The position numbers and the translations under genes are program-made. Below, piece by piece: positions 1 to 64,000 of a stretch of 64,000 nt of DNA. The notes beneath the pieces were generated by a model, which was not told where the DNA came from, searched no databases, and was given only the letters and a program-made list of their open reading frames with translations. Each line of letters opens with the position of its first letter. Position 1 is the stretch's first letter. The DNA comes from Balneicella halophila (GTDB lineage Bacteria > Bacteroidota > Bacteroidia > Bacteroidales > Balneicellaceae): contig NZ_QENZ01000005.1 of assembly GCF_003096835.1 (NCBI RefSeq), forward strand, positions 314,669 to 378,668, in the 5' to 3' direction.

Positions 1-816
1 GTAAATAGCAGGTAAATCTTCATTAGGAACATTATGAAGGAAGATGACACGATCCTCCAATTTTTTTCTCTGAATCAATTGTTGCAACTCAGCCATATAT
101 TTTTTCACAGGTCGACCAATTGCAACGATTTTAGCATCATGCTTTGCATAATTCAAGGAATGTATCAAACTGATTAAATTTTTACGTGGCTCTATTGTAC
201 CTACATTTAAGACAAAAGTATCTGGCAATGCGTATTTCTTTTTCACCTCTACCTTTTTGCTTTCACTTACAGTATCCCAAAACTGACTTGCGCATCCTTG
301 ATAGGAAACTACAATTTTCTCCGGAGCAATCTGAAAGTAATTCACAATATCATGTTTCGTTTGCTCACTTACAGCGATGATTTTATCTGCCTTTAAACAA
401 GAATTTTTGAATTTTCTCAAATAGATTTGATTATCGATACGAGAAAAAAACTGAGGAAAACGTAAAAATATCAAATCATGTATCGTGACAATGGATTTAA
501 CATTAGCATTTTCAATATCGGAGGGCAATTCATTGCTTAATCCATGAAAAATATCTAATCTGTCTTTATTTATTGCACTACTCATGCTTAAGCTACGCCA
601 AAAGGCACTAAATTTCTTAGCTAAGAATGAGTCAGGTTGTCTTACAATAAATGGTTTTCCACAATGGAAAGGGATAGCATTTTTAATCTTAGGAGTGTAG
701 AGATAATACTCATTATCAGGATAATATTGCTGGAGCAATAGCAATGCACTGCGACTGTAATTCCCTAAGCCACTATAGTTATAAAAAGCTCTTTTAGCGT
801 CATATCCTATCTTCAT
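1..816 (-). CDS. GT4-type glycosyltransferase, partial (C-terminus beyond window)
   Basis: The reading frame opens with ATG at 816 and runs to the first base of the window without a stop, giving 272 residues of a protein that continues beyond it. The N-terminus (MKIGYDAKRAFYNYSGLGNY) is the usual GT4 opening with a glycine-rich acceptor loop. Further on are a TIHDLIF strand and a VGTIEPRKNL segment, the start of the C-terminal Rossmann domain that binds the nucleotide sugar. It probably transfers a sugar to a lipopolysaccharide or capsule precursor at the cytoplasmic membrane. Its ATG overlaps the TAA of the upstream kinase gene by one base, so the two are translationally coupled. The sugar and acceptor cannot be told from sequence. 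Confidence 0.85.
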   Translation of the reverse strand, partial: MKIGYDAKRAFYNYSGLGNYSRSALLLLQQYYPDNEYYLYTPKIKNAIPFHCGKPFIVRQPDSFLAKKFSAFWRSLSMSSAINKDRLDIFHGLSNELPSDIENANVKSIVTIHDLIFLRFPQFFSRIDNQIYLRKFKNSCLKADKIIAVSEQTKHDIVNYFQIAPEKIVVSYQGCASQFWDTVSESKKVEVKKKYALPDTFVLNVGTIEPRKNLISLIHSLNYAKHDAKIVAIGRPVKKYMAELQQLIQRKKLEDRVIFLHNVPNEDLPAIY

Positions 817-1595
817 TATTTCCTTGTTATTTTTTTGAATCTCTTCTTATATTTATTTTTCCGTTTTATTTTACGCTTATGTTTCTTATCAGAAGAAATC
901 AATAATTCTGTTACTGTTTTAGCATCTTTATCCGTTATTTTCGCATACTCATCAGCAATGATTTTAAGTTCGCTCCTCTCAGCCCAAAGTCTTGAGAACA
1001 TTTTCAGCCCTTTGCGTATATCCATTTCTTCAAATCGCATTCTATTGATATCCACAATGCTGAATTGATACATATTGCTGTCTTTTTTTATCAAGATATT
1101 TCCTCGAGAATAGTCAAGATGATTAACCCCATGACGAAGCATACTGAAATATGTGAAGCGTGTAAATTGACGAAGAAGTAATTCTTTATTGTCTATTTCC
1201 TTGCCAATGACTTCCCGTATGGTAATTGGATAATCATCGAGTTGAATACTCACAAAATAACTTCTATCCAAAAGACCATTTCGGAAGCAATTTATGTAAG
1301 CTATAGGTTCTGGTGTTTCTACACTCATATTTTGCAATTTGTGAGCATAATAATAGGTGCGTTTTGCCTTCGAGTATCTCAAATAAGCATACGCAAACTT
1401 ATTGATCAAATGAGGAATTTGATACGACTTTACATTTACAATAATTCCATCTAAACGAAACAGTTTTATCTCGTTCCTACTTTTGTAAATAGTCTCACCT
1501 ATTGTATCCCATTTATCAGGAAGGGAATAAACGAACTCCTCTAAATGACGAAACTTTGAATTAATTACAATTTCTCTATTTTCTCCACCAACCAT
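816..1595 (-). CDS. Lipopolysaccharide kinase (InaA/Kdo-kinase-like) family protein
   Basis: This 259-residue protein has a small kinase fold like that of LPS core kinases. A candidate ATP-binding lysine is K56 (VNVKSY). The catalytic loop is H159-L-D161 with N166 (HLDYSRGNIL), and a metal-binding D182 follows in VDINRM. The last 25 residues are extremely basic (KHKRKIKRKNKYKK), consistent with sitting against membrane phospholipid. Family members phosphorylate Kdo or heptose in the lipid A-core region. The first 20 bases overlap the end of the Wzi-like gene, and the stop overlaps the next glycosyltransferase start, so all three look co-expressed. A slightly later start is possible but no better ATG is obvious. 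Confidence 0.75.
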   Translation of the reverse strand: MVGGENREIVINSKFRHLEEFVYSLPDKWDTIGETIYKSRNEIKLFRLDGIIVNVKSYQIPHLINKFAYAYLRYSKAKRTYYYAHKLQNMSVETPEPIAYINCFRNGLLDRSYFVSIQLDDYPITIREVIGKEIDNKELLLRQFTRFTYFSMLRHGVNHLDYSRGNILIKKDSNMYQFSIVDINRMRFEEMDIRKGLKMFSRLWAERSELKIIADEYAKITDKDAKTVTELLISSDKKHKRKIKRKNKYKKRFKKITRK

Positions 1596-2994
1596 TTGTA
1601 CTTATTTTCACGAATGCGCCCATTGAATCTTCTAAATATTCCCCTTTATCAGCTGCTACTCCCCAGCTTATATTGACTGGAAATTCTCTAATTGCTACTG
1701 GAATAGTCATTTCAAGATATCCTGAAACTTGTTTTTTCTCAGCAATAGGCTTAGCATAGGTTCCTATATTACTGGAATAACTCAATAAGGCTTTATAGGG
1801 GAATTTATTGGCAATATAACCAAAAACTCCTCCATGTAGTGCTTTAACTCGATTATTAGAAACCCCTAAAGTATAATTATCATTTTCAATAGGGGTAAAA
1901 AAAGGCGTTCCTATCGTTTGACCATAACTCGTCCAGCCCGATTTATAAACGCTATGATTAAAATAATTATCCCGTCCTGTCCAAAGTTTATCCTCTCCTG
2001 GTTTCTTTCCTACTTTATCCCCAGACTGTTTTTTTGTGTAAAACCATTCAAATAAAAATGACTGAAACCATGCTTTATCTTTGGCTCTTTTTAGATATAT
2101 CCCATGGAGTGCATCTCTATTAAAGAAATTCCTGCCAGAATCATCCTCAAAAATCACTTGTCTATATAAATTTATTGCAAAATGCTCTCCTTTATAATGA
2201 AAACGTCCATCAAGCATTCCCAAATGATTGCCTACCCTATTCTTATCAAAAGATGCAGCTATTTGGTCGTAGTCCGAGTTGTCTTTAGCAAAGAAAACAT
2301 CCATGTAGGCATCAAAATTAGATGGGAGTTTCCCAAATTTAGGAGAATCTCCACCCCACTGGGCATAATGATTTAATCCAAATTCCAGAGAAAATTGAGC
2401 TTTCGTAGCTTTCAAGTACAGATTTTTATGATGTATATGAGGTTTATCAACATAGCGATCCTCAATCATAATACCTTCTGAAAATGCACCTTTAAATTGT
2501 AGGATGCCTTTAGTGAATGGAACATCTGTATAAGGCAACTCAATCAATAATTTCGGATAAGGTCTGGCATTTGATGATTCTATAAAATTCCCATTTGTTG
2601 AGGACAACCCATCGTATTGAATTTTGTTTGCTTTAGCACCCAGGTACATTCGCAACTTTCCATAACGCACACCCAAGTAATAATCTCTGAAACGAAATTC
2701 TGTATTATCTGACACAGAAGCACTCCCAAGTACGCCCAAACTCCAATCAAGTTTTTTCGAGGATTCAAATTCTTTCTTCAACTCTATACTCCATAGTCCA
2801 TAATTTTCTGCTGGAACTATCCCAAATTTATTTGCTCGCATCCAAAAAGGTAGATTATCTTCACTTCCCAATCCAAACCCTAATTCTGTCTTATAATAAA
2901 ACCCTCCATTGCCATCACTTTCTATATTATAATCTTGACCATAAAGAAATGTAACAGATAAAAACAGAAATGTCAATAGATATTTTTTCATCAT
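1576..2994 (-). CDS. Wzi-like capsule assembly outer-membrane protein
   Basis: The 472-residue protein starts with a clear signal peptide (KKYLLTFLFLSVTFLYGQ). It then shows the pattern of Bacteroidota Wzi-family proteins: the GLGSEDNLPFWMRANKFG segment near residues 38-58, followed by many alternating aromatic/polar strands typical of a large beta-barrel. Wzi-type proteins sit in the outer membrane and help attach or assemble surface polysaccharide. The adjacent LPS kinase and glycosyltransferase genes fit an envelope polysaccharide role. The family was recognised by pattern; the polysaccharide is unknown. Confidence 0.75.
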   Translation of the reverse strand: MMKKYLLTFLFLSVTFLYGQDYNIESDGNGGFYYKTELGFGLGSEDNLPFWMRANKFGIVPAENYGLWSIELKKEFESSKKLDWSLGVLGSASVSDNTEFRFRDYYLGVRYGKLRMYLGAKANKIQYDGLSSTNGNFIESSNARPYPKLLIELPYTDVPFTKGILQFKGAFSEGIMIEDRYVDKPHIHHKNLYLKATKAQFSLEFGLNHYAQWGGDSPKFGKLPSNFDAYMDVFFAKDNSDYDQIAASFDKNRVGNHLGMLDGRFHYKGEHFAINLYRQVIFEDDSGRNFFNRDALHGIYLKRAKDKAWFQSFLFEWFYTKKQSGDKVGKKPGEDKLWTGRDNYFNHSVYKSGWTSYGQTIGTPFFTPIENDNYTLGVSNNRVKALHGGVFGYIANKFPYKALLSYSSNIGTYAKPIAEKKQVSGYLEMTIPVAIREFPVNISWGVAADKGEYLEDSMGAFVKISTNGWWRK

Positions 2995-3037
2995 AATTTC
3001 GTAAATGTAAATTATTCTTTTTACAAAGAAAGTGAGT

Positions 3038-3574
3038 TTATGATAGCTTTTGACAATTTAGACGAAAATCTTTTACAATTTTACGTATTGATTCAAACGC
3101 AATCTCCTCAACAGGCAAGTTATTTAATGAATAAAAAGAGAAACTGGCGACATCATCCTTAGCTTTCAGATCTGTGTAAGTGTTTATCTTTACCACAAAA
3201 GCCATATCCAAAGTAAACACGGAAACATCACTAAAAACATACTCATTAGGATAAGATCCAAAATAATTTATACTTATCGCAGAAACATTTAATTCTTCCT
3301 TTAATTCTCTTCGAACAGCATCTTCGGCAGTTTCACCAATATTCACAAAACCACCAGGCAGGTCTAACTTCCCCTTCCCTGGCTCTATAGCTCTTTTGGT
3401 TAATAAGAGTTCCTCATCATCATTCAAAATAAGAATGGCTACAGCGGATGCGCTATTCACGTAATGATGAAAATGGCAATTTTTACAAAACAAAGAATTA
3501 TCATTTTTATACACTGTATGGTTACTACCGCAACGCATACAATTTTTAAAGACTGATTTTGGATGTGTGCTCAT
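3038..3574 (-). CDS. Nudix hydrolase with N-terminal zinc ribbon
   Basis: The protein has 178 residues. The N-terminus has two CxxC knuckles (CMRC at about 12-15 and CKNC at about 30-33), as in NudC-like or ADP-ribose-type Nudix proteins. The Nudix box follows at about residues 74-97: G-x5-E-x7-REL-KEE with GGFVNIGETAEDAVRRELK. The usual EExG ends here as EELN, a Gly to Asn change at a non-catalytic position. The catalytic glutamates are intact, so it should hydrolyse a nucleoside diphosphate-linked substrate; which one is unclear. It directly follows the stop of the small membrane protein gene, ending a coupled three-gene run. Confidence 0.85.
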   Translation of the reverse strand: MSTHPKSVFKNCMRCGSNHTVYKNDNSLFCKNCHFHHYVNSASAVAILILNDDEELLLTKRAIEPGKGKLDLPGGFVNIGETAEDAVRRELKEELNVSAISINYFGSYPNEYVFSDVSVFTLDMAFVVKINTYTDLKAKDDVASFSFYSLNNLPVEEIAFESIRKIVKDFRLNCQKLS

Positions 3575-3796
3575 TTATAAAAGCCCTCCCCCAATATAAA
3601 GTCTTACCAATGCAATAAGTATCACTATTAGGTTTAAGTTTCTTCCAGCTCTTTTGCTACTGAAAGAACCAAACAAAAGTCCTATAATTGCGATGACCAA
3701 AGCAACCCAGCTACTTATCGCACCTAGAATAGGAAATATAACCAAGACTAGCAATATCATCCCTACGACACCAAAAATTGTGGAAATAATATTCAT
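3575..3796 (-). CDS. Small membrane protein, function unknown
   Basis: This 73-residue protein is almost entirely hydrophobic, with two or three membrane segments (about 5-25, 28-45 and 55-72) separated by a short basic stretch (SSKRAGRN). Its ATG overlaps the stop of the free-methionine-sulfoxide reductase gene (TAATG), and the Nudix gene starts right after its stop. That tight placement is the main support for its being a real gene. It resembles short DUF-type inner-membrane proteins but no specific family was recognised. Confidence 0.6.
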   Translation of the reverse strand: MNIISTIFGVVGMILLVLVIFPILGAISSWVALVIAIIGLLFGSFSSKRAGRNLNLIVILIALVRLYIGGGLL

Positions 3797-4248
3797 TATT
3801 CTGCTATTAAATGTAAAATCTTCTCCAATCCTTTTGCATCATCTTCATCAAAATGAGCATATTGCTTACTGTCAATATCTAAACAGCCGATAATTTCCCC
3901 ATCTATTTTAAATGGAACAACAATTTCCGAATTTGTAAGCGAAGAACATGCAATATGTCCATCGAATTGATGCACATTATCTACAATCAGTGTTTTCTCC
4001 TGGTTTATAGATGCCCAGCACACGCCAAGATCCTTTTTAAGCTTTTGACAAGCCAAGGGACCTTGATAATTATGAACCAATAACTCCCCATTATTTAACA
4101 TATAAAAGCCAGTCCAATAAAAGTCTTTCATTTTGTGATGAAGCACAGCTACGACAGTAGCCATTCTTGATGGTAAATAATCTGTAGCCTCAAATAATTG
4201 CTCAAGTTGAGCATAAATTCGTTGATATTTTTTAGCTTTTCCTGACAT
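3796..4248 (-). CDS. msrC: Free methionine-(R)-sulfoxide reductase (GAF domain)
   Basis: A single GAF domain of 150 residues. The three cysteines that define the fRMsr family are present: C67 (GPLACQKL), C77 (LGVCWAS) and C101 (QFDGHIACSS), within the family signature VDNVHQFDGHIAC..S.SEIVVP. The enzyme reduces free methionine R-sulfoxide using a disulfide relay fed by thioredoxin. C101 matches the catalytic cysteine and the other two the resolving ones. It begins five bases after the mltD stop and overlaps the next gene by one base. Confidence 0.9.
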   Translation of the reverse strand: MSGKAKKYQRIYAQLEQLFEATDYLPSRMATVVAVLHHKMKDFYWTGFYMLNNGELLVHNYQGPLACQKLKKDLGVCWASINQEKTLIVDNVHQFDGHIACSSLTNSEIVVPFKIDGEIIGCLDIDSKQYAHFDEDDAKGLEKILHLIAE

Positions 4249-4253
4249 TATTC

Positions 4254-5822
4254 TTATATTTCTTTAATTCTCAGTTTTTGTCCTACACGTAAAGCACTAG
4301 GATTTATAATTTTATTCAATTCCAAAATACTGTCTTGTGTAACTCCTTCATATTTCTGAGCTATTGACCAGCAATTTTCATTTTTCTTTACCGTATGATA
4401 CACATATTTTTCTGGCAAATAAGGTAACTTTTTGTTTTTTCCTTTTGCTTTAACTTTTTTCGTAGATGCTCTATAAGTTTTTGGAGTCTTATTTGTGTAA
4501 ATCACTAATCGCTGTCCAGCTCTTATTCTATCTGAACGTAAACCGTTCCATTTTTTTATATTTCGGACAGTAGTGCCATGTCTTCTCGCAATTCTGCCCA
4601 AATAATCTCCCCTTCGCACCTTATAACTAATACGGGTGCCCGTACCATTCACACCATATGACGGATATATATCTTTTTTCTTCGCAATTAGTTTTCCTTC
4701 ATTAGAGAAATACTCTGACCTGTTGTAGCCATAAATACTATCTTGATAAGAGGCAAACAAACCAGATTCATAGGTCGGCAGTACCAGTCGATAACTTTTA
4801 TTCTCTTTTGCTGGAATATAGCCTTTTAGGTAGGTTCGATTTAGTTCGGCTACATCTTTTTCTTTTAGTCCTAAAACACCAGCAACCTGTCCCAAATGCA
4901 TCGGCTTATCTACCATAACGGTGCGAACATCAGTATATTTCACCATATCACGCATCGGGGCTATCATTAGATCAGTATGATAAAAAAAAGCATAATAAGT
5001 TGCAATATATTTAGGAATATGTCTTCTGGTTTCTCTAGGAAGATGCTCATAAATACTCCAAAAATCATCACCCCCACTTCGCTTAATGGCTTTATTTACA
5101 TTTCCCGGACCACAGTTATAGGCTGCAAGAACCAGTAACCAATCATTGTAAGTCTGGTACAGTTCACGCATATATCGTGCTGATGCTCTAGTAGAAGCTA
5201 TCATATCACAGCGTTGATCAACATTTCCATTTATCTCTAAACCATATTCTTTACCTGTTCCATACATAAATTGCCACAAACCAACAGCACCTGCTTTAGA
5301 CATAATATTTGGAATAAGTGCAGACTCCACAATAGCAGCATATTTTAATTCTTCCGGAACACCTTCTTCACTTAAAATCTGTTCAAAAATTGGAAAGTAC
5401 AATTGAGAAAGAGCAAGCATCTTGCTCATATATTTTCGCCCACTTTTAGACACAAATCTATTGATATATTTTTGAACTTCATCAGTGTATTTCAGCTCTA
5501 CTGAACCACTCATAGCATTCACTTGCAATGCAGTCTGCTCTGGACTGAAAACAGGAAGGTTCTCTTCAGGAACATTCTCAAAAGATGCATAAAGCTCATC
5601 CAAATCAACTTCTTTTTTCTTTTTAGCATCAGCTTCAATTTCTTCATAAAAACTTTTCTCAAAGGCAACTGTCGCTGTATCTTGATAGATTTCCAGTTGC
5701 ATTTCATCAGCTAATGAAACTGAAGTTGATTGTTTATAAGTTATGTCTTTTTGAAAAATAGAACAACTTGATAATATTAAAGATAGAATAAAGCCGTAAA
5801 AGCCATATTTAAGGTAATTCAT
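4254..5822 (-). CDS. mltD: MltD-like membrane-bound lytic murein transglycosylase with LysM repeats
   Basis: A 522-residue lipoprotein with lipobox LSSC and acylation site C20. The soluble lytic transglycosylase domain spans about 140-300: the catalytic glutamate is E166 (AIVESALIPN), followed by SKAGAVGLWQFM and the NYNCGPGN-type motif AAYNCGPGNVNKAI. Two LysM peptidoglycan-binding repeats lie near 400-445 and 475-520. The enzyme cleaves glycan strands to 1,6-anhydroMurNAc ends in the periplasm. It lies four bases after the DUF5683 gene in the parA-parB-DUF5683-mltD run. Confidence 0.92.
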   Translation of the reverse strand: MNYLKYGFYGFILSLILSSCSIFQKDITYKQSTSVSLADEMQLEIYQDTATVAFEKSFYEEIEADAKKKKEVDLDELYASFENVPEENLPVFSPEQTALQVNAMSGSVELKYTDEVQKYINRFVSKSGRKYMSKMLALSQLYFPIFEQILSEEGVPEELKYAAIVESALIPNIMSKAGAVGLWQFMYGTGKEYGLEINGNVDQRCDMIASTRASARYMRELYQTYNDWLLVLAAYNCGPGNVNKAIKRSGGDDFWSIYEHLPRETRRHIPKYIATYYAFFYHTDLMIAPMRDMVKYTDVRTVMVDKPMHLGQVAGVLGLKEKDVAELNRTYLKGYIPAKENKSYRLVLPTYESGLFASYQDSIYGYNRSEYFSNEGKLIAKKKDIYPSYGVNGTGTRISYKVRRGDYLGRIARRHGTTVRNIKKWNGLRSDRIRAGQRLVIYTNKTPKTYRASTKKVKAKGKNKKLPYLPEKYVYHTVKKNENCWSIAQKYEGVTQDSILELNKIINPSALRVGQKLRIKEI

Positions 5823-5826
5823 AAAA

Positions 5827-6504
5827 TTAAAAATTTATTACAATATTTAAACCTACACCACTTTTGAAATCTTGCATGACCAGCATTTGTGGTTGCAGTT
5901 GCATACTTAAGTCATCACTCACATCATAGTTAAAGAAATGAGCATCGGTGGCAGCCCAGATAACATTGAGAATATAAACTCCAACTAACGAAATATAACT
6001 CAAATCACGATAGCGACGGAATCTGTCTTTATTATTTTTTAATGCTTTTTGGAATGTTTCAATCTGCTTAGAATTGAATCTGGAATAATCCACATCAAGC
6101 ACTTTCCTGAATCGCTGAGACTCAGGTTCTGGAATTGGCAATGGATATTGAGGCGATTGAGTTAAATACTTTTGGTAATGTGCAAAGTCTTCATAAGCAT
6201 TTCTGTACTTTTCGTATTTCTTCGTGTTATCTATTATAAAAAAGATAGTCACCCCAAAACCAGTATAAGTAAAGGGTAAGTTCCAATATTTTTTATTGTA
6301 AATATGTCCTAATCCTGGAACTAAGGCTTCGTAAATAGTTGCTCGCTTAGGTGAGTGCACCTTTCTGTTATTAACCACGACAGTGTCCTGTGCTTGAAGG
6401 CTATATCTTGTAGTATCAGCGAGTTCTGGACTTACATAAACGTCTTGCCCAAACAAATAACTTGCTGACAACAAACTAATTACTAATAAAAAAACTCCCC
6501 TCAT
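5827..6504 (-). CDS. DUF5683 domain protein, probably envelope-associated
   Basis: 225 residues: a signal peptide (to about SYLFGQ), a polar stretch, then a DUF5683-type domain starting near KRATIYEALVPGLGHIYNKKYW, with membrane-like segments around 85-105 and 180-198. The GLGHIYNKKYWN segment is the family hallmark. Function is unknown. Its position between parB and mltD is one I associate with many Bacteroidota genomes, and the spacing (13 bases after parB, four before mltD) implies one transcript. Confidence 0.8.
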   Translation of the reverse strand: MRGVFLLVISLLSASYLFGQDVYVSPELADTTRYSLQAQDTVVVNNRKVHSPKRATIYEALVPGLGHIYNKKYWNLPFTYTGFGVTIFFIIDNTKKYEKYRNAYEDFAHYQKYLTQSPQYPLPIPEPESQRFRKVLDVDYSRFNSKQIETFQKALKNNKDRFRRYRDLSYISLVGVYILNVIWAATDAHFFNYDVSDDLSMQLQPQMLVMQDFKSGVGLNIVINF

Positions 6505-6517
6505 TCTATTTCTTCTT

Positions 6518-7378
6518 TTATTTAGTTTGATCTAATAAGCCAATAATGCGTTCTAAATCTGTGTCAGAAGTGAAAGCTATCGTTATTTTCCCTTTTCCGT
6601 TTCGGCTTCGTTGAAGTTGTACCTTAGCTTTAAAGTGACTTTCTAAATGATTCTCTAAGGCTTTATAATCATTGTTTTTTTGTGGTTTAGTTACCGGTTT
6701 TTTTTCTGTTTTATTCGCCTCTTTAGCCAACTCTTCTACTTTTCGAACAGATAGACCTTCCTTCAAAATCTTATCATAAATTTGTACCTGTTGGTCATAG
6801 TCGGCAATACTCAACAATGCACGTGCATGTCCCATCTGCAGAAGATGCTCTCGTAATCCTAACTGAATTTCGGCAGGCAACTTCAATAACCGAAGATAGT
6901 TAGCCACTGTAGCTCTTTTTTTTCCAACTCTATCACTTAAGGTCTCTTGTGTAAGGCTACATTCTTCCATCAACCGCTGGTAACTAATCGCAATCTCAAT
7001 TGGGTCTAAATCTTCACGTTGTATATTTTCAACCAATGCAAGTTCCAATACTTGCTCATCATCTACATCACGAATGTAAGCAGGCACTTCTGCAAGTCCT
7101 GCCAACTTTGCAGCACGAAAACGACGCTCACCCGCTATTATTTGAAACTTATCACCAAGTTTCCTAACAGTAAGTGGCTGTACAATTCCCAGCTCTTTTA
7201 TTGATTGTGCTAATTCTGATAATGATTCATCATCAAAAGTGGTACGAGGTTGGTTCGGATTGGCAATAATTTGAGCAATAGGAATCTCCTGAATCATATT
7301 CAAAGCAGTATTTCCTACTTTATCAGCATCAGCTAGCAATGTTCCTAATCCTCTTCCTAATACACTTTTTTTTGCCAT
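6518..7378 (-). CDS. parB: Chromosome partitioning protein ParB
   Basis: A 286-residue ParB/Spo0J protein. The N-terminal ParA-activating region (KKSVLGRGLGTLL) is followed by the CTP-binding ParB/sulfiredoxin-like domain with the GERRFRAAKLAG box at about 83-94. A helix-turn-helix for parS binding (TQETLSDRVGKKRATVANYL) lies near 143-162. The C-terminal 45 residues (DYKALENHLESHFKAKVQL) form the dimerisation domain. It loads at parS and spreads as a clamp to organise the origin region. It is five bases downstream of parA. I did not find a parS palindrome in the window. Confidence 0.95.
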   Translation of the reverse strand: MAKKSVLGRGLGTLLADADKVGNTALNMIQEIPIAQIIANPNQPRTTFDDESLSELAQSIKELGIVQPLTVRKLGDKFQIIAGERRFRAAKLAGLAEVPAYIRDVDDEQVLELALVENIQREDLDPIEIAISYQRLMEECSLTQETLSDRVGKKRATVANYLRLLKLPAEIQLGLREHLLQMGHARALLSIADYDQQVQIYDKILKEGLSVRKVEELAKEANKTEKKPVTKPQKNNDYKALENHLESHFKAKVQLQRSRNGKGKITIAFTSDTDLERIIGLLDQTK

Positions 7379-7383
7379 AATTC

Positions 7384-8145
7384 TTATTGTCTTTTAATAA
7401 ACTCATGTGCTAATTCTAGATATTGCTCTGCTCCACGAGAACTAGCATCATAATGCAATGCTGGTTTACCACAACTTGGTGCTTCGCCTAACTTGGTATT
7501 TACATGAATAACTGTTTCAAAAACCATATCTTCAAAATGTGAACGAACATCGTCAGCAACGTCATTTGATAGACGTACTCTAGCGTCAAACATCGTGAGC
7601 AAGAAGCCTTCTATAGCTAATGCTGGATTCAATTGATTTTGTATAATCCGTATTGTGTTGAGCAATTTTCCTAATCCTTCTAAAGAAAGATACTGACACT
7701 GAACAGGAATAATAACCGAATCTGCAGCCGTTAGACTATTAACAGTAACAATTCCTAAAGATGGGGAGCAATCAATAAAAATAAAATCATATTTATCCTT
7801 TATTGGATCTAAAATCTTTTTAAGAATTTTTTCCCTATCCTTCATCTCCAGCATGTCTAATTCTGCTCCAACCAAATTAATATGGGAAGGTATCAAATCC
7901 AAATGGTCATATGGACTATGGATTATCGCTTCTTCAACTGGAACTTGCTCTGAAATACATTGATAAAGACCAGTTGTAACATCATGTTCGTCTATCCCTA
8001 GACAAGACGTTGCATTAGCCTGAGGATCAGCATCAATCACAAGCACTTTCTTTTCTAAAGCAGCTAAACTTGCACTTAAATTTACTGTAGTTGTGGTTTT
8101 CCCTACACCTCCCTTTTGGTTGGCTATTGCAACTATTTTACTCAT
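7384..8145 (-). CDS. parA: Chromosome partitioning ATPase ParA/Soj
   Basis: 253 residues from the ATG at 8145 (MSKIVAIANQKGGVGKTTT). The longest open frame begins 28 residues earlier, but ParA proteins start just before the deviant Walker A, so the internal ATG is preferred. The KGGVGKTT motif carries the signature lysine; the A' motif (VLVIDADPQ) and Walker B (DFIFIDCSPSLG) follow. It forms ATP-dependent dimers on nucleoid DNA and is stimulated by ParB. There are 74 bases between it and the upstream heptose kinase gene. Confidence 0.95.
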   Translation of the reverse strand: MSKIVAIANQKGGVGKTTTTVNLSASLAALEKKVLVIDADPQANATSCLGIDEHDVTTGLYQCISEQVPVEEAIIHSPYDHLDLIPSHINLVGAELDMLEMKDREKILKKILDPIKDKYDFIFIDCSPSLGIVTVNSLTAADSVIIPVQCQYLSLEGLGKLLNTIRIIQNQLNPALAIEGFLLTMFDARVRLSNDVADDVRSHFEDMVFETVIHVNTKLGEAPSCGKPALHYDASSRGAEQYLELAHEFIKRQ

Positions 8146-8219
8146 AATTATCTGTTCGTTTACTTTTTCAAAAATACGATTTTCTTTTTGATTTTTTTGA
8201 TGTATCCTGAAAGAAAAAA

Positions 8220-9212
8220 TCAATAGCACTTTTTAATCTCTTCCAACAATTCCTCTTTATCTACAGACACGACTACCGGATGCTGACAAACTAAACTTCC
8301 CGCCATGTTTGATACAGATGCGATTTTATCTGCTTCCAATCCTGCGACAAGGCAAAGAGTTGCAGTGGCTACGACTGTGTCTCCAGCTCCTGATACATCA
8401 GCAATTTCACGCACCTGTGCAGGTATGTGTGCAACAGTATCATTCGAACAAATAAGTATCCCTTTTTCTGAAAGTGTGATTAAAAGGTAAGTGATATCGT
8501 TCAGTTCTCGGTATTTTTGTGCTTCTTCAATAATCGCTGGCAAATCATCTTTACTCAATTCTACTCCTGCACCTTCACAGAATTCTTTAAAATTAGGCTT
8601 GAACAAGCTAGTACCGCCATATTCTGAAAAATTATTTCGCTTTGGATCTACAATAGTAAAGAGCCCTCTATCATTACACAAATCTTTTAGTTTCTGAATT
8701 AAGTTTGGTGTCAAGACTCCTTTATCATAATCTTGAAAAATAAGCGCATCATAATCTTCTGAATCAATCTGCTGTGTCACTCTTTCGAATAATAAATCCT
8801 CAAGCTTAATCTCGATAAGCTCTAAATCTTCCTCATCAACTCTGAGCAAATGATGAAAACCACTAAGGAAACGGGTTTTTACAGTCGTTTTTCTTTTTTT
8901 AGTTCGTAAGACACCACTGCTATCTAATTCGTTCTTTTCAAACAACTCTATCAATTTATCCCCTGCTTCATCTTCACCTATGACTGTACAAATAGTTGCT
9001 TTTGCACCCAGTGCGCGAATATTTTTTGCTACATTTCCAGCGCCACCTAATCTGTTTTCCCTTTTATCACAAGCCAAAACTGGTACTGGAGCTTCGGGTG
9101 ATATTCTTTTTACCTTTCCCCAGGCGTAGGCATCTAGCATCACATCTCCTACAATTAGAACTTTAAAAGAATTAAACTCTTGAAATGCTTTATCAAAAGA
9201 AACTGTATTCAT
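8220..9212 (-). CDS. rfaE1: D-glycero-beta-D-manno-heptose-7-phosphate kinase
   Basis: A 330-residue PfkB/ribokinase-family kinase matching the kinase half of HldE. The N-terminus has VLIVGDVMLDAYAWGKVKRI, then SPEAPVPVL and the GGAGNVAKN loop, all diagnostic of the heptose branch. The C-terminal catalytic box DVSGAGDTVVA contains the active-site Asp. The adenylyltransferase domain is absent, so that activity must come from a separate gene. The product feeds ADP-heptose synthesis for the LPS core. It ends at a single-gene boundary before parA. Confidence 0.9.
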   Translation of the reverse strand: MNTVSFDKAFQEFNSFKVLIVGDVMLDAYAWGKVKRISPEAPVPVLACDKRENRLGGAGNVAKNIRALGAKATICTVIGEDEAGDKLIELFEKNELDSSGVLRTKKRKTTVKTRFLSGFHHLLRVDEEDLELIEIKLEDLLFERVTQQIDSEDYDALIFQDYDKGVLTPNLIQKLKDLCNDRGLFTIVDPKRNNFSEYGGTSLFKPNFKEFCEGAGVELSKDDLPAIIEEAQKYRELNDITYLLITLSEKGILICSNDTVAHIPAQVREIADVSGAGDTVVATATLCLVAGLEADKIASVSNMAGSLVCQHPVVVSVDKEELLEEIKKCY

Positions 9213-9271
9213 ATTTCATCTTTTCTTTAGTCAACAAAGATAACAGTTTTCATTGAAGCATTCACAAAACA

Positions 9272-9305
9272 AAAGCGAGCAAAACTTATTTGTTCTGCTC
9301 GCTTT
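9272..9305 (-). terminator. Rho-independent terminator of the DUF3078 gene
   Basis: A perfect 10-bp stem (AAAGCGAGCA with TGCTCGCTTT) and a 14-base loop lie just after the stop of the DUF3078 gene. On the minus strand the stem is followed by TGTTTTGTG, a T-rich tail. Confidence 0.7.
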
Positions 9306-9328
9306 AACTTTAAGTTAACCTTAATAGT

Positions 9329-10222
9329 CTATTCCATAAAGTTATAAGAAAAACCAACACCAATCACTTCTTTAAATTGAACTTTTGGTCCTTCATTCAC
9401 TCCTTTTTCATTGATGTAATCAATATCATCGTCATAAAGTAAGCTGGTGCTTATAGTAGCACTAATGTATTTGTTTACTTTCATACCTAAAACAACATCC
9501 CATGAAACATCAATATTACCAAAGTTATTGGTATAAGCTGAAAATAAGGTTAGTGTAGAGGCTAAGTTTACATTTTTCATAATGTCTTTTTGCATCTTAG
9601 CATTAATCATAGCACCCAATTCAGCCATAAATTTATCACCAGGATCTACTCCAAATGCACCAGCATCAGAAAGTTCATCATCTGCTACAAAGGTATATTT
9701 ACCTGTAAGCGGTGAAAGCAAAGCTGAAAACCACGTATTAGGTTTGTAATCAAAACCAACAGATGTAGTCACATATCCAGGAGCAAAAAAGCTTGAGATT
9801 TTTGATCTTTCTCCATTATCTAAATAATTATAACCATTAGCAAATTGTGATTTTACTCCTAACAAACCAGCTAGAGACCATTTTGGTGCGATTTGGTATC
9901 CATACTTAGAATTTAAATCAAACATATCGATGCTCTTTTTGCTAGACTCTCCATCTATTTTTTGTATCCCATACTGTCCTACAAAACTGTTATCCCAGGT
10001 ATGTCTGTCTTGTTTATAATTAGCTCCTAAATTCAAAACAGCAATTCCACCAACAGAACCTTCTCCACCAAGAGACCAATTACTAAAACTCGTTTGGGAA
10101 ATATTGATTGCTGTATTAGCAACATATGTCCAACCATCAGGAATGGTATCTGTTTTTACTTCTTGTCCAAATACAGATACAGCTAGAATAAAAGCTGTAA
10201 TCGTTAAAAACACTTTTTTCAT
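9329..10222 (-). CDS. DUF3078 domain protein, predicted outer-membrane beta-barrel
   Basis: 297 residues with a signal peptide (KKVFLTITAFILAVSVFGQ) and then the DUF3078 opening: GWTYVANTAINISQTSFSNW, GGEGSVGGIAVLNLGANY and the repeated LNSKYGYQIAPKWSLAGLLG strands. The repeated amphipathic strands and the terminal NFME sequence suggest a small outer-membrane barrel. Function is unknown. It is monocistronic, with hairpin terminators on both sides. Confidence 0.8.
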   Translation of the reverse strand: MKKVFLTITAFILAVSVFGQEVKTDTIPDGWTYVANTAINISQTSFSNWSLGGEGSVGGIAVLNLGANYKQDRHTWDNSFVGQYGIQKIDGESSKKSIDMFDLNSKYGYQIAPKWSLAGLLGVKSQFANGYNYLDNGERSKISSFFAPGYVTTSVGFDYKPNTWFSALLSPLTGKYTFVADDELSDAGAFGVDPGDKFMAELGAMINAKMQKDIMKNVNLASTLTLFSAYTNNFGNIDVSWDVVLGMKVNKYISATISTSLLYDDDIDYINEKGVNEGPKVQFKEVIGVGFSYNFME

Positions 10223-10250
10223 AAGTTCTAAATTTTTTTATATCATAAAA

Positions 10251-10287
10251 AAGACTCTACATGTTATGAAATACGATGTAGAGTCTT
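10251..10287 (-). terminator. Rho-independent terminator of the infC-rpmI-rplT operon
   Basis: A perfect 12-bp stem (AAGACTCTACAT with ATGTAGAGTCTT) and 13-base loop follow the rplT stop by 19 bases. On the minus strand it runs into a TTTTTAT tail. Confidence 0.85.
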
Positions 10288-10306
10288 AAAGTTATTTTTC
10301 GTATTC

Positions 10307-10660
10307 TTAGTTTACAGCTCTTGCTTTATCCACTACAGCCTTGAAAGCTTCAGGGTTATTCATAGCTATGTCAGCCAAAACTTTACGATTGATGTCAATT
10401 TCTGCTTTATGAATCATTCCCATAAGTTGAGAATATGACAAGCCTTCTGCTCTAGCAGCAGCATTGATACGTTGTATCCACAAAGCTCTAAAGTTTGTTT
10501 TTTTCTTCTTTCTATCACGGTAAGCATAGGTTAATCCTTTTTCGTAGGCATTTTTAGCTACCGTCCATACATTTTTTCTTGCACCAAAGTATCCTCTGGT
10601 TTCTTTCATTAGTTGCTTTCTGCGTTTTCTTGCTGCAACTGTGTTTACTGATCTTGGCAT
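10307..10660 (-). CDS. rplT: 50S ribosomal protein L20
   Basis: A full-length 117-residue L20 ([19 protein letters not shown] at the start; [19 protein letters not shown] and LWIQRINAA further in). It binds 23S rRNA early in 50S assembly. L20 often represses its own operon by binding the leader RNA; the leader here was not folded. It follows rpmI by 95 bases and closes the operon. Confidence 0.98.
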
Positions 10661-10755
10661 AATTTTACAATTTTCGATTGATAGCGCTTCTCATTACTAG
10701 AAGTCTTTCGTGCTAATCACTCAGGTTAAATACTCTTTTTCTTCTTAGGATGTAA

Positions 10756-10953
10756 TTAAGACATTATTAGCATTTGCTTCACACTCTTTTCATCAGCTTT
10801 GTCTACTGTCCCTGTTTGGGTCAAGTTACGCTTTTGCTTCTTTGTTTTCTTGGTTAGAATGTGACTTTTAAATGCATGTTTTCTCTTAATCTTCCCTGTA
10901 GCGGTAATAGCAAAACGCTTTTTTGCGCTACTTTTAGTCTTCATCTTAGGCAT
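10756..10953 (-). CDS. rpmI: 50S ribosomal protein L35
   Basis: A 65-residue basic protein with the L35 signature [20 protein letters not shown] and a [17 protein letters not shown] core. It is a small 50S subunit protein. It lies between infC and rplT, the standard order. Confidence 0.97.
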
Positions 10954-10992
10954 TTGTAAATCCTCTTTTAATTAGTAAATAAATTCTCTAAA

Positions 10993-11565
10993 TTATTTCT
11001 TCTTTCCTGAAGTCTTCGGTGCTATGAACATATTCATACGCTTCCCTTCCAACTTTGGCATTTGTTCAACCTTTCCAAGTTCTTCCAAGGCCTGTGCAAA
11101 TCTCAACAACAATATTTCTCCTTGCTCTTTATAAACGATAGAGCGTCCACGGAAAAATACATATGCTTTTACTTTAGCACCATCTCTTAAGAACTTCTCT
11201 GCATGTTTTAGTTTAAAATTAAAGTCATGATCATCGGTGTTGGGTCCAAAACGTATTTCCTTTACCACTACCTTAGAAGCGTTTGCTTTTATCTCTTTCT
11301 CCTTACGTTTCTTCTGATATAAGAATTTCTTATAATCAATAATCTTACACACTGGTGGTTCAGCGTTCGGTGATATCTCTACCAAATCTAATCCTAACTC
11401 TTTTGCCTTATCAATGGCTTCTTTAAGAGGAAGAATTTCAGATCCATCTACACCTTCACCAACTACACGCACGTGCGTTGCTCTAATTTTCTCGTTTATT
11501 TTATGAGGGTCTTCTTGTTTTGGCTGGTATCTTCTACCGCCCCCTCTTCGTCTAAATGTTGCTAT
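10993..11565 (-). CDS. infC: Translation initiation factor IF-3, probable AUA start
   Basis: IF-3 prevents premature subunit joining and checks the start codon-initiator tRNA pair. The only standard start in frame is a GTG at 11472, which would cut off the conserved N-terminal segment [17 protein letters not shown]. The frame stays open upstream to a TAA at 11580 and contains no ATG, GTG or TTG before 11472. The best upstream candidate is ATA at 11565, giving 190 residues starting (I/M)[14 protein letters not shown]. Rare AUU/AUC/AUA-type starts are well known for infC and underlie its self-repression. The C-terminal domain ([20 protein letters not shown]) is intact. An ATT at about 11475-11480 is a less likely start. 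Confidence 0.9.
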
Positions 11566-11606
11566 AGTTCTTTTATTTTAATTTTATAAAAATATTTAGT
11601 TTCTCG

Positions 11607-13568
11607 TTACAAATTTTGTGCAAAGGTAAGTTCTTTTTCTGTTTCTTCCATAATAAATTGCATAAAATCTTCAATTTTCATCACTCCTTGGTCACCTTCT
11701 CCCTGTTTTCTGACAGAAACAGTTCCTTCTTCCTGTTCTTTTTCACCAACTATCAATAAATATGGAATACGTTTTAATTCATTATCACGTATCTTCTTAC
11801 CAACCTTCTCATTTCTATCATCAACTAATGCTCTTACATCATTTTCCCTAAAAGTTTCGGCAACCTTATGAGCATAGTCATTGTATTTTTCACTCAATGG
11901 TAATAATACAACCTGGTCTGGTGTTAGCCAAAGTGGAAATTTTCCAGCTGTATGTTCCAGAAGTACAGCAACAAAGCGTTCCATAGAGCCGAAAGGTGCT
12001 CTGTGAATCATCACAGGACGATGTTTCTCGTTATCAGCGCCTGTATATTCTAAGCCAAAACGTTCTGGAAGGTTGTAATCCACTTGAATAGTCCCTAATT
12101 GCCATTTACGACCCAATGCGTCCTTAATCATAAAGTCAAGTTTAGGACCATAAAAAGCAGCTTCTCCATATTCAGTTACTGTTGTTAATCCTTTCTCTTC
12201 TGCCGCTTCAATAATAGCACGTTCTGCTTTCTCCCAGTTTTCATCACTACCAATATACTTGCTTCTATCTTCCTTATCCCTTAATGATATTTGCGCTTCG
12301 AAATCTTGAAAATCCAATGCTTTGAATATAATGAAGATTATATCAATTACTTTCTTGAACTCATCTTTCAATTGATCAGGAGTACAGAAAATATGTGCAT
12401 CATCTTGGGTAAACCCACGCACACGTGTCAATCCGTGCAATTCTCCACTTTGTTCATAACGATAAACAGTTCCAAACTCCGCAAAACGGACTGGTAAATC
12501 TTTGTATGAATGTGGCTTAAATTGATACGCCTTACAATGATGAGGACAATTCATTGGTTTTAACAAAAACTCTTCTCCATCCTGTGGTGTTTTTATCGAT
12601 TGGAATGAATCTGCTCCGTATTTGTCATAATGACCTGAAGTTTTATACAAGTTAATATTTCCAATGTGTGGAGTAATCACTTGTTGATAACCAAATTTAC
12701 GTTGTACTTTTTTCAAGAAGTTTTCTAAACGTTCTCTAAGATCTGCACCTTTAGGTAACCAAATGGGCAAACCAATTCCTACCTCTTGTGAAAATGTAAA
12801 TAATTCTAACTCTTTACCTAATTTTCTGTGGTCTCGTAGTTTTGCTTCTTCCAATTTTACCAAGTACTCATCAAGCATTGATTTTTTGGGGAAAGTTATC
12901 GCATACAAACGTGTCAATTGTTTATTATGTTCATCTCCACGCCAATAAGCCCCAGCTACACTCATCAATTTAATGGCTTTGATGCTTCCTGTATCTGGAA
13001 TATGAGGTCCACGGCAAAGGTCTACAAATGAACCCTGCTTGTAAAAACTAATTGTACCGTCTTCAAGGTCTTTAATGAGATCAAGTTTGTACTCATCATC
13101 TTTGTCTTTGAAGTATTTGTTGGCTTCGTCTTTACTAATGTCGGTTCTTACAAACTGTTGCTTTTGTCTAGCCAGTTCGAGCATCTTCTGTTCTATCTTA
13201 GGCAAATCCTTATCAGTCAATGGAGGATAGTCCATGAAATCAATATCATAGTAAAATCCATTTTCAATCGGAGGTCCAATACCGAATTTTACTCCCGGAT
13301 ACAATTCCTCAACTGCTTCAGCTAATAAGTGGGCTGAAGAGTGCCAGAATGTATCTCTCCCCTCTTTATCTTCCCATTTGTATAACTCAATACTTGCATC
13401 TTTATTTATAGGACGAGTTAAGTCCCAAACTTCTCCATTTACACCAATAGAAAGCACTTCTTTAGCAAGGCGGTTGCTAATATCTTTAGCAATCATCAAT
13501 CCTGTTACTCCTTCTTCATATTGCTTAGTGTTTCCATCAGGGAAAGTTATTGTAATCATATTATTCAT
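11607..13568 (-). CDS. thrS: Threonine-tRNA ligase
   Basis: 653 residues with the full class II ThrRS layout. The N-terminal TGS domain spans about 1-65, the editing domain ([16 protein letters not shown] and later CRGPH) about 70-235, and the catalytic core about 245-540 contains [10 protein letters not shown] (motif 2 zinc/Thr site), the REC-like [12 protein letters not shown] motif and [11 protein letters not shown] (motif 3). The anticodon-binding domain is C-terminal. A second ATG three codons in ([10 protein letters not shown]) is an equally plausible start. It lies immediately upstream of infC. Confidence 0.97.
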
Positions 13569-13604
13569 TTATTTTTCTTTGCAAATTTACAATAAATTCA
13601 TCAA

Positions 13605-16600
13605 CTATTCATCTTGACTTATGGTCTCATCAGTTGTAACTTCTTCATCAATCTCTTCTCCAGACCCATAAAGTGTTGATAGTTGTTCAAGAGTATTGCT
13701 TAATCTTATCAACTCTGTACCATATTGTCTTTGGTCACTGGCAGACATTGAAGTATAATATTCTTGCATCGCGATGACCTCTCTAGTAACTTTTTCTAAA
13801 ATTGCCTTAGCTTTGTCTTGATCACCTACGATAAGATAACGTTGTGCTAACTGAATCCAAAAACCACGATAAGTGCGCCCCATACTATCAAAATATCGCA
13901 TTTTTTCATAAGGGAATTTTTCAACGATTAAGTCTAAAATCTCTGTAGCTTTCTGATAATCATCTCTATAAATAAAATTATCAGCCAATTCGCTTATTTT
14001 ATTCATCGTATTATGCGCAGCATGCAAGTTTGTTTCATCAAGATAAACATTCTCGTCGTTTATATTTCCCCACTTAAAATTCTTAGTTACATTTTCATAC
14101 ATAGTTTGGGTATCGACTTCTCTTAACGGCATTTCTCCTACATTGGTCTGTATCGGAACCAGTTTATATGCTAAACCCGTTAGCATAATATTGTTATCAA
14201 ACCCTTGCATTAACCCTTTACCAATCGTAGAAGCAAAATAAAATGTACGATTCCATTCATTATGTGCTAAGGCATCATATATCGCAAGATTTTGTTTCAT
14301 CATACTAGTTTCTTCTCCTAAATTCCAACGCACTTCCTCAGGTATTTCGTCTTGGTATTCTTTCGGAACCAAGCCATTTTCTATAACGGTCTGCTTAGGT
14401 ACAGGTAGTTTAAAATGATTTGTAATAAACTGTCCTAACTTACGTCCTGTAACTGTCTCCACTAAATACCTATCATCCTTAATGAATTCTATAGCTGTCT
14501 TTAGGTCAACACCTCCCGCTCTTTCTAGGGCTTCAGTCTGTTGAGAATTTACAAACATTATTTGGTCACGAATACCTTCTCTATATTTATCTTTAGTCAT
14601 AGAAATCGGCATCGGCAAGGATTCATATGTTTGTCGCTTCATTTGGTCAATAAACCATACCGATTGCAGATAACTTAAATTGGCTACACGAACATCAGTT
14701 CGGAAACCTTCTACATCTTGATTGTACCACAGTGGAAATGAATCGTTGTCTCCGTAGCAAAAGATGATACTATTTTCATCATTGGCAGACATTAAATAAT
14801 TTTGTCCAACGTCTCGCGCCCAATAGCGTCCTGAACGATCATGATCATCCCAATTCTCTTTTGCCATTATGGCTGGCACTAGAGCTAAACACACTACTGT
14901 AGCTACTATTGCTCCTGTTTCTTCTTTTAAATACTTTGCCAATAATTGCCATATTGCAAGTACACCTAGCCCAATCCAAATAGAGAATGCATAAAAAGAT
15001 CCAACATAGGAATAATCACGCTCACGAGGTTGATAAGGTGTTTGGTTTACATACAGAACGATAGCTAAACCTGTTAAAAAAAACAAGAAAAAAGTAATTG
15101 CGAAACTTTGCTTTCCCTTCTTTCCTCTGCTGTACTGATAAAACATTCCCAATAAACCTAAAATGAAAGGAAGCATATAATATTCATTGCGACTTGGGTC
15201 TTCTTTCATAAACTCGGGCAATTCTGACTGTTTACCGAGACGCATGCTATCAACAAATGGAATACCGGTAATCCAATTCCCTTCACTCAAAGAGCCTTGA
15301 CCTTGTACACCGTTTTGTCTTCCTGAAAAATTCCACATAAAATACCGCCAATACATATGATTGACTTGGTAGGAAAAGAAAAACCTTAAGTTTTGTGCAA
15401 ATGTAGGTGGTTGCGTTTGATTTCCATTTACACCAGCCCACTGTTCATATCCATAACGATGAATATCGTCAGTACCATACATTCGCGGAAAGATCGTTGT
15501 ATATTTTTTATTGTAATTATAATCGTATTCTTTATAGGCTTTTTCATATTTCCCCTCCCAAAGACTATAAACATCTCCTTTTATTTCGATAGCATCTTCC
15601 CCATCTACTAACGGCGCGTTAAAATATGGTCCTGAAAATAGAGGTTTTTGACCGTATTGTTCTCTATTCAAATAAGAAAGTAATGAAAAAACATTCGTTG
15701 CCTCATTATTATTCATCGGGGTTAAGGCATGTGCTCTAATGATAATCATTGAATATGATGAAAACCCTATCAGCATCACTGCAAATGACAATATAACAGT
15801 ATTCCAAAGCGGTTTTCCATTTTTATATGTCCAATACACTCCAAAGGCTAAGATTGCAAATAACAGAATAACAAAGAATAACAATCCGGAGTTATAATGC
15901 CATCCAAAATCATTTACAAAGAGCAATTCAATCCAAGAAGCCACAGTAAGCAACCCACTCAATACGATTTTAAGTATTCCTCCAAGTATGGCAACTGCAA
16001 TCAACATTGCAACCAAAAAGCCTTTGTAGGAAAACTTGTATTTTTTGAAATAAACAACCAATACAATAGCAGGTATTGCCAATAGATTCAGCAAATGAAC
16101 TCCAAGGGACAGTCCCATAGCATAAGCAATGAGCACCAACCAACGGTTTGCATATGGCTCATCAGCTTCTTCCTCCCATTTTAAGATTGCCCAGAAAACA
16201 AAGGCTGTAAAAAGCGATGACATCGCATAAACTTCAGCTTCCACCGCCGAAAACCAAAAGGAGTCTGAAAACGTAAATGCTAATGCACCAACCGCTCCTG
16301 CACCAATAATAGCAGTAGTTTGTGACAATGAAAGAGCCTCCTCTTTTGTTTTTTGCACTAATTTTCTTGCAATATGCGTAATCGTCCAAAACAAAAACAA
16401 TATTGTCAAAGCACTGCAAACAGCTGAAAGGGAGTTTACAAAAAGTGCTGTCTGTGTTGTATCAGGTGCAAAAACGGCAAAAAGACGTGCCAACATCAAA
16501 TAAAGTGGTGCCCCAGGAGGGTGCCCTACTTGTAGTTTATCTGCGCAAGCAATAAATTCGCCACAGTCCCAAAAACTCAAAGATGGTGCAAGTGTTAGAA

Positions 16601-16670
16601 AATAAGTCAACAGAGCAATAGCAAAAATAGCCCACCCACTCCAAGTGTTGATTCGTTTAAAATTAGCCAT
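13605..16670 (-). CDS. DUF2723 integral membrane protein
   Basis: 1021 residues from the ATG at 16670 (MANFKRINTWSGWAIF); a longer frame from 16709 adds 13 residues but lacks family similarity. The start YFLTLAPSLSFWDCGEFIACADKLQVGHPPGAPLY is the DUF2723 hallmark, with acidic residues in the first periplasmic loop as in GT-C glycosyltransferases. About a dozen membrane segments fill the first 600 residues, and a periplasmic or lumenal C-terminal half carries TPR-like helices near 900-990. The family is predicted to be a lipid-linked-sugar dependent glycosyltransferase; that role is inferred. Confidence 0.85.
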   Translation of the reverse strand: MANFKRINTWSGWAIFAIALLTYFLTLAPSLSFWDCGEFIACADKLQVGHPPGAPLYLMLARLFAVFAPDTTQTALFVNSLSAVCSALTILFLFWTITHIARKLVQKTKEEALSLSQTTAIIGAGAVGALAFTFSDSFWFSAVEAEVYAMSSLFTAFVFWAILKWEEEADEPYANRWLVLIAYAMGLSLGVHLLNLLAIPAIVLVVYFKKYKFSYKGFLVAMLIAVAILGGILKIVLSGLLTVASWIELLFVNDFGWHYNSGLLFFVILLFAILAFGVYWTYKNGKPLWNTVILSFAVMLIGFSSYSMIIIRAHALTPMNNNEATNVFSLLSYLNREQYGQKPLFSGPYFNAPLVDGEDAIEIKGDVYSLWEGKYEKAYKEYDYNYNKKYTTIFPRMYGTDDIHRYGYEQWAGVNGNQTQPPTFAQNLRFFFSYQVNHMYWRYFMWNFSGRQNGVQGQGSLSEGNWITGIPFVDSMRLGKQSELPEFMKEDPSRNEYYMLPFILGLLGMFYQYSRGKKGKQSFAITFFLFFLTGLAIVLYVNQTPYQPRERDYSYVGSFYAFSIWIGLGVLAIWQLLAKYLKEETGAIVATVVCLALVPAIMAKENWDDHDRSGRYWARDVGQNYLMSANDENSIIFCYGDNDSFPLWYNQDVEGFRTDVRVANLSYLQSVWFIDQMKRQTYESLPMPISMTKDKYREGIRDQIMFVNSQQTEALERAGGVDLKTAIEFIKDDRYLVETVTGRKLGQFITNHFKLPVPKQTVIENGLVPKEYQDEIPEEVRWNLGEETSMMKQNLAIYDALAHNEWNRTFYFASTIGKGLMQGFDNNIMLTGLAYKLVPIQTNVGEMPLREVDTQTMYENVTKNFKWGNINDENVYLDETNLHAAHNTMNKISELADNFIYRDDYQKATEILDLIVEKFPYEKMRYFDSMGRTYRGFWIQLAQRYLIVGDQDKAKAILEKVTREVIAMQEYYTSMSASDQRQYGTELIRLSNTLEQLSTLYGSGEEIDEEVTTDETISQDE

Positions 16671-16790
16671 GTAAAAACTTCTTTTTATACTGAAAAGGCA
16701 AAGATACATAAAAGGCTGCTAAATTACTTTCCCACTATGGTTTTTTCATAATTCTATCATAATCTTTCTTTTCTTACATCAATAATATTA

Positions 16791-16798
16791 TATCTTTG
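16791..16798 (+). promoter_or_regulatory. Bacteroidota-type -7 promoter element upstream of the GH3 fusion gene
   Basis: TATCTTTG fits the TAnnTTTG -7 consensus of the Bacteroidota primary sigma factor and lies 33 bases before the ATG at 16831. A clear TTTG -33 box was not seen, only T-rich sequence. Confidence 0.5.
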
Positions 16799-16830
16799 AT
16801 ATTCAATGAAAGTGACAGTTTAATATTAAT

Positions 16831-19800
16831 ATGCGTAAAATAATCTATACATTAGCACTATTGCTGGCAGTACATATTTTGTCTGCTCAATACAATCAAT
16901 ATCTTTTCAACAGAGATGCCCCATTTAATTACATACCAACTCAGTGGGCTGATTCTCTATTGCAAAGTATGACTCCAGACGAACGAATTGGGCAATTATT
17001 TATGGTAGCAACCTACGCAACCAATGACCAGCAAAATAACAAGACACAAATTGAAACGTTGATAAAAAAATATCACATAGGAGGATTGATTTTTATGCAA
17101 GGTTCTCAAGAGCGTCAAGTTCAATTAATTAATCATTATCAAAGCTTCAGTAAAACACCACTTTTGGTTGGAATGGATTTAGAGACTGGCTTAGGATTTC
17201 GAATGAAAAATACGGTAAGTTTTCCTAAAAACATGACCCTCGGAGCTATTACTGACGATAACCTCATTTACAAAATGGCACGCGAAATTGGAAGACAATG
17301 TCGCCGAATTGGAGTACACGTAAATTTTGCCCCAGTTTTAGACATCAATAACAACAGAGCAAATCCGATAATCGGCACGCGTTCATTTGGTGAAGACAGG
17401 GAGAATGTTGTAGCTAAAGGAAAACTCTTCATGGAGGGGCTACAAGATGAACATATTTTAGCTGTTGGCAAACATTTCCCCGGTCATGGAGATACGAAAG
17501 TGGATTCGCACCATACCCTGCCGAGTTTATACTTTAAATTAGACCGATTGGATTCTTTGGAACTTTATCCTTTCAAAATGCTTTGTAACTACGGAATCGG
17601 AGGTATAATGACTGCTCATCTGCAAGTCCCTGAGATTGACAAAGAACACCCTACATCTTTATCATATCAAGCAATTACAGAAATCCTTAGGTATGATATC
17701 GGATTTAATGGCCTTGTTTTTACCGACGCTCTCAATATGGGAGGTGTAGCGAATACCAACAAACCGGGTGATGTTGATTTATTGGCTTTATTAGCAGGAA
17801 ATGATGTATTATTATTTTCACAAAATGTCCCAAGAGCTATCAAGAAAATAAAAGAAGCTATACAATCAGGCAAAATAACTCAAACAGAAATTGATGAACA
17901 TGTTCGCAAAATTCTCTTAACAAAACAATGGGTCGGTTTGAATAATTGGACTCCTATTCCTAATAGTAATTTAAGAGAAGATTTACATTCTACAAATAAT
18001 GACATTTTACAAGAAAAATTGGCAAAAGCTTCAATAACACTCATTAAAAATCAACATGATTTTTTGCCCTTAAAAGCTTTAGATAAAAAACGTATAGCTG
18101 CAGTTGCTATCGACGCCAGTATCGACAACCCATTCTTGAAGCGACTTTCTCATTACACTGATGTTGATGTCTTTGCTATTCCCAGAGGCTCTTCACAAAT
18201 CATCTATGACAAAGCTTTAGAAAAACTGAAGCATTATAATACGGTTATCGTAAGTAAACATAGCACGAATTACAATATCAAGAAAAAATTTGGAGCTACG
18301 AATGCCTCTATTCGATTTCTCCAAAAATTAGATCAAAAAACAAATACTATATTCTCTTTCTTTGGGTCGCCTTACGGTCTCAGCAATTATAATTTATCAA
18401 AGTGCACAGCCGTTTTAGTTGGATATGAAGATACAAACTATGCGCAAGAGGCTATGGCTCAAGCAATTTTTGGAGGCAGTGCAATTACCGGGAAACTTCC
18501 ATTAGGTATCAATCAATTATATCCTGCTTGCTGGGGTATTGATACCGAAAAGGTACGCCTGGGTTATTCACTGCCGGAGACAGAAGGATTTATTGCTGAT
18601 TCACTAAAACAAATAGATAGTATTGTCTATGACGCCATAAAAAAAGGAGCGTTACCAGGCGCACAAATCTTGTTAGCAAAAGATGGGAACATTGTGTTAA
18701 ACAAATCCTACGGTTATCATACGTATAAGAAAAAACAAGCTGTAAAATCGAGTGATTTATACGATTTAGCATCCTTAACTAAAGTTTCTGCTACACTCCC
18801 GATACTTATGAAACATTATGATAAGGACCTCCTCACCTTATCGACCAATCTATCAGAGTTGCTTCCGTTTTTTGAAAATACTGACAAAGCTTCCATCACT
18901 TTAGAGGATTTATTGACACACGAGAGTGGATTGCCATCATGGATTCCACTTTATCGTATTTTGATAGACACTGCAAGCTATGATGATAAACTTATTTCCT
19001 ACAGATACAGAGCTCCATATACAATACAAATAGACCGTAAAGCATGGATAAATAGAAACTTCAAGTACAAAAACGGACTGTTTAATGCCAAAGGGGGTAT
19101 TCCTGTAGGAGAAAATCTCTATCTAAGCACTCCTCTTAGAGATATGTTGCTTGATACAATAAAAAAAGTAACACTCAAGCCTAATTATAAAAAGAGATAT
19201 AGATATAGTGATTTAGGATTTATTCTTACGGGAGAATACTTGAAAGCAAGCTATGATTTTGAAGAGACTTTAGCCACATTTTATGCAAAGTTGGGTGCAA
19301 AAACTACAGGAATGAATATGTGGAAAAAATACACACTAGACCGTTTTGTTCCAACAGCCCAGGAAAACTTTTTACGGAAAAAGTTACTTCGAGGTTATGT
19401 CCACGACCCAAATGCAGCCTTACTTGGAGGTGTAGCTGGTCATGCTGGTCTTTTCTCCAATGCAGAAGATTTAGCAAAAATCTGGCAAATGTATTTACAT
19501 AAAGGGAGCTACGGCGGTGAAACTTACATTAACCCAAACACTATGGAACTCTTCTCCAAACAAATACATCCAGAAATAAGTCGCAGGGGCATAGGTTTTG
19601 ACAAGCCAGATCCTGACACCACCAAGATGACTGCTTTCTCAAAAGTATTACCTTTGAGTACTTTTGGACATACAGGGTTTACAGGTACAATGGTATGGGC
19701 AGACCCGGAAAATCAAATTATAGGGATTATTCTTGCAAACAGAGTATATCCTAATGATTGGAATAATAAAATGGGAAAAATGGATATACGTACTAAAATT

Positions 19801-19893
19801 CAAGAAGCTGTTTATCGCTCTATCCAAAGTACCGAAAAACAGATCACACCATTATTGATACAACCTGAATACATTAATCCTATAGCTGAATAA
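16831..19893 (+). CDS. GH3 beta-N-acetylhexosaminidase (NagZ-like) fused to a beta-lactamase-family serine hydrolase
   Basis: A 1020-residue two-enzyme protein with a signal peptide (YTLALLLAVHILSAQ). Residues about 35-370 are a NagZ-type GH3 domain with KHFPGHGDTKVDSHHTLP near 214, containing the His-Asp dyad of the HxD loop; the nucleophile Asp is in VFTDALNMGG near 295. A GH3 C-terminal domain follows. Residues about 590-1000 are a class C beta-lactamase/esterase-like domain with SLTK (nucleophile Ser, about 648), YSDLGF (Y-x-N equivalent, about 792) and HTGFTG (KTG equivalent, about 947). The protein probably trims murein fragments. The amidase gene follows 11 bases downstream. Confidence 0.88.
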   Translation: MRKIIYTLALLLAVHILSAQYNQYLFNRDAPFNYIPTQWADSLLQSMTPDERIGQLFMVATYATNDQQNNKTQIETLIKKYHIGGLIFMQGSQERQVQLINHYQSFSKTPLLVGMDLETGLGFRMKNTVSFPKNMTLGAITDDNLIYKMAREIGRQCRRIGVHVNFAPVLDINNNRANPIIGTRSFGEDRENVVAKGKLFMEGLQDEHILAVGKHFPGHGDTKVDSHHTLPSLYFKLDRLDSLELYPFKMLCNYGIGGIMTAHLQVPEIDKEHPTSLSYQAITEILRYDIGFNGLVFTDALNMGGVANTNKPGDVDLLALLAGNDVLLFSQNVPRAIKKIKEAIQSGKITQTEIDEHVRKILLTKQWVGLNNWTPIPNSNLREDLHSTNNDILQEKLAKASITLIKNQHDFLPLKALDKKRIAAVAIDASIDNPFLKRLSHYTDVDVFAIPRGSSQIIYDKALEKLKHYNTVIVSKHSTNYNIKKKFGATNASIRFLQKLDQKTNTIFSFFGSPYGLSNYNLSKCTAVLVGYEDTNYAQEAMAQAIFGGSAITGKLPLGINQLYPACWGIDTEKVRLGYSLPETEGFIADSLKQIDSIVYDAIKKGALPGAQILLAKDGNIVLNKSYGYHTYKKKQAVKSSDLYDLASLTKVSATLPILMKHYDKDLLTLSTNLSELLPFFENTDKASITLEDLLTHESGLPSWIPLYRILIDTASYDDKLISYRYRAPYTIQIDRKAWINRNFKYKNGLFNAKGGIPVGENLYLSTPLRDMLLDTIKKVTLKPNYKKRYRYSDLGFILTGEYLKASYDFEETLATFYAKLGAKTTGMNMWKKYTLDRFVPTAQENFLRKKLLRGYVHDPNAALLGGVAGHAGLFSNAEDLAKIWQMYLHKGSYGGETYINPNTMELFSKQIHPEISRRGIGFDKPDPDTTKMTAFSKVLPLSTFGHTGFTGTMVWADPENQIIGIILANRVYPNDWNNKMGKMDIRTKIQEAVYRSIQSTEKQITPLLIQPEYINPIAE

Positions 19894-19904
19894 ATACAAT
19901 TATT

Positions 19905-20744
19905 ATGAAAAATTCTTGGAAATACTTATCACTCCTTTTGATTATATTATTTGCATCTTGTGCGACTAGGGAATATATCCCTCGAATTGATGGACTTAAA
20001 ATAGATGCTAAAACCCACGAAGCTATCGGACAAGATAAACGCATCAAAATACTTGTAATGCATTATACGGTGGCTGACTATCCTTCCTCCATTCAAATTC
20101 TTACGAAGAAGCAAGTAAGTGCTCATTATCTGGTTGGAGACGATGCTTTAGAAAATAAGGTGTACCAACTGGTTCGTGAAGATAAACGAGCTTGGCATGC
20201 AGGAGTTAGTTATTGGCAAGGCAGAACAAACCTGAATGATTCGTCTATAGGAATTGAAATCGTCAATAAAGGGTTCATTGAAAAAGATGGAGAACGAATT
20301 TTCTTTCCATTCGATGGTAACCAAATGCAAAAAGTAGCCAAATTAGCTCAAAGCATTGTAGAGCGATACAAGATTCCTCCTACTGCAGTTGTTGCACATG
20401 CCGATATTGCTCCAGGAAGGAAACAAGATCCAGGTCCCCTTTTTCCCTGGGAGATACTTCATAAAAAATACAATGTTGGAGCATGGTATGATATTCCTAC
20501 TGTTTTAGAATTTTTACCTGAATTTTATAAGGCTGATTATGACAGTGTTGAATTTATTGAGAAAGTCCAAAACGATTTTCATCGCTACGGTTATAAAATA
20601 GAGCAAACCGGAGAGTGGGATGAACAAACAAAGGATGTTATCCTCACTTTCCAATATCATTTTAGACAAAAAAAGTGTGATGGTATTTTAGATGCAGAAA
20701 CTTATGCTATCCTCCAAGCACTCAACAAAAAATATAATCGATAG
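19905..20744 (+). CDS. AmiD-like N-acetylmuramoyl-L-alanine amidase lipoprotein
   Basis: A 279-residue lipoprotein (lipobox LFASC, C19). The amidase_2 zinc site is H53 (VMHYTV), H165 (VVAHADIAPGRKQDPG) and D175, with catalytic K173. A peptidoglycan_binding_1 domain closes the protein (about 215-278: IEQTGEWDEQTKDVILTFQYHF). It should cut the MurNAc-L-Ala bond, probably including 1,6-anhydro fragments, at the outer membrane. It follows the GH3/serine-hydrolase gene by 11 bases, so the two form a murein-recycling operon. Confidence 0.9.
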   Translation: MKNSWKYLSLLLIILFASCATREYIPRIDGLKIDAKTHEAIGQDKRIKILVMHYTVADYPSSIQILTKKQVSAHYLVGDDALENKVYQLVREDKRAWHAGVSYWQGRTNLNDSSIGIEIVNKGFIEKDGERIFFPFDGNQMQKVAKLAQSIVERYKIPPTAVVAHADIAPGRKQDPGPLFPWEILHKKYNVGAWYDIPTVLEFLPEFYKADYDSVEFIEKVQNDFHRYGYKIEQTGEWDEQTKDVILTFQYHFRQKKCDGILDAETYAILQALNKKYNR

Positions 20745-20800
20745 AAATATTTTATAGATATAATAAATATGTTTTGTAGCATATTGTGGTCTAAATTTTG

Positions 20801-20808
20801 TAGATTTG
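20801..20808 (+). promoter_or_regulatory. -7 promoter element upstream of superoxide dismutase
   Basis: TAGATTTG matches TAnnTTTG and lies 37 bases before the ATG at 20845. A TTTTG at 20772-20776 is a possible upstream element, with a rather long spacer. Confidence 0.5.
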
Positions 20809-20844
20809 TATGAGTATATAAGTTTAACTTTAAAAACAAATATT

Positions 20845-21444
20845 ATGAGCTTTGAATTACCAAAATTAGGCTATGCCTACGACGCTTTAGAACCTTATAT
20901 TGATGAAGAAACAATGAAAATTCATCATACAAAACATCATCAAGGTTATACAGATAAGTTAAATAAAGCTATTGAAGGAACAGATGCCGAAGGAAAATCT
21001 ATTGAAGATATTCTTGCTAATGTTTCAAAATATAGCACTGGTGTAAGAAATAACGGTGGCGGTTTTTACAACCACAAGTTATTTTGGGAAAATTTAGCAC
21101 CAAATGCCGGTGGTTCACCAAAAGGCGACTTAGCTGACGCTATTGATAATGATTTCGGTAGTTTCGATAAATTCAAAGAAGAATTTTCTAACGCAGCTGC
21201 TACACAATTTGGATCTGGTTGGGCTTGGCTCATTAAAAATGGAGACAAATTAGAGGTAACTTCTACTCCTAACCAAGATAATCCTTTAATGGATGTTGTA
21301 GACAAGAAAGGTAAAATCTTACTTGGACTAGATGTTTGGGAGCATGCCTACTACTTGAAGTATCAAAACAAGCGTCCTGACTATATCGATGCATTTTGGA
21401 ATGTTGTAAACTGGGATGTAGTTGCTGAAAGATTTAACGGATAG
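20845..21444 (+). CDS. Superoxide dismutase, Fe/Mn family
   Basis: 199 residues from the ATG at 20845 ([20 protein letters not shown]). The open frame extends 13 residues upstream, but family members start at this ATG. Metal ligands are H27, H77 ([13 protein letters not shown]), D163 and H167 ([12 protein letters not shown]). The [12 protein letters not shown] box resembles the Fe type while TPNQDNPL resembles the Mn type, as in cambialistic Bacteroidales enzymes. It converts superoxide to peroxide and oxygen in the cytoplasm. It is a single-gene unit with its own promoter motif and terminator. Confidence 0.95.
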
Positions 21445-21473
21445 TATAGACTATAACCACATACTTAACTTTT

Positions 21474-21506
21474 AAAAAGAGTCTCATAATTTTTGAGGCT
21501 CTTTTT
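21474..21506 (+). terminator. Terminator of the superoxide dismutase gene
   Basis: The stem AAAAGAGTCTCA pairs with TGAGGCTCTTTT and is followed by a T run. The stem pairs fully only as plus-strand RNA (a U-G pair); minus-strand RNA would have a C-A mismatch, which fixes its direction. Confidence 0.8.
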
Positions 21507-21561
21507 TATATTTAATACTGACAATCTTTTACTAAATGATTTATTATTTTTTATCTAACAC

Positions 21562-21590
21562 AAAAAGACCTCCATATGGAAGCCTTTTTT
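21562..21590 (-). terminator. Terminator of rpoD
   Basis: As minus-strand RNA, AAAAAGGCUUCCAU pairs with AUGGAGGUCUUUUU using two G-U pairs; plus-strand RNA would have mismatches. It lies 25 bases beyond the rpoD stop and ends in a U run. Confidence 0.75.
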
Positions 21591-21614
21591 ATTTTTCTGA
21601 GTAACTCGTAATTT

Positions 21615-22475
21615 TTAACCTAAGTAAGATTTCAATAATTTACTTTTCGATGAATGACGTAAACGACGGATTGCTTTTTCTTTGATTTGGCGTACACGTT
21701 CACGTGTTAATCCAAACTTCTCTCCTATCTCTTCTAATGTCATCTCTGCACAACCTACTCCAAAGAAATGCTTAACAATGCTAGCTTCTCTTTCTGTCAA
21801 AGTAGAAAGCGCTCTGTCAATTTCTCTTCCTAGAGATTCTTTCATCAAAGAATTGTCTGCATTTGGTGAATCATTATTGACCAATACGTCTAATAAACTG
21901 TTATCCTCGCCTTCCACAAATGGAGCATCAACAGAAATATGACGACCAGATACCTTTAAAGTATCAGCAATCTTATCAGCTGAAATTTCTAAGTCATCAG
22001 AAAGTTCTTCCGCTGATGGACGACGCTCATTCTCTTGCTCAAATCTTGAAAATGCTTTGTTGATTTTATTCAACGAACCAACCTGATTTAGTGGCAAACG
22101 AACAATACGTGACTGCTCAGCTAATGCCTGTAAAATAGATTGACGAATCCACCAAACAGCATAAGAAATGAACTTAAAACCTCTAGTTTCGTCAAACTTT
22201 TCTGCTGCTTTTATTAAACCTAAATTTCCCTCATTAATCAAGTCAGGCAAAGTAAGTCCTTGATTTTGATATTGTTTAGCAACAGAAACAACAAATCGTA
22301 AGTTAGCTCTGGTCAATTTCTCCAATGCTCTACGATCACCCTGTTTGATGCGTTGTGCCAATTCCACTTCTTCCTCTACAGTAATCAAGTCTTCACGTCC
22401 AATCTCTTGCAAGTATTTGTCTAACGACGCACTCTCACGATTGGTAATGGATTTTGTAATCTTTAATTGTCTCAT
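21615..22475 (-). CDS. rpoD: Primary sigma factor RpoD (short Bacteroidota type)
   Basis: 286 residues with regions 1.2 ([15 protein letters not shown]), 2 ([31 protein letters not shown] and the -10-reading [17 protein letters not shown]), 3 and 4 ([33 protein letters not shown]). There is no region 1.1, typical of the Bacteroidota primary sigma, which recognises TTTG/TAnnTTTG promoters. The promoter motifs found in this window agree with that. It precedes htrA on the opposite map side but both are minus-strand; 24 bases separate them. Confidence 0.95.
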
Positions 22476-22499
22476 ATATTTTCTCCCTTTTCCTTAATT

Positions 22500-23942
22500 T
22501 TAATCTTTCAAAAATCGATAATATGCTTTCTCTCCGTTCGGATAGATTCCTTCTACTAAAAATTTTCCATTTAGCACATTATCATCTAATGCCTTTTGGA
22601 CATCAGCCGTTGTTTTTATAACCGTATTGTTGATATTGAGAATGACAAATCCTTCTCTCACTCCTGCTTGTTGCAGTTTTCCAACACCTAATTGTGTTAC
22701 TATCACTCCACTATTAATTCTTAATACTTTCTGCATCTCATTATTTAGTGGTTTCAAATAAGCACCGAGGATAATTTCTTGCTGTAAACTTCCCTCTCCA
22801 ATAGTATTACGTAATTCGATATCAAAATGTTTCACTATTCCCTTTCTTTTTGCAGAAATGGTTAAATCATCACTTGGACTATACTTTGCCAATTGTTCTT
22901 GCAATTGCTCTACGGAGTTCACTTTTATCTTGTTTATTGAGATAATAATATCTTCTGCTTGCACTCCAGCCTCTTCTGCAGCGCCACCTTTTGTTACTTC
23001 GGCAACGAACACACCCTCTACTTTGTTAGAATTAAACTGTTTAGCCAAACCAGTAGTCATCGGTGCAATTTGTACTCCTAGATAACCACGCTGTACACTA
23101 CCGTATTCTTTCAGATCATTAGCTACTTTTGCTGCAACATTAGATGGGATAGCAAAAGAATAACCAACATAAGAGCCTGTTGTAGATTGAATAGCTGTAT
23201 TAATACCCACTAATTGCCCTGCGGTATTAACTAATGCACCTCCGCTATTACCAGGATTTACCACAGCATCAGTTTGTATGAATGCGTCTAAACTCATTTT
23301 TCTTTTTCTCGGATCACTTATAGAACGTCCTTTTGCACTCACAATACCTGCAGTAACCGTTGAAGTAAGATTGTAAGGATTGCCTACAGCCAAAACCCAC
23401 TCTCCAAGAGCAACTTTATCAGAATTTGCAAACTCAATAGCTGGTAAATCTTTTCCTTTAATTTTCAATAATGCCAAATCAGTATTGGGGTCTCTTCCAA
23501 CCAACTCTGCAGGAAATTCACGCTGGTCATTGAGAACTACCACAATTTTATCAGAGCGCTCGATGACATGATTATTTGTAACAATATAGCCATCATCAGA
23601 AATAATCACTCCAGAACCAGATTGCATAACTTGACGAGTAGGTGCTCCTGCTCCTTGACCGTAAAAGAATTCTAAAAAAGGATTTCGGTATTGTGCACGT
23701 TGTGTATATTGCGTTTTCACGTGTACTACCGACTTCACAGCAGTTGAGGCTGCTGTACGTAAATCCACAGGCTGTCCTGCAATTGCGACAGATGCCTGCC
23801 CCTGTGTTTGGGGTTGCGAATAAGTTATATCTGTATCCGATTTCGTTTTTAGTTTATTTTCCCAGTTTAGATACAAGTACATAAAAATTCCCCCTGCACC
23901 CAGTGCTATAAGCACAATCAAAAATCTATTTATATTCTTCAT
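22500..23942 (-). CDS. degQ: HtrA/DegQ-type periplasmic serine protease
   Basis: 480 residues: an N-terminal membrane anchor (about 8-25), a chymotrypsin-like domain with triad H125 (TNNHVI), D155 (NTDLALL) and S233 (GNSGGAL), then two PDZ domains (about 285-375 and 390-475). It degrades or holds misfolded envelope proteins and can respond to hydrophobic C-termini. The anchor appears uncleaved, with a short cytoplasmic segment. It lies directly upstream of rpoD, which may share its transcript. Confidence 0.93.
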   Translation of the reverse strand: MKNINRFLIVLIALGAGGIFMYLYLNWENKLKTKSDTDITYSQPQTQGQASVAIAGQPVDLRTAASTAVKSVVHVKTQYTQRAQYRNPFLEFFYGQGAGAPTRQVMQSGSGVIISDDGYIVTNNHVIERSDKIVVVLNDQREFPAELVGRDPNTDLALLKIKGKDLPAIEFANSDKVALGEWVLAVGNPYNLTSTVTAGIVSAKGRSISDPRKRKMSLDAFIQTDAVVNPGNSGGALVNTAGQLVGINTAIQSTTGSYVGYSFAIPSNVAAKVANDLKEYGSVQRGYLGVQIAPMTTGLAKQFNSNKVEGVFVAEVTKGGAAEEAGVQAEDIIISINKIKVNSVEQLQEQLAKYSPSDDLTISAKRKGIVKHFDIELRNTIGEGSLQQEIILGAYLKPLNNEMQKVLRINSGVIVTQLGVGKLQQAGVREGFVILNINNTVIKTTADVQKALDDNVLNGKFLVEGIYPNGEKAYYRFLKD

Positions 23943-23949
23943 AAAATGA

Positions 23950-23957
23950 TATCTTTG
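23950..23957 (+). promoter_or_regulatory. Candidate -7 promoter element for dapF
   Basis: TATCTTTG fits TAnnTTTG. It lies 69 bases before the dapF ATG, in the gap divergent from degQ. No -33 box was recognised, so this is tentative. Confidence 0.35.
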
Positions 23958-24025
23958 TCTTTATTTGTTTGCCTTATTATACGTTACTAAGACATGTTTT
24001 GTTTCACTTATTTACATTCTTTAAC

Positions 24026-24823
24026 ATGACTAGGAAGATTTTTTTCTATAAATACCATGGTACCGGTAATGATTTCATTCTGATTGACAATAGAGATTTC
24101 TCTTTTCACATTGAGAACAACGAACTTATCAAACATCTCTGTCATAGACGTTTTGGAATAGGTGCTGACGGTCTTATTTTGTTAGAAAATACGAATAAAG
24201 CTGATTTTAAAATGCAGTATTTTAATTCTGACGGCAATCTCTCCTCAATGTGTGGTAATGGTGGTCGATGTATCGTAGCTTTTGCAAAATATTTAGGAAT
24301 TATTGATAATACAACTCAATTTCTTGCTCCTGATGGTATGCACTCAGCAGAACTCACTCCATCAGGTGTAGCTTTACAGATGAAAGATGTGTCACAGATA
24401 GAGCAAGTTGGACAAGACTTTTACTTAGATACGGGCTCTCCTCATTATGTAAAGCTGATTGATTCACATGAGAACTTTGACACTGTAAGTGAAGGACAAA
24501 AAATCAGATACAATAATCGATTTAACAAAGTAGGCACAAACGTTAATTTTGTATCTGTGGAAAATAACAAAATTATTTTATCAACCTATGAGCGAGGTGT
24601 AGAAGATGAAACCTATTCTTGCGGAACGGGCACCGTTGCAACAGCTATTGTCTTAGGTTTGCTAAATGGAAAAGAAGAACAGGAACTGCACACTAAGGGC
24701 GGAATACTAAAAGTCAGTTACACAAAAAAAGGTGAGGCTTTTAAAAATATTATTTTAGAAGGTCCTGTAGAACAAGTATTTCAAGGTGAAATACTCATAA
24801 AAAACCGTTCTAAACAATTATAG
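24026..24823 (+). CDS. dapF: Diaminopimelate epimerase
   Basis: 265 residues from the ATG at 24026 (MTRKIFFYKYHGTGNDFIL); 19 extra upstream residues in the longer frame lack family similarity. The two catalytic cysteines are C76 (SMCGNGGRC) and C199 (YSCGTGT). It converts LL- to meso-diaminopimelate for peptidoglycan and lysine synthesis. The last bases of the gene overlap a hairpin that appears to terminate the opposing OmpA-like gene. Confidence 0.97.
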   Translation: MTRKIFFYKYHGTGNDFILIDNRDFSFHIENNELIKHLCHRRFGIGADGLILLENTNKADFKMQYFNSDGNLSSMCGNGGRCIVAFAKYLGIIDNTTQFLAPDGMHSAELTPSGVALQMKDVSQIEQVGQDFYLDTGSPHYVKLIDSHENFDTVSEGQKIRYNNRFNKVGTNVNFVSVENNKIILSTYERGVEDETYSCGTGTVATAIVLGLLNGKEEQELHTKGGILKVSYTKKGEAFKNIILEGPVEQVFQGEILIKNRSKQL

Positions 24824-24830
24824 AACGGTT
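24803..24830 (-). terminator. Terminator of the OmpA-like gene, overlapping the dapF 3' end
   Basis: A perfect 10-bp stem (AACCGTTCTA with TAGAACGGTT) and 8-base loop. On the minus strand a run of six T follows the stem; the plus side reads CTCTTAAA. So it serves the minus-strand gene even though the hairpin includes the last codons of dapF. Confidence 0.75.
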
Positions 24831-24858
24831 CTCTTAAAATATTATATGATATAATAGT

Positions 24859-25749
24859 TTATTTTCTTGAATCTAAGATAATTATATCAACTCTCCTTGA
24901 TTCGGCTACTGATCTGTTACTCAAATCCTCACCATGATAAGTACTTAGAACTCTGCCTGGAGCAATCCCCTTACTTATAAAAGCTTGCTTTACTTCATCA
25001 GTACGCTTCATTGATAGATTGTGATTATAAATAGAATTACCTACTTTACTTGCAAATCCTTTTACCATTATATCTAATCGCTCATCTGACTTCAAAATTG
25101 ACACAACATCATCAATGGTTGAAACAGCAGTGCTTGATAAATTATACTTGTCATTATCAAAAAAGATTTCACTTACTTGACCATCATAGGCTGATTTTGG
25201 CGCATTAGCAGAATTATGATCAATTAAGCTCTTTAAACGCTCAGTTTCAGCAACTAATCTATTGATCTCTTGCTTCAGGGTACTATCATCCACCTTAAAT
25301 GAAGAAGTTCCGGTAGTACTAGCTCCAAATCCCAAACCGGGATTCGTTGAATAGTTTCCAAATTGATTATCTCGCGGCAGATAGGTAACATTAGAACCTG
25401 TAGCTCCATTATTTCCAGCAAACATAATCATCAGTTGTCTAATTTGATCTTCTAATCGGTTGAAGCGAGTATTGTAATCCTCATTAGTTACATTATCTTT
25501 TGTTACCCCACCTTGTTGCTGTAATCTACGCTGTTGCAACTTCAATTGATACAGTTCTGCCTCTATCTTTGCATTTTTCTTTCTTCGTTCATTTACCGCT
25601 TTTGCTACAGCATCAACAAATTCATCTTTTGGCATTACGATCATTTCTTCGTCGTAACCCGTACTCGTATTATTATTTTGAGCCTGTGTACCCACTACAC
25701 TGAATAGCATAGCAAGTACTCCAAGCACATATTTTATTTGTTTACTCAT
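24859..25749 (-). CDS. OmpA-family outer-membrane protein
   Basis: 296 residues: a signal peptide (KYVLGVLAMLFSVVGTQAQ), a central region with a coiled coil (about 45-100, RKKNAKIEAELYQLKLQQRRLQQQ), and a C-terminal OmpA peptidoglycan-binding domain (about 190-296, IFFDNDKYNLSSTAVSTI and LSMKRTDEVKQAFISKGI..RVLSTYHGE..ESRRVDI). It likely tethers the outer membrane to murein. No N-terminal beta-barrel is present. It follows the broken barrel gene by 12 bases, as if the two were once an operon. Confidence 0.85.
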   Translation of the reverse strand: MSKQIKYVLGVLAMLFSVVGTQAQNNNTSTGYDEEMIVMPKDEFVDAVAKAVNERRKKNAKIEAELYQLKLQQRRLQQQGGVTKDNVTNEDYNTRFNRLEDQIRQLMIMFAGNNGATGSNVTYLPRDNQFGNYSTNPGLGFGASTTGTSSFKVDDSTLKQEINRLVAETERLKSLIDHNSANAPKSAYDGQVSEIFFDNDKYNLSSTAVSTIDDVVSILKSDERLDIMVKGFASKVGNSIYNHNLSMKRTDEVKQAFISKGIAPGRVLSTYHGEDLSNRSVAESRRVDIIILDSRK

Positions 25750-25761
25750 TATTATTCTTTA

Positions 25762-26193
25762 TTAAAATGTAAATCTATAACCTACTGAGAATTGATTAAT
25801 ATCAAACATATTATGAGATGAATAATCAACGAATACTTTACCGTCCAATACGTCAATCTCTGTACCGACGATAAAGTTAGTTCCAAAATCGGTATCACCA
25901 AGTTTAAAGAAGCCTAATCCTAATCCAATATATGGATTGATTAACTTACCAGTTCTAACATCGTTAAATTGGTAAAGCACATTTGCAGAGATTCCAAAAG
26001 ATGATTCACCTGCTAAGCCTAAATAAACTTCAGGCATAAACTTAAACTTATTCGTATTCCCCATATTGTGGTATGATCTGAAACCTAGATTCCAAGAAAA
26101 ATCATCACCAAATGCAGGTCCGGTAAAAACAGAGAAACCTTCGTTTGCCCAAGAAGAAGCACTTGTCTGAGTGGATTCAACTACTTCATCCTC
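25762..26193 (-). pseudogene. Outer-membrane beta-barrel gene lacking its signal-peptide codons
   Basis: The frame open from after a TGA at 26196-26194 encodes EDEVVESTQTSASSWANEGF and onward through FTGPAFGDDFSWNLGFRS to SVGYRFTF, a typical small barrel ending in aromatic F. No ATG, GTG or TTG lies in frame before the Met of YHNMGN at 26064, which begins mid-barrel. Upstream the frame stops at the TGA instead of giving a signal peptide. The remaining sequence GAGAGGATGAAGTAG reads as RBS-ATG-AAG-stop in another frame, as if a deletion joined the original start region to the mature protein. A programmed or rare start is not excluded. Confidence 0.65.
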
Positions 26194-26301
26194 TCAATTG
26201 AATTAAATGAATAATATATTTTCTCAATAAATGTACCAAAGACAGTAATACTGCCAAAAATTAAGCATTACTCCTATAAATAAGACTCTATTTCTTAGTT
26301 A

Positions 26302-26332
26302 TAAAAAAAGGTCATCAAAAATTGATGACCTT
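26302..26332 (-). terminator. Terminator downstream of the initiator tRNA
   Basis: The stem AAGGTCATCAA pairs perfectly with TTGATGACCTT, and the minus strand continues with a run of eight T. It lies 14 bases after the tRNA 3' end. Confidence 0.85.
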
Positions 26333-26345
26333 AACTTTACTTTTG

Positions 26346-26418
<73 letters not shown>

Positions 26419-26484
26419 ATATAGTGGTGCAAAGATACTGTTTTTATATTACAATCCAAAATAATCATATACTTTTTTTCTTAT

Positions 26485-26492
26485 TATCTTTG
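26485..26492 (+). promoter_or_regulatory. -7 promoter element for the M23-dxr-rseP run
   Basis: TATCTTTG, a match to TAnnTTTG, lies 26 bases before the GTG start at 26519. The upstream sequence is T-rich and a TTG -33 box is not distinct. Confidence 0.5.
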
Positions 26493-26518
26493 TGCTCATT
26501 AAAAAGTAAAACAGTAGC

Positions 26519-27394
26519 GTGAAAAGAAAAAAAATCATAAGAAAGCTTAAGAATAAGTACCGTTTCATTATTTATAATGACAGTACGCTTTTAGAAACTT
26601 TTTCTTTGAGGCTTTCTTTATTTAATACTTATGTTATTGTAGTGGGTGGAGCCATTCTATTAATAATACTAGGAATTCTCTTGATGAACTACACACCATT
26701 AAAACGCATTATGCCTAATAGTGAATATCAAATCAAATCAAAGCTAGTTAGTAATGCTATCATCATAGATTCACTACAAAATACGTTAAAAGCAAACGAA
26801 AAACATTACCAAAGGATATTGTATATTTTAAATGGGCAAGATTCATTATTGAAGAATCCTAACGACACTATAAAGCCCGGGAATACAGATTTAACTAAAA
26901 GCAAAGGAGAAATTAATTACGTAAAATCAAGCGAAGATTCTATTCTAAGACTAGCAGTAGAGGCTGAAAATCAATTTAATGTAACCTATGGTAAATCCTT
27001 GCAAAAAGAATCATTGTTCAACCTATACCTCTACTCACCTGTACATAATGGAGTCGTTATTGCAAGTTATCAGCAATCCTCCGCACATCGCTTTGGAGTA
27101 GATATAGCTGCACAGGAAAACACCCATGTAATGGCAACCGCTGAAGGTACAGTGATTAGTGCCAACTGGACTTTAGAATCTGGTTATTCAATAATGATAC
27201 AGCACAGCAACAACCTGATATCCAGCTACTCACACAATGCACAACTATTAAAGAACATAGGGGATTATGTAGATAGAGGTGAAGCAATTGCTGTAATTGG
27301 AAATACTGGAGAACGTGGTGATGGGGTTTATTTACATTTCGAACTCTGGCATAATGGTCAATCTCTAGACCCTCAAGATTTTATTTCTTTCTAA
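26519..27394 (+). CDS. Membrane-anchored M23 (LytM) domain protein, probably catalytically degenerate
   Basis: 291 residues from a GTG start: a basic cytoplasmic tip, one membrane segment (about 34-56), a coiled-coil-like stretch (about 70-160) and a C-terminal LytM fold (about 170-290). Active M23 enzymes use HxxxD and HxH. Here the first motif reads AHRFGVD: Arg191 stands at the expected His and D195 is kept. The second reads GVYLHFELW: Tyr271 replaces the first His and H273 is kept. H239 of the YxH motif remains. With two active-site positions changed it may act as an amidase activator (EnvC/NlpD-like) and not as a peptidase; that is inference. Confidence 0.8.
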   Translation: MKRKKIIRKLKNKYRFIIYNDSTLLETFSLRLSLFNTYVIVVGGAILLIILGILLMNYTPLKRIMPNSEYQIKSKLVSNAIIIDSLQNTLKANEKHYQRILYILNGQDSLLKNPNDTIKPGNTDLTKSKGEINYVKSSEDSILRLAVEAENQFNVTYGKSLQKESLFNLYLYSPVHNGVVIASYQQSSAHRFGVDIAAQENTHVMATAEGTVISANWTLESGYSIMIQHSNNLISSYSHNAQLLKNIGDYVDRGEAIAVIGNTGERGDGVYLHFELWHNGQSLDPQDFISF

Positions 27395-28555
27395 ATGACA
27401 AAAAAACGAAATTTAGCAATTTTGGGAGCTACAGGCTCTATTGGAACGCAAACATTAGCAGTGGTGGACGAGCATCCTGATGATTGGAATGTCACATTAC
27501 TGACTGCCAATAATAACACCAATTTACTCATAAAGCAGGCAAAAAAGTATAGTCCGAACACGGTTATCATTGCGAATGAGCAAAATTACACAGTAGTTAA
27601 AGACGCTCTTAAAAAGACATCTATTCAAGTACAAGCAGGGCAACAAGCCATAGTTGATGCAATTGCTCAAGAAACTATCGATATTGTAGTGGCTGCAATG
27701 GTTGGCTATTCAGGCTTAGCATCAACGTTGAAAGCTATAGAGCATGGCAAATCGGTAGCTTTGGCTAACAAAGAAACTCTTGTGGTGGCAGGTGATTTAA
27801 TCACTCAAAAACTTAAGGAAGTGCCTGAAGCGAAAATCCTTCCTGTTGATTCTGAGCATTCTGCCATCTTCCAGTGCCTTTCCGGAGAAAAGCTCTCTTC
27901 GATAGATAAAATATGGCTGACAGCATCTGGAGGTCCATTTCTCGGCAAAACGAAAGATTTTCTCTCGACTGTAACTCCTAAGCAAGCACTAAAACATCCC
28001 AATTGGGATATGGGTGCGAAGATAACTATTGATTCAGCTACATTAATGAATAAAGGCTTTGAAGCGATAGAAGCCAAATGGCTGTTTGACCTTAAACCTC
28101 AACAAATAGATGTAATAGTTCATGCACAATCCATCATTCACTCTCTGGTTCAGTTTAATGATGGAAGCATAAAAGCGCAATGTGGACTGCCAGATATGAA
28201 GCTACCGATACAGTACGCGCTCTATTATCCACGAAGGAAAAAAAATGATTGGGAACGCTTTGATTTTGCTGACTATGCTACCTTAAATTTCGAGACACCG
28301 GATAAAGAAACATTTACGAACCTATCCTTAGCTTACGAAGCCATGGGAAAAGAAGGTAATATGCCTTGTATACTCAATGCCGCAAATGAAGTTGTCGTTC
28401 AGGCATTTCTTGATGAACGTATCGGTTTCTTAGAGATGTCAGAACTTATTGCCAAAGCAATGCAAAAGCTCACTTATAAAGCTCATCCTACTTATCAAGA
28501 TTATATTGAAACGGATATGGAGACTCGGGAATATGTTTGCAGTCTAATCAGATAA
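27395..28555 (+). CDS. dxr: 1-deoxy-D-xylulose 5-phosphate reductoisomerase
   Basis: 386 residues, beginning immediately after the M23 stop. The NADPH-binding motif is GATGSIGTQT (11-20), and the metal/substrate site includes PVDSEHSAIFQCL (about 150) and the DSATLMNKGFEAIEAKWLF helix. It catalyses the second step of the MEP isoprenoid pathway (DXP to MEP). Length and motifs are full. It shares an operon with rseP, a frequent Bacteroidota pairing. Confidence 0.97.
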   Translation: MTKKRNLAILGATGSIGTQTLAVVDEHPDDWNVTLLTANNNTNLLIKQAKKYSPNTVIIANEQNYTVVKDALKKTSIQVQAGQQAIVDAIAQETIDIVVAAMVGYSGLASTLKAIEHGKSVALANKETLVVAGDLITQKLKEVPEAKILPVDSEHSAIFQCLSGEKLSSIDKIWLTASGGPFLGKTKDFLSTVTPKQALKHPNWDMGAKITIDSATLMNKGFEAIEAKWLFDLKPQQIDVIVHAQSIIHSLVQFNDGSIKAQCGLPDMKLPIQYALYYPRRKKNDWERFDFADYATLNFETPDKETFTNLSLAYEAMGKEGNMPCILNAANEVVVQAFLDERIGFLEMSELIAKAMQKLTYKAHPTYQDYIETDMETREYVCSLIR

Positions 28556-28594
28556 TATGTATTTTCGCACTTCTCCTAATTAAGAATTTTATTT

Positions 28595-29938
28595 ATGGAA
28601 CTCATCATACGAATTGGGCAATTACTTTTAAGCCTCACACTCTTAGTTATCTTGCACGAAATGGGACATTTTTTTACTGCAAGATATTTCAAAACCAGGG
28701 TGGAGAAGTTTTACCTTTTTTTTAATCCATGGTTCTCTTTATTTAAGGTAAAAAAAGGCGATACAACTTATGGAATTGGCTGGTTGCCTTTGGGAGGCTA
28801 TGTAAAAATAGCTGGAATGATTGATGAATCTATGGATAAGGAGCAGATGAAAAAGCCGCCAAAGCCTGATGAATTTCGCTCAAAACCTGCATGGCAACGC
28901 TTAATTATTATTTTGGGAGGAGTTATTGTAAATATTGTTTTGGCTTATTTCATATATGTCGGCATCAGCTACAAATGGGGCGAAACGTATTTACCGAACG
29001 ATAGTTTGAAATATGGTGTTACTGTAGATTCCATGACTTATGATCTCGGACTTAGAAATGGAGATAAAATACTGAAAGTAGATGACAAAGCTCCTGATGA
29101 TTTCAATGCAATATTGGTCAATATTATTATGAATAATTCTCGGAGTATGACCGTATTGAGAAATTCAGATACAGTAAAAATTTCTATCCCAGAATCATTC
29201 CAAAAGAACATTTTAACCGAATCTTCCAAAAGCTTCAAAGTTCCTACACGTTTAGAACCTCGATTGAAATTCTCCCCTTTTGTTATTGCACAAACAATGG
29301 ATAAAAGTGTAGCCCAAAATGCAGGCTTAGAGGCTGGAGATAAAATAATCAATGTTGATGGTATTGAGTTTGATTTTTATGATGAATTTAAAGACTATCT
29401 CAAGAAACATACAAACACAACTATTACGGTAAGTGTATTAAGAAATAACACGCAGAAAGAAATTATCGTTCCTATGGGTGACAAGCCATTACTGGGAGTC
29501 TATATGGATATGCAAAATAGGGAATCTTTAGCACTAAAAAGACATACATACAGTTTTGGTGAATCTTTTGCTGCAGGCTGGGATATGTTTGCAAAAACAA
29601 TAGACCGTCAGTTAGGTTCTTTCAAAATAATGTTCACCAAAGAAGGTGCTTCATCATTGGGGGGTATTGGCACGATGACACAAATTTTCCCTTCATCTTG
29701 GAGTTGGTACGGCTTCTGGCATATCACTGCAATGCTTTCTATTATGTTTGCCTTCTTAAATGTTTTGCCTATTCCAGGTCTAGACGGTGGACATGCCATG
29801 TTTATCACTTACGAACTCATTACTGGCAGAAAGCCTAACCAACGCTTCATGGAAATTGTGCAAACTATCGGTATTCTTTTCCTCATTTCACTCATGATTT
29901 TTGTCAATTTCAATGATGTATTGAGATTTATGGGATAG
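28595..29938 (+). CDS. rseP: RseP-type site-2 membrane metalloprotease
   Basis: 447 residues with the zinc motif HEMGH (H21, E22, H25) in the first membrane helix, a second membrane segment near 105, two tandem PDZ domains in the periplasm (about 130-310), and LDGGH near residue 400, whose Asp completes the zinc site. It performs intramembrane proteolysis, usually of anti-sigma factors or leftover signal peptides. It lies 39 bases after dxr. Confidence 0.93.
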   Translation: MELIIRIGQLLLSLTLLVILHEMGHFFTARYFKTRVEKFYLFFNPWFSLFKVKKGDTTYGIGWLPLGGYVKIAGMIDESMDKEQMKKPPKPDEFRSKPAWQRLIIILGGVIVNIVLAYFIYVGISYKWGETYLPNDSLKYGVTVDSMTYDLGLRNGDKILKVDDKAPDDFNAILVNIIMNNSRSMTVLRNSDTVKISIPESFQKNILTESSKSFKVPTRLEPRLKFSPFVIAQTMDKSVAQNAGLEAGDKIINVDGIEFDFYDEFKDYLKKHTNTTITVSVLRNNTQKEIIVPMGDKPLLGVYMDMQNRESLALKRHTYSFGESFAAGWDMFAKTIDRQLGSFKIMFTKEGASSLGGIGTMTQIFPSSWSWYGFWHITAMLSIMFAFLNVLPIPGLDGGHAMFITYELITGRKPNQRFMEIVQTIGILFLISLMIFVNFNDVLRFMG

Positions 29939-29966
29939 AATCGATAATCAAATTTAGGATATTCAT

Positions 29967-30000
29967 GAGCTCACATCGTTAATGATTGGGCTCTTTTTTA
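29967..30000 (+). terminator. Terminator of the M23-dxr-rseP operon
   Basis: The stem GAGCTCA pairs with TGGGCTC (one U-G pair in plus-strand RNA), continues weakly with CAT/ATG, and is followed by TTTTTTA. Confidence 0.75.
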
Positions 30001-30006
30001 TGAAAA

Positions 30007-30038
30007 AATAGCCACACTTTATGAAAAGTATAGCTATT
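30007..30038 (-). terminator. Terminator of the pncB-side operon
   Basis: Minus-strand RNA forms AAUAGCUAUACUUU with AAAGUGUGGCUAUU using two G-U pairs, then a U run. Plus-strand RNA would carry C-A mismatches, which sets the direction. It sits back-to-back with the rseP terminator. Confidence 0.75.
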
Positions 30039-30064
30039 AAATCTCGAATAAAATTTATATTCTT

Positions 30065-31483
30065 TTAAAAATCTTTTTCAACTTCTGCGATCAATTTATC
30101 CCGAATATCTAAAATATCTTTAGCGACACCAACTTTATAAGTATGTGGACTTATAAAACGTTTATGTTCCTCAGAGAGTTGCTTAAATCGCTCCAGACTA
30201 TACTGCTTTATCTCTTTCAAAGTTCTTAATCCAATACAAATCTCTCCTCCTTTTATCACTTGTTCTGTAAGAATTTCGTATTTTAATTTTGATACGTCTG
30301 TGTTCAAATGATAATGAAAAGGGTGAAAAATGGTTAATTCAGGATTTTGATCTCTCAATAAGACACCGTCTCTGTAAAATTTACCTTCTTCATCAAAATA
30401 TCTAACCAGCTTTTTATTACAAGGCAATGAAATTTTTTCTACATTCTCAGAGATCTTCAAACGGGGTTTCCCATCACTTTCAACCAACTTGTACACACCA
30501 CCTAATGCTCCGTCTTCTTGCCCTGTAGCCAACTCTGTACCAACGCCAAATCCATCTAATTTCGCACCCTGTTCTTTAATCAAACTTTTAATAATTCTCT
30601 CGTTTAACTGATTTGAAGCAACAATTCCAACATAGTCTAAGCCAGCTTTATTAAGCATTTTTCGAACTTTCCTGCTTAAATAAGCCAAATCTCCACTGTC
30701 CAAACGAACAGCTTTCAACCTATGTCCTTGCTTCTCCATCTCCTTCGCAACCTTTATGGCATTAGGCACGCCACTTTTTAGCGTATCATAAGTATCTACA
30801 AGCAATACCGTATTATCTGGATTTATTTCTGCATATTTCCTAAAGGCTTCAATCTCATCGTCAAAACTCTGTACCCAAGAATGTGCTTGTGTTCCTGATA
30901 CAGGAATATCATACATCATCCCTGCATAAGTATTTGAAGTAGAATCTGCCCCACCGATTACAGCAGCTCTTGCAGCGTGGATACTTCCAAGCGTCTGTGC
31001 CCTGCGCAAACCAAAATCAGCGAAGGATCGCTCACCGGCAACATCACGAATACGACGCGCCTTTGTTGCAATTAAAGACTGAAAATTCAAATAATTCAAG
31101 ATCAAACTCTCAATTAATTGAGCTTCTATTAAATTAGCCTCTACTGTTAATAACGGTTCATTAGGAAAAACGATTTCTCCTTCTTTTACGCTATAAATAT
31201 TCCCAGAAAAGCGAAAATCCTTTAGGTAGTTGAGAAACTCCTCTTTCATACCTTGTTTCCGCAAATAGTCAATATCTTCTTGGGAATAGCTGAATTTAGT
31301 AATAAGCGACAGCAATTCTTCCAAGCCAGCATATACTACATATCCGCTATCGAATGGTGTACTACGAAAGAAATAGTCAAAAGTAGCCACATCATCTATC
31401 CTTTCCGTAAAGAAATAACTTTGAGCCATTGTAAGCTCATAAAAATCGGTATAAAGACCTATATGATCAGTTAAGGTATGCAT
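30065..31483 (-). CDS. pncB: Nicotinate phosphoribosyltransferase
   Basis: 472 residues of the NAPRTase family. Diagnostic parts include the N-terminal DFYELTMAQSYF (about 13-24), GLRRAQTLGSIHAARAAVIGG (about 152-173), SGTQAHSWVQSF with the functional His, and the PRPP-binding VRLDSGDL and GFGVGTEL stretches. It makes nicotinate mononucleotide from nicotinate and PRPP in the NAD salvage pathway. The length fits the long bacterial form. It follows purA by nine bases. Confidence 0.93.
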   Translation of the reverse strand: MHTLTDHIGLYTDFYELTMAQSYFFTERIDDVATFDYFFRSTPFDSGYVVYAGLEELLSLITKFSYSQEDIDYLRKQGMKEEFLNYLKDFRFSGNIYSVKEGEIVFPNEPLLTVEANLIEAQLIESLILNYLNFQSLIATKARRIRDVAGERSFADFGLRRAQTLGSIHAARAAVIGGADSTSNTYAGMMYDIPVSGTQAHSWVQSFDDEIEAFRKYAEINPDNTVLLVDTYDTLKSGVPNAIKVAKEMEKQGHRLKAVRLDSGDLAYLSRKVRKMLNKAGLDYVGIVASNQLNERIIKSLIKEQGAKLDGFGVGTELATGQEDGALGGVYKLVESDGKPRLKISENVEKISLPCNKKLVRYFDEEGKFYRDGVLLRDQNPELTIFHPFHYHLNTDVSKLKYEILTEQVIKGGEICIGLRTLKEIKQYSLERFKQLSEEHKRFISPHTYKVGVAKDILDIRDKLIAEVEKDF

Positions 31484-31492
31484 AGTTATGAA

Positions 31493-32755
31493 TTATAAGT
31501 TTAGAGTTGCTTTTCTATCAGGTCCAAGAGAGAGAATTTTTATCTTCACTCCTGTTTCATCTTCAATAAAAGCTATGTATTCTTTGAGTTCCTTTGGCAA
31601 TTTACCTGTTTTTAAAACTCCGTCAACATCTATTTTCCAACCTGGAAATTCTTTATAAACCGGTTTTACCTCGTCAGTCAATTCATAGGGAAATTCTTTT
31701 GTGATTTTTCCGTCAATCTCATAACCAACTGCAACCTTTACTGTGTCGAATTCATTTAGCACATCAGCTTTCATCATCGCAAGCTGTGTTACACCATTGA
31801 GCATAATAGTATAATTCAGTGCCACTAAATCTAACCATCCACAACGCCTGTTCCGACCGGTAGTCGCACCAAACTCATGTCCTTCTTGGCGAATACGCTC
31901 ACCAGTTTCACATTCTAATTCTGTAGTGAATGGTCCCATCCCCACACGTGTACAATAGGCTTTAAAAATCCCGGTAACTTCTTTAACCTTTGAAGGAGCA
32001 ATCCCTAAACCTGTACAGGCACCAGAGCTTAATGTACTGGAAGAAGTCACAAATGGATAAGTTCCAAAATCAATATCTAACAATGAACCTTGTGCGCCTT
32101 CGGCTAATATTTCTTTGTTCTCCTTCAGCATATTATTGATAAGATGCTCAGTGTCGATAAGTTTAAACGAATTCAAAAATTCAACAGCTTTGTGCCATTT
32201 TCCCTCATATTCTTTCAGGTCATACTCAAATTGATGAAGTTTATCTAAAATATCCAAATGACGTTGTTTTGCGCGATTGTATTTATCCATATACTCACCC
32301 ACCACATCGCCTACGCGTAAAGCATTACGGCTTACTTTGTCAGTATAAGTAGGTCCAATTCCTTTAAGCGTAGAGCCAATCTTGTTCTTTCCTTTGGCAG
32401 CCTCATTAGCAGCATCAAGAATACGATGTGTTGGCATTATTAGTGTCGCTCTTTTAGAAATAAAGAGACGCTCTCTTATATTCTTGTCTGATGCCTCTAA
32501 TTTCTCAACCTCTTCTTGAAAAATGACAGGATCTATCACAACACCATTACCGATAATATTTACAACATCTTCACGAAAAATCCCTGATGGAATTGTGTGC
32601 AAAACGTATTTTTTATTGTTAAATTCAAGAGTATGCCCAGCGTTAGGGCCACCTTGAAATCGGCATACTGCGTCCATTTGGGGTGTAAGTACATCTACAA
32701 TTTTACCTTTGCCTTCGTCACCCCATTGCAGGCCTACTAAAACATTTACTGCCAT
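31493..32755 (-). CDS. purA: Adenylosuccinate synthetase
   Basis: 420 residues with the IMP/GTP loop GLQWGDEGKGKIVD (8-21), the catalytic NAGHT motif (about 38-42), STLKGIGPTY and GTYPFVTSSSTLSSG. It uses GTP to join IMP and aspartate, the first committed step to AMP. It begins 15 bases after the Fur-family gene, and pncB follows at nine bases, so the three appear to be one transcript. Confidence 0.97.
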   Translation of the reverse strand: MAVNVLVGLQWGDEGKGKIVDVLTPQMDAVCRFQGGPNAGHTLEFNNKKYVLHTIPSGIFREDVVNIIGNGVVIDPVIFQEEVEKLEASDKNIRERLFISKRATLIMPTHRILDAANEAAKGKNKIGSTLKGIGPTYTDKVSRNALRVGDVVGEYMDKYNRAKQRHLDILDKLHQFEYDLKEYEGKWHKAVEFLNSFKLIDTEHLINNMLKENKEILAEGAQGSLLDIDFGTYPFVTSSSTLSSGACTGLGIAPSKVKEVTGIFKAYCTRVGMGPFTTELECETGERIRQEGHEFGATTGRNRRCGWLDLVALNYTIMLNGVTQLAMMKADVLNEFDTVKVAVGYEIDGKITKEFPYELTDEVKPVYKEFPGWKIDVDGVLKTGKLPKELKEYIAFIEDETGVKIKILSLGPDRKATLNL

Positions 32756-32770
32756 TCTTTTATGATTCTT

Positions 32771-33277
32771 TTATTGTTCGTTTGTATTTTCTTTTGCTTT
32801 ACAATTTTCACACAATCCATAGATGTATAAAGAGTGAAATGAAGGCTCAAAGTTAAATTGCTTCGCTACTTCTTCTCTTACTTCATTCAATCGATTGTCA
32901 GAGAATTCTTTGATATCACCACAAGTAGTGCAAATTATATGATCATGTTTATTAGAATCCAAACCTCTTTCAAATTGAGCATTCTTGCCACCAAATTGAT
33001 GTTTTACAACCAGCTTACAGTTAATCAACAAATCCATCGTGTTGTATAGCGTCGCCCGACTTACACGATAATTTTTATTTTTCATGTGAATATAGAGCGT
33101 CTCTATGTCAAAATGTTCATCAGAGGAATAAATCTCATCTAATATTGCATAGCGTTCTGGAGTCTTACGATGACCATTTTTCTCCAAATAATCAGTGAAT
33201 AAATTTTTGGCCATTTTCTTCGTATTTTCCAAATAAACCTTTTTAAGCGTACATTCCTTTTCCATGGTAAAAAACAT
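32771..33277 (-). CDS. Fur-family metalloregulator
   Basis: 168 residues. A winged-helix DNA-binding domain (about 25-105: [49 protein letters not shown] in pieces) is followed by the dimerisation domain with [15 protein letters not shown] and a second CENC knuckle, a structural zinc site of four cysteines. Fur proteins repress iron or peroxide genes; Fur, Zur and PerR cannot be told apart here. An ATG a few codons downstream (MEKECTLKK) could also be the start. It opens the purA-pncB run. Confidence 0.88.
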
Positions 33278-33294
33278 CTTATTTATATTCAGTA

Positions 33295-33302
33295 CAAATA
33301 TA
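33295..33302 (-). promoter_or_regulatory. -7 promoter element for the fur-purA-pncB operon
   Basis: On the minus strand TATATTTG, an exact TAnnTTTG, lies 18 bases before the Fur start codon, in the 52-base gap after rsh. Confidence 0.45.
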
Positions 33303-33329
33303 CAAAATTTCTATGGGATTATTTTAATA

Positions 33330-35576
33330 CTACTCTTTTCTACGTACTGAAATTATGCCTTTTATTTTACTAATTTTAAAAATAACGTCATTTAGCTCAT
33401 GTGCATCAGGAACATATAACTTTATATCGCCAGAGAATACTCCATCAGAAACCTCAACTGAAATGCCTTTCATATTCACATCATGATCATTTGATATTAA
33501 ATTGGTAATTTCATTCACCAGCCCATGTCTATCCACTCCCTCAATGGATATAATGGCTAGAAAAGACTTTAGGCGATGGGTTTTCCACTCTGCTGTGACT
33601 AATCGATCTCCTTGACGCGATGATATCCTCACAATCCGCTCACATTTACGTTTGTGGATCTCAACATTGCCTTGAAAATCAACATAACCTATAACATCAT
33701 CACCAGGTATGGGTTGACAACATTTAGCAATAGTATATTCGTCATCTACCTTATCATCACGTAGGGCAATGACTTTCTTTTTATCTATAGTATTAGAGGA
33801 TTCTTTTTCTTCGCTGAATTCGTCGGCTTCATCTGAAAGTTTTTTCTTCTTTTTAAAAGGATTTGAAAAGCGAATTGTGGTATATGGAATAAAGCGAGAA
33901 CCATCTATCTTAGCAAAAGCTTTTTTGACATCTTTATCAGTAATGATGCCTGTTGCTAAATCTATGTACAGTTGTTCTTTATTTTTAACACCTAGATTCT
34001 TTATCAGCTTATGTAATCTTTCAGAATTAAATACACCAAAATTATTTTTTCTATAGATTTGCTCTAATAATTCCTGTCCGTATTTTATCCTCTCCCGTCG
34101 CTCTTGTCTGAATATGGATTTTAACTTTGACTTAGCACGTGGAGTTACGACAAAATTTAACCACTCCTCTTTGGGCTGTTGAATTTCAGAGGTCAAAACC
34201 TCTACTTGATCTCCCGAATGCAATTCATAGTTAATAGCTTGTGCTCTACGGTTCACTTTACCGCCAATGCATTTGTTGCCAATTTCAGTATGTATTTTAT
34301 AGGCAAAATCCAAAACAGTAGCTCCTTTCGGTAAAGTATGTACATCGCCTCTTGGCGTAAAAACCTGAATATCATCATAATACAATCCAAGCTTAAAATC
34401 GTCTAAAAAAGACAACGCATCAGAATCTGGGTTTTCGAAGAGTACTCTGATTTCTGCGAGCCACTTGTCCAACTGGGTATATTCCCCCCCTTCTTTATAA
34501 TTCCAATGAGCTGCAATTCCTCTTTCTGCCACATCATCCATTCTCCGTGAACGGATCTGCACCTCCACCCAGTCACCTGTGTCTGCCATGGCTGTAACGT
34601 GGAGTGCTTCGTAGCCTGTATCCCGTGGTTTATTAATCCAGTCACGAGTACGATCCTCTTTCAGCCGGTATATCTCCGCAATAATATTGTAAATTTCGAA
34701 GCACTGTATTTTCTCTGATTTACCTTCTTTGGGTTCAAAAACAATACGAACGGCAAGCCTGTCATAAACTTCTTCAAAATTGAGCTTCTTTTTCTGCATC
34801 TTCCTCCACATGGAAAATACAGACTTGTGCCTACCATTTATTTCGAATTCGTAGCCCTCATCTTCCATTCTTTTACGAATGGGTTTTATGAATTGTTCTA
34901 GAATCTCATCTACCTGCCCCTTTGTTTCAGACAGTTTACGTTCTATTTCTTTATATTCAATAGGGTTGGTATATTTCAAACTCAAAGACTCTAATTCTTT
35001 ACGAATATTGCGTAATCCTAGTCGGTGTGCTAAAGGTGCAAATATGTAAAGGGTCTCACTAGCAATTTTCATTTGCTTATTCGTAGGCATATGCTCAAGG
35101 GTACGCATATTATGCAAACGGTCAGCAATTTTTATGAGGATGACTCGCATATCATCAGATAAGGTAAGTAGTATTTTCTTAAAATTTTCTGCCTGCTGTG
35201 ATACATCAGAGGAAAAAATACCTCCGATTTTCGTCAAACCATCAACCATATAGGCAATTTTGGGACCAAATCCATTCTCTATATCCTCTAAGGTAAAGTG
35301 AGTATCCTCTACAACATCATGCAAGAGAGCCGCACACACAGCTTTGGTACCAAGTCCTATTTCAGTTGCAACAATCTTAGCCACTGCAATAGGATGCAAA
35401 ATGTAAGGTTCTCCTGATTTTCGCTTGACTCCCTTGTGTGCATTCTTTGCAAATAAAAACGCTTTTACAATAAGGTCTTCACTTTCTTTCCTTTTGGAAC
35501 GATTACAGTGTTGCAATAAGTCTTTGAAAGCTTCATCTACCTGTTGTATTTCTTTAGGCGTTTCTTTCATACACAA
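33330..35576 (-). CDS. Bifunctional (p)ppGpp synthetase/hydrolase, RelA/SpoT homolog
   Basis: 748 residues with the full long-RSH layout. The hydrolase HD domain covers about 35-200, with H61, the HD pair H86-D87 (ALLHDVVEDT) and KIADRLHNMRT all intact. The synthetase domain covers about 245-360 (YDRLAVRIVFEP, EVQIRSRRMDDVAERGIAAHW), then TGS (about 405-465), a helical/zinc-finger part (CCQPIPGDDVIGY) and an ACT domain (about 675-748). The intact HD site points to a bifunctional Rel/SpoT-type enzyme that makes and degrades the alarmone. Confidence 0.95.
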   Translation of the reverse strand: MCMKETPKEIQQVDEAFKDLLQHCNRSKRKESEDLIVKAFLFAKNAHKGVKRKSGEPYILHPIAVAKIVATEIGLGTKAVCAALLHDVVEDTHFTLEDIENGFGPKIAYMVDGLTKIGGIFSSDVSQQAENFKKILLTLSDDMRVILIKIADRLHNMRTLEHMPTNKQMKIASETLYIFAPLAHRLGLRNIRKELESLSLKYTNPIEYKEIERKLSETKGQVDEILEQFIKPIRKRMEDEGYEFEINGRHKSVFSMWRKMQKKKLNFEEVYDRLAVRIVFEPKEGKSEKIQCFEIYNIIAEIYRLKEDRTRDWINKPRDTGYEALHVTAMADTGDWVEVQIRSRRMDDVAERGIAAHWNYKEGGEYTQLDKWLAEIRVLFENPDSDALSFLDDFKLGLYYDDIQVFTPRGDVHTLPKGATVLDFAYKIHTEIGNKCIGGKVNRRAQAINYELHSGDQVEVLTSEIQQPKEEWLNFVVTPRAKSKLKSIFRQERRERIKYGQELLEQIYRKNNFGVFNSERLHKLIKNLGVKNKEQLYIDLATGIITDKDVKKAFAKIDGSRFIPYTTIRFSNPFKKKKKLSDEADEFSEEKESSNTIDKKKVIALRDDKVDDEYTIAKCCQPIPGDDVIGYVDFQGNVEIHKRKCERIVRISSRQGDRLVTAEWKTHRLKSFLAIISIEGVDRHGLVNEITNLISNDHDVNMKGISVEVSDGVFSGDIKLYVPDAHELNDVIFKISKIKGIISVRRKE

Positions 35577-35676
35577 GTCATTTTGGGAAATTCAATAATA
35601 AATTGCAAGATAGGAAAAACTGACTATTTAATGCAAAATCATAAAGAAAAAAGCAACTGAAATCATGTCATTTTCT

Positions 35677-35684
35677 TATATTTG
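35677..35684 (+). promoter_or_regulatory. -7 promoter element for the SDR-thioesterase pair
   Basis: TATATTTG fits TAnnTTTG and lies 28 bases before the ATG at 35712, in the gap divergent from rsh. Confidence 0.5.
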
Positions 35685-35711
35685 TAATCAATATTATATC
35701 TTTACAAATCT

Positions 35712-36524
35712 ATGAAAGATAAAGTCGTAATCATAACTGGTGCTTCTTCTGGAATCGGGAAGGCATGTGCTATAGAGTGTGCAAATAGACAAGCAAAAGT
35801 CGTATTAGCTGCGAGAAATATAAAGAAATTAAAAGAAGTTGAACAATCCATTCTCGAATCTAAAGGTTATGCCCCTTTATGCATTGAAACTGATGTTACT
35901 AAGGAATCTGATTGTAAGAAACTCATCGAAAAGACGATCGCACATTATGGAGAAATTCATATTTTAATTAATAATGCAGGAATCGCTATGCGAGCACTTT
36001 TTAAAGATGTAGAACTGGATGTGTTACGCAATATTATGAATGTAAACTTTTGGGGTACTGTCTATTGCACGAAATACGCTTTGCCTTATTTGCTAAAAAC
36101 AAAAGGTAGCGTAGTAGGCGTAATCTCTGTTGCCGGATATATGGGATTGCCTGGACGCACAGGATACGGAGCCTCTAAATTTGCCGTAAGGGGTTTTTTG
36201 GAAACCTTACGAGTAGAAAATCTGAAAACCGGTCTTCATGTATTGGTTGCCGCTCCAGGCTTTACAGCGTCTAATATCCGTAACACTTCCCTTACCGCCT
36301 CTGGTAAACCCCAAGGGAAATCACCAAGGGATGAAGGAAAAATGATGAGTGCTGAAGAGTGTGCCAAACACATCATAAATGCAACAGTAAAGCGTAAACG
36401 TGAATTGATTCTGACTTTTGCAGAAGGAAAATTCACTGTTTGGCTTAGCAAATGGTTTCCTTCCTTACTGGATAAATTATCGTATAATCATATGGCAAAA
36501 GAGCCTGATTCGCCATTTAAATAA
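35712..36524 (+). CDS. SDR-family NAD(P)-dependent oxidoreductase
   Basis: 270 residues of the classical short-chain dehydrogenase fold: cofactor loop TGASSGIGKA (about 9-18), NNAGIA (about 88-93), catalytic Ser in VISVAGY and catalytic YGASK (about 156-160). An Arg-rich stretch after beta-2 (AARNIKK) suggests NADP preference. The C-terminal tail (VWLSKWFPSLLDKLSYNHM) may associate with membrane. The substrate is unknown. The thioesterase gene follows eight bases later. Confidence 0.88.
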   Translation: MKDKVVIITGASSGIGKACAIECANRQAKVVLAARNIKKLKEVEQSILESKGYAPLCIETDVTKESDCKKLIEKTIAHYGEIHILINNAGIAMRALFKDVELDVLRNIMNVNFWGTVYCTKYALPYLLKTKGSVVGVISVAGYMGLPGRTGYGASKFAVRGFLETLRVENLKTGLHVLVAAPGFTASNIRNTSLTASGKPQGKSPRDEGKMMSAEECAKHIINATVKRKRELILTFAEGKFTVWLSKWFPSLLDKLSYNHMAKEPDSPFK

Positions 36525-36532
36525 ATAATAAG

Positions 36533-36943
36533 ATGCAACTAACACCAACCCAATACCGAGTATGCTATGCAGATACTGACCAAATGGGTGTCGTATATTA
36601 TGGTAACTATGCCAAGCTCTTTGAAATAGGTCGCGGTGAGGCTTTTCGAGAAATTGGAACTACATATAAAGAAATGGAAAACACTGGAGTCATTATGCCA
36701 GTGATTCACTTAGAAGTAACTTATCATTCGTCAGCATTTTACGATGATTTGTTGACCATTGAAACCACTATTGACGAATTTCCAAAGACACGAGTTACTT
36801 TTAACCATAAAATCTATAATGAAAAGGGAAAGCTTCTCGTAACTGGTAGTGTGACGTTGTGTTTTATTGATAAAAAAAGACAAAGACCTGTAAAAATGTC
36901 CAAAATGATGGAGCAAAAACTTCGTGAAATTTGGAATGACTAA
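36533..36943 (+). CDS. Acyl-CoA thioesterase (YbgC/4-HBT hot-dog family)
   Basis: 136 residues with the YbgC-type active-site motif YADTDQMGVVYYGNYAKLFEIGR (about 12-34), in which the Asp of TDQMGVVYYGNY is the catalytic residue. It hydrolyses acyl-CoA or acyl-ACP thioesters in the cytoplasm. The tail KRQRPVKMSKMMEQKL is typical. It is co-transcribed with the SDR gene. Confidence 0.88.
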   Translation: MQLTPTQYRVCYADTDQMGVVYYGNYAKLFEIGRGEAFREIGTTYKEMENTGVIMPVIHLEVTYHSSAFYDDLLTIETTIDEFPKTRVTFNHKIYNEKGKLLVTGSVTLCFIDKKRQRPVKMSKMMEQKLREIWND

Positions 36944-37105
36944 GCTTAGAAGCTGAACTTCATCCCAAAAAATTTCATCGTTCGGTTATATGCTCAATCA
37001 CTAGAATTTATCGGTTATTAGACTAACTCAAACAACTAATTATCAGCTCTTAACAGAAATTTAACGTACTATAGAACTATCCTTTCTGATTATGGAGAAT
37101 GAACA

Positions 37106-37186
37106 TTAGTTGTAACAATTGCAAACAATGAAATCCTTGCTGAAGATGCCTATGTTGATGGTAACTTAATTACTTCATCAGTTTAA
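37106..37186 (+). pseudogene. Possible relic of a DJ-1/PfpI-family gene end
   Basis: A 26-codon stretch reads LVVTIANNEILAEDAYVDGN followed by LITSSV and a TAA. The VDGNLITS string resembles the VVVDGNLVTS motif near the C-terminus of DJ-1/PfpI proteins. The upstream frame has an immediate stop and no start, so if real it is only a remnant. The match is short and could be chance. Confidence 0.25.
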
Positions 37187-37261
37187 CTTGTCATGTCAGT
37201 TTTATGAAAGCTTTCTTAAGGTCAATGATGCTACAATAAAATATACTACCTGGTTCACTAA

Positions 37262-37286
37262 AAAAGCGACATTTGATATCGCTTTT
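37262..37286 (-). terminator. Possible terminator beyond the multicopper oxidase pseudogene
   Basis: A short stem (AAAAGCG with CGCTTTT, extending to 8 bp). On the minus strand it runs into six T (CGCTTTTTTAG); the plus-strand tail is weaker (TTTTATTAT). It lies 156 bases past the pseudogene end. Confidence 0.4.
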
Positions 37287-37441
37287 ATTATAATTGAACT
37301 AGACTTTAAACTATTACTCAATAAGCTAAATCTCAAAAAATTGATATGAGTAACTATCAAAGCATACATGACTAGATTATTGTTCTTATACTATTCAAAT
37401 GCATAGTGTAAAATATTTAAAAGATTGTAATTTTTATTTAT

Positions 37442-39766
37442 CTAAAATCTAATTGACAATCCACCACCCCATTTGGTATCATTATCATAGTTTGCATGAA
37501 GAGAAAAATTTCTAGAAATCATGTAAGACAAACCTAAAGTCCATCCATGCTCTCCTTCATAATCCTTATCATTCTCTAAGTCATTTACCCAACCAAAATC
37601 TGCTCGGTATTCGTATTCACCTTCTAAAAACATTCTAGGAAAAAGTAATAGTTCCCTATCCAATTTTATTCTAGGTCGTAATTGATGGTCAACACTAAAG
37701 TCAAAATTAAACATATACGGAGTAAAATATTTAACACCGACTAAACCTACAGTATTAATATCATCAAACGAATCTGGCTCTTTATTTTCTGCATTCGCTC
37801 CAATATATAATCTTACAAAATCATTTAAATATCTATTATAACTAAATTCAATTTCATCATTTTATCATAATCAAACTCACCATTCAAGATAAATTCGTTT
37901 CTAATATTACTAGCTGTTAGTTCAAACTCTCTGAAATTAGATCCTATTTTAGCTGCACCCCAATAGAAATATTGATCGACCTCATCAAGTAAATTTTCTA
38001 CAGGATAATCTTTCATACGTTCATCTCTCGGAGTTTCATAACTAAAAATACGTGACACACCTCCTACCTTATGATACAATACGTGACAGTGAAAGAACCA
38101 GTCACCGTATTCTTCATTATAAAACTCAATCGTAACTTCTTCCATTGGAGGAACATTCACTGTATGCTTTAATGGAGAACGTTCTCCATTCTTATTGAGC
38201 ACTCGAAAAAAATGTCCATGTAAATGCATTGGATGGTGCATCATTGTGAGATTGGACATTCTGATCTTAGTGACTTCTCCTTTCTTTATTTTTATTTTGC
38301 TTTTTTCAGATATAGGAAGTCCATTTAAACTCCATATACCGATTCATATTTCTTGTAAGGGTCAATAACATTTCATTTACCTTTGCTTCTTTGGGAAAAG
38401 TTGTTATCTCTTTAGCTTCAAGAAAAACATAATTGAAATAAGTCTTTCGTGTATCATAATCAAATGAAGAATTATCAGTATTATTTTCATGCTGCTGATG
38501 ATTTGAATTATTATGACTTGAATGCTTCATATCTTTCATTTTCGATTCTTCATGATTCATATTATCCATTCCTTCCATATCCATATCCATATCCATACCG
38601 TACTTATCATTTAAGTACTGAGGAGTCTTCTTTTTAGGATTACTCACAATAGAGGGTGCTCCCATCTTTATATCCATTTCAGCCATTTGTTCCATCATGG
38701 CAATTTTATCTGGCCTACCCGTTACTATTGCAGGAATAAGCTTTCCTTCACCTAAGCGAACAGAAGTATGTCCAGAACCATCTTGAACAGTAGCAGTTAT
38801 TTCTAATGTTCCATCAGGCATGGTTACGATAACATCATAGGTTTCAGCTATGGCAAAAAAAATGCGATTTTTTGAAACGGGTTTTACTTGAATTCCATCA
38901 CTAGCTACTATCATTGGATTTCCTCCTCCAAAGTCTAACCAATAATAGGATGAGGAAGAAGCATTAATGAAACGCATACGTACTTTCTCTCCAGCTTTAA
39001 AATTTGGATAGCTAGCTATATCTTTTCCATTACTTAAAAATGCAGGATAGTAAATATCTGCAACATCAGCACCCTCCATTCGATCTCGCCACATTTTAAG
39101 TTGGGCACCAAGAGCTCCTCTACTAATCACAGCACTTAATGGGACTGAACTTCCTTTTTTGACTTGGTACCACTCATTAGCGAGTTTTAAATTTCTCAAA
39201 ACATTCATAGGTTTTTCATGCGTCCAATCAGATAATACGACAACTAATTCTTTATCATACTCTAATGTTTTTTCTTTAGGATGAATGACTAATGCTCCAT
39301 AAACGCCTTTTTGTTCTTGTAGCATAGTGTGCGAATGATACCAATAAGTACCTGTTTGGTTTATAGGGATTCTATATTAAAAAGTGGTATTTGGTTTTAT
39401 TGGTGGCGTAGTTAGATAAGGTACACCATCATAGAAATTTGGAACGATAATTCCATGCCAATGTACGGAAGTTTCAACATCCATCTTATTCGTTACATTG
39501 ATAACAGCAAGATCACCTATCGCAAACTCTAAAGTCGGTGCAGGAATATCACCATTTACTGTCATTCCATCAGCAGTTACACCTGCTAAAGTCATTTTAT
39601 TTTGCTCTATTACAAGGTTGTACTCGGTTATGGGTCTACCTTCTTCATCCCTATTATCTCCATTTGTACCAACTTGTGCAAACATAAAATTCACCGCAAA
39701 TAAAAACAATATTAAAGTGCTAATTGTTTTATTTATGACAATATAGTTTCTAAGATTTTTCTGTTC
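37442..39766 (-). pseudogene. Multicopper oxidase with C-terminal CopB-like beta-barrel, inactivated
   Basis: Read in pieces on the minus strand, this is a CopA-like cupredoxin oxidase. It has a signal peptide (TISTLILFLFAVNFMFAQ), HWHG copper motif (SVHWHGIIVPNFYDGVP), YWYHSHT, a Met/His-rich insert, and C-terminal HPMHLHGHFF and HCHVLYH copper motifs. A barrel-like tail follows (EFSYNRYLNDFVRLYIGANA to GGGLSIRF). Three lesions break it: an in-frame TAA at 39379-39377 before YRIPINQTGTYWYHSHT, a frameshift near 38335-38345 (NRYM then WSLNGLP), and a frameshift near 37855-37865 (FDYDK then DEIEFSY). The intact ancestor would have oxidised copper or phenolics in the periplasm. Sequencing errors could explain one lesion but hardly all three. 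Confidence 0.85.
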
Positions 39767-40105
39767 TTTAAAACTCGTATTCAGAGATATTTCCCAATCA
39801 TTTTTTGTATGTTTTAATAAAGGTTTTTTGCATAAAGCATATGTATTATTTACGACACTCGTCAGCTCTTTAAATTTTGAAATTGCTAGTTGGACAAGTT
39901 CTTCTACAAACGACTTTTTAAAAGAATACTCTTTCACAAAGACTTCTTTATCGAGATTAAATTTTTCTTTTATATAGCCAGCTTTCTCATTCAAGTCGAC
40001 AGTCACAATAGAAGTCCTGTGTTTTATGAATTCTGTAGACATTGCACCTTCTATTCCAACAGCTCCACCTGTAATAATAATGAACTGATCTTGTAAATTA
40101 TCCAT
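39767..40105 (-). pseudogene. Truncated short-chain dehydrogenase remnant fused to the oxidase
   Basis: The first about 113 residues of the open frame from 40105 look like the N-terminal half of an SDR: FIIITGGAVGIEGAMSTEF in place of TGGxxGIG, then VDLNEKAG, SKFKELTSVVNNTYAL (NNAG position) and KNDWEISLNTSF. The catalytic YxxxK half is absent. At SFK the frame passes straight into the multicopper oxidase signal peptide, so a deletion has joined the two. The glycine loop and NNAG motif are both damaged, which argues against a working fusion. Confidence 0.65.
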
Positions 40106-40450
40106 TGTTAAAATATTTTAAGTTTTATGAAAAATATATTATCCCTAAAGTTATGAATTATAAATGATTGATTAGATAAAATAATAGATTTTATGCTATA
40201 TAAATATCCTGCTAGGATAAACCATATGATTATAAGAATAAACAATTTTATTACAATTCTGTTTCTACAGGTTTATTGTTTTATAACCATTCGCTCTTAG
40301 AAAATAGAATTAGCTTTTCGGTGATGATGAAGGAGTTATAACTGTTCATTATAATACAATGATGAAATAATCTTCATATAAAAAACTTGTCACAGTAAAA
40401 AAGCCACTTGCATTAACAAGTGGCTTTCAGTGTTTCGATATTTATAATAA
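40106..40450. other. AT-rich intergenic stretch
   Basis: No coding remnant was recognised in these 345 bases apart from the terminator at 40400-40427. The region probably once held the promoter of the SDR remnant. Confidence 0.5.
40400..40427 (-). terminator. Terminator of the guaB-to-nitroreductase run
   Basis: An 11-bp perfect stem (AAAGCCACTTG with CAAGTGGCTTT) and a 6-base loop, followed on the minus strand by a run of T. It lies 24 bases beyond the nitroreductase stop. Confidence 0.85.
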
Positions 40451-41080
40451 TTAATACTCTATGACCATATCTTCTAAAGGACGACGAACTTTAGGTAAAT
40501 GCTGATATTTATCATCTTCGGCTCTATAACCAATAGGCAAAGCAGAAATTGTCGTCAAATTCTTACTAGGTAAATCTAATATTTCATCAAACATGGCTTT
40601 TTCAATACCTTCCATGGGGCAAGAATCTACACGGGCATTTGCACAAGCCGCTAGAAGTGTTCCTAGTACAATGTATGTTTGACGAGCAGCCCATTCGTCT
40701 TTCCGGTTTTCTTCTTCTAAGGTTTTCAAGTGACCAGATACTACTTTTTCAAACAACTCCAGTTTTTCTTGCTCTGTATTTCTTATTTTTGCTGTATAAT
40801 TCACATAATTCTTAATAAAATCACTATCTACTTTAGTCTTTGCAGTCAGCAAAATCATGTGTGAAGCCCCTTTAAGTTGTTCTCCCCAAGAATATTCTGA
40901 AAGTTTAGTTAGTATTGTTTTGTCTCTTACCAATACAAAACGAAAGGCTTGCATTCCAAATGAGCTAGCAGTGAGATTTCCTGCCTTTAAAATTTCCTGC
41001 ACCTTTTCTTCTTCTACTTTTTTAGACGCATCAAACTTTTTCACAGCATAGCGCCATTTTAAATCTTCAATTAATCTCAT
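40451..41080 (-). CDS. Nitroreductase-family NAD(P)H-dependent oxidoreductase
   Basis: 209 residues of the flavin nitroreductase family: RYAVKKFDASKKV at the start (FMN phosphate-binding Arg and Lys), SSFGMQAFRFVLV, the central WAARQTYIVLGTLLAACANARVDSCPMEG stretch and SALPIGYRAEDD near the end. Homologs reduce nitro compounds, quinones or flavins as dimers. The substrate is unknown. It lies 14 bases after the OstA-like gene. Confidence 0.88.
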   Translation of the reverse strand: MRLIEDLKWRYAVKKFDASKKVEEEKVQEILKAGNLTASSFGMQAFRFVLVRDKTILTKLSEYSWGEQLKGASHMILLTAKTKVDSDFIKNYVNYTAKIRNTEQEKLELFEKVVSGHLKTLEEENRKDEWAARQTYIVLGTLLAACANARVDSCPMEGIEKAMFDEILDLPSKNLTTISALPIGYRAEDDKYQHLPKVRRPLEDMVIEY

Positions 41081-41094
41081 AAGTTTATTTATCT

Positions 41095-42756
41095 TTATCT
41101 AAATTCTCCACCATTTTCTAGTGGTTTTCTTTGTTTCGCATTTTTCAAATCCTCATCGTTTTTTTCTTCTTCGGGATTATCTTCTGTTATGACTCCTCGT
41201 TTTTGTGCTGGTTCCTCCACAGGTGGTGCAAGGTTCCATTCAAAGATATCTTCTCGTCGGCGAGGTCTATTGGCTTCATCCCATCTGAATCCATTCAATA
41301 ATAATGCTATTTTATCAAAATTACTTACGGGATGCATCGTTCCAGTAGGTTTCGTTCGAAAGATGATTGTGCTGAGCTTTTGGTCATTAAGCCGAATAGT
41401 GATATCACTGCTCCTAATATGATTGACTCCGGTAAGCTTCCCATCATCCTTTACGAAATAGAGAGACTCTCCATTTCCATAAACTTCGATAGTATGCAAG
41501 GTGTCATTATCAATAAACGCTTTCATCTCTCGACCTTTCATTTGATTATAGAAATTTTGTGTAGAGTCTTCCGACGCTATTGTAAAAGCATTTTGAAGCA
41601 AGTTTACATGTTTTAGTTTCTCATTAACAAACTCAGCTGTTATAGTATCAGCAGTAAGCTGATTAGTGCCAGACCATATCGTAGGATCGTAATACATACG
41701 CATAGTAGAATCGGCCTCAGTAAATGATAAAGAATCACATTTGCCCTGAAAATCTGGTTTGAAAAACTTTACCTTTCTATACACTTCCATTATCTGTCTG
41801 TGCAATGTATCTTTATGAACAAAGATCGTATCAGAATGAGCAAAGAGCGTGTCTTTCTCCATAATGTACTGTAATTCAATACTATCTACTGCTAACACTG
41901 AACTATCCTGTCGAACACTTTTCATGTAGTCGCTTTTCAAAACCATGTTATTAACAGTATCTACGAGCTCACAGTTTTTCGTAAGAATGCCTATGCCTGT
42001 TTTTTCATCATAGTTTAGGTTGTCGCCCGTTAAAACATAGCTTTCGTTGATTAACTTTGTCGCTTTTGTAAAATTAGAGATCCCTGTATTGGTATTATAC
42101 ACACCTCTTTCCGTGTACATTTGGTAATCCTCACTCACAAAATCAGTAGGTGAGATAATGAATGCTTCATTGGAGTTCACGTTGTATCGCAACGAATCTG
42201 TGATAATTTTATAATCTTCTCCAGTAATAACAACATTTTGTTTAAATAGAACATCTCCATTGCTAGCATAATAGGTTCCGACACGACTTGAAAGTACCGA
42301 GGTAGAGTCAATTAACTTTCCCCCATAATTATAAGCTCCAATTTCTGTGTCTAAATTATAATCAAGCGAATCTGTGAGAAGTGTTGCCTTTGCATGCTCT
42401 AATTTTGCATTTTTTCTGACTTTCAAAAAGTTAGTGTTTAAGTCAAAGGACATGTATTCGCCCTGCAAATCAATAGTATCTCCCCTATTTACTTGCACCT
42501 TTCCATACGCCTCTATTATCTGCGTATCTGAGTGTTTGTAAGCACTATCACAAAAAAACTTTATTTCTTTTGCCTTTTCTTCTAAAAATACATTCCCGAC
42601 AAAAACCTGATCATGGTCTTGAGTTACAGGATTTTTCACCATAAATACAGAATCTGCATTGCGAATGGTAAAAAAGCTTTGCGCAACAATCTCCGTTGAT
42701 AAGCTAAGGCAACAAAAGATAAATATGGTGTATTTTCTAATTGCTATCCCAGTCAT
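41095..42756 (-). CDS. OstA/LptA-like periplasmic LPS-transport protein
   Basis: 553 residues with a signal peptide (to about IVAQ) followed by long runs of the OstA/LptA beta-jellyroll repeat: short strands such as AYGKVQVNRGDTIDLQGEYM, LLTDSLDYNLDTEIGAY and LTGDNLNYDEKTGIGILTKN. This is the bridge fold that carries LPS across the periplasm. It ends in a charged tail (EEKNDEDLKNAKQRK). No LptD barrel is present, so it is the bridge part or a Bacteroidota-specific relative. It overlaps the SurA stop region by 20 bases and lies in an envelope operon. Confidence 0.83.
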   Translation of the reverse strand: MTGIAIRKYTIFIFCCLSLSTEIVAQSFFTIRNADSVFMVKNPVTQDHDQVFVGNVFLEEKAKEIKFFCDSAYKHSDTQIIEAYGKVQVNRGDTIDLQGEYMSFDLNTNFLKVRKNAKLEHAKATLLTDSLDYNLDTEIGAYNYGGKLIDSTSVLSSRVGTYYASNGDVLFKQNVVITGEDYKIITDSLRYNVNSNEAFIISPTDFVSEDYQMYTERGVYNTNTGISNFTKATKLINESYVLTGDNLNYDEKTGIGILTKNCELVDTVNNMVLKSDYMKSVRQDSSVLAVDSIELQYIMEKDTLFAHSDTIFVHKDTLHRQIMEVYRKVKFFKPDFQGKCDSLSFTEADSTMRMYYDPTIWSGTNQLTADTITAEFVNEKLKHVNLLQNAFTIASEDSTQNFYNQMKGREMKAFIDNDTLHTIEVYGNGESLYFVKDDGKLTGVNHIRSSDITIRLNDQKLSTIIFRTKPTGTMHPVSNFDKIALLLNGFRWDEANRPRRREDIFEWNLAPPVEEPAQKRGVITEDNPEEEKNDEDLKNAKQRKPLENGGEFR

Positions 42757-44113
42757 GTTGGAAACCTTCTCTGGAAATATTCTTACTAATTTCTACATGA
42801 GTGTCTTTTATCTTCTCTGCCACCCAGTCATTTAAAACTTCTTGTTTTTTCTTGGTGAGAACCATATTTTCAAAGATCTCCCAATCCTCATCCAAATTTG
42901 CTTTGTGTTCTGGAATGCGAGACTTAATTTTGAAAAATTTGTACATCGGCACGCGCTCTTGATCATCATAAAAAATTTCTGAAAGCTCACCTTCTTTTAC
43001 TCCTTCTAAATTTCTAGAAATAATAGGAGGTAATTCTGGTTTTTGAAAATAAGCACCCATCGTTCTGTTGTTCATCAGTACTCCAGAATTGTTTCGGGTG
43101 TCTTTATCATCAGAATAATTGAATGCAGCAGCTTCAAAAGTAGTTTCTCCGTTCAAGATAGCTGTACGAATGGAATCAAGCAAATTCTTCGCTTTTTGTT
43201 TATACTCTAACTCGATTTTAGGCTTCAGTAAGATATGACGAGCATTCACTTTATCGCCTTTTTTGTCAATAAGTTGGATAATATGGAATCCATAGTCTGA
43301 TTGCACTATTTTAGAAATTTTACCTGGTTTTAATGAAAATGCTTCGTCTGCAAACTCTTTTACCCAGCCTGTGCGTGAAGTGTAACCCAATTCTCCACCT
43401 TTATTTGCAGAACCAGGATCTTCTGAGTGCAACACAGCCATAGTCGCAAAACTAGCTCCTCCGTAAATCTCATCTCGTAGATTTCTCAACTTCTCTTGTA
43501 TCCTGTCTTTCTCTTCTTCAGATATTTCTGGTTTTTTAGTAATTTGTTGAATGATAAGCTTCTCAGGCATCAAAGGCAAAGTATCTTGAGGGATTTCTTT
43601 AAAGTTAGTTCGAACCTCTGCAGGCGTTACTTTTACATCTTTTACAATCTCCTCTTTCATTCGTTCCACGATCAGCATATCTCGTGTGGCATCACGCAAT
43701 TCGTTTCTTATCTCTGCTGTGCTCTTTTTGAAATACTGCTCCAGCTTCTCTTCAGACCCGGCATAGCGTAAATATTGACTCATTCGCTGATCAAGTTGGC
43801 GTTCTACTTCATCTTCAGTTACAATAACACTATCAACTATTGCTTGCTCTTTTAGCAATTTTGACATGAGCATATTTTCAATAACTTGTGAGTGTATATT
43901 GCCATCAACAGCTACTTGGTTTTCTGCCTTTGCTCTGTTGATTTCGTATTGCAACTCTGACTGCAATATCACCTCATCACCTACCATGGCTACAATTTGC
44001 TCTATTACGGTACCTTTTTTCTGTGCTTGTAATGGCATTACTGCTAATACAAACAAACAAAGACTAATAAACCTCAAATTGATTGTTTGTTTTTGCAACT
44101 TCATATATTTCAT
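42737..44113 (-). CDS. surA: SurA-like periplasmic peptidyl-prolyl isomerase
   Basis: 458 residues: a signal peptide (RFISLCLFVLAVMPLQAQ), a SurA N-terminal chaperone domain (IEQIVAMVGDEVILQSELQYEI), and parvulin domains at about 180-280 (SEDPGSANKGGELGYTSRTGWVKEFADEAFSLKPGKISKIVQSDYGFHIIQL in pieces) and about 285-390. It assists outer-membrane barrel folding. The first ATG overlaps the upstream gene by 50 bases; a second ATG nine bases later is equally likely. It is central to an operon from guaB to ostA. Confidence 0.9.
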   Translation of the reverse strand: MKYMKLQKQTINLRFISLCLFVLAVMPLQAQKKGTVIEQIVAMVGDEVILQSELQYEINRAKAENQVAVDGNIHSQVIENMLMSKLLKEQAIVDSVIVTEDEVERQLDQRMSQYLRYAGSEEKLEQYFKKSTAEIRNELRDATRDMLIVERMKEEIVKDVKVTPAEVRTNFKEIPQDTLPLMPEKLIIQQITKKPEISEEEKDRIQEKLRNLRDEIYGGASFATMAVLHSEDPGSANKGGELGYTSRTGWVKEFADEAFSLKPGKISKIVQSDYGFHIIQLIDKKGDKVNARHILLKPKIELEYKQKAKNLLDSIRTAILNGETTFEAAAFNYSDDKDTRNNSGVLMNNRTMGAYFQKPELPPIISRNLEGVKEGELSEIFYDDQERVPMYKFFKIKSRIPEHKANLDEDWEIFENMVLTKKKQEVLNDWVAEKIKDTHVEISKNISREGFQHDWDSN

Positions 44114-44951
44114 ATTCTAATTGTTTTGCTAGTGCTATTTTTCTGTTATGTAAAATAATTTCTCTTACTTTCTCGTTGATAAAATCCACAGGACTCATTT
44201 CTCCTTCTGGAATAATTTTAATAGGTTTTAAAAAGTAGGTTGTGGTTTGGTCTTTCATTGTAAGAACTTTTCCTTCTTTTAATGAATTCAAGTCTTTTAA
44301 ATCTGCCTCTGATGGTAAATTCCTTAAAATATCCTTAGCAGTATACCAACCTCCATCGTAATTACTTATTACGGTCGTATTCTCCAGTTGGAAATCTTGC
44401 ATAAGGTTTATATTTCTTTTGGAGAAAAGCGAACTAATAAGTGCAATATCCTTCTTGTTTTTAGTTAATACTTTAGCAAGATAATATTTATAAATAGGGC
44501 GTTTCAATACAAAACTTTCAGAATGTTCCGCTACATAATTAGTTAACTCTTCGTCTGTAACTATTGTATCTAAGTGCTCCGCTAGGTATTTCTGCTTGTA
44601 TTGGCTAATTAATAATGACGAACGATAATCCTTTACTAACTCTTCGACGTTTTGTTCCTCTTCAGTTAGATTCATTTTCGCTGTTTCCAGTAACAAGTTC
44701 TTACGAATCCAATTGTTTATATATCGTTCTCTAAGAGCTACGCTATCATCGCCACTAGTTTCATCTTTTAGCAAATCTTTTAAATCTTCTTCATAGAGAT
44801 AAGAGTCTCCAACTTTAGCTACCCTCGTGCCATGTTCATCTTTGGGAGCAACTTTTTCCTTATTTTGACATGAAGCTAGCAAAAGAATTCCTATAGATAC
44901 TACTAAGAGACTAAGGTGTCTAATTCTCAAAAACAGGATTGTCCTCAACAT
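44064..44951 (-). CDS. SurA/PpiC-like periplasmic lipoprotein
   Basis: 295 residues with a lipobox (LLLASC, acylated Cys near 28), then a SurA_N-type helical chaperone region (LRERYINNWIRKNLLLETAKMNL, about 75-100). The C-terminal part lacks the aromatic/His active-site pattern of parvulins, so it may act only as a chaperone. It overlaps the preceding isomerase-like gene by 32 bases and the surA gene by up to 50, so translation is coupled. Confidence 0.75.
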   Translation of the reverse strand: MLRTILFLRIRHLSLLVVSIGILLLASCQNKEKVAPKDEHGTRVAKVGDSYLYEEDLKDLLKDETSGDDSVALRERYINNWIRKNLLLETAKMNLTEEEQNVEELVKDYRSSLLISQYKQKYLAEHLDTIVTDEELTNYVAEHSESFVLKRPIYKYYLAKVLTKNKKDIALISSLFSKRNINLMQDFQLENTTVISNYDGGWYTAKDILRNLPSEADLKDLNSLKEGKVLTMKDQTTTYFLKPIKIIPEGEMSPVDFINEKVREIILHNRKIALAKQLEYEIYEVAKTNNQFEVY

Positions 44952-46323
44952 ATTTTTTTTTAGGAATTACAGGATTATATTTATTTACCAACTTGCGTAA
45001 ATCTTCGATAAACTTTTCTTTGTTCTGTCCTCTTCCAATCATTTCCATAGGATTGAAAACTTGCATAAAATAGAAATCATCTATCAGTCTTTGGTAACGG
45101 TTTGTATCAATATCTTTTTTGTACCTCTCTACTAAAAGGTGATGAAGATATTTGTCATAAGTATCTGTTGTAAAGTTGTATCCATATTCACTCGCATATT
45201 GTCTTAAATCTTTAGTATAAAATGGCTCATTACTTACTAAAAATAAAATATCATCTCTTCCACTCATAAAATTATATGGATATTCTTGTACTTGATACCT
45301 CTGCTTTAACTCCTCAATGAAAAACGATGGCTTTCTAGTAATATAGCGAGCATGTTCTTTCAGATTCTTTTCCAGCGGATAAGCCTCTTTACTCAATCGT
45401 TTTATAATATACCAACCACCTGAAGCAAAAAATGGTTTACTCATTGCTCCATCTATTGTCAGCTTCTCTAATTCTTTAAGAATAATTTCATTACTATTGA
45501 TAGAAGGCACAAAATACTTTACCGCAGTTTCATCTATTCTATATGGCTGTGAATACTCTTTCGCTACCAATTTAAAAGATTTACCTGATTTTAACTTCGC
45601 AAAGGCTTCCCTTATTTTTGGCTCACCACTCCCCTCCATATCAGGAATATAAATCATTAAGGTTTTGTACCTGCCGAAATTTTCTTGCTCTCTTATTAAT
45701 TCAATATAATGATATCCTTTACTATCTTTTATGGGTCCGATAATCCCAGTACGGTTATCACTTTCTAATAAATTACAAATGGCATTATTCAAAGCCCACC
45801 GAGTTTCTGTCGGAGAAATAATACGAGTACTCATAGAAGTACCTTCGTAGGCTCTTGCTTTATTTACAACTTGCTCAAATGTGACATTTTCATTCTTTTT
45901 TAGTTCTTCTATTTGACGCAATAGAATCGGATCGAAAGGAACGAATAAATCTTTTACGATAGCAAAGGTGTTTCGAGACATCGTGCACTTATCCATGAGT
46001 TGCTTATAATTTTCAGTACTGTAGATACTTCCTAAGATATTTAATGTCTGCATTTCCAACTTTCTTTTGAATGCTTTGGTAGTATCAGCCCCACGAGCTT
46101 TAAAATCATAAATAGTGAGATAAAAATTGAGCATCTTATTAAACTCATCTACTGTAATAGTTTTTTTATCTTTTTTAGCAAACATTATATCCAATGCATC
46201 TTTTTCAGTAACAGTGTCATTACCTATTTGAAAAAGTATATCATTCTCTTGCTGTGCAGTCAATAAGCTACCACAACCTAAGATAAGGATTACCAAAAAA
46301 CACCAATGACATCTCATTTCCAT
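44920..46323 (-). CDS. Parvulin-type peptidyl-prolyl isomerase
   Basis: 467 residues with an N-terminal signal segment (CFLVILILGCGSLLTAQ) and two parvulin-like domains near 130-220 (FEQVVNKARAYEGTSMSTRI, GPIKDSKGYHYIELI) and 220-320 (KYFVPSINSNEIILKELEKL, FFASGGWYIIKRL). The C-terminal third is helical. It follows guaB by five bases and begins a chain of three SurA-like genes. The protein pairs with the outer-membrane assembly and LPS genes downstream. Confidence 0.8.
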   Translation of the reverse strand: MEMRCHWCFLVILILGCGSLLTAQQENDILFQIGNDTVTEKDALDIMFAKKDKKTITVDEFNKMLNFYLTIYDFKARGADTTKAFKRKLEMQTLNILGSIYSTENYKQLMDKCTMSRNTFAIVKDLFVPFDPILLRQIEELKKNENVTFEQVVNKARAYEGTSMSTRIISPTETRWALNNAICNLLESDNRTGIIGPIKDSKGYHYIELIREQENFGRYKTLMIYIPDMEGSGEPKIREAFAKLKSGKSFKLVAKEYSQPYRIDETAVKYFVPSINSNEIILKELEKLTIDGAMSKPFFASGGWYIIKRLSKEAYPLEKNLKEHARYITRKPSFFIEELKQRYQVQEYPYNFMSGRDDILFLVSNEPFYTKDLRQYASEYGYNFTTDTYDKYLHHLLVERYKKDIDTNRYQRLIDDFYFMQVFNPMEMIGRGQNKEKFIEDLRKLVNKYNPVIPKKKYVEDNPVFEN

Positions 46324-46328
46324 AATTT

Positions 46329-47822
<1,494 letters not shown>

Positions 47823-47859
47823 TTAATTTTCAAAAATAAGCTTTTTTTCTCTATTTTTA

Positions 47860-49791
47860 ATGTCAAATAACCTTTTTAACTTTAAAGTTACATCTGTGAA
47901 GCCGATTGATATACTGAATAAATACTGGGGATATGATGCTTTTAGAGAGCTTCAAGAACCTATTATTCAGTCAATTCTCTCTGGCAAAGATACCCTAGCA
48001 CTTATGCCCACAGGTGGTGGAAAGTCTATCACTTTTCAAGTTCCAGCCCTGATGCAAGAGGGACTTTGTTTGGTTATAACCCCATTGGTAGCATTGATGA
48101 AAGACCAAGTTCAGGGTTTGAAAAGAAAAGAAATAAAAGCAGAAGCTATTTATACCGGGCTTACTAGAGCAGAGATACAGCAAATTATAAACAGGTGTAT
48201 ATATACTGATATGAAACTGTTGTATGTATCTCCAGAACGAATCGAAGGTCATTATTTTCGACAATATTTGGCAAATATGCCAATATCTATGATTGCCGTT
48301 GATGAGGCACATTGTATCTCACAGTGGGGATATGATTTCCGTCCTTCCTATCTGAAAATTGCAAACATACGCGAACTATTTCCTGATGTTCCTGTTCTGG
48401 CTGTTACCGCCACAGCTACACAGCGGGTTGTTAAAGATATTCAAGAGAAACTAGCATTTAAAGAATCAAATGTTTTTAAGAAAAGCTTTGAGCGTAAAAA
48501 TCTCTCTTATATTGTTAGAACAGTCGAGGATAAATTTCAATACCTTCTAAAGATACTTACTAGAAGCAACGGTTCTGCCATTGTCTATGTACGCAGCCGT
48601 AAAAAAACTAAAGAAATAGCAACGTATTTACAAGATAATGGTATTAGCAGTACTTTTTTTCACGCTGGTCTGCCTGAAGAAGTAAAAACTGTACGACAAC
48701 AAAGTTGGACAGAAAACAAAGTACGGGTTATTGTAGCTACAAATGCCTTCGGAATGGGTATCGACAAACCTGATGTACGAGTTGTAGTGCATATCGATTT
48801 ACCTGATTCCTTAGAAGCTTATTTTCAAGAAGCAGGAAGAGCCGGACGAGACGAACATCCTGCATTTGCCGTTTTACTCTATCACCCTAGCGACAGAGCT
48901 AAGCTTCAAAAACGGATTAGCCAAAAATTCCCAAAAAAGAAAACGGTACGTAAGACTTATACAGCAGTAAGTAACTTTTTAGGATTAATGGAAGGAGAAG
49001 GTGCTAACCAGTCTTTTGCTTTAGATATAGGAAAGTTCGTCACAAAATTTAAATTGAGTTTGTCAGACACCTACAACAGTCTGGCTTTGCTTAAAAATGC
49101 TGGAGCTATTGATTTTATCGAAGAACTTGACAACCCTTCACGTATTTTGTTTCGTATGCAACGAGATGATTTATACTCATTTCAGGTAGCTAATAAAACG
49201 CTTGATAATTTCATAAAACTGCTCTTAAGAATGTACTCAGGTGTTTTTACTGATTACGTTCGAATCAATGAATATAATATTGCTAAAAAAACGAAGCTTA
49301 CCGTTGAACAAGTTAAAACAACACTCATTCTATTAGCTAAAGAAAAAGTGATTTATTATGTTCCAAGGATAAAATCACCTTATATTTTTTATCCTGATGG
49401 ACGAATTCCTGAAAACTATATTAGTCTGGATAAACATGTATATAAAATTCCGAAACAACTTTATCAAGACAAAATCCTCTCGGTTGTAAAATATGCAGAG
49501 CATAAGCATCGTTGTCGCTCTCAAATGCTTTTAGCCTACTTTGATGATTATAGCAGCAAGCCTTGCGGTCATTGTGATGTATGCGTTGCTAAGAAAAAGA
49601 ATTTTCCACCCAATAGCAATGTACAAGCTATTGCTGAAGCAATAACATCAGCTCTAAAAAGTGACCCCATTGCAATAAAAGACTTAGAAATGCAATTTGA
49701 TGATACAGACACTTTTCACTTGGCATTGTTTTGGCTCTTAGACAACAAAAAGATTTGCCTATTCCCCAAAAATCAAGTTGCACTATGCTAA
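47860..49791 (+). CDS. recQ: RecQ-family ATP-dependent DNA helicase
   Basis: 643 residues. Walker A is PTGGGKS (50-56), the DEAH box is 148-151 in VDEAHCISQWGYDFRPSY, and SF2 motifs V-VI are ATNAFGMGIDKPDVR and QEAGRAGRDEH. The RecQ zinc-binding cysteines lie near 545-572 (HRCRSQMLLAY and CGHCDVC). No HRDC domain is obvious after it, so it is a shorter RecQ. It unwinds DNA 3'-to-5' in recombination and fork repair. Its last bases overlap the next gene start by seven. Confidence 0.94.
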   Translation: MSNNLFNFKVTSVKPIDILNKYWGYDAFRELQEPIIQSILSGKDTLALMPTGGGKSITFQVPALMQEGLCLVITPLVALMKDQVQGLKRKEIKAEAIYTGLTRAEIQQIINRCIYTDMKLLYVSPERIEGHYFRQYLANMPISMIAVDEAHCISQWGYDFRPSYLKIANIRELFPDVPVLAVTATATQRVVKDIQEKLAFKESNVFKKSFERKNLSYIVRTVEDKFQYLLKILTRSNGSAIVYVRSRKKTKEIATYLQDNGISSTFFHAGLPEEVKTVRQQSWTENKVRVIVATNAFGMGIDKPDVRVVVHIDLPDSLEAYFQEAGRAGRDEHPAFAVLLYHPSDRAKLQKRISQKFPKKKTVRKTYTAVSNFLGLMEGEGANQSFALDIGKFVTKFKLSLSDTYNSLALLKNAGAIDFIEELDNPSRILFRMQRDDLYSFQVANKTLDNFIKLLLRMYSGVFTDYVRINEYNIAKKTKLTVEQVKTTLILLAKEKVIYYVPRIKSPYIFYPDGRIPENYISLDKHVYKIPKQLYQDKILSVVKYAEHKHRCRSQMLLAYFDDYSSKPCGHCDVCVAKKKNFPPNSNVQAIAEAITSALKSDPIAIKDLEMQFDDTDTFHLALFWLLDNKKICLFPKNQVALC

Positions 49792-51281
49792 GAATCCTCT
49801 CATGTGTATTTTTCATCATCTACAGTTCTGTAGTATTGGGACAGGATATCATTGTACAACGTATGAGCGATAGCATCAATACGCAAGCTGAAGAATATTG
49901 GCCAACGATTTCTGCTGACGGAAACACACTCATATTTAATCGTTTGGTAAATCACAAGGGTCTTGAAAATGAGGATTTTTATTACAGTACGCGTGATAGC
50001 TTGGGTAATTGGTCTAAAGCACAACCTCTAAGTGCTTTAAATACTGAAGAAAATGAGGGTGCACAAACCTTAAGTGCCGATGGTCGTTTCATGGTTTTCA
50101 CCTCATGCAATAATCGAGACAGTTACGGCAGTTGTGATTTATTTTACAGTATCAAGATTGGTGATAATTGGCTACCACCACGAAATCTAGGGAAAGCTAT
50201 TAATACTAAAGCTTGGGAAACACAACCATCATTATCTGCTGATGGCACTGAACTTTATTTTGTGAGTAATAGAAAAGGCGGAAAAGGGGGCATGGATATT
50301 TGGCATAGCAAATTACTCCAAATCGACAACCAAGGTCATATGCACTGGTCAGAGCCTGAAAATTTAAATATTAACACTGCTAAAAGTGAAGTTTCTCCTT
50401 TTATTCATAGTGACAATAAGACCCTCTATTTTTCGTCCAATGGCTACACGAAACAGCCACAATTTGACATTTATATTTCTCGAAAACAAAATAATACCTT
50501 TACCACTCCTGAGAATATTGGTGCACCCATCAACACTTCAGCTGATGAAATAGGACTCGTGGTCAATACCGTTGGGACTACCGCTTATTTTGCATCAAAC
50601 AGAGAGGGAAACAATAAAGACATCTACACCTTTCCATTACCTGCAGCCTACCGACCTGAAAAAGTTCAAATTCTACAAGGAAGAGTTATTAATGCCAAAG
50701 ACAAAAGCCCTCTACTATCCTCAATTACTTTACAATCAGCAACAGATAGCAGTCTAACGTATTATGCGCTTACAGATTTTAAAACTGGTGAATATTTGCT
50801 CTGCCTCACACAGGGAGAAACTTGGCGACTTTCTGCACAGAGCGAAGGATATTTATTTCATAATGAAAACATTGATTTACAGAATCAAGAACTGCCTTAT
50901 GAGTATAAAGATATAGAACTCAAGCCCATAGAGAAAGAAGTAAGAATAGTTTTAAATCATATCTTTTTTGATACAGATAAAGCAACGCTCAAGTCAACTT
51001 CGAAATTAGAATTAGAACATGTAAAGCAACTGCTCAACGCCAATCCTTCATTAAAAATAGAACTTAGTGGACACACTGATAGTCAAGGAAGTAACACACA
51101 CAACCAGCAACTTTCAGAAGCACGCGCCAAAGCTGTTTATGATTGGCTTGTTGCTGAAGGAATTTCACCCGAAAGACTCGCAGCAAAAGGTTATGGCGAG
51201 CACCAACCTGTTGCTACAAATGCCACTGCTGAAGGTCGTGCAAAAAACCGACGTACAGAGTTAAAAGTACTAAGTTTTTAA
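49785..51281 (+). CDS. PD40 beta-propeller / OmpA-domain outer-membrane-associated protein
   Basis: 498 residues from the ATG at 49785 (MLRILSCVFFIIYSSVVLGQ, a signal peptide). The longer frame starting at 49731 lies inside recQ and adds a charged stretch before the signal. PD40/WD40-like repeats (PTISADGNTLIF, QPSLSADGTELYFVS, YFSSNGY) fill about 35-290. A carboxypeptidase-regulatory beta domain follows (about 300-380), then a C-terminal OmpA peptidoglycan-binding domain (about 390-498, FFDTDKATLKSTSKLEL and GHTDSQGS). Similar proteins stabilise the murein-outer membrane link. It overlaps recQ by seven bases. Confidence 0.9.
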   Translation: MLRILSCVFFIIYSSVVLGQDIIVQRMSDSINTQAEEYWPTISADGNTLIFNRLVNHKGLENEDFYYSTRDSLGNWSKAQPLSALNTEENEGAQTLSADGRFMVFTSCNNRDSYGSCDLFYSIKIGDNWLPPRNLGKAINTKAWETQPSLSADGTELYFVSNRKGGKGGMDIWHSKLLQIDNQGHMHWSEPENLNINTAKSEVSPFIHSDNKTLYFSSNGYTKQPQFDIYISRKQNNTFTTPENIGAPINTSADEIGLVVNTVGTTAYFASNREGNNKDIYTFPLPAAYRPEKVQILQGRVINAKDKSPLLSSITLQSATDSSLTYYALTDFKTGEYLLCLTQGETWRLSAQSEGYLFHNENIDLQNQELPYEYKDIELKPIEKEVRIVLNHIFFDTDKATLKSTSKLELEHVKQLLNANPSLKIELSGHTDSQGSNTHNQQLSEARAKAVYDWLVAEGISPERLAAKGYGEHQPVATNATAEGRAKNRRTELKVLSF

Positions 51282-51286
51282 GATTT

Positions 51287-52324
51287 TTAGAGAGATAAGA
51301 TATGATGAAATTGTTTTTCAGCTCCTTCAGTCTCAAAGGCAACTTTTATAGGTATATAATAAAAATATGATGCTAATTTAGTACCAGAGATTAATGGCAA
51401 CAACTTAACCTTGTCTTTTTCTGTGGTTAAAATGATTTTTTGAGTTGTTTTTACCTTCTCAAATTCTTCTTGAATTTTTAATAAATCTTTTTTAAGAAAA
51501 TCATAATGGTCAGGATAAGGTAAATGGTGAACAGTAGTTTCTCTGTCATGCAAATAGTCTAGCAGAGGCATCGGATTAGCAATGCCTGTAACTAATAGCA
51601 ATGCCAAGTTTTTTAAAGATTTATCAAGAGGCACACCTTTATATGAATGCAAACTACCATATTCGAAATGAGTAAAGAAAAGAGGTGAAACAACTCTGTT
51701 TTTATGGACAATTTGAGTTTTTTCTTTATCTGAAGGTATTTTGGGACATTTTGTAACCAATACAATATCAGCTCGTTTTAATGCTCTTCTACCCTCTCTC
51801 AAATTACCTGTTGGCAAAAAACAGTCATCGTAAGGCATCCGATTGTAATCAATCAAAACAATAGATTTGCTCGGTTTTACTGCTCTATGCTGGAAGGCAT
51901 CATCTAATAAGATTAAATTATATCCTGCTTTTTGTAATACTTCAATACCATGGACTCTTTTCTCGTCAACGGCGAAAGTAATCTCAGGAAACTTTAATTT
52001 CATTTGTAGTGGTTCATCGCCTACTTGCTTAGCATTATCATCGAGATTCACATACCGAAATCCTTTTGTTTTTCGTCCATACCCACGACTTAATACAGCA
52101 ATTTTATAATCTTGTTTATACTTGTGTATAAGATATTCTACGTGCGGTGTTTTACCAGTACCGCCTACGGTTATATTTCCAACACAAACAACTGGAGTAG
52201 AAAAAGATTTTGATTTAAAAATTCCTAAATCATAAAATCGATTTCTAATAAAAAAAATAAGTCCATAGAGCCATGAGAACGGAAATAAAACAGACCTCAA
52301 AGTATCTATGGACTTAGATTTCAT
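51287..52324 (-). CDS. lpxK: Tetraacyldisaccharide 4'-kinase
   Basis: 345 residues of the LpxK family: a membrane-associated N-terminus (SWLYGLIFFIRNRFYDLG) and a Walker A loop GGTGKT at 54-59 in VGNITVGGTGKTPHVEYL. The substrate-binding DEPLQMK and DDAFQHRAVKPSKSIVLID follow. It phosphorylates the lipid A disaccharide at the inner membrane. The gene converges tail-to-tail with the PD40 gene at a five-base gap. It follows sppA by 14 bases. Confidence 0.96.
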   Translation of the reverse strand: MKSKSIDTLRSVLFPFSWLYGLIFFIRNRFYDLGIFKSKSFSTPVVCVGNITVGGTGKTPHVEYLIHKYKQDYKIAVLSRGYGRKTKGFRYVNLDDNAKQVGDEPLQMKLKFPEITFAVDEKRVHGIEVLQKAGYNLILLDDAFQHRAVKPSKSIVLIDYNRMPYDDCFLPTGNLREGRRALKRADIVLVTKCPKIPSDKEKTQIVHKNRVVSPLFFTHFEYGSLHSYKGVPLDKSLKNLALLLVTGIANPMPLLDYLHDRETTVHHLPYPDHYDFLKKDLLKIQEEFEKVKTTQKIILTTEKDKVKLLPLISGTKLASYFYYIPIKVAFETEGAEKQFHHILSL

Positions 52325-52338
52325 AAATCAACTGAATA

Positions 52339-54147
52339 TTAATGTGCTGACAGTTCGTAAGGCAATCTAGCTTGAATACCCTCAAAAGACATGACGTCTT
52401 GCACTTGTTTATAATAAGTATAATTTGAACCTAATTCATTTTTCAATAACGCAATTCTACTTTGATTGCTAAGAGTTTCAATAAATTCTTGAAATGGATC
52501 TTTCTTTTTAGGATACATATGGATGCGTGCTTTCCCTTCAATGTTTGCCATTCTTTTAGCTACATCAATAGCATCAACCAAACCGCCAAATTTATCAACT
52601 AAACCAATTTCTTTAGCATCTCTACCTATCCAAACGCGACCTTGCCCGATTTCATCAACTTGTTCTTTGGTCATATTTCTGCCCTCTGCCACATGACTAA
52701 TGAAAACATCATAAACATCTTCAACGCTTTCTTGAATAATATTACGTTCAAAATCTGTCAACCTACGTGAAGCAATTGGCAATGATGCTCCCCCGCCAAA
52801 GTTTGAATGTTCGTTCGTTCCATAACTATCTAACCTTATTCCAATTTTATCTTCAACTAACTCTTTTCCTGTAAAAAACAGTCCAAAGACACCGATAGAC
52901 CCTGTAATTGTAGTAGGCTCGGCAACAATAGTATCAGCAGCACATGCGATATAATAACCTCCGGAAGCTGCAACATTTCCAAATGAAACAACCACAGGTT
53001 TTTCCTCCTTCAACAATTTCATTTCACGGAGAATATACTCAGAAACTAAAGCACTTCCACCTGGCGAATTTACACGTAACACTACAGCTTTTATGTCATC
53101 ATCTTTACGAACATCAGCGATAACTTCAGCTAACTCTGGTGTAATTCCATTTCCTAAATCTGCGATTTCTCCTTCTGCATAAATGACAGCGATATCATCA
53201 TCTTTACCAATTTTATCTTCTGATTTTACATTTACCTTCTTATAATCAGACAGACTGATATATTCTATTTTTTTATCTTTTTTCTTATCATCTTTAGAAG
53301 ACTTTATACCTAATTTGTTTTTAAGGAATGCTGTAAATTCGTCAGGATGATAAAGTGCATCAACTAAATGGTATTTCAATGCTGTTTCAGGATTGCGAAT
53401 TGTCAAATCATCAGCCCATTGATTAAGCTGTTCAGTTGAAATGCTCCGTGAAGCTGAAACATCTGTAAGAAAGTCATTCCATAGTGAATTCACATATTTC
53501 ATGGTTTGTTCCCTATTTTCTGGACTCATCTCTGTTAACATAAAAGGCTCAACAGCTGCTTTGAATTTTCCATGCCGAATAATCTCCGGTTCAACACCAA
53601 TTTTTTCAAACATTATTGGGAAGAAAGGCATCGACCCTCCAAATCCATTAATCATAATTCCCCCTTGTGGATGCATAAACACGCTATCAGCTACTGAAGA
53701 TAGCCAATAACCATTCTGCGAATAACCTTGCTTGTTGTAAGCATAAACGAACTTACCCGCTTCTTTAAATTCCTCCAGCTTGTTACGTATCTCTTTTAAA
53801 AAGCCCGTACCTCCATAATTACCAATCACTTGAGGTGCTTTTAGCACAATTCCTTCTATGCGGTCATCATCTTTTGCTTTCTCGATACTTAATAGGATAG
53901 AATTTAAACTTATTGCCGATTCTGAGGCAAAAGGACCAAAATCCATTCCGGAAAAGGGATTATTTTCAACACGATCTTTTATTTCCTTTGTGAAATCAAG
54001 TGTGAGTACACTGTTCTTCTTTACTTTGACTTCATTGTCAGACATAGAACCGATAACTGCAAAAAACATTATCATCAGAAAGAACAGGAGGAAGATTCCT
54101 ATCATGCTTCCCAAGATAGCTGCTATTAAATTTCTTAAAAATTTCAT
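52339..54147 (-). CDS. sppA: Signal peptide peptidase SppA (67K type)
   Basis: 602 residues with an N-terminal membrane anchor (about 8-32) and two tandem SppA domains. The Lys of the Ser-Lys dyad is K196 (HGKFKAAVEPF) in the N-terminal domain, and the nucleophile S395 (GNVAASGGYY) lies in the C-terminal domain, as in the E. coli enzyme. It digests cleaved signal peptides in the membrane. It begins the sppA-lpxK pair. Confidence 0.95.
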   Translation of the reverse strand: MKFLRNLIAAILGSMIGIFLLFFLMIMFFAVIGSMSDNEVKVKKNSVLTLDFTKEIKDRVENNPFSGMDFGPFASESAISLNSILLSIEKAKDDDRIEGIVLKAPQVIGNYGGTGFLKEIRNKLEEFKEAGKFVYAYNKQGYSQNGYWLSSVADSVFMHPQGGIMINGFGGSMPFFPIMFEKIGVEPEIIRHGKFKAAVEPFMLTEMSPENREQTMKYVNSLWNDFLTDVSASRSISTEQLNQWADDLTIRNPETALKYHLVDALYHPDEFTAFLKNKLGIKSSKDDKKKDKKIEYISLSDYKKVNVKSEDKIGKDDDIAVIYAEGEIADLGNGITPELAEVIADVRKDDDIKAVVLRVNSPGGSALVSEYILREMKLLKEEKPVVVSFGNVAASGGYYIACAADTIVAEPTTITGSIGVFGLFFTGKELVEDKIGIRLDSYGTNEHSNFGGGASLPIASRRLTDFERNIIQESVEDVYDVFISHVAEGRNMTKEQVDEIGQGRVWIGRDAKEIGLVDKFGGLVDAIDVAKRMANIEGKARIHMYPKKKDPFQEFIETLSNQSRIALLKNELGSNYTYYKQVQDVMSFEGIQARLPYELSAH

Positions 54148-54188
54148 TGTTTTAGTATTTTTGTTGTAAATTTAGTTAATTCATAAAT

Positions 54189-54683
54189 ATGTATCAATTT
54201 TCTCATACGGCATTTCTTCTTTTAGGTTCTAATCAGGGTGATAGAAAACTATACCTTAAAAATGCGGTATGCTCTATTAGTAGCACATGTGGTGATATTG
54301 TTACACAATCTTCCTATTTTTTTTCTGAGTCTTGGGGATATGAGGATGAAAATTATATAAACCTAGCGATTGAACTTCGCACAGAATTATCCCCAACTGA
54401 ACTCTTAAAAGCAACACAGCTCATTGAAAAAGACTTAGGCAGAACATCTAAAACGACTGACCAGTATGAGGCTCGCCCTATAGATATTGATATTCTGTTT
54501 TATGATGAAATAACTTTAGCTACAGAGCAGTTGATACTACCACATCCAAGATTGCATCTGCGTAATTTTGTTATACAACCGCTCCAAGAAATAGCTCCAA
54601 ACTTCATTCACCCTGTTTTGCATCAATCAATTACCGAATTAGCAAAAAACAGTACTGATGATGGCAAAGTCTGGAGAGAGTAA
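54189..54683 (+). CDS. folK: 2-amino-4-hydroxy-6-hydroxymethyldihydropteridine pyrophosphokinase
   Basis: 164 residues of HPPK: LLLGSNQGDRKLYL (pterin/ATP loop, about 10-23), YFFSESWGYEDENYINLAIEL, and the ATP-magnesium motif RPIDIDILFYDE (about 94-105) with PHPRLHLRNFVIQPL. It attaches pyrophosphate to the pterin in folate synthesis. It is a single gene divergent from sppA. Confidence 0.96.
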   Translation: MYQFSHTAFLLLGSNQGDRKLYLKNAVCSISSTCGDIVTQSSYFFSESWGYEDENYINLAIELRTELSPTELLKATQLIEKDLGRTSKTTDQYEARPIDIDILFYDEITLATEQLILPHPRLHLRNFVIQPLQEIAPNFIHPVLHQSITELAKNSTDDGKVWRE

Positions 54684-54759
54684 GTTTTTTCAACAAGAGT
54701 AAGCACTCTTTCATCTCATGTCTTTCCGAATCTCAATTTATATGTGATAGTAGTAGCGA

Positions 54760-54829
54760 GAGATTCTTTGCGTTGCTTAGAATGAAGACTTCTTTTATTT
54801 CTTATCATCCTGACGATAGGCTGGATCTC
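54760..54829. repeat. REP-like imperfect palindrome
   Basis: A left arm GAGATTCTTTGCGTTGCTTA followed by GAATGA pairs imperfectly with a right arm TCATCCTGACGATAGGCTGG followed by ATCTC. The outer GAGAT/ATCTC and the inner AGAATGA/TCATCCT ends match, with mismatches between. This type of sequence is familiar from Bacteroidota intergenic repeats. Confidence 0.45.
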
Positions 54830-55044
54830 TTTGCTTATACATTCATTTGGACTTGAACTCAAATCAAAAATTCAAAACGGTAAAAGCTTATGCTAACAAC
54901 AAATATTCCCTTCAATTTTACAAAATATGGAAAACCAATCCAAATTACATTTTTACCTTTATAAGTTCCCTGCTCAAACCTGTACTTTTCCAAATCCATC
55001 ATTACGCATTATATATATCAGATGCTAAAGATACATTAAATACG

Positions 55045-55170
55045 CAACAACCGTTACACAAAATGCGCATATGAAATATTCTCATAGACGCCTGATAATC
55101 AATAAAAATACAAAATTTCAACAATTATGCATATATTTTAGAGGAATTGCGTATATTTGTGTGTTGTGTG
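55045..55170. repeat. Degenerate palindrome at the island edge (E0)
   Basis: The left arm CAACAACCGTTACACAAAAT followed by GCGCATATG pairs loosely with a right arm GCGTATATTTGTGTGTTGTG. The outer CAAC/GTTG and inner GCG/CGC ends recall the other palindromes of this island, but the middle is poorly matched. Its reversed right arm also resembles the left arm of E1 (ACACACAACA and TATACG). It may be a worn-out end site. Confidence 0.35.
55152..55159 (+). promoter_or_regulatory. Possible -7 promoter element for the VIT-TSUP pair
   Basis: TATATTTG matches TAnnTTTG and lies 41 bases before the ATG at 55200, within the right arm of the E0 palindrome. No -33 element was identified. Confidence 0.4.
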
Positions 55171-55199
55171 TAATTAGAAAAAAAACAAAAACATCCATA

Positions 55200-55913
55200 A
55201 TGACAGATAAAAAAGAAGAAATAGACGATTATTTAGACAATCATTATATTCATCGAAGTAATTGGTTAAGAGCAGCTGTTCTTGGAGCAAATGACGGAAT
55301 TTTATCAACCGCAAGTCTTGCAATTGGTGTAGCTGCTGCCAGCGATGTACGAGAACCAATTATTTTGGCAACCTTGGCGGGGTTGGTTGCGGGGGCATTA
55401 TCAATGGCAGCAGGGGAATATGTTTCGGTAAGTTCTCAAACAGATATTGAAAGTGCGGATATTGAGCGGGAAAAACAAGAATTAAAAGAAATGCCCGAAG
55501 TAGAATTAAAACGATTAGCCGAAATTTATGAAAAAAGAGGATTGAAGAAAGAAACAGCATTAATCGTAGCCAAAGAACTTACAGAAAAAGATGCATTAGG
55601 CGCACACATAAGAGATGAATTGGGACTAAATGAAATAAGTCAAGCTAAACCCATTCAAGCCGCTTTTGCTTCAGGTGCAGCCTTTACTGTTGGAGGAATA
55701 CTTCCTCTTTTGGTAGCCCTCTTTTTACCACTAAAAAACATGGAATACTACCTATATGTATTCGCAATTATTTTTCTAATTATTTTAGGAGCATTAGCTG
55801 CAAAAACAGGCGGCTCAAGTATAGGTAGGGCAATTATTAGAATTACATTTTGGGGAACAATTGCAATGGGACTTACGGCATTAGTTGGTTACCTATTTGG
55901 GGTAAGCGTATAA
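55200..55913 (+). CDS. VIT1/CCC1-family metal transporter
   Basis: 237 residues from the ATG at 55200 (MTDKKEEIDDYLDNHYIHRS); the longer upstream frame is not family-like. The VIT signature LRAAVLGANDGILSTASLAIGVAAA is followed by a cytoplasmic metal-binding helical hairpin rich in Glu (EKQELKEMPEVELKRLAEIYEKRG, in pieces) and three C-terminal membrane segments. About five membrane segments are predicted in total. Relatives export or store Fe2+ or Mn2+. It is 12 bases upstream of the TSUP gene, with which it forms a module. Confidence 0.88.
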   Translation: MTDKKEEIDDYLDNHYIHRSNWLRAAVLGANDGILSTASLAIGVAAASDVREPIILATLAGLVAGALSMAAGEYVSVSSQTDIESADIEREKQELKEMPEVELKRLAEIYEKRGLKKETALIVAKELTEKDALGAHIRDELGLNEISQAKPIQAAFASGAAFTVGGILPLLVALFLPLKNMEYYLYVFAIIFLIILGALAAKTGGSSIGRAIIRITFWGTIAMGLTALVGYLFGVSV

Positions 55914-55925
55914 ATACTATCTGAC

Positions 55926-56669
55926 ATGAATTTTAGAGACATAAGTTATATCTTTTTACTGTTGGCAATGCTTGCAGAGATTCTTGGTACTATAGGGGGA
56001 TTTGGTTCCTCCGTTTTTTTTGTTCCAATTGCCAATTTTTACTTCGACTTCCAATCTGTTTTAGGTTTGACAGCCATCTATCATTTGTCAAGTAATGTTA
56101 GTAAAATCGTTTTGTTTAAAAAGGGAATAGATAAACGACTTTTGTTTAATATTGGAATACCGTCGGTCATATTTGTCATTATTGGTGGGTTTTTAACAAA
56201 ATATGTTAATAGTCAGTATTTAGAAATTATTCTTGGAGTCTTCTTGGTAGGATTTAGCCTGCTATTTTTAATAAAAAAGAATCTAATCATAAAACCAAAC
56301 AACAAAAATGCCATCACAGGCGGAATTTTGTCCGGTTTTTCAGCAGGACTTTTAGGTACTGGCGGGGCAATAAGAGGGCTAACAATGGCAGCTTTTAATT
56401 TAGAAAAAAGTGTTTTCATTGCAACATCAGCCTTTATTGATTTCCTTATCGATTTTACAAGAACTTTCGTTTATTTCCAAAATGGATACATCCACAAGCA
56501 CGATATTATTTACCTACCATTTCTAATAGTAATTGGATTTGTCGGGACAATGATTGGTAAGCGTATCTTGACCTATATACCACAAGATAAGTTTAAAAAG
56601 ATTTCACTTACTTTGATATTAATTATTGGCATAGTGACCGTACTACCTAAACTGATGAATTGGGGATAA
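55926..56669 (+). CDS. TSUP (TauE/SafE)-family permease
   Basis: 247 residues with seven or eight membrane segments. The first (ILGTIGGFGSSVFFVPIANFYF) carries the GGFGSS motif, and the internal repeat motif GFSAGLLGTGGAIRGLTMAAF is in the second half. TSUP proteins move organosulfur anions or sulfite across the membrane; the substrate here is unknown. It is the second gene of the VIT-TSUP module and ends just before the E1 palindrome. Confidence 0.85.
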   Translation: MNFRDISYIFLLLAMLAEILGTIGGFGSSVFFVPIANFYFDFQSVLGLTAIYHLSSNVSKIVLFKKGIDKRLLFNIGIPSVIFVIIGGFLTKYVNSQYLEIILGVFLVGFSLLFLIKKNLIIKPNNKNAITGGILSGFSAGLLGTGGAIRGLTMAAFNLEKSVFIATSAFIDFLIDFTRTFVYFQNGYIHKHDIIYLPFLIVIGFVGTMIGKRILTYIPQDKFKKISLTLILIIGIVTVLPKLMNWG

Positions 56670-56684
56670 AAATTAAAAACTACA

Positions 56685-56750
56685 CACAACAATGTATATA
56701 CGTCCATCCCTCCCATACGGTCGGCACGGCGCATATACGGGGACGTTGGC
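56685..56750. repeat. attC-like palindrome E1 between the VIT-TSUP and AraC-DHFR modules
   Basis: Left arm CAACAATGTATATACG, right arm GCATATACGGGGACGTTGG. The outer CAAC/GTTG pair and the inner GTATAT/ATATAC pair match, with unequal spacers (2 bases versus 6) that would bulge from one side. This is the shortest of the family. Confidence 0.5.
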
Positions 56751-56780
56751 ATTCATATTAAAGCAACATCCGAAAATTGA

Positions 56781-57527
56781 TTGAAAAACACTAAAACATA
56801 TCGTCCAAATTATCCGCTTAATCAATTCATAGATGTAATTTGGGCAGGCGAATCAGATAATTATGAAATTCAGGCAATTCATCACGCACCTTTGTTCACG
56901 GAATTGATTTTCAATTATGGCGACTCGTTTTCTATAAATGGGCAGAATGTTGAGGAATTCAATTTTCAGAACAATCAACAAATATTATCGGGACTAAAAA
57001 CAAAACCATTCCATACGGAAATTTCGGGCAAATATCTGAACGTTGGACTCATCTTAAAACCGTTTTGTTATGGATTAATAGCAAGGCAAATTAACAGCTC
57101 AAGAATTGGAGATTTATCTGAAATCTTGTTTAAACAGTTTCTTATAAAAGCAAAACCAGATTTAAAGAAAATTGAGAAAGAACTGTTTAAATTATTTCAA
57201 AATTCACGCTTGGAAAATGATTTGATAAAATTTGAGACTTATCTAAATAAAAATATATCTGAACCAAAGAGAATCAAGGATTTTAATAATTTAATTTCTA
57301 TTTCTCAAAAGAGTTTCATTCAAAAATTCAAGAATACTTTTCACATAACACCAAACGAATATTTAAGGTTAAAACAAGTCAATCACGCAATAATTAAAAT
57401 TAATGCCAATAAATATAAAAATCTCACAAGTTTAGGTCTTGACTGTGGCTTTTATGACCAATCGCATTTTATAAGAACATTTAAAAAATATAGTGGATTA
57501 ACACCAAAACAATTTGTGAAAGGGTAA
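56781..57527 (+). CDS. AraC-family transcriptional regulator
   Basis: 248 residues. The C-terminal AraC helix-turn-helix pair spans about 155-248, with TSLGLDCGFYDQSHFIRTFKKYSG and LTPKQF, and a DUF6597-type sensor domain precedes it. No ATG exists in the frame, and a TGA precedes the TTG at 56781, so translation must start at that TTG or another rare codon. The protein has no internal methionine. It sits 30 bases after E1 with little room for a promoter, so it may depend on read-through or on sequence inside the palindrome. The reductase gene follows. Confidence 0.8.
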   Translation: MKNTKTYRPNYPLNQFIDVIWAGESDNYEIQAIHHAPLFTELIFNYGDSFSINGQNVEEFNFQNNQQILSGLKTKPFHTEISGKYLNVGLILKPFCYGLIARQINSSRIGDLSEILFKQFLIKAKPDLKKIEKELFKLFQNSRLENDLIKFETYLNKNISEPKRIKDFNNLISISQKSFIQKFKNTFHITPNEYLRLKQVNHAIIKINANKYKNLTSLGLDCGFYDQSHFIRTFKKYSGLTPKQFVKG

Positions 57528-57559
57528 ATTCTGTACAATTTCGAGGAGTTGAAATTATT

Positions 57560-57567
57560 TAATTTTG
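57560..57567 (+). promoter_or_regulatory. Candidate -7 promoter element for the reductase gene
   Basis: TAATTTTG fits TAnnTTTG, 27 bases before the ATG at 57594, in the 66-base gap after the AraC regulator. A -33 box is not evident. Confidence 0.35.
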
Positions 57568-57593
57568 CACTCAAGTTTAAACAAAGTACAGAT

Positions 57594-58133
57594 ATGGATA
57601 GAAAAAATAAAGTGTTTATAGCAACAAGTTTGGATGGCTATATCGCAGACAAAAATGGTGGGATTGATTGGTTACATTCTATTCCAAATCCTGACAATAA
57701 TGATATGGGATATTTGAAATTCTCTAACGGAATTGATGCACTCGTTATGGGACGAACGACTTTTGAAACCGTAATCAGTTTTGATGTTCCTTGGCCTTAC
57801 ACCAAACCTGTTTTTGTGTTGAGCAATAAACTGAAAGAAATACCTAAATCGCATAAAGACAAGGCGTTTTTAGTCAAAGGAACTCTAATAGAAATTTTAG
57901 AACAAATTCACGGAAGAGGATATGATAGATTATATATTGATGGAGGAACAACAATTAGGAATTTCTTAAAGGAAGATTTGATTGATGAAATGGTTCTTAC
58001 GACTATTCCGATTTTATTAGGTGGTGGTTCTTCCTTGTTTACTGAATTGCCAAACGAGCAGAAATACGAACTGATTGAAACAAAAACCTATCTAAACCAA
58101 ATAATACAGAATCATTTTAAGCGGAAAAGATAA
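57594..58133 (+). CDS. RibD C-terminal/dihydrofolate reductase-like protein
   Basis: 179 residues from the ATG at 57594 (MDRKNKVFIATSLDGYIADK); the TTG-initiated extension lacks family similarity. The DHFR-like features are SLDGYIADKNGGIDWL, the VMGRTTFETV NADPH-binding helix, RLYIDGGTTIRNFL and LTTIPILLGGGSSLF. Proteins of this kind reduce a pterin- or pyrimidine-like substrate with NADPH; trimethoprim resistance is sometimes associated but not shown. It ends ten bases before E2. Confidence 0.85.
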   Translation: MDRKNKVFIATSLDGYIADKNGGIDWLHSIPNPDNNDMGYLKFSNGIDALVMGRTTFETVISFDVPWPYTKPVFVLSNKLKEIPKSHKDKAFLVKGTLIEILEQIHGRGYDRLYIDGGTTIRNFLKEDLIDEMVLTTIPILLGGGSSLFTELPNEQKYELIETKTYLNQIIQNHFKRKR

Positions 58134-58142
58134 AATACGAAA

Positions 58143-58275
58143 TGCCAACAACGTGTATAAGCAATAGCGGTTTGAGTGCAAACTCGAACCGTTTTGTCGT
58201 TTAAATAAAGTATATTGCTATCTGAAAAGTAGTGCTTTAAAAACCGCTACTACTCATACACAAGACCGTTGGGCA
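58143..58275. repeat. attC-like palindrome E2
   Basis: Left arm TGCCAACAACGTGTATAAGC then AATAGCGG; right arm CCGCTACTACT then CATACACAAGACCGTTGGGC. Outer CCAAC/GTTGG, middle GTGTAT/ATACAC and inner TAGCGG/CCGCTA pair. A central hairpin GGTTTGAGTGCAAACTCGAACC-like (58169-58190; GGTT/AACC and GAGT/ACTC) forms the loop. The right end GTTGGGC fits the attC core GTTRRRY. Confidence 0.6.
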
Positions 58276-58348
58276 CAATATTGGCTGAACCGGAAATTGT
58301 CGATTAAATTTACGATATTTGTTTTTAAACAAAAAGAAGATTTTATAA

Positions 58349-59227
58349 ATGGAAATTAGGACTGACATAAAACTTGGAGATAGTAAAAAAATCTTAAAAA
58401 AATTACCTGACAATTCGGTTGACTTAATATTTACTTCACCACCTTATGCTGACCAAAGAAAATCTACTTATGGTGGAATTCATCCAGATAAATATGTTGA
58501 TTGGTTTCTACCGATTTCAGAAGAACTATTCAGAGTTTTGAAACCAACAGGAACATTTGTCCTAAACATAAAGGAAAAAGTTGTCAAAGGAGAAAGAAGC
58601 ACTTATGTAATGGAATTGATTTTGGCAATGAAAAAACAAGGTTGGTTATGGACAGAGGAATTTATTTGGCATAAAAAAAATGCTTTTCCAGGAAAATGGC
58701 CGAATAGATTCAGAGATTCTTGGGAAAGACTTTTGCAGTTCAATAAAGATAAAAAATTTAATATGTACCAAGAAGAAGTTATGGTACCTATGGGAGATTG
58801 GGCAAAAACAAGACTTAAAAACTTGAGTGAAACCGACAAAAAAAGAGATGAATCTAAAGTTGGTAGTGGTTTTGGAAAAAATATATCTAATTGGGTTGAT
58901 AGAAAAATGGCATATCCAACTAACGTATTACATTTAGCAACTGAATGTAATAATAAAAACCATAGTGCAGCTTTTCCAGAGTCTTTACCTGAATGGTTCA
59001 TCAAACTATTTACCGAACAAGAAGATGTTGTGTTAGACCCATTTATGGGTTCAGGAACAACAAATTTTGTAGCACAGAGAATGAACAGAAATTCGATTGG
59101 AATTGAAATCTTGCCAGAGTATTACAATATGGTTAAAGAACAAATAGAACCAACCAAATTAATATTATTAGAACCAGAAGACGAATATGAATCAACTGAA
59201 CTTAACGGACGTCACGCAGTACGTTGA
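58349..59227 (+). CDS. Type II DNA methyltransferase, SPPY (probable N4-cytosine) class
   Basis: 292 residues. The catalytic motif is S30-P-P-Y33 near the N-terminus and the SAM-binding motif DPFMGSGTT is at 230-238, so this is a beta-class amino-methyltransferase with motif IV before motif I. TSPPY favours N4-cytosine, although some such enzymes modify adenine. The target recognition region lies between (about 60-220). It should protect host sites against the endonuclease encoded downstream, which overlaps it by 41 bases. It begins 74 bases after E2. Confidence 0.93.
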   Translation: MEIRTDIKLGDSKKILKKLPDNSVDLIFTSPPYADQRKSTYGGIHPDKYVDWFLPISEELFRVLKPTGTFVLNIKEKVVKGERSTYVMELILAMKKQGWLWTEEFIWHKKNAFPGKWPNRFRDSWERLLQFNKDKKFNMYQEEVMVPMGDWAKTRLKNLSETDKKRDESKVGSGFGKNISNWVDRKMAYPTNVLHLATECNNKNHSAAFPESLPEWFIKLFTEQEDVVLDPFMGSGTTNFVAQRMNRNSIGIEILPEYYNMVKEQIEPTKLILLEPEDEYESTELNGRHAVR

Positions 59228-59924
59228 AGAAAACATAGGAACATTTCACCAAAAAAGAATTGAACGATTAAATAAACTCAAATTAAAAACCGTTCTAAAA
59301 AAGAAAAACCCTTATTTATTTAAAGCAAAACACTTATTAACAGCTAACGAAATCGTACAAGGAATTGCAGATGCATATATTTCGTCTGGTGAAGAAACAA
59401 TATTTGGTGATTGGTTAGAAGGTCTTGCTATTTTTATTAATCAAAAAGTATATGGTGGTTGGAAATCTGGAATTCCAAATATCGATTTAGAATTTGATAA
59501 AGACAACGCTCGTTACATTGTTAATATAAAATCTGGCCCAAATTGGGGAAACAGTAGTCAAATTTCTAAAATGAAATCCGATTTTAAAACAGCTCAACGA
59601 ACATTAAGAACCAGTAATTCCAATCTAATGGTTGTTTCGATAAATGGTTGTTGTTATGGAATTGACAATCGACCAGACAAAGGAGATTATTTCAAATATT
59701 GCGGACAGGAATTTTGGGAATTTGTTTCTGGAAACTCTGATTTATATACTGAAATAATTGAACCGCTTGGACACAAATCTAAAGAAAGAAATGATGAATT
59801 TATGGAATCATACTCGAATATGATTAATAAATTTACGAGAGATTTCATTAAAGACTTTTGTAAATCAAACGGAGAAATCGATTGGATAAAATTGGTCGAA
59901 TTTAACTCTGGAAAAAAGAAATAA
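59187..59924 (+). CDS. PmeII-like type II restriction endonuclease
   Basis: 245 residues. The segment EETIFGDWLEGLAIFINQKVYGGWKSGIPNIDLEF, then YIVNIKSGPNWGNSSQISKM (about 110-129), is the pattern of PmeII-family restriction enzymes. A PD-(D/E)xK-type core is suggested by D100 and K115 (NIK), with Asn in place of the usual Glu/Asp. The recognition site is not deducible. It overlaps the methyltransferase by 41 bases and ends seven bases before E3, so the pair sits exactly between two palindromes. Confidence 0.85.
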   Translation: MNQLNLTDVTQYVEENIGTFHQKRIERLNKLKLKTVLKKKNPYLFKAKHLLTANEIVQGIADAYISSGEETIFGDWLEGLAIFINQKVYGGWKSGIPNIDLEFDKDNARYIVNIKSGPNWGNSSQISKMKSDFKTAQRTLRTSNSNLMVVSINGCCYGIDNRPDKGDYFKYCGQEFWEFVSGNSDLYTEIIEPLGHKSKERNDEFMESYSNMINKFTRDFIKDFCKSNGEIDWIKLVEFNSGKKK

Positions 59925-59931
59925 AATACTG

Positions 59932-60067
59932 TGCCCAACAATGGCTATAAGTAATTGCTTGTTCTCGCCTACTTCTGAAAATCCTCGCGGATTTTCAGCT
60001 TGGTGTATAATTGCAAAGTTAAGTACTAACCCACGCAACTACTCATAGCCGAGACCGTTGTGTTTCA
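59932..60067. repeat. attC-like palindrome E3
   Basis: Left arm TGCCCAACAATGGCTATAAG then TAATTGC; right arm GCAACTACT then CATAGCCGAGACCGTTGTG. Outer CAAC/GTTG, middle GGCTAT/ATAGCC and GCAA-type inner ends pair, with bulged spacers. A perfect inner hairpin (CTGAAAATCC with GGATTTTCAG, 59975-59998) forms the loop. The left end GCCCAAC fits RYYYAAC. Confidence 0.6.
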
Positions 60068-60103
60068 TGCAAAGAGAGACAGTGCAACTAAAGCCAACGC
60101 ACA

Positions 60104-60164
60104 TTTGGCACATTTGCAAGCCCAAACACACAAAGCTGACGCTTCAGCTTGCAAAAGAGCCAAA
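60104..60164. repeat. Hairpin H1 immediately upstream of the Argonaute gene
   Basis: Two 18-base arms: TTTGGCACATTTGCAAGC and GCTTGCAAAAGAGCCAAA. They pair along their full length except for two A-A mismatches, giving an internal loop ACA opposite AGA. The same internal mismatch occurs in H2 after the SIR2 gene. It ends 32 bases before the Argonaute ATG. Confidence 0.7.
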
Positions 60165-60196
60165 TTTAACAAGCCCACAGTGGAAATAGATATGAT

Positions 60197-62083
60197 ATGA
60201 GTAACATTAGATTAAATTTTTTACCAATTACTGACCAAGAGTTTGAATTCAATATCTATAGGAAAGAGATTGAAGGAGCAATAGAGAAGAACTCTGGATT
60301 AAAATGGTATAGATTGTTTCCTGATTCTGAGGCAACAGAAAGAAAGAACTATTATGTGTCTACTGATAAAGAAGACGGATTTGAGAGTTTTTCTTGCCAC
60401 CCGAACCATAATATTGATTTAACAAAATGGTACTTATTTGAATCGTTAAAGAAATCTGTAACAAATTCAAACTTAACTATTGAATACTCTTTTTATCAAC
60501 GACATAAAATAAACGAAATTCAGTTTACTGTAAATGAATTTAATGAAGGGAAACAATTAGTGATTTTATCTCCATACTATCTTCGGCAAGAAGATAAGCA
60601 TGGTTTCTTAATTGATTTCAAATTTCGCAAAGCTGAAAATACATCATTTAATAAGGAGGTACAACGTCTCAGTTTAAGCTTGGATGAAAAATATAGAAGT
60701 AATAAAAACTACTATTTGGATAAGCATAGACTATTTCAAGGTTTTCTAAAAAGTAATTTTCAATCCATTAAATCCTTTAATATATCAGATTCGGTAATTA
60801 ACCTTAGCGATGAATTAATGTCTGTTTCTTGCAATCATTTAGACAAGAAACAATATATATTTTCTAAGAATAGGACTTCAAGTTCGCAATTTTTAGGAAT
60901 AAAAAATTATGGTCCTTTAAACATAGTATCGGACGACGTACAGTTTGTTTTTATATTTGAAGATAGGTTCAAAACATTCGCAAATGATATTTTTCTTAGC
61001 TTGATTGGTAAAGCAAACCCTGGCACATTTCCAGGAATGGAGGCTATGTTTAAGATAAAGCTCGATAAAACAAAAGTGAAAAGGGTTTCAATATCAGATT
61101 ATTCAAATCCAGAACTTTTGAAAGCAGTTGATAAGGTTGTTGAGTTTTCAAAAGATAAAAAAACAATTGCCGTATTTATTGAGGATTATTCAGAGGAAGA
61201 AGGAAATTCAGAGCCGTATTACTTTCTAAAGTATCAATTCTTAAAGAAGGATATTCCTTTACAAGTCTTAAACTATCAGAAATTAAGTGCTAGAAATACT
61301 CTAAAATGGTCAACCTCCAACATAGGATTACAAGTTTTCTCTAAGCTTGGGGGAAAACCTTGGATTGTTAAACCTTCGAATACTGACTGTCTAATTCTTG
61401 GGATTGGTTCTTCTCATAAGAAAGATAAAGAAACAGGTAAAATACAGAGATTCTTTGCTTACTCAATTTGTCTTGATTCATCGGGTCTTTATAAGAAACT
61501 TGAAGTACTTGCTGAAGACGAAGATGAAACAAATTACCTACAGAGTCTACAAAATGGCTTAGTTCAGTTATTATCAAATGATGATTTCTCAAATTATAAA
61601 AGTTGCGTTTTACACCTACCATTTAAAATAAAACGGTCAGAAATAAAAGCATTAGAGCAAGCCATTAATGAAGTGTCTAATCTTGATTTTACAGTTGTTA
61701 AGATTAATGTTGACAATAGGTTTTTTGGTTTTAGTAATCACAATACTTTAGTCCCGTATGAAAGTAGTTATATTCAACTAGCGAGTAACCAGTTTTTAGT
61801 TTGGTTTGAGGGATTAAATTACGGTAAAGAGATTGTTGACAAGCGTTTATCAAATCCTGTACATTTAGAATTTCTCAATATTGGGGCAAGAGTAGAAGAT
61901 TATAAATCTTATTTGCAAGACATAATTAATCTTTCAGGCGCAAATTGGAGAGGATTTAATGCTAAATCTGTTCCTATCTCAATATATTATTCAAAAATAA
62001 TTACAGAATACATTTCTGAGTTTGGTGATATTGTAGATGTTGAGCAAATGTCTGTTACTAATGATAAACCTTGGTTTTTATAG
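60197..62083 (+). CDS. Long-type prokaryotic Argonaute with inactive PIWI domain
   Basis: 628 residues. The MID domain (about 325-390) keeps the guide 5'-phosphate pocket residues in canonical spacing: Y341, K345 and Q356, plus K370. The conserved SNIGLQVFSKLGGKPWIV follows. The PIWI domain (about 395-628) has LGIGSS with Gly404 where active enzymes have Asp, VVKINVD in place of the catalytic Asp motif near 503, and YYSK near 599 in place of YADL. So target slicing is not expected, as in long-B pAgos. The N-terminal half includes a GFLIDFKF..RLSLSLDEKYRSNK part and a reduced PAZ region. It likely uses a guide to recognise invader nucleic acid and signal to SIR2. Confidence 0.85.
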   Translation: MSNIRLNFLPITDQEFEFNIYRKEIEGAIEKNSGLKWYRLFPDSEATERKNYYVSTDKEDGFESFSCHPNHNIDLTKWYLFESLKKSVTNSNLTIEYSFYQRHKINEIQFTVNEFNEGKQLVILSPYYLRQEDKHGFLIDFKFRKAENTSFNKEVQRLSLSLDEKYRSNKNYYLDKHRLFQGFLKSNFQSIKSFNISDSVINLSDELMSVSCNHLDKKQYIFSKNRTSSSQFLGIKNYGPLNIVSDDVQFVFIFEDRFKTFANDIFLSLIGKANPGTFPGMEAMFKIKLDKTKVKRVSISDYSNPELLKAVDKVVEFSKDKKTIAVFIEDYSEEEGNSEPYYFLKYQFLKKDIPLQVLNYQKLSARNTLKWSTSNIGLQVFSKLGGKPWIVKPSNTDCLILGIGSSHKKDKETGKIQRFFAYSICLDSSGLYKKLEVLAEDEDETNYLQSLQNGLVQLLSNDDFSNYKSCVLHLPFKIKRSEIKALEQAINEVSNLDFTVVKINVDNRFFGFSNHNTLVPYESSYIQLASNQFLVWFEGLNYGKEIVDKRLSNPVHLEFLNIGARVEDYKSYLQDIINLSGANWRGFNAKSVPISIYYSKIITEYISEFGDIVDVEQMSVTNDKPWFL

Positions 62084-62085
62084 AT

Positions 62086-63144
62086 ATGGAAATAAAAGGC
62101 GAACAAATAATGTTTTTATTAGGTGCTGGAGCCAGCTTTGAAGCAAAGATTCCAATATCTAATCAAATGGTTGGTGAAATTGAAAAACTAATAATAGAAG
62201 ATTCTGATTGGCGACCTTATAAGGAGCTTTATTATTACCTTAAAAGTTCAATACATTACTCTGAAGGTATATTTGGCAAATTTGGTGAGCCATTTAATGT
62301 TGAGAAATTATTAGTTGTAATCTCTGAAATAGAAAAACGCGATAGAAATATTGTTTACCCATTCATTGGCTCTTGGAACATAAGATTAATAGACTTAGCA
62401 GGAAGTGATTTCAAAAAAATTACGGATTTCAAGAAATTGATTCGGAAGAAATTGAATAGTTGGGTTCGTGTTAAAAACTATGAAAATGACGCCAGTTATT
62501 ACAACGGTTTTATCACACTATCAAGAGAAATTGGTAATGCAGTAAAAGTATTTACATTCAATTATGATTTATGCTTTGAAAGAGTGGTTGGTAAGGAACT
62601 TCAAGTTGAAACAGGGTTTAATAGAACTTCAAGAGAATGGCACTATAGCAATTTTGAGGATAGTCTGGAAAAACATTTTTTCTTATATAAATTACATGGT
62701 TCAATTGACTGGTATACAAAACCAGATGAACCTAATAAACTCTTTCAAAGTGATGAACCCGAAGATAATCCAGAATTGATATTTGGAATTCAGAATAAGT
62801 TAGACTCAATTGACCCTTACTTTTTCTATACTTCAGAGCTAAGAAAATCGACACTTGAAGACTCTAAATTGATTGTAACAATTGGTTATAGTTTTTCGGA
62901 TGATTATGCAAATAAAATACTGACTCAAGCATTAAATTCGAAAGATGACTTACGACTTTTAGCGGTTGGATATTCAAATAGTCCTGAAAAAACTGAAATA
63001 GAACTAATTCAGAAAAGACTTGATTTAAAGAGTGACAACCAAATAAGTGTATACCTTAATGGAGCAAAAAGCTTTATGACTGATACAATGAATAAAGACT
63101 ATTTATCTGATTTTATTACTAATTCAAAAGATGCCCCCTTCTAA
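62086..63144 (+). CDS. SIR2-domain effector partner of the Argonaute
   Basis: 352 residues from the ATG at 62086, three bases after the Argonaute stop. NAD-site motifs are FLLGAGASF (GAGAS at 13-17), TFNYD (N159, D161) and KLHGS with H204. IGYSFSDDYANKIL near 267-278 completes the Rossmann fold. The catalytic residues are all present. SIR2 partners of inactive pAgos deplete cellular NAD+ upon target recognition, causing abortive infection; this is the expected role, not shown. The frame opens 15 bases earlier (MVFID), overlapping the Argonaute end, but the later ATG is cleaner. Confidence 0.88.
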   Translation: MEIKGEQIMFLLGAGASFEAKIPISNQMVGEIEKLIIEDSDWRPYKELYYYLKSSIHYSEGIFGKFGEPFNVEKLLVVISEIEKRDRNIVYPFIGSWNIRLIDLAGSDFKKITDFKKLIRKKLNSWVRVKNYENDASYYNGFITLSREIGNAVKVFTFNYDLCFERVVGKELQVETGFNRTSREWHYSNFEDSLEKHFFLYKLHGSIDWYTKPDEPNKLFQSDEPEDNPELIFGIQNKLDSIDPYFFYTSELRKSTLEDSKLIVTIGYSFSDDYANKILTQALNSKDDLRLLAVGYSNSPEKTEIELIQKRLDLKSDNQISVYLNGAKSFMTDTMNKDYLSDFITNSKDAPF

Positions 63145-63146
63145 GC

Positions 63147-63205
63147 CATGCACATTAAGCAAACCCACATATCAACCGCACAACCAAATTTGCTTAAAGA
63201 GCATG
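63147..63205. repeat. Hairpin H2 immediately downstream of the SIR2 gene
   Basis: Two 17-base arms: CATGCACATTAAGCAAA and TTTGCTTAAAGAGCATG. Pairing is full except for ACA opposite AGA, exactly the internal loop of H1. It starts two bases after the SIR2 stop. Its loop is C-rich (CCCACATATCAACCGCAC). Confidence 0.7.
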
Positions 63206-63249
63206 TTTTCCCAACGCATGAGGAGACAGAAATGATAAAGCACGAAAAC

Positions 63250-63375
63250 ACAACAATGTGTATAGTGCATAAGGGTTTTAGAGGTTTTCGAGCGGTATCA
63301 CCCGCATTTATTTTTAGTGGTAACTTGATTGGTTTGAAGCCCGCAATCCCTTACGACACCATACACTCAACGATG
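63250..63375. repeat. attC-like palindrome E4
   Basis: Left arm CAACAATGTGTATAGTGC then ATAAGGG; right arm CCCTTACGA then CACCATACACTCAACG. GTGTAT/ATACAC, GTG/CAC and TAAGGG/CCCTTA pair. The left arm is a close match to the left arms of E1 and E2; the right end lacks the GTTG core, so the element is partly worn or split by the adjacent repeat. Confidence 0.5.
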
Positions 63376-63459
63376 ATATAGCATTCGCCTGCGGCGAACA
63401 AAACTCCTACATTTTCGCTTCACTCAAATTCCCGTCCTTTTGTAAATGCTATATCATCG
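63371..63459. repeat. Perfect 14-bp inverted repeat pair
   Basis: CGATGATATAGCAT (63371-63384) is the exact reverse complement of ATGCTATATCATCG (63446-63459). The loop contains a second small hairpin (CGCC-TGC-GGCG). It overlaps the end of E4 and the start of the next inverted repeat. Confidence 0.7.
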
Positions 63460-63654
63460 CAGTGCTATGCCAATTGCATATACCTCTATAAGCTAAAAAA
63501 AACACTATCATCAAACAACGCCGCCACGGCGAAATTCACGCTACACATCATTTGCTATATGCAATTGGTTGCTATTTTTTTGTTCCAAACAAGATAAAAT
63601 CTAACGATTTTAATTATCTTCACAAAAAAACAGACAACTACACATAGCACTGCG
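63458..63654. repeat. Perfect 12-bp inverted repeat enclosing a second inverted repeat
   Basis: CGCAGTGCTATG (63458-63469) is the exact reverse complement of CATAGCACTGCG (63643-63654). The interior holds the 13-bp pair at 63470-63568 and an AT-rich tail. The right end continues GTTAGCG, and the next gene starts 41 bases later. Confidence 0.65.
63470..63568. repeat. Perfect 13-bp inverted repeat nested in the 12-bp pair
   Basis: CCAATTGCATATA (63470-63482) is the exact reverse complement of TATATGCAATTGG (63556-63568). The left arms of this and the outer pair abut, so together they form a branched palindrome. GCCGCCACGGC in the loop forms a further small stem. Confidence 0.65.
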
Positions 63655-63694
63655 TTAGCGTTCATATCCGATAAGAATTCTCAAATAGACAAAA

Positions 63695-64000
63695 ATGACA
63701 CAATACAACCATACAATAGGATGTCCCAAATGTAGTTCAACCCAATTAGCTACAAACAAGAAAGGTTTTAGTGGGAAAAAAGCAGTAGCTGGAGCAGTGC
63801 TAACTGGAGGAATTGGTCTATTAGCTGGAACAATTGGTGGTAATAAAATCAAAATCACTTGTTTGTCGTGCGGGAATCAATTTAAGCCAGGAGAAGGAAA
63901 AAAAATACTAAGTACCGAAAAACTAATCGTCAAAAAGAAAACTCCTGTTTCTTTAGTATCAAACAGTGAATATAATAGAATAAAATGTTCAAGTTGTATG
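63695..64000 (+). CDS. Zinc-ribbon / glycine-zipper small protein, partial at window end
   Basis: 102 codons are visible and the frame is still open. The N-terminus is GCPKCSS (first CxxC), followed by a basic turn and a hydrophobic glycine-rich segment (KAVAGAVLTGGIGLLAGTIGG, in pieces) resembling a glycine zipper membrane segment. A second CxxC (CLSCGNQF) completes a zinc ribbon, and a third (CSSC) begins at the very end. So cysteine pairs flank a likely membrane hairpin. No family could be named from this part. It follows the palindrome cluster by 41 bases. Confidence 0.6.
   Translation, partial: MTQYNHTIGCPKCSSTQLATNKKGFSGKKAVAGAVLTGGIGLLAGTIGGNKIKITCLSCGNQFKPGEGKKILSTEKLIVKKKTPVSLVSNSEYNRIKCSSCM

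Follow-up and report, generated by a model that had tools for sequence, protein, structure and literature searches.

A predicted long-B Argonaute–SIR2 defence operon carried as a precisely bounded cassette in an integron-like array

The window, by which we mean the whole 64,000-nt stretch of Balneicella halophila DNA analysed here, contains an Argonaute gene (Ago) followed by a SIR2 gene. With a probability of roughly 0.8, we interpret this pair as an abortive-infection system of the BPAS type (long-B prokaryotic Argonaute, pAgo, with SIR2) that is carried as one mobile cassette. The sequence-only reading had recognised a system of this type, in which an inactive pAgo of long-B character shares an operon with a SIR2, and this part is borne out by profile ranking, fold and gene pairing; what it missed is that the operon is an exchanged cassette bounded by attC sites. 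What is new is that Ago-SIR2 is packaged as a cassette that is exchanged between genomes, within an integron-like array whose candidate integrase is non-canonical. Feature coordinates are collected in Table 1.

Table 1. Features of the Ago-SIR2 cassette, its array and the associated recombinase (window positions unless a locus is named)
Feature	Position	Strand	Remarks
Ago ORF	60197-62083	+	628 aa; predicted catalytically inactive, PAZ-less, long-B-type prokaryotic Argonaute
SIR2 ORF	62086-63144	+	352 aa from ATG; SIR2-like (SIR2_2), predicted NADase effector; catalytic-motif N159, H204
Whole Ago-SIR2 cassette	60058-63372	+	3,315 bp; from TTGTGT (right part of upstream R' box) to G of own R' box
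Cassette 5' leader	60064-60196	+	inverted repeat 60103-60121 / 60147-60165; comparable leaders recur elsewhere in the order
attC of Ago-SIR2 cassette	63248-63378	+	R'' ACACAAC 63248-63254; recombination point after G63372; R1 58.8 bits, E 3e-12
Type II restriction-modification (R-M) cassette	58269-60057	+	R'' GCCCAAC 59933 complements GTTGGGC 58268
N6/N4 DNA methyltransferase	58349-59227	+	Pfam 4.8e-46
EcoO109I-family restriction endonuclease	59187-59924	+	Pfam RE_EcoO109I 1.9e-91
attC of preceding R-M cassette	59933-60063	+	R' GTTGTGT (60057-60063) = left junction of Ago cassette; R1 training member, 116.6 bits; bottom-strand fold z -4.2
attC of AraC/RibD-domain cassette (56746-58268)	58143-58274	+	R1 115.7 bits
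First recognised attC of array, short type	56684-56751	+	R1 30.7 bits, E 5e-5
Small cassette-like unit, no obvious gene	63373-63653	+	start G|ATGATA; R'' TATCATC 63452; next R' GTTAGCG 63654
TrlF-family AAA-like ATPase, own cassette	L051:15273-18233 (C5, just beyond window)		621 bits; likely a further array-borne defence gene
Tyrosine recombinase	G000:C5:22756-23829 (= L036:1246-2319), outside window		XerA/IntI4-like; without IntI-specific domain; ~2.5 kb from nearest attC

RESULTS

An inactive Argonaute paired with a SIR2 protein

Both open reading frames lie on the plus strand where the pair was first read, and in the sequence of the window the Ago stop is separated from the SIR2 ATG (62086) by 2 nt. 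No Bacteroidota -33/-7 promoter pattern was found upstream of the operon. Pfam places a Piwi domain in Ago residues 336–605 (E = 2.9e-14) and SIR2_2 in the partner (E = 7.4e-12), while PADLOC recognises Ago as pAgo_II (853 bits, full length) and SIR2 as Aga_SIR2 (476 bits, nearly full length); the system type had therefore already been catalogued by 2023.

The residues singled out from the sequence alone hold up across 24 aligned relatives. Within the guide 5'-phosphate pocket, which had been called intact, Y341, K345 and Q356 never vary, K370 is kept in 23/24, and nearly all of the chains end in WFL/I. The claimed losses of PIWI catalytic positions are shared by the relatives at both Asp sites: the first catalytic Asp is replaced by Gly or Ser in every one, and acid is not conserved in the second-Asp region (503–506), where N504 alone is nearly invariant. 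Position 600 is variable, and K600 alone could formally be the 'X' of DEDX. Since both catalytic Asp positions are lost, slicing by Ago should be abolished. On the SIR2 side, N159 and H204 are found in every one of the 24 proteins and the motifs GAG.S, N159-Y-D, H204-G-S and G-Y-[SG]-F are conserved, in agreement with the full set of NAD-site motifs described at the outset.

Class and structure of the Ago

The family profile ranks AfAgo (5e-33), EcAgo (5e-29) and RsAgo (3e-16), all of them long-B, at the top, with A. aeolicus Ago at 1e-8 and a short pAgo at 2e-7; long-A, eukaryotic PIWI and short pAgos thus all lie far below long-B. Structure prediction, which had been proposed as a check, yielded an AlphaFold model of Ago (pLDDT 88, pTM 0.85) for which RsAgo is the top Foldseek match in the PDB (5e-27, TM 0.71–0.72). 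In a tree without a named long-A reference, the Ago family is a single clade (support 100/99) separate from the other 14 pAgos included, of which 12 come from Bacteroidota-phylum genomes and two from plasmids; the entry L075 is the Melioribacteraceae copy again. The long-B assignment that had been made from the sequence is consistent with profile and fold.

The PAZ region, by contrast, had been described as reduced. It is changed, but the domain appears to be absent: Pfam detects none in Ago, and PAZ is probably gone because in the model ∼27 residues link the L1 strands to the L2 helix. Also missing are the ∼83–92 residues that precede the shared region in EcAgo and RsAgo. Single-chain long-B pAgos without PAZ have been described before (PMC10954474).

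Nor is the protein a divergent Bacteroidota form, as had been supposed. Relatives of similar length, mostly 614–639 aa, were found in Bacillota, Pseudomonadota, Thermodesulfobacteriota, Acidobacteriota, Chloroflexota, Nitrospirota, Spirochaetota, Cyanobacteriota, Ignavibacteriota and others; with members in at least 10 phyla, the clade is not a Bacteroidota oddity. Searches of viral and phage collections returned no Ago relatives.

The SIR2 partner and alternative assignments of the pair

All 23 other genomes in which Ago was found also have the SIR2, and in the loci worked out by coordinates SIR2 lies directly downstream of Ago. The same order is seen in the PLSDB annotation of Hymenobacter plasmids ('Piwi domain-containing protein', then 'SIR2 family protein'). 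In Leptolyngbya, the last third of the SIR2 gene (L007:7932-8846) is seemingly frameshifted and the annotated protein is without the family's C-terminal part. The SIR2 model (pLDDT 86.6) is closest in fold to the SIR2 of Sir2-HerA antiphage complexes, with DSR2, SPARSA and ThsA further off.

The closest gammaproteobacterial relatives (L017 and L018) are ∼38–39% identical to Ago, and its N-terminal 230 aa find no match by sequence among PDB chains. Such distance would fit a different pAgo-SIR2 lineage, in which Ago represses or silences DNA without NAD+ suicide or in which SIR2 makes a signal. We regard this as unlikely given the invariance of the SIR2 catalytic-motif residues over the 24 proteins, the Sir2-HerA-like fold and the BPAS gene order. 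An inactive MID-PIWI and a SIR2 are also what the pair shares with SPARSA-like short pAgo systems, which consist of SIR2-APAZ and a short Ago. This assignment was rejected as scarcely credible, as the domain layout contradicts it: the SIR2 here is a single-domain protein without APAZ, Ago is not short and has its own N-terminal region ahead of MID-PIWI, and SPARSA short pAgo chains rank far under long-B by both profile and fold. By every sequence and structural feature tested, the pair appears to be a new BPAS member.

Cassette boundaries and a near-identical copy in Geofilum

The operon is also borne by Geofilum rhodophaeum on contig NZ_MWUJ01000027 (L009), with a DNA identity of 99.8% over the cassette and 5 mismatches in the 2,948 bp of the coding part. 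Identity begins at ...ACCG|TTGTGT on the left (window 60058) and ends at ...CTCAACG| on the right (window 63372), so that at both ends the boundary lies at G|TT of an R' box, where an integron cassette would be delimited. Beyond both edges the cassette neighbours differ between the two genomes, and their SppA proteins are 42% identical, compared with 99.8% for the cassette. The Ago-SIR2 cassette has therefore been transferred horizontally, recently and as one bounded unit, between distantly related bacteria.

Since the genome of the window is a draft in which arrays are broken over small contigs, contamination or misassembly might be invoked for the Geofilum copy and its sharp boundaries. This is very improbable: the copies differ at 5 sites, they sit among different neighbours in continuous sequence with breaks exactly at G|TT on both sides, and each genome has numerous additional attC sites together with its own array-linked recombinases. 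Separately, the leader (60090-60167) and tail (63144-63372) of the cassette show ∼84–93% identity to DNA of other genomes without Ago.

attC sites of the array

The junctions sit within imperfect palindromes, mostly of 131–133 nt. At the Ago cassette, ACACAAC of the 3' site is the exact complement of the GTTGTGT with which the cassette starts, and the pattern holds in seven consecutive units (7/7), each having a 3' site whose first 7 nt are exactly reverse-complementary to the bases with which that unit begins. Complementarity between R'' and a cassette's own start is a mark of circular cassette integration in integrons. In the adjacent unit without an obvious gene (63373-63653), the variant core boxes GATGATA and TATCATC nonetheless complement each other.

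When six sites are aligned as bottom strands, they share an 18-bp stem with 96% of cells paired and 11 pairs changed on both sides, a covariation reached by 0/500 shuffles. A covariance model (R1) was built from these six sites with Ago's own site left out; it scores the Geofilum copy of the Ago attC at 69.7 bits, and it places all attC sites of the window's array in one direction. An Rfam search of the array gave no match. The layout, with R-box pairing, a G after AAC, an asymmetric unpaired spacer and a variable loop, matches published attC sites (PMC2727003). The window-type consensus has two invariant G-T pairs and no extrahelical bases or single-base bulges; these pairs, which become A-C mismatches on the top strand, could set strand preference.

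R1 detects 31 attC sites in the window's genome, located on small contigs and towards either end of contig C5, and 73 in Geofilum. It also has matches in 39/60 same-order genomes, distributed over most of the order's families, an indication that the platform is widespread and may go unnoticed in standard integron searches.

Neighbouring cassettes and other cassette-borne BPAS operons

Besides the units in Table 1, neighbouring cassettes encode a zinc-ribbon protein and a beta-lactamase-fold protein. R-M homologues of ∼75% identity occur in other genomes, and R1 found no sites in the three such loci tested. Two further BPAS operons lie in attC-flanked cassettes. In Pedobacter segetis (L012), GTTATAA at 623 matches TTATAAC at 8109, and the 7.6-kb unit (L012:624-8237) also contains an HTH-methyltransferase and an N6 DNA methylase, the next cassette holding a HigBA-like pair. 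In Melioribacteraceae (L010), GTTATAA at 2553 matches TTATAAC at 5715; the sites, which were spotted by eye and not by R1, have predicted folds with single-base bulges as in classical attC. Applied to the loci of Ago relatives from other phyla, R1 found no attC save in Pedobacter.

A candidate integrase without the IntI-specific domain

The tyrosine recombinase on C5 aligns to TIGR02249 only at positions 2–176 and 239–315 of the profile, scoring 202 bits against a cut-off of 265; IntI4 likewise aligns to it in two pieces, and the IntI insertion is missing. No protein in the window's genome or in Geofilum reaches the integron-integrase cut-off. Geofilum also has tyrosine recombinases near its arrays on C1 and C2. 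Counting matches above 139 bits, from which XerC/D-like matches are clearly apart at 116 or less, a recombinase of this kind is present in 24/60 same-order genomes. Sites matching attC are found in 22 of these 24 and in 17 of the other 36 (Fisher p 0.0004), and in at least nine genomes recombinase and attC share a contig within ∼5 kb. By hit length, the near-full-length recombinase matches inspected have no room for the 40-aa insertion. These observations make the recombinase the best candidate integrase for the arrays.

The abundance of the R1 family within the order and the absence of a canonical IntI next to the array might instead indicate that the operon moved by homologous recombination between hairpins that are no more than dispersed repeats of a REP- or MITE-like kind. 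This is distinctly improbable. Homologous recombination is not expected to stop inside the core G|TT, the exact match of R'' to the start of its own unit recurs in Pedobacter and Melioribacteraceae, the sites of the array share one direction, and the recombinase tracks attC among genomes. Site-specific recombination at G|TT would explain the near-identical Geofilum copy. The arrays would work like integrons but depart from them in one defining feature: the recombinase is without the IntI-specific domain.

DISCUSSION

Our results suggest how the operon may act and how it may spread. The inactive Ago would load a 5'-phosphorylated guide in its MID pocket, which by homology with studied relatives is probably RNA, and would, again by homology, hold SIR2 in check. 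Once the guide paired with DNA of a plasmid or phage, SIR2 would be released, and the freed enzyme is predicted to destroy NAD+ such that the cell is stopped or killed before the invader spreads. Both genes would travel jointly between attC-type sites, with recombination at G|TT inserting or excising the unit, possibly through the recombinase described above.

Integrons have reportedly been recognised as stores of antiphage systems in 2025, and the general idea is thus not new. A search of the open literature, by title, abstract and selected passages, brought up no report of an Argonaute cassette in an integron and none of this recombinase. The significance of the present case is that a complete Argonaute immune system moves as a single cassette with exact borders, and movement of this kind would account for the patchy distribution of such systems among phyla. 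A second implication is that Bacteroidota have a large cassette platform. The only complete integron that IntegronFinder 2.0 reported from Bacteroidetes proper is that of Salinibacter ruber (PMC9024848), and activity is considered to require the IntI domain (Messier and Roy 2001, as cited in PMC9668308); integrase action on a folded attC without this domain now becomes directly testable. The chances are about even that many Bacteroidota have a second kind of integron, in which strand choice rests on G-T wobbles in attC and the recombinase is Xer-like without the IntI-specific domain, and which circulates whole immune operons, including Argonaute-SIR2, between distant hosts.

Among characterised systems, the closest parallel is BPAS, the name given by Song et al. 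2023 to pairs of a long-B pAgo and a bAgaS SIR2 (PMC10620215). In GbBPAS, the SIR2 alone kills, Ago silences it, a plasmid is the trigger, NAD+ falls and N155A abolishes the effect (PMC10620215). As in BPAS, an inactive long-B-like Ago comes first, with a SIR2_2 protein directly after it, and the catalytic Asn has its counterpart, N159 here corresponding to N155 in GbBPAS; in the gammaproteobacterial relative L018 this Asn lies at or near 155, as it does by description in GbAgaS. The NAD+-depletion mechanism is, by analogy, most likely the same. What differs is that the operon here is an attC-bounded cassette; the comparison with GbAgo/GbAgaS is by description, and function here is predicted.

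AfAgo/AfAgo-N and RsAgo are the closest solved relatives by sequence and fold, and share with the present Ago an inactive PIWI and, as in the AfAgo complex (PMC10954474), an N-L1-L2 arrangement without PAZ; unlike AfAgo with AfAgo-N, Ago here is a single chain with a SIR2 partner. SPARSA resembles the pair in that an inactive Ago steers a SIR2 effector, but it differs in having APAZ and in its SIR2 family, the BPAS and SPARSA groups of SIR2 being only distantly related (PMC10620215). With chromosomal integrons and CALIN arrays, the cassettes share cores of the RYYYAAC/GTTRRRY type, the G after AAC, the unpaired spacer, the bottom-strand hairpin and a single cassette direction, whereas the nearby recombinase does without the IntI-specific domain and in the window-type attC two invariant G-T wobbles take the place of extrahelical bases.
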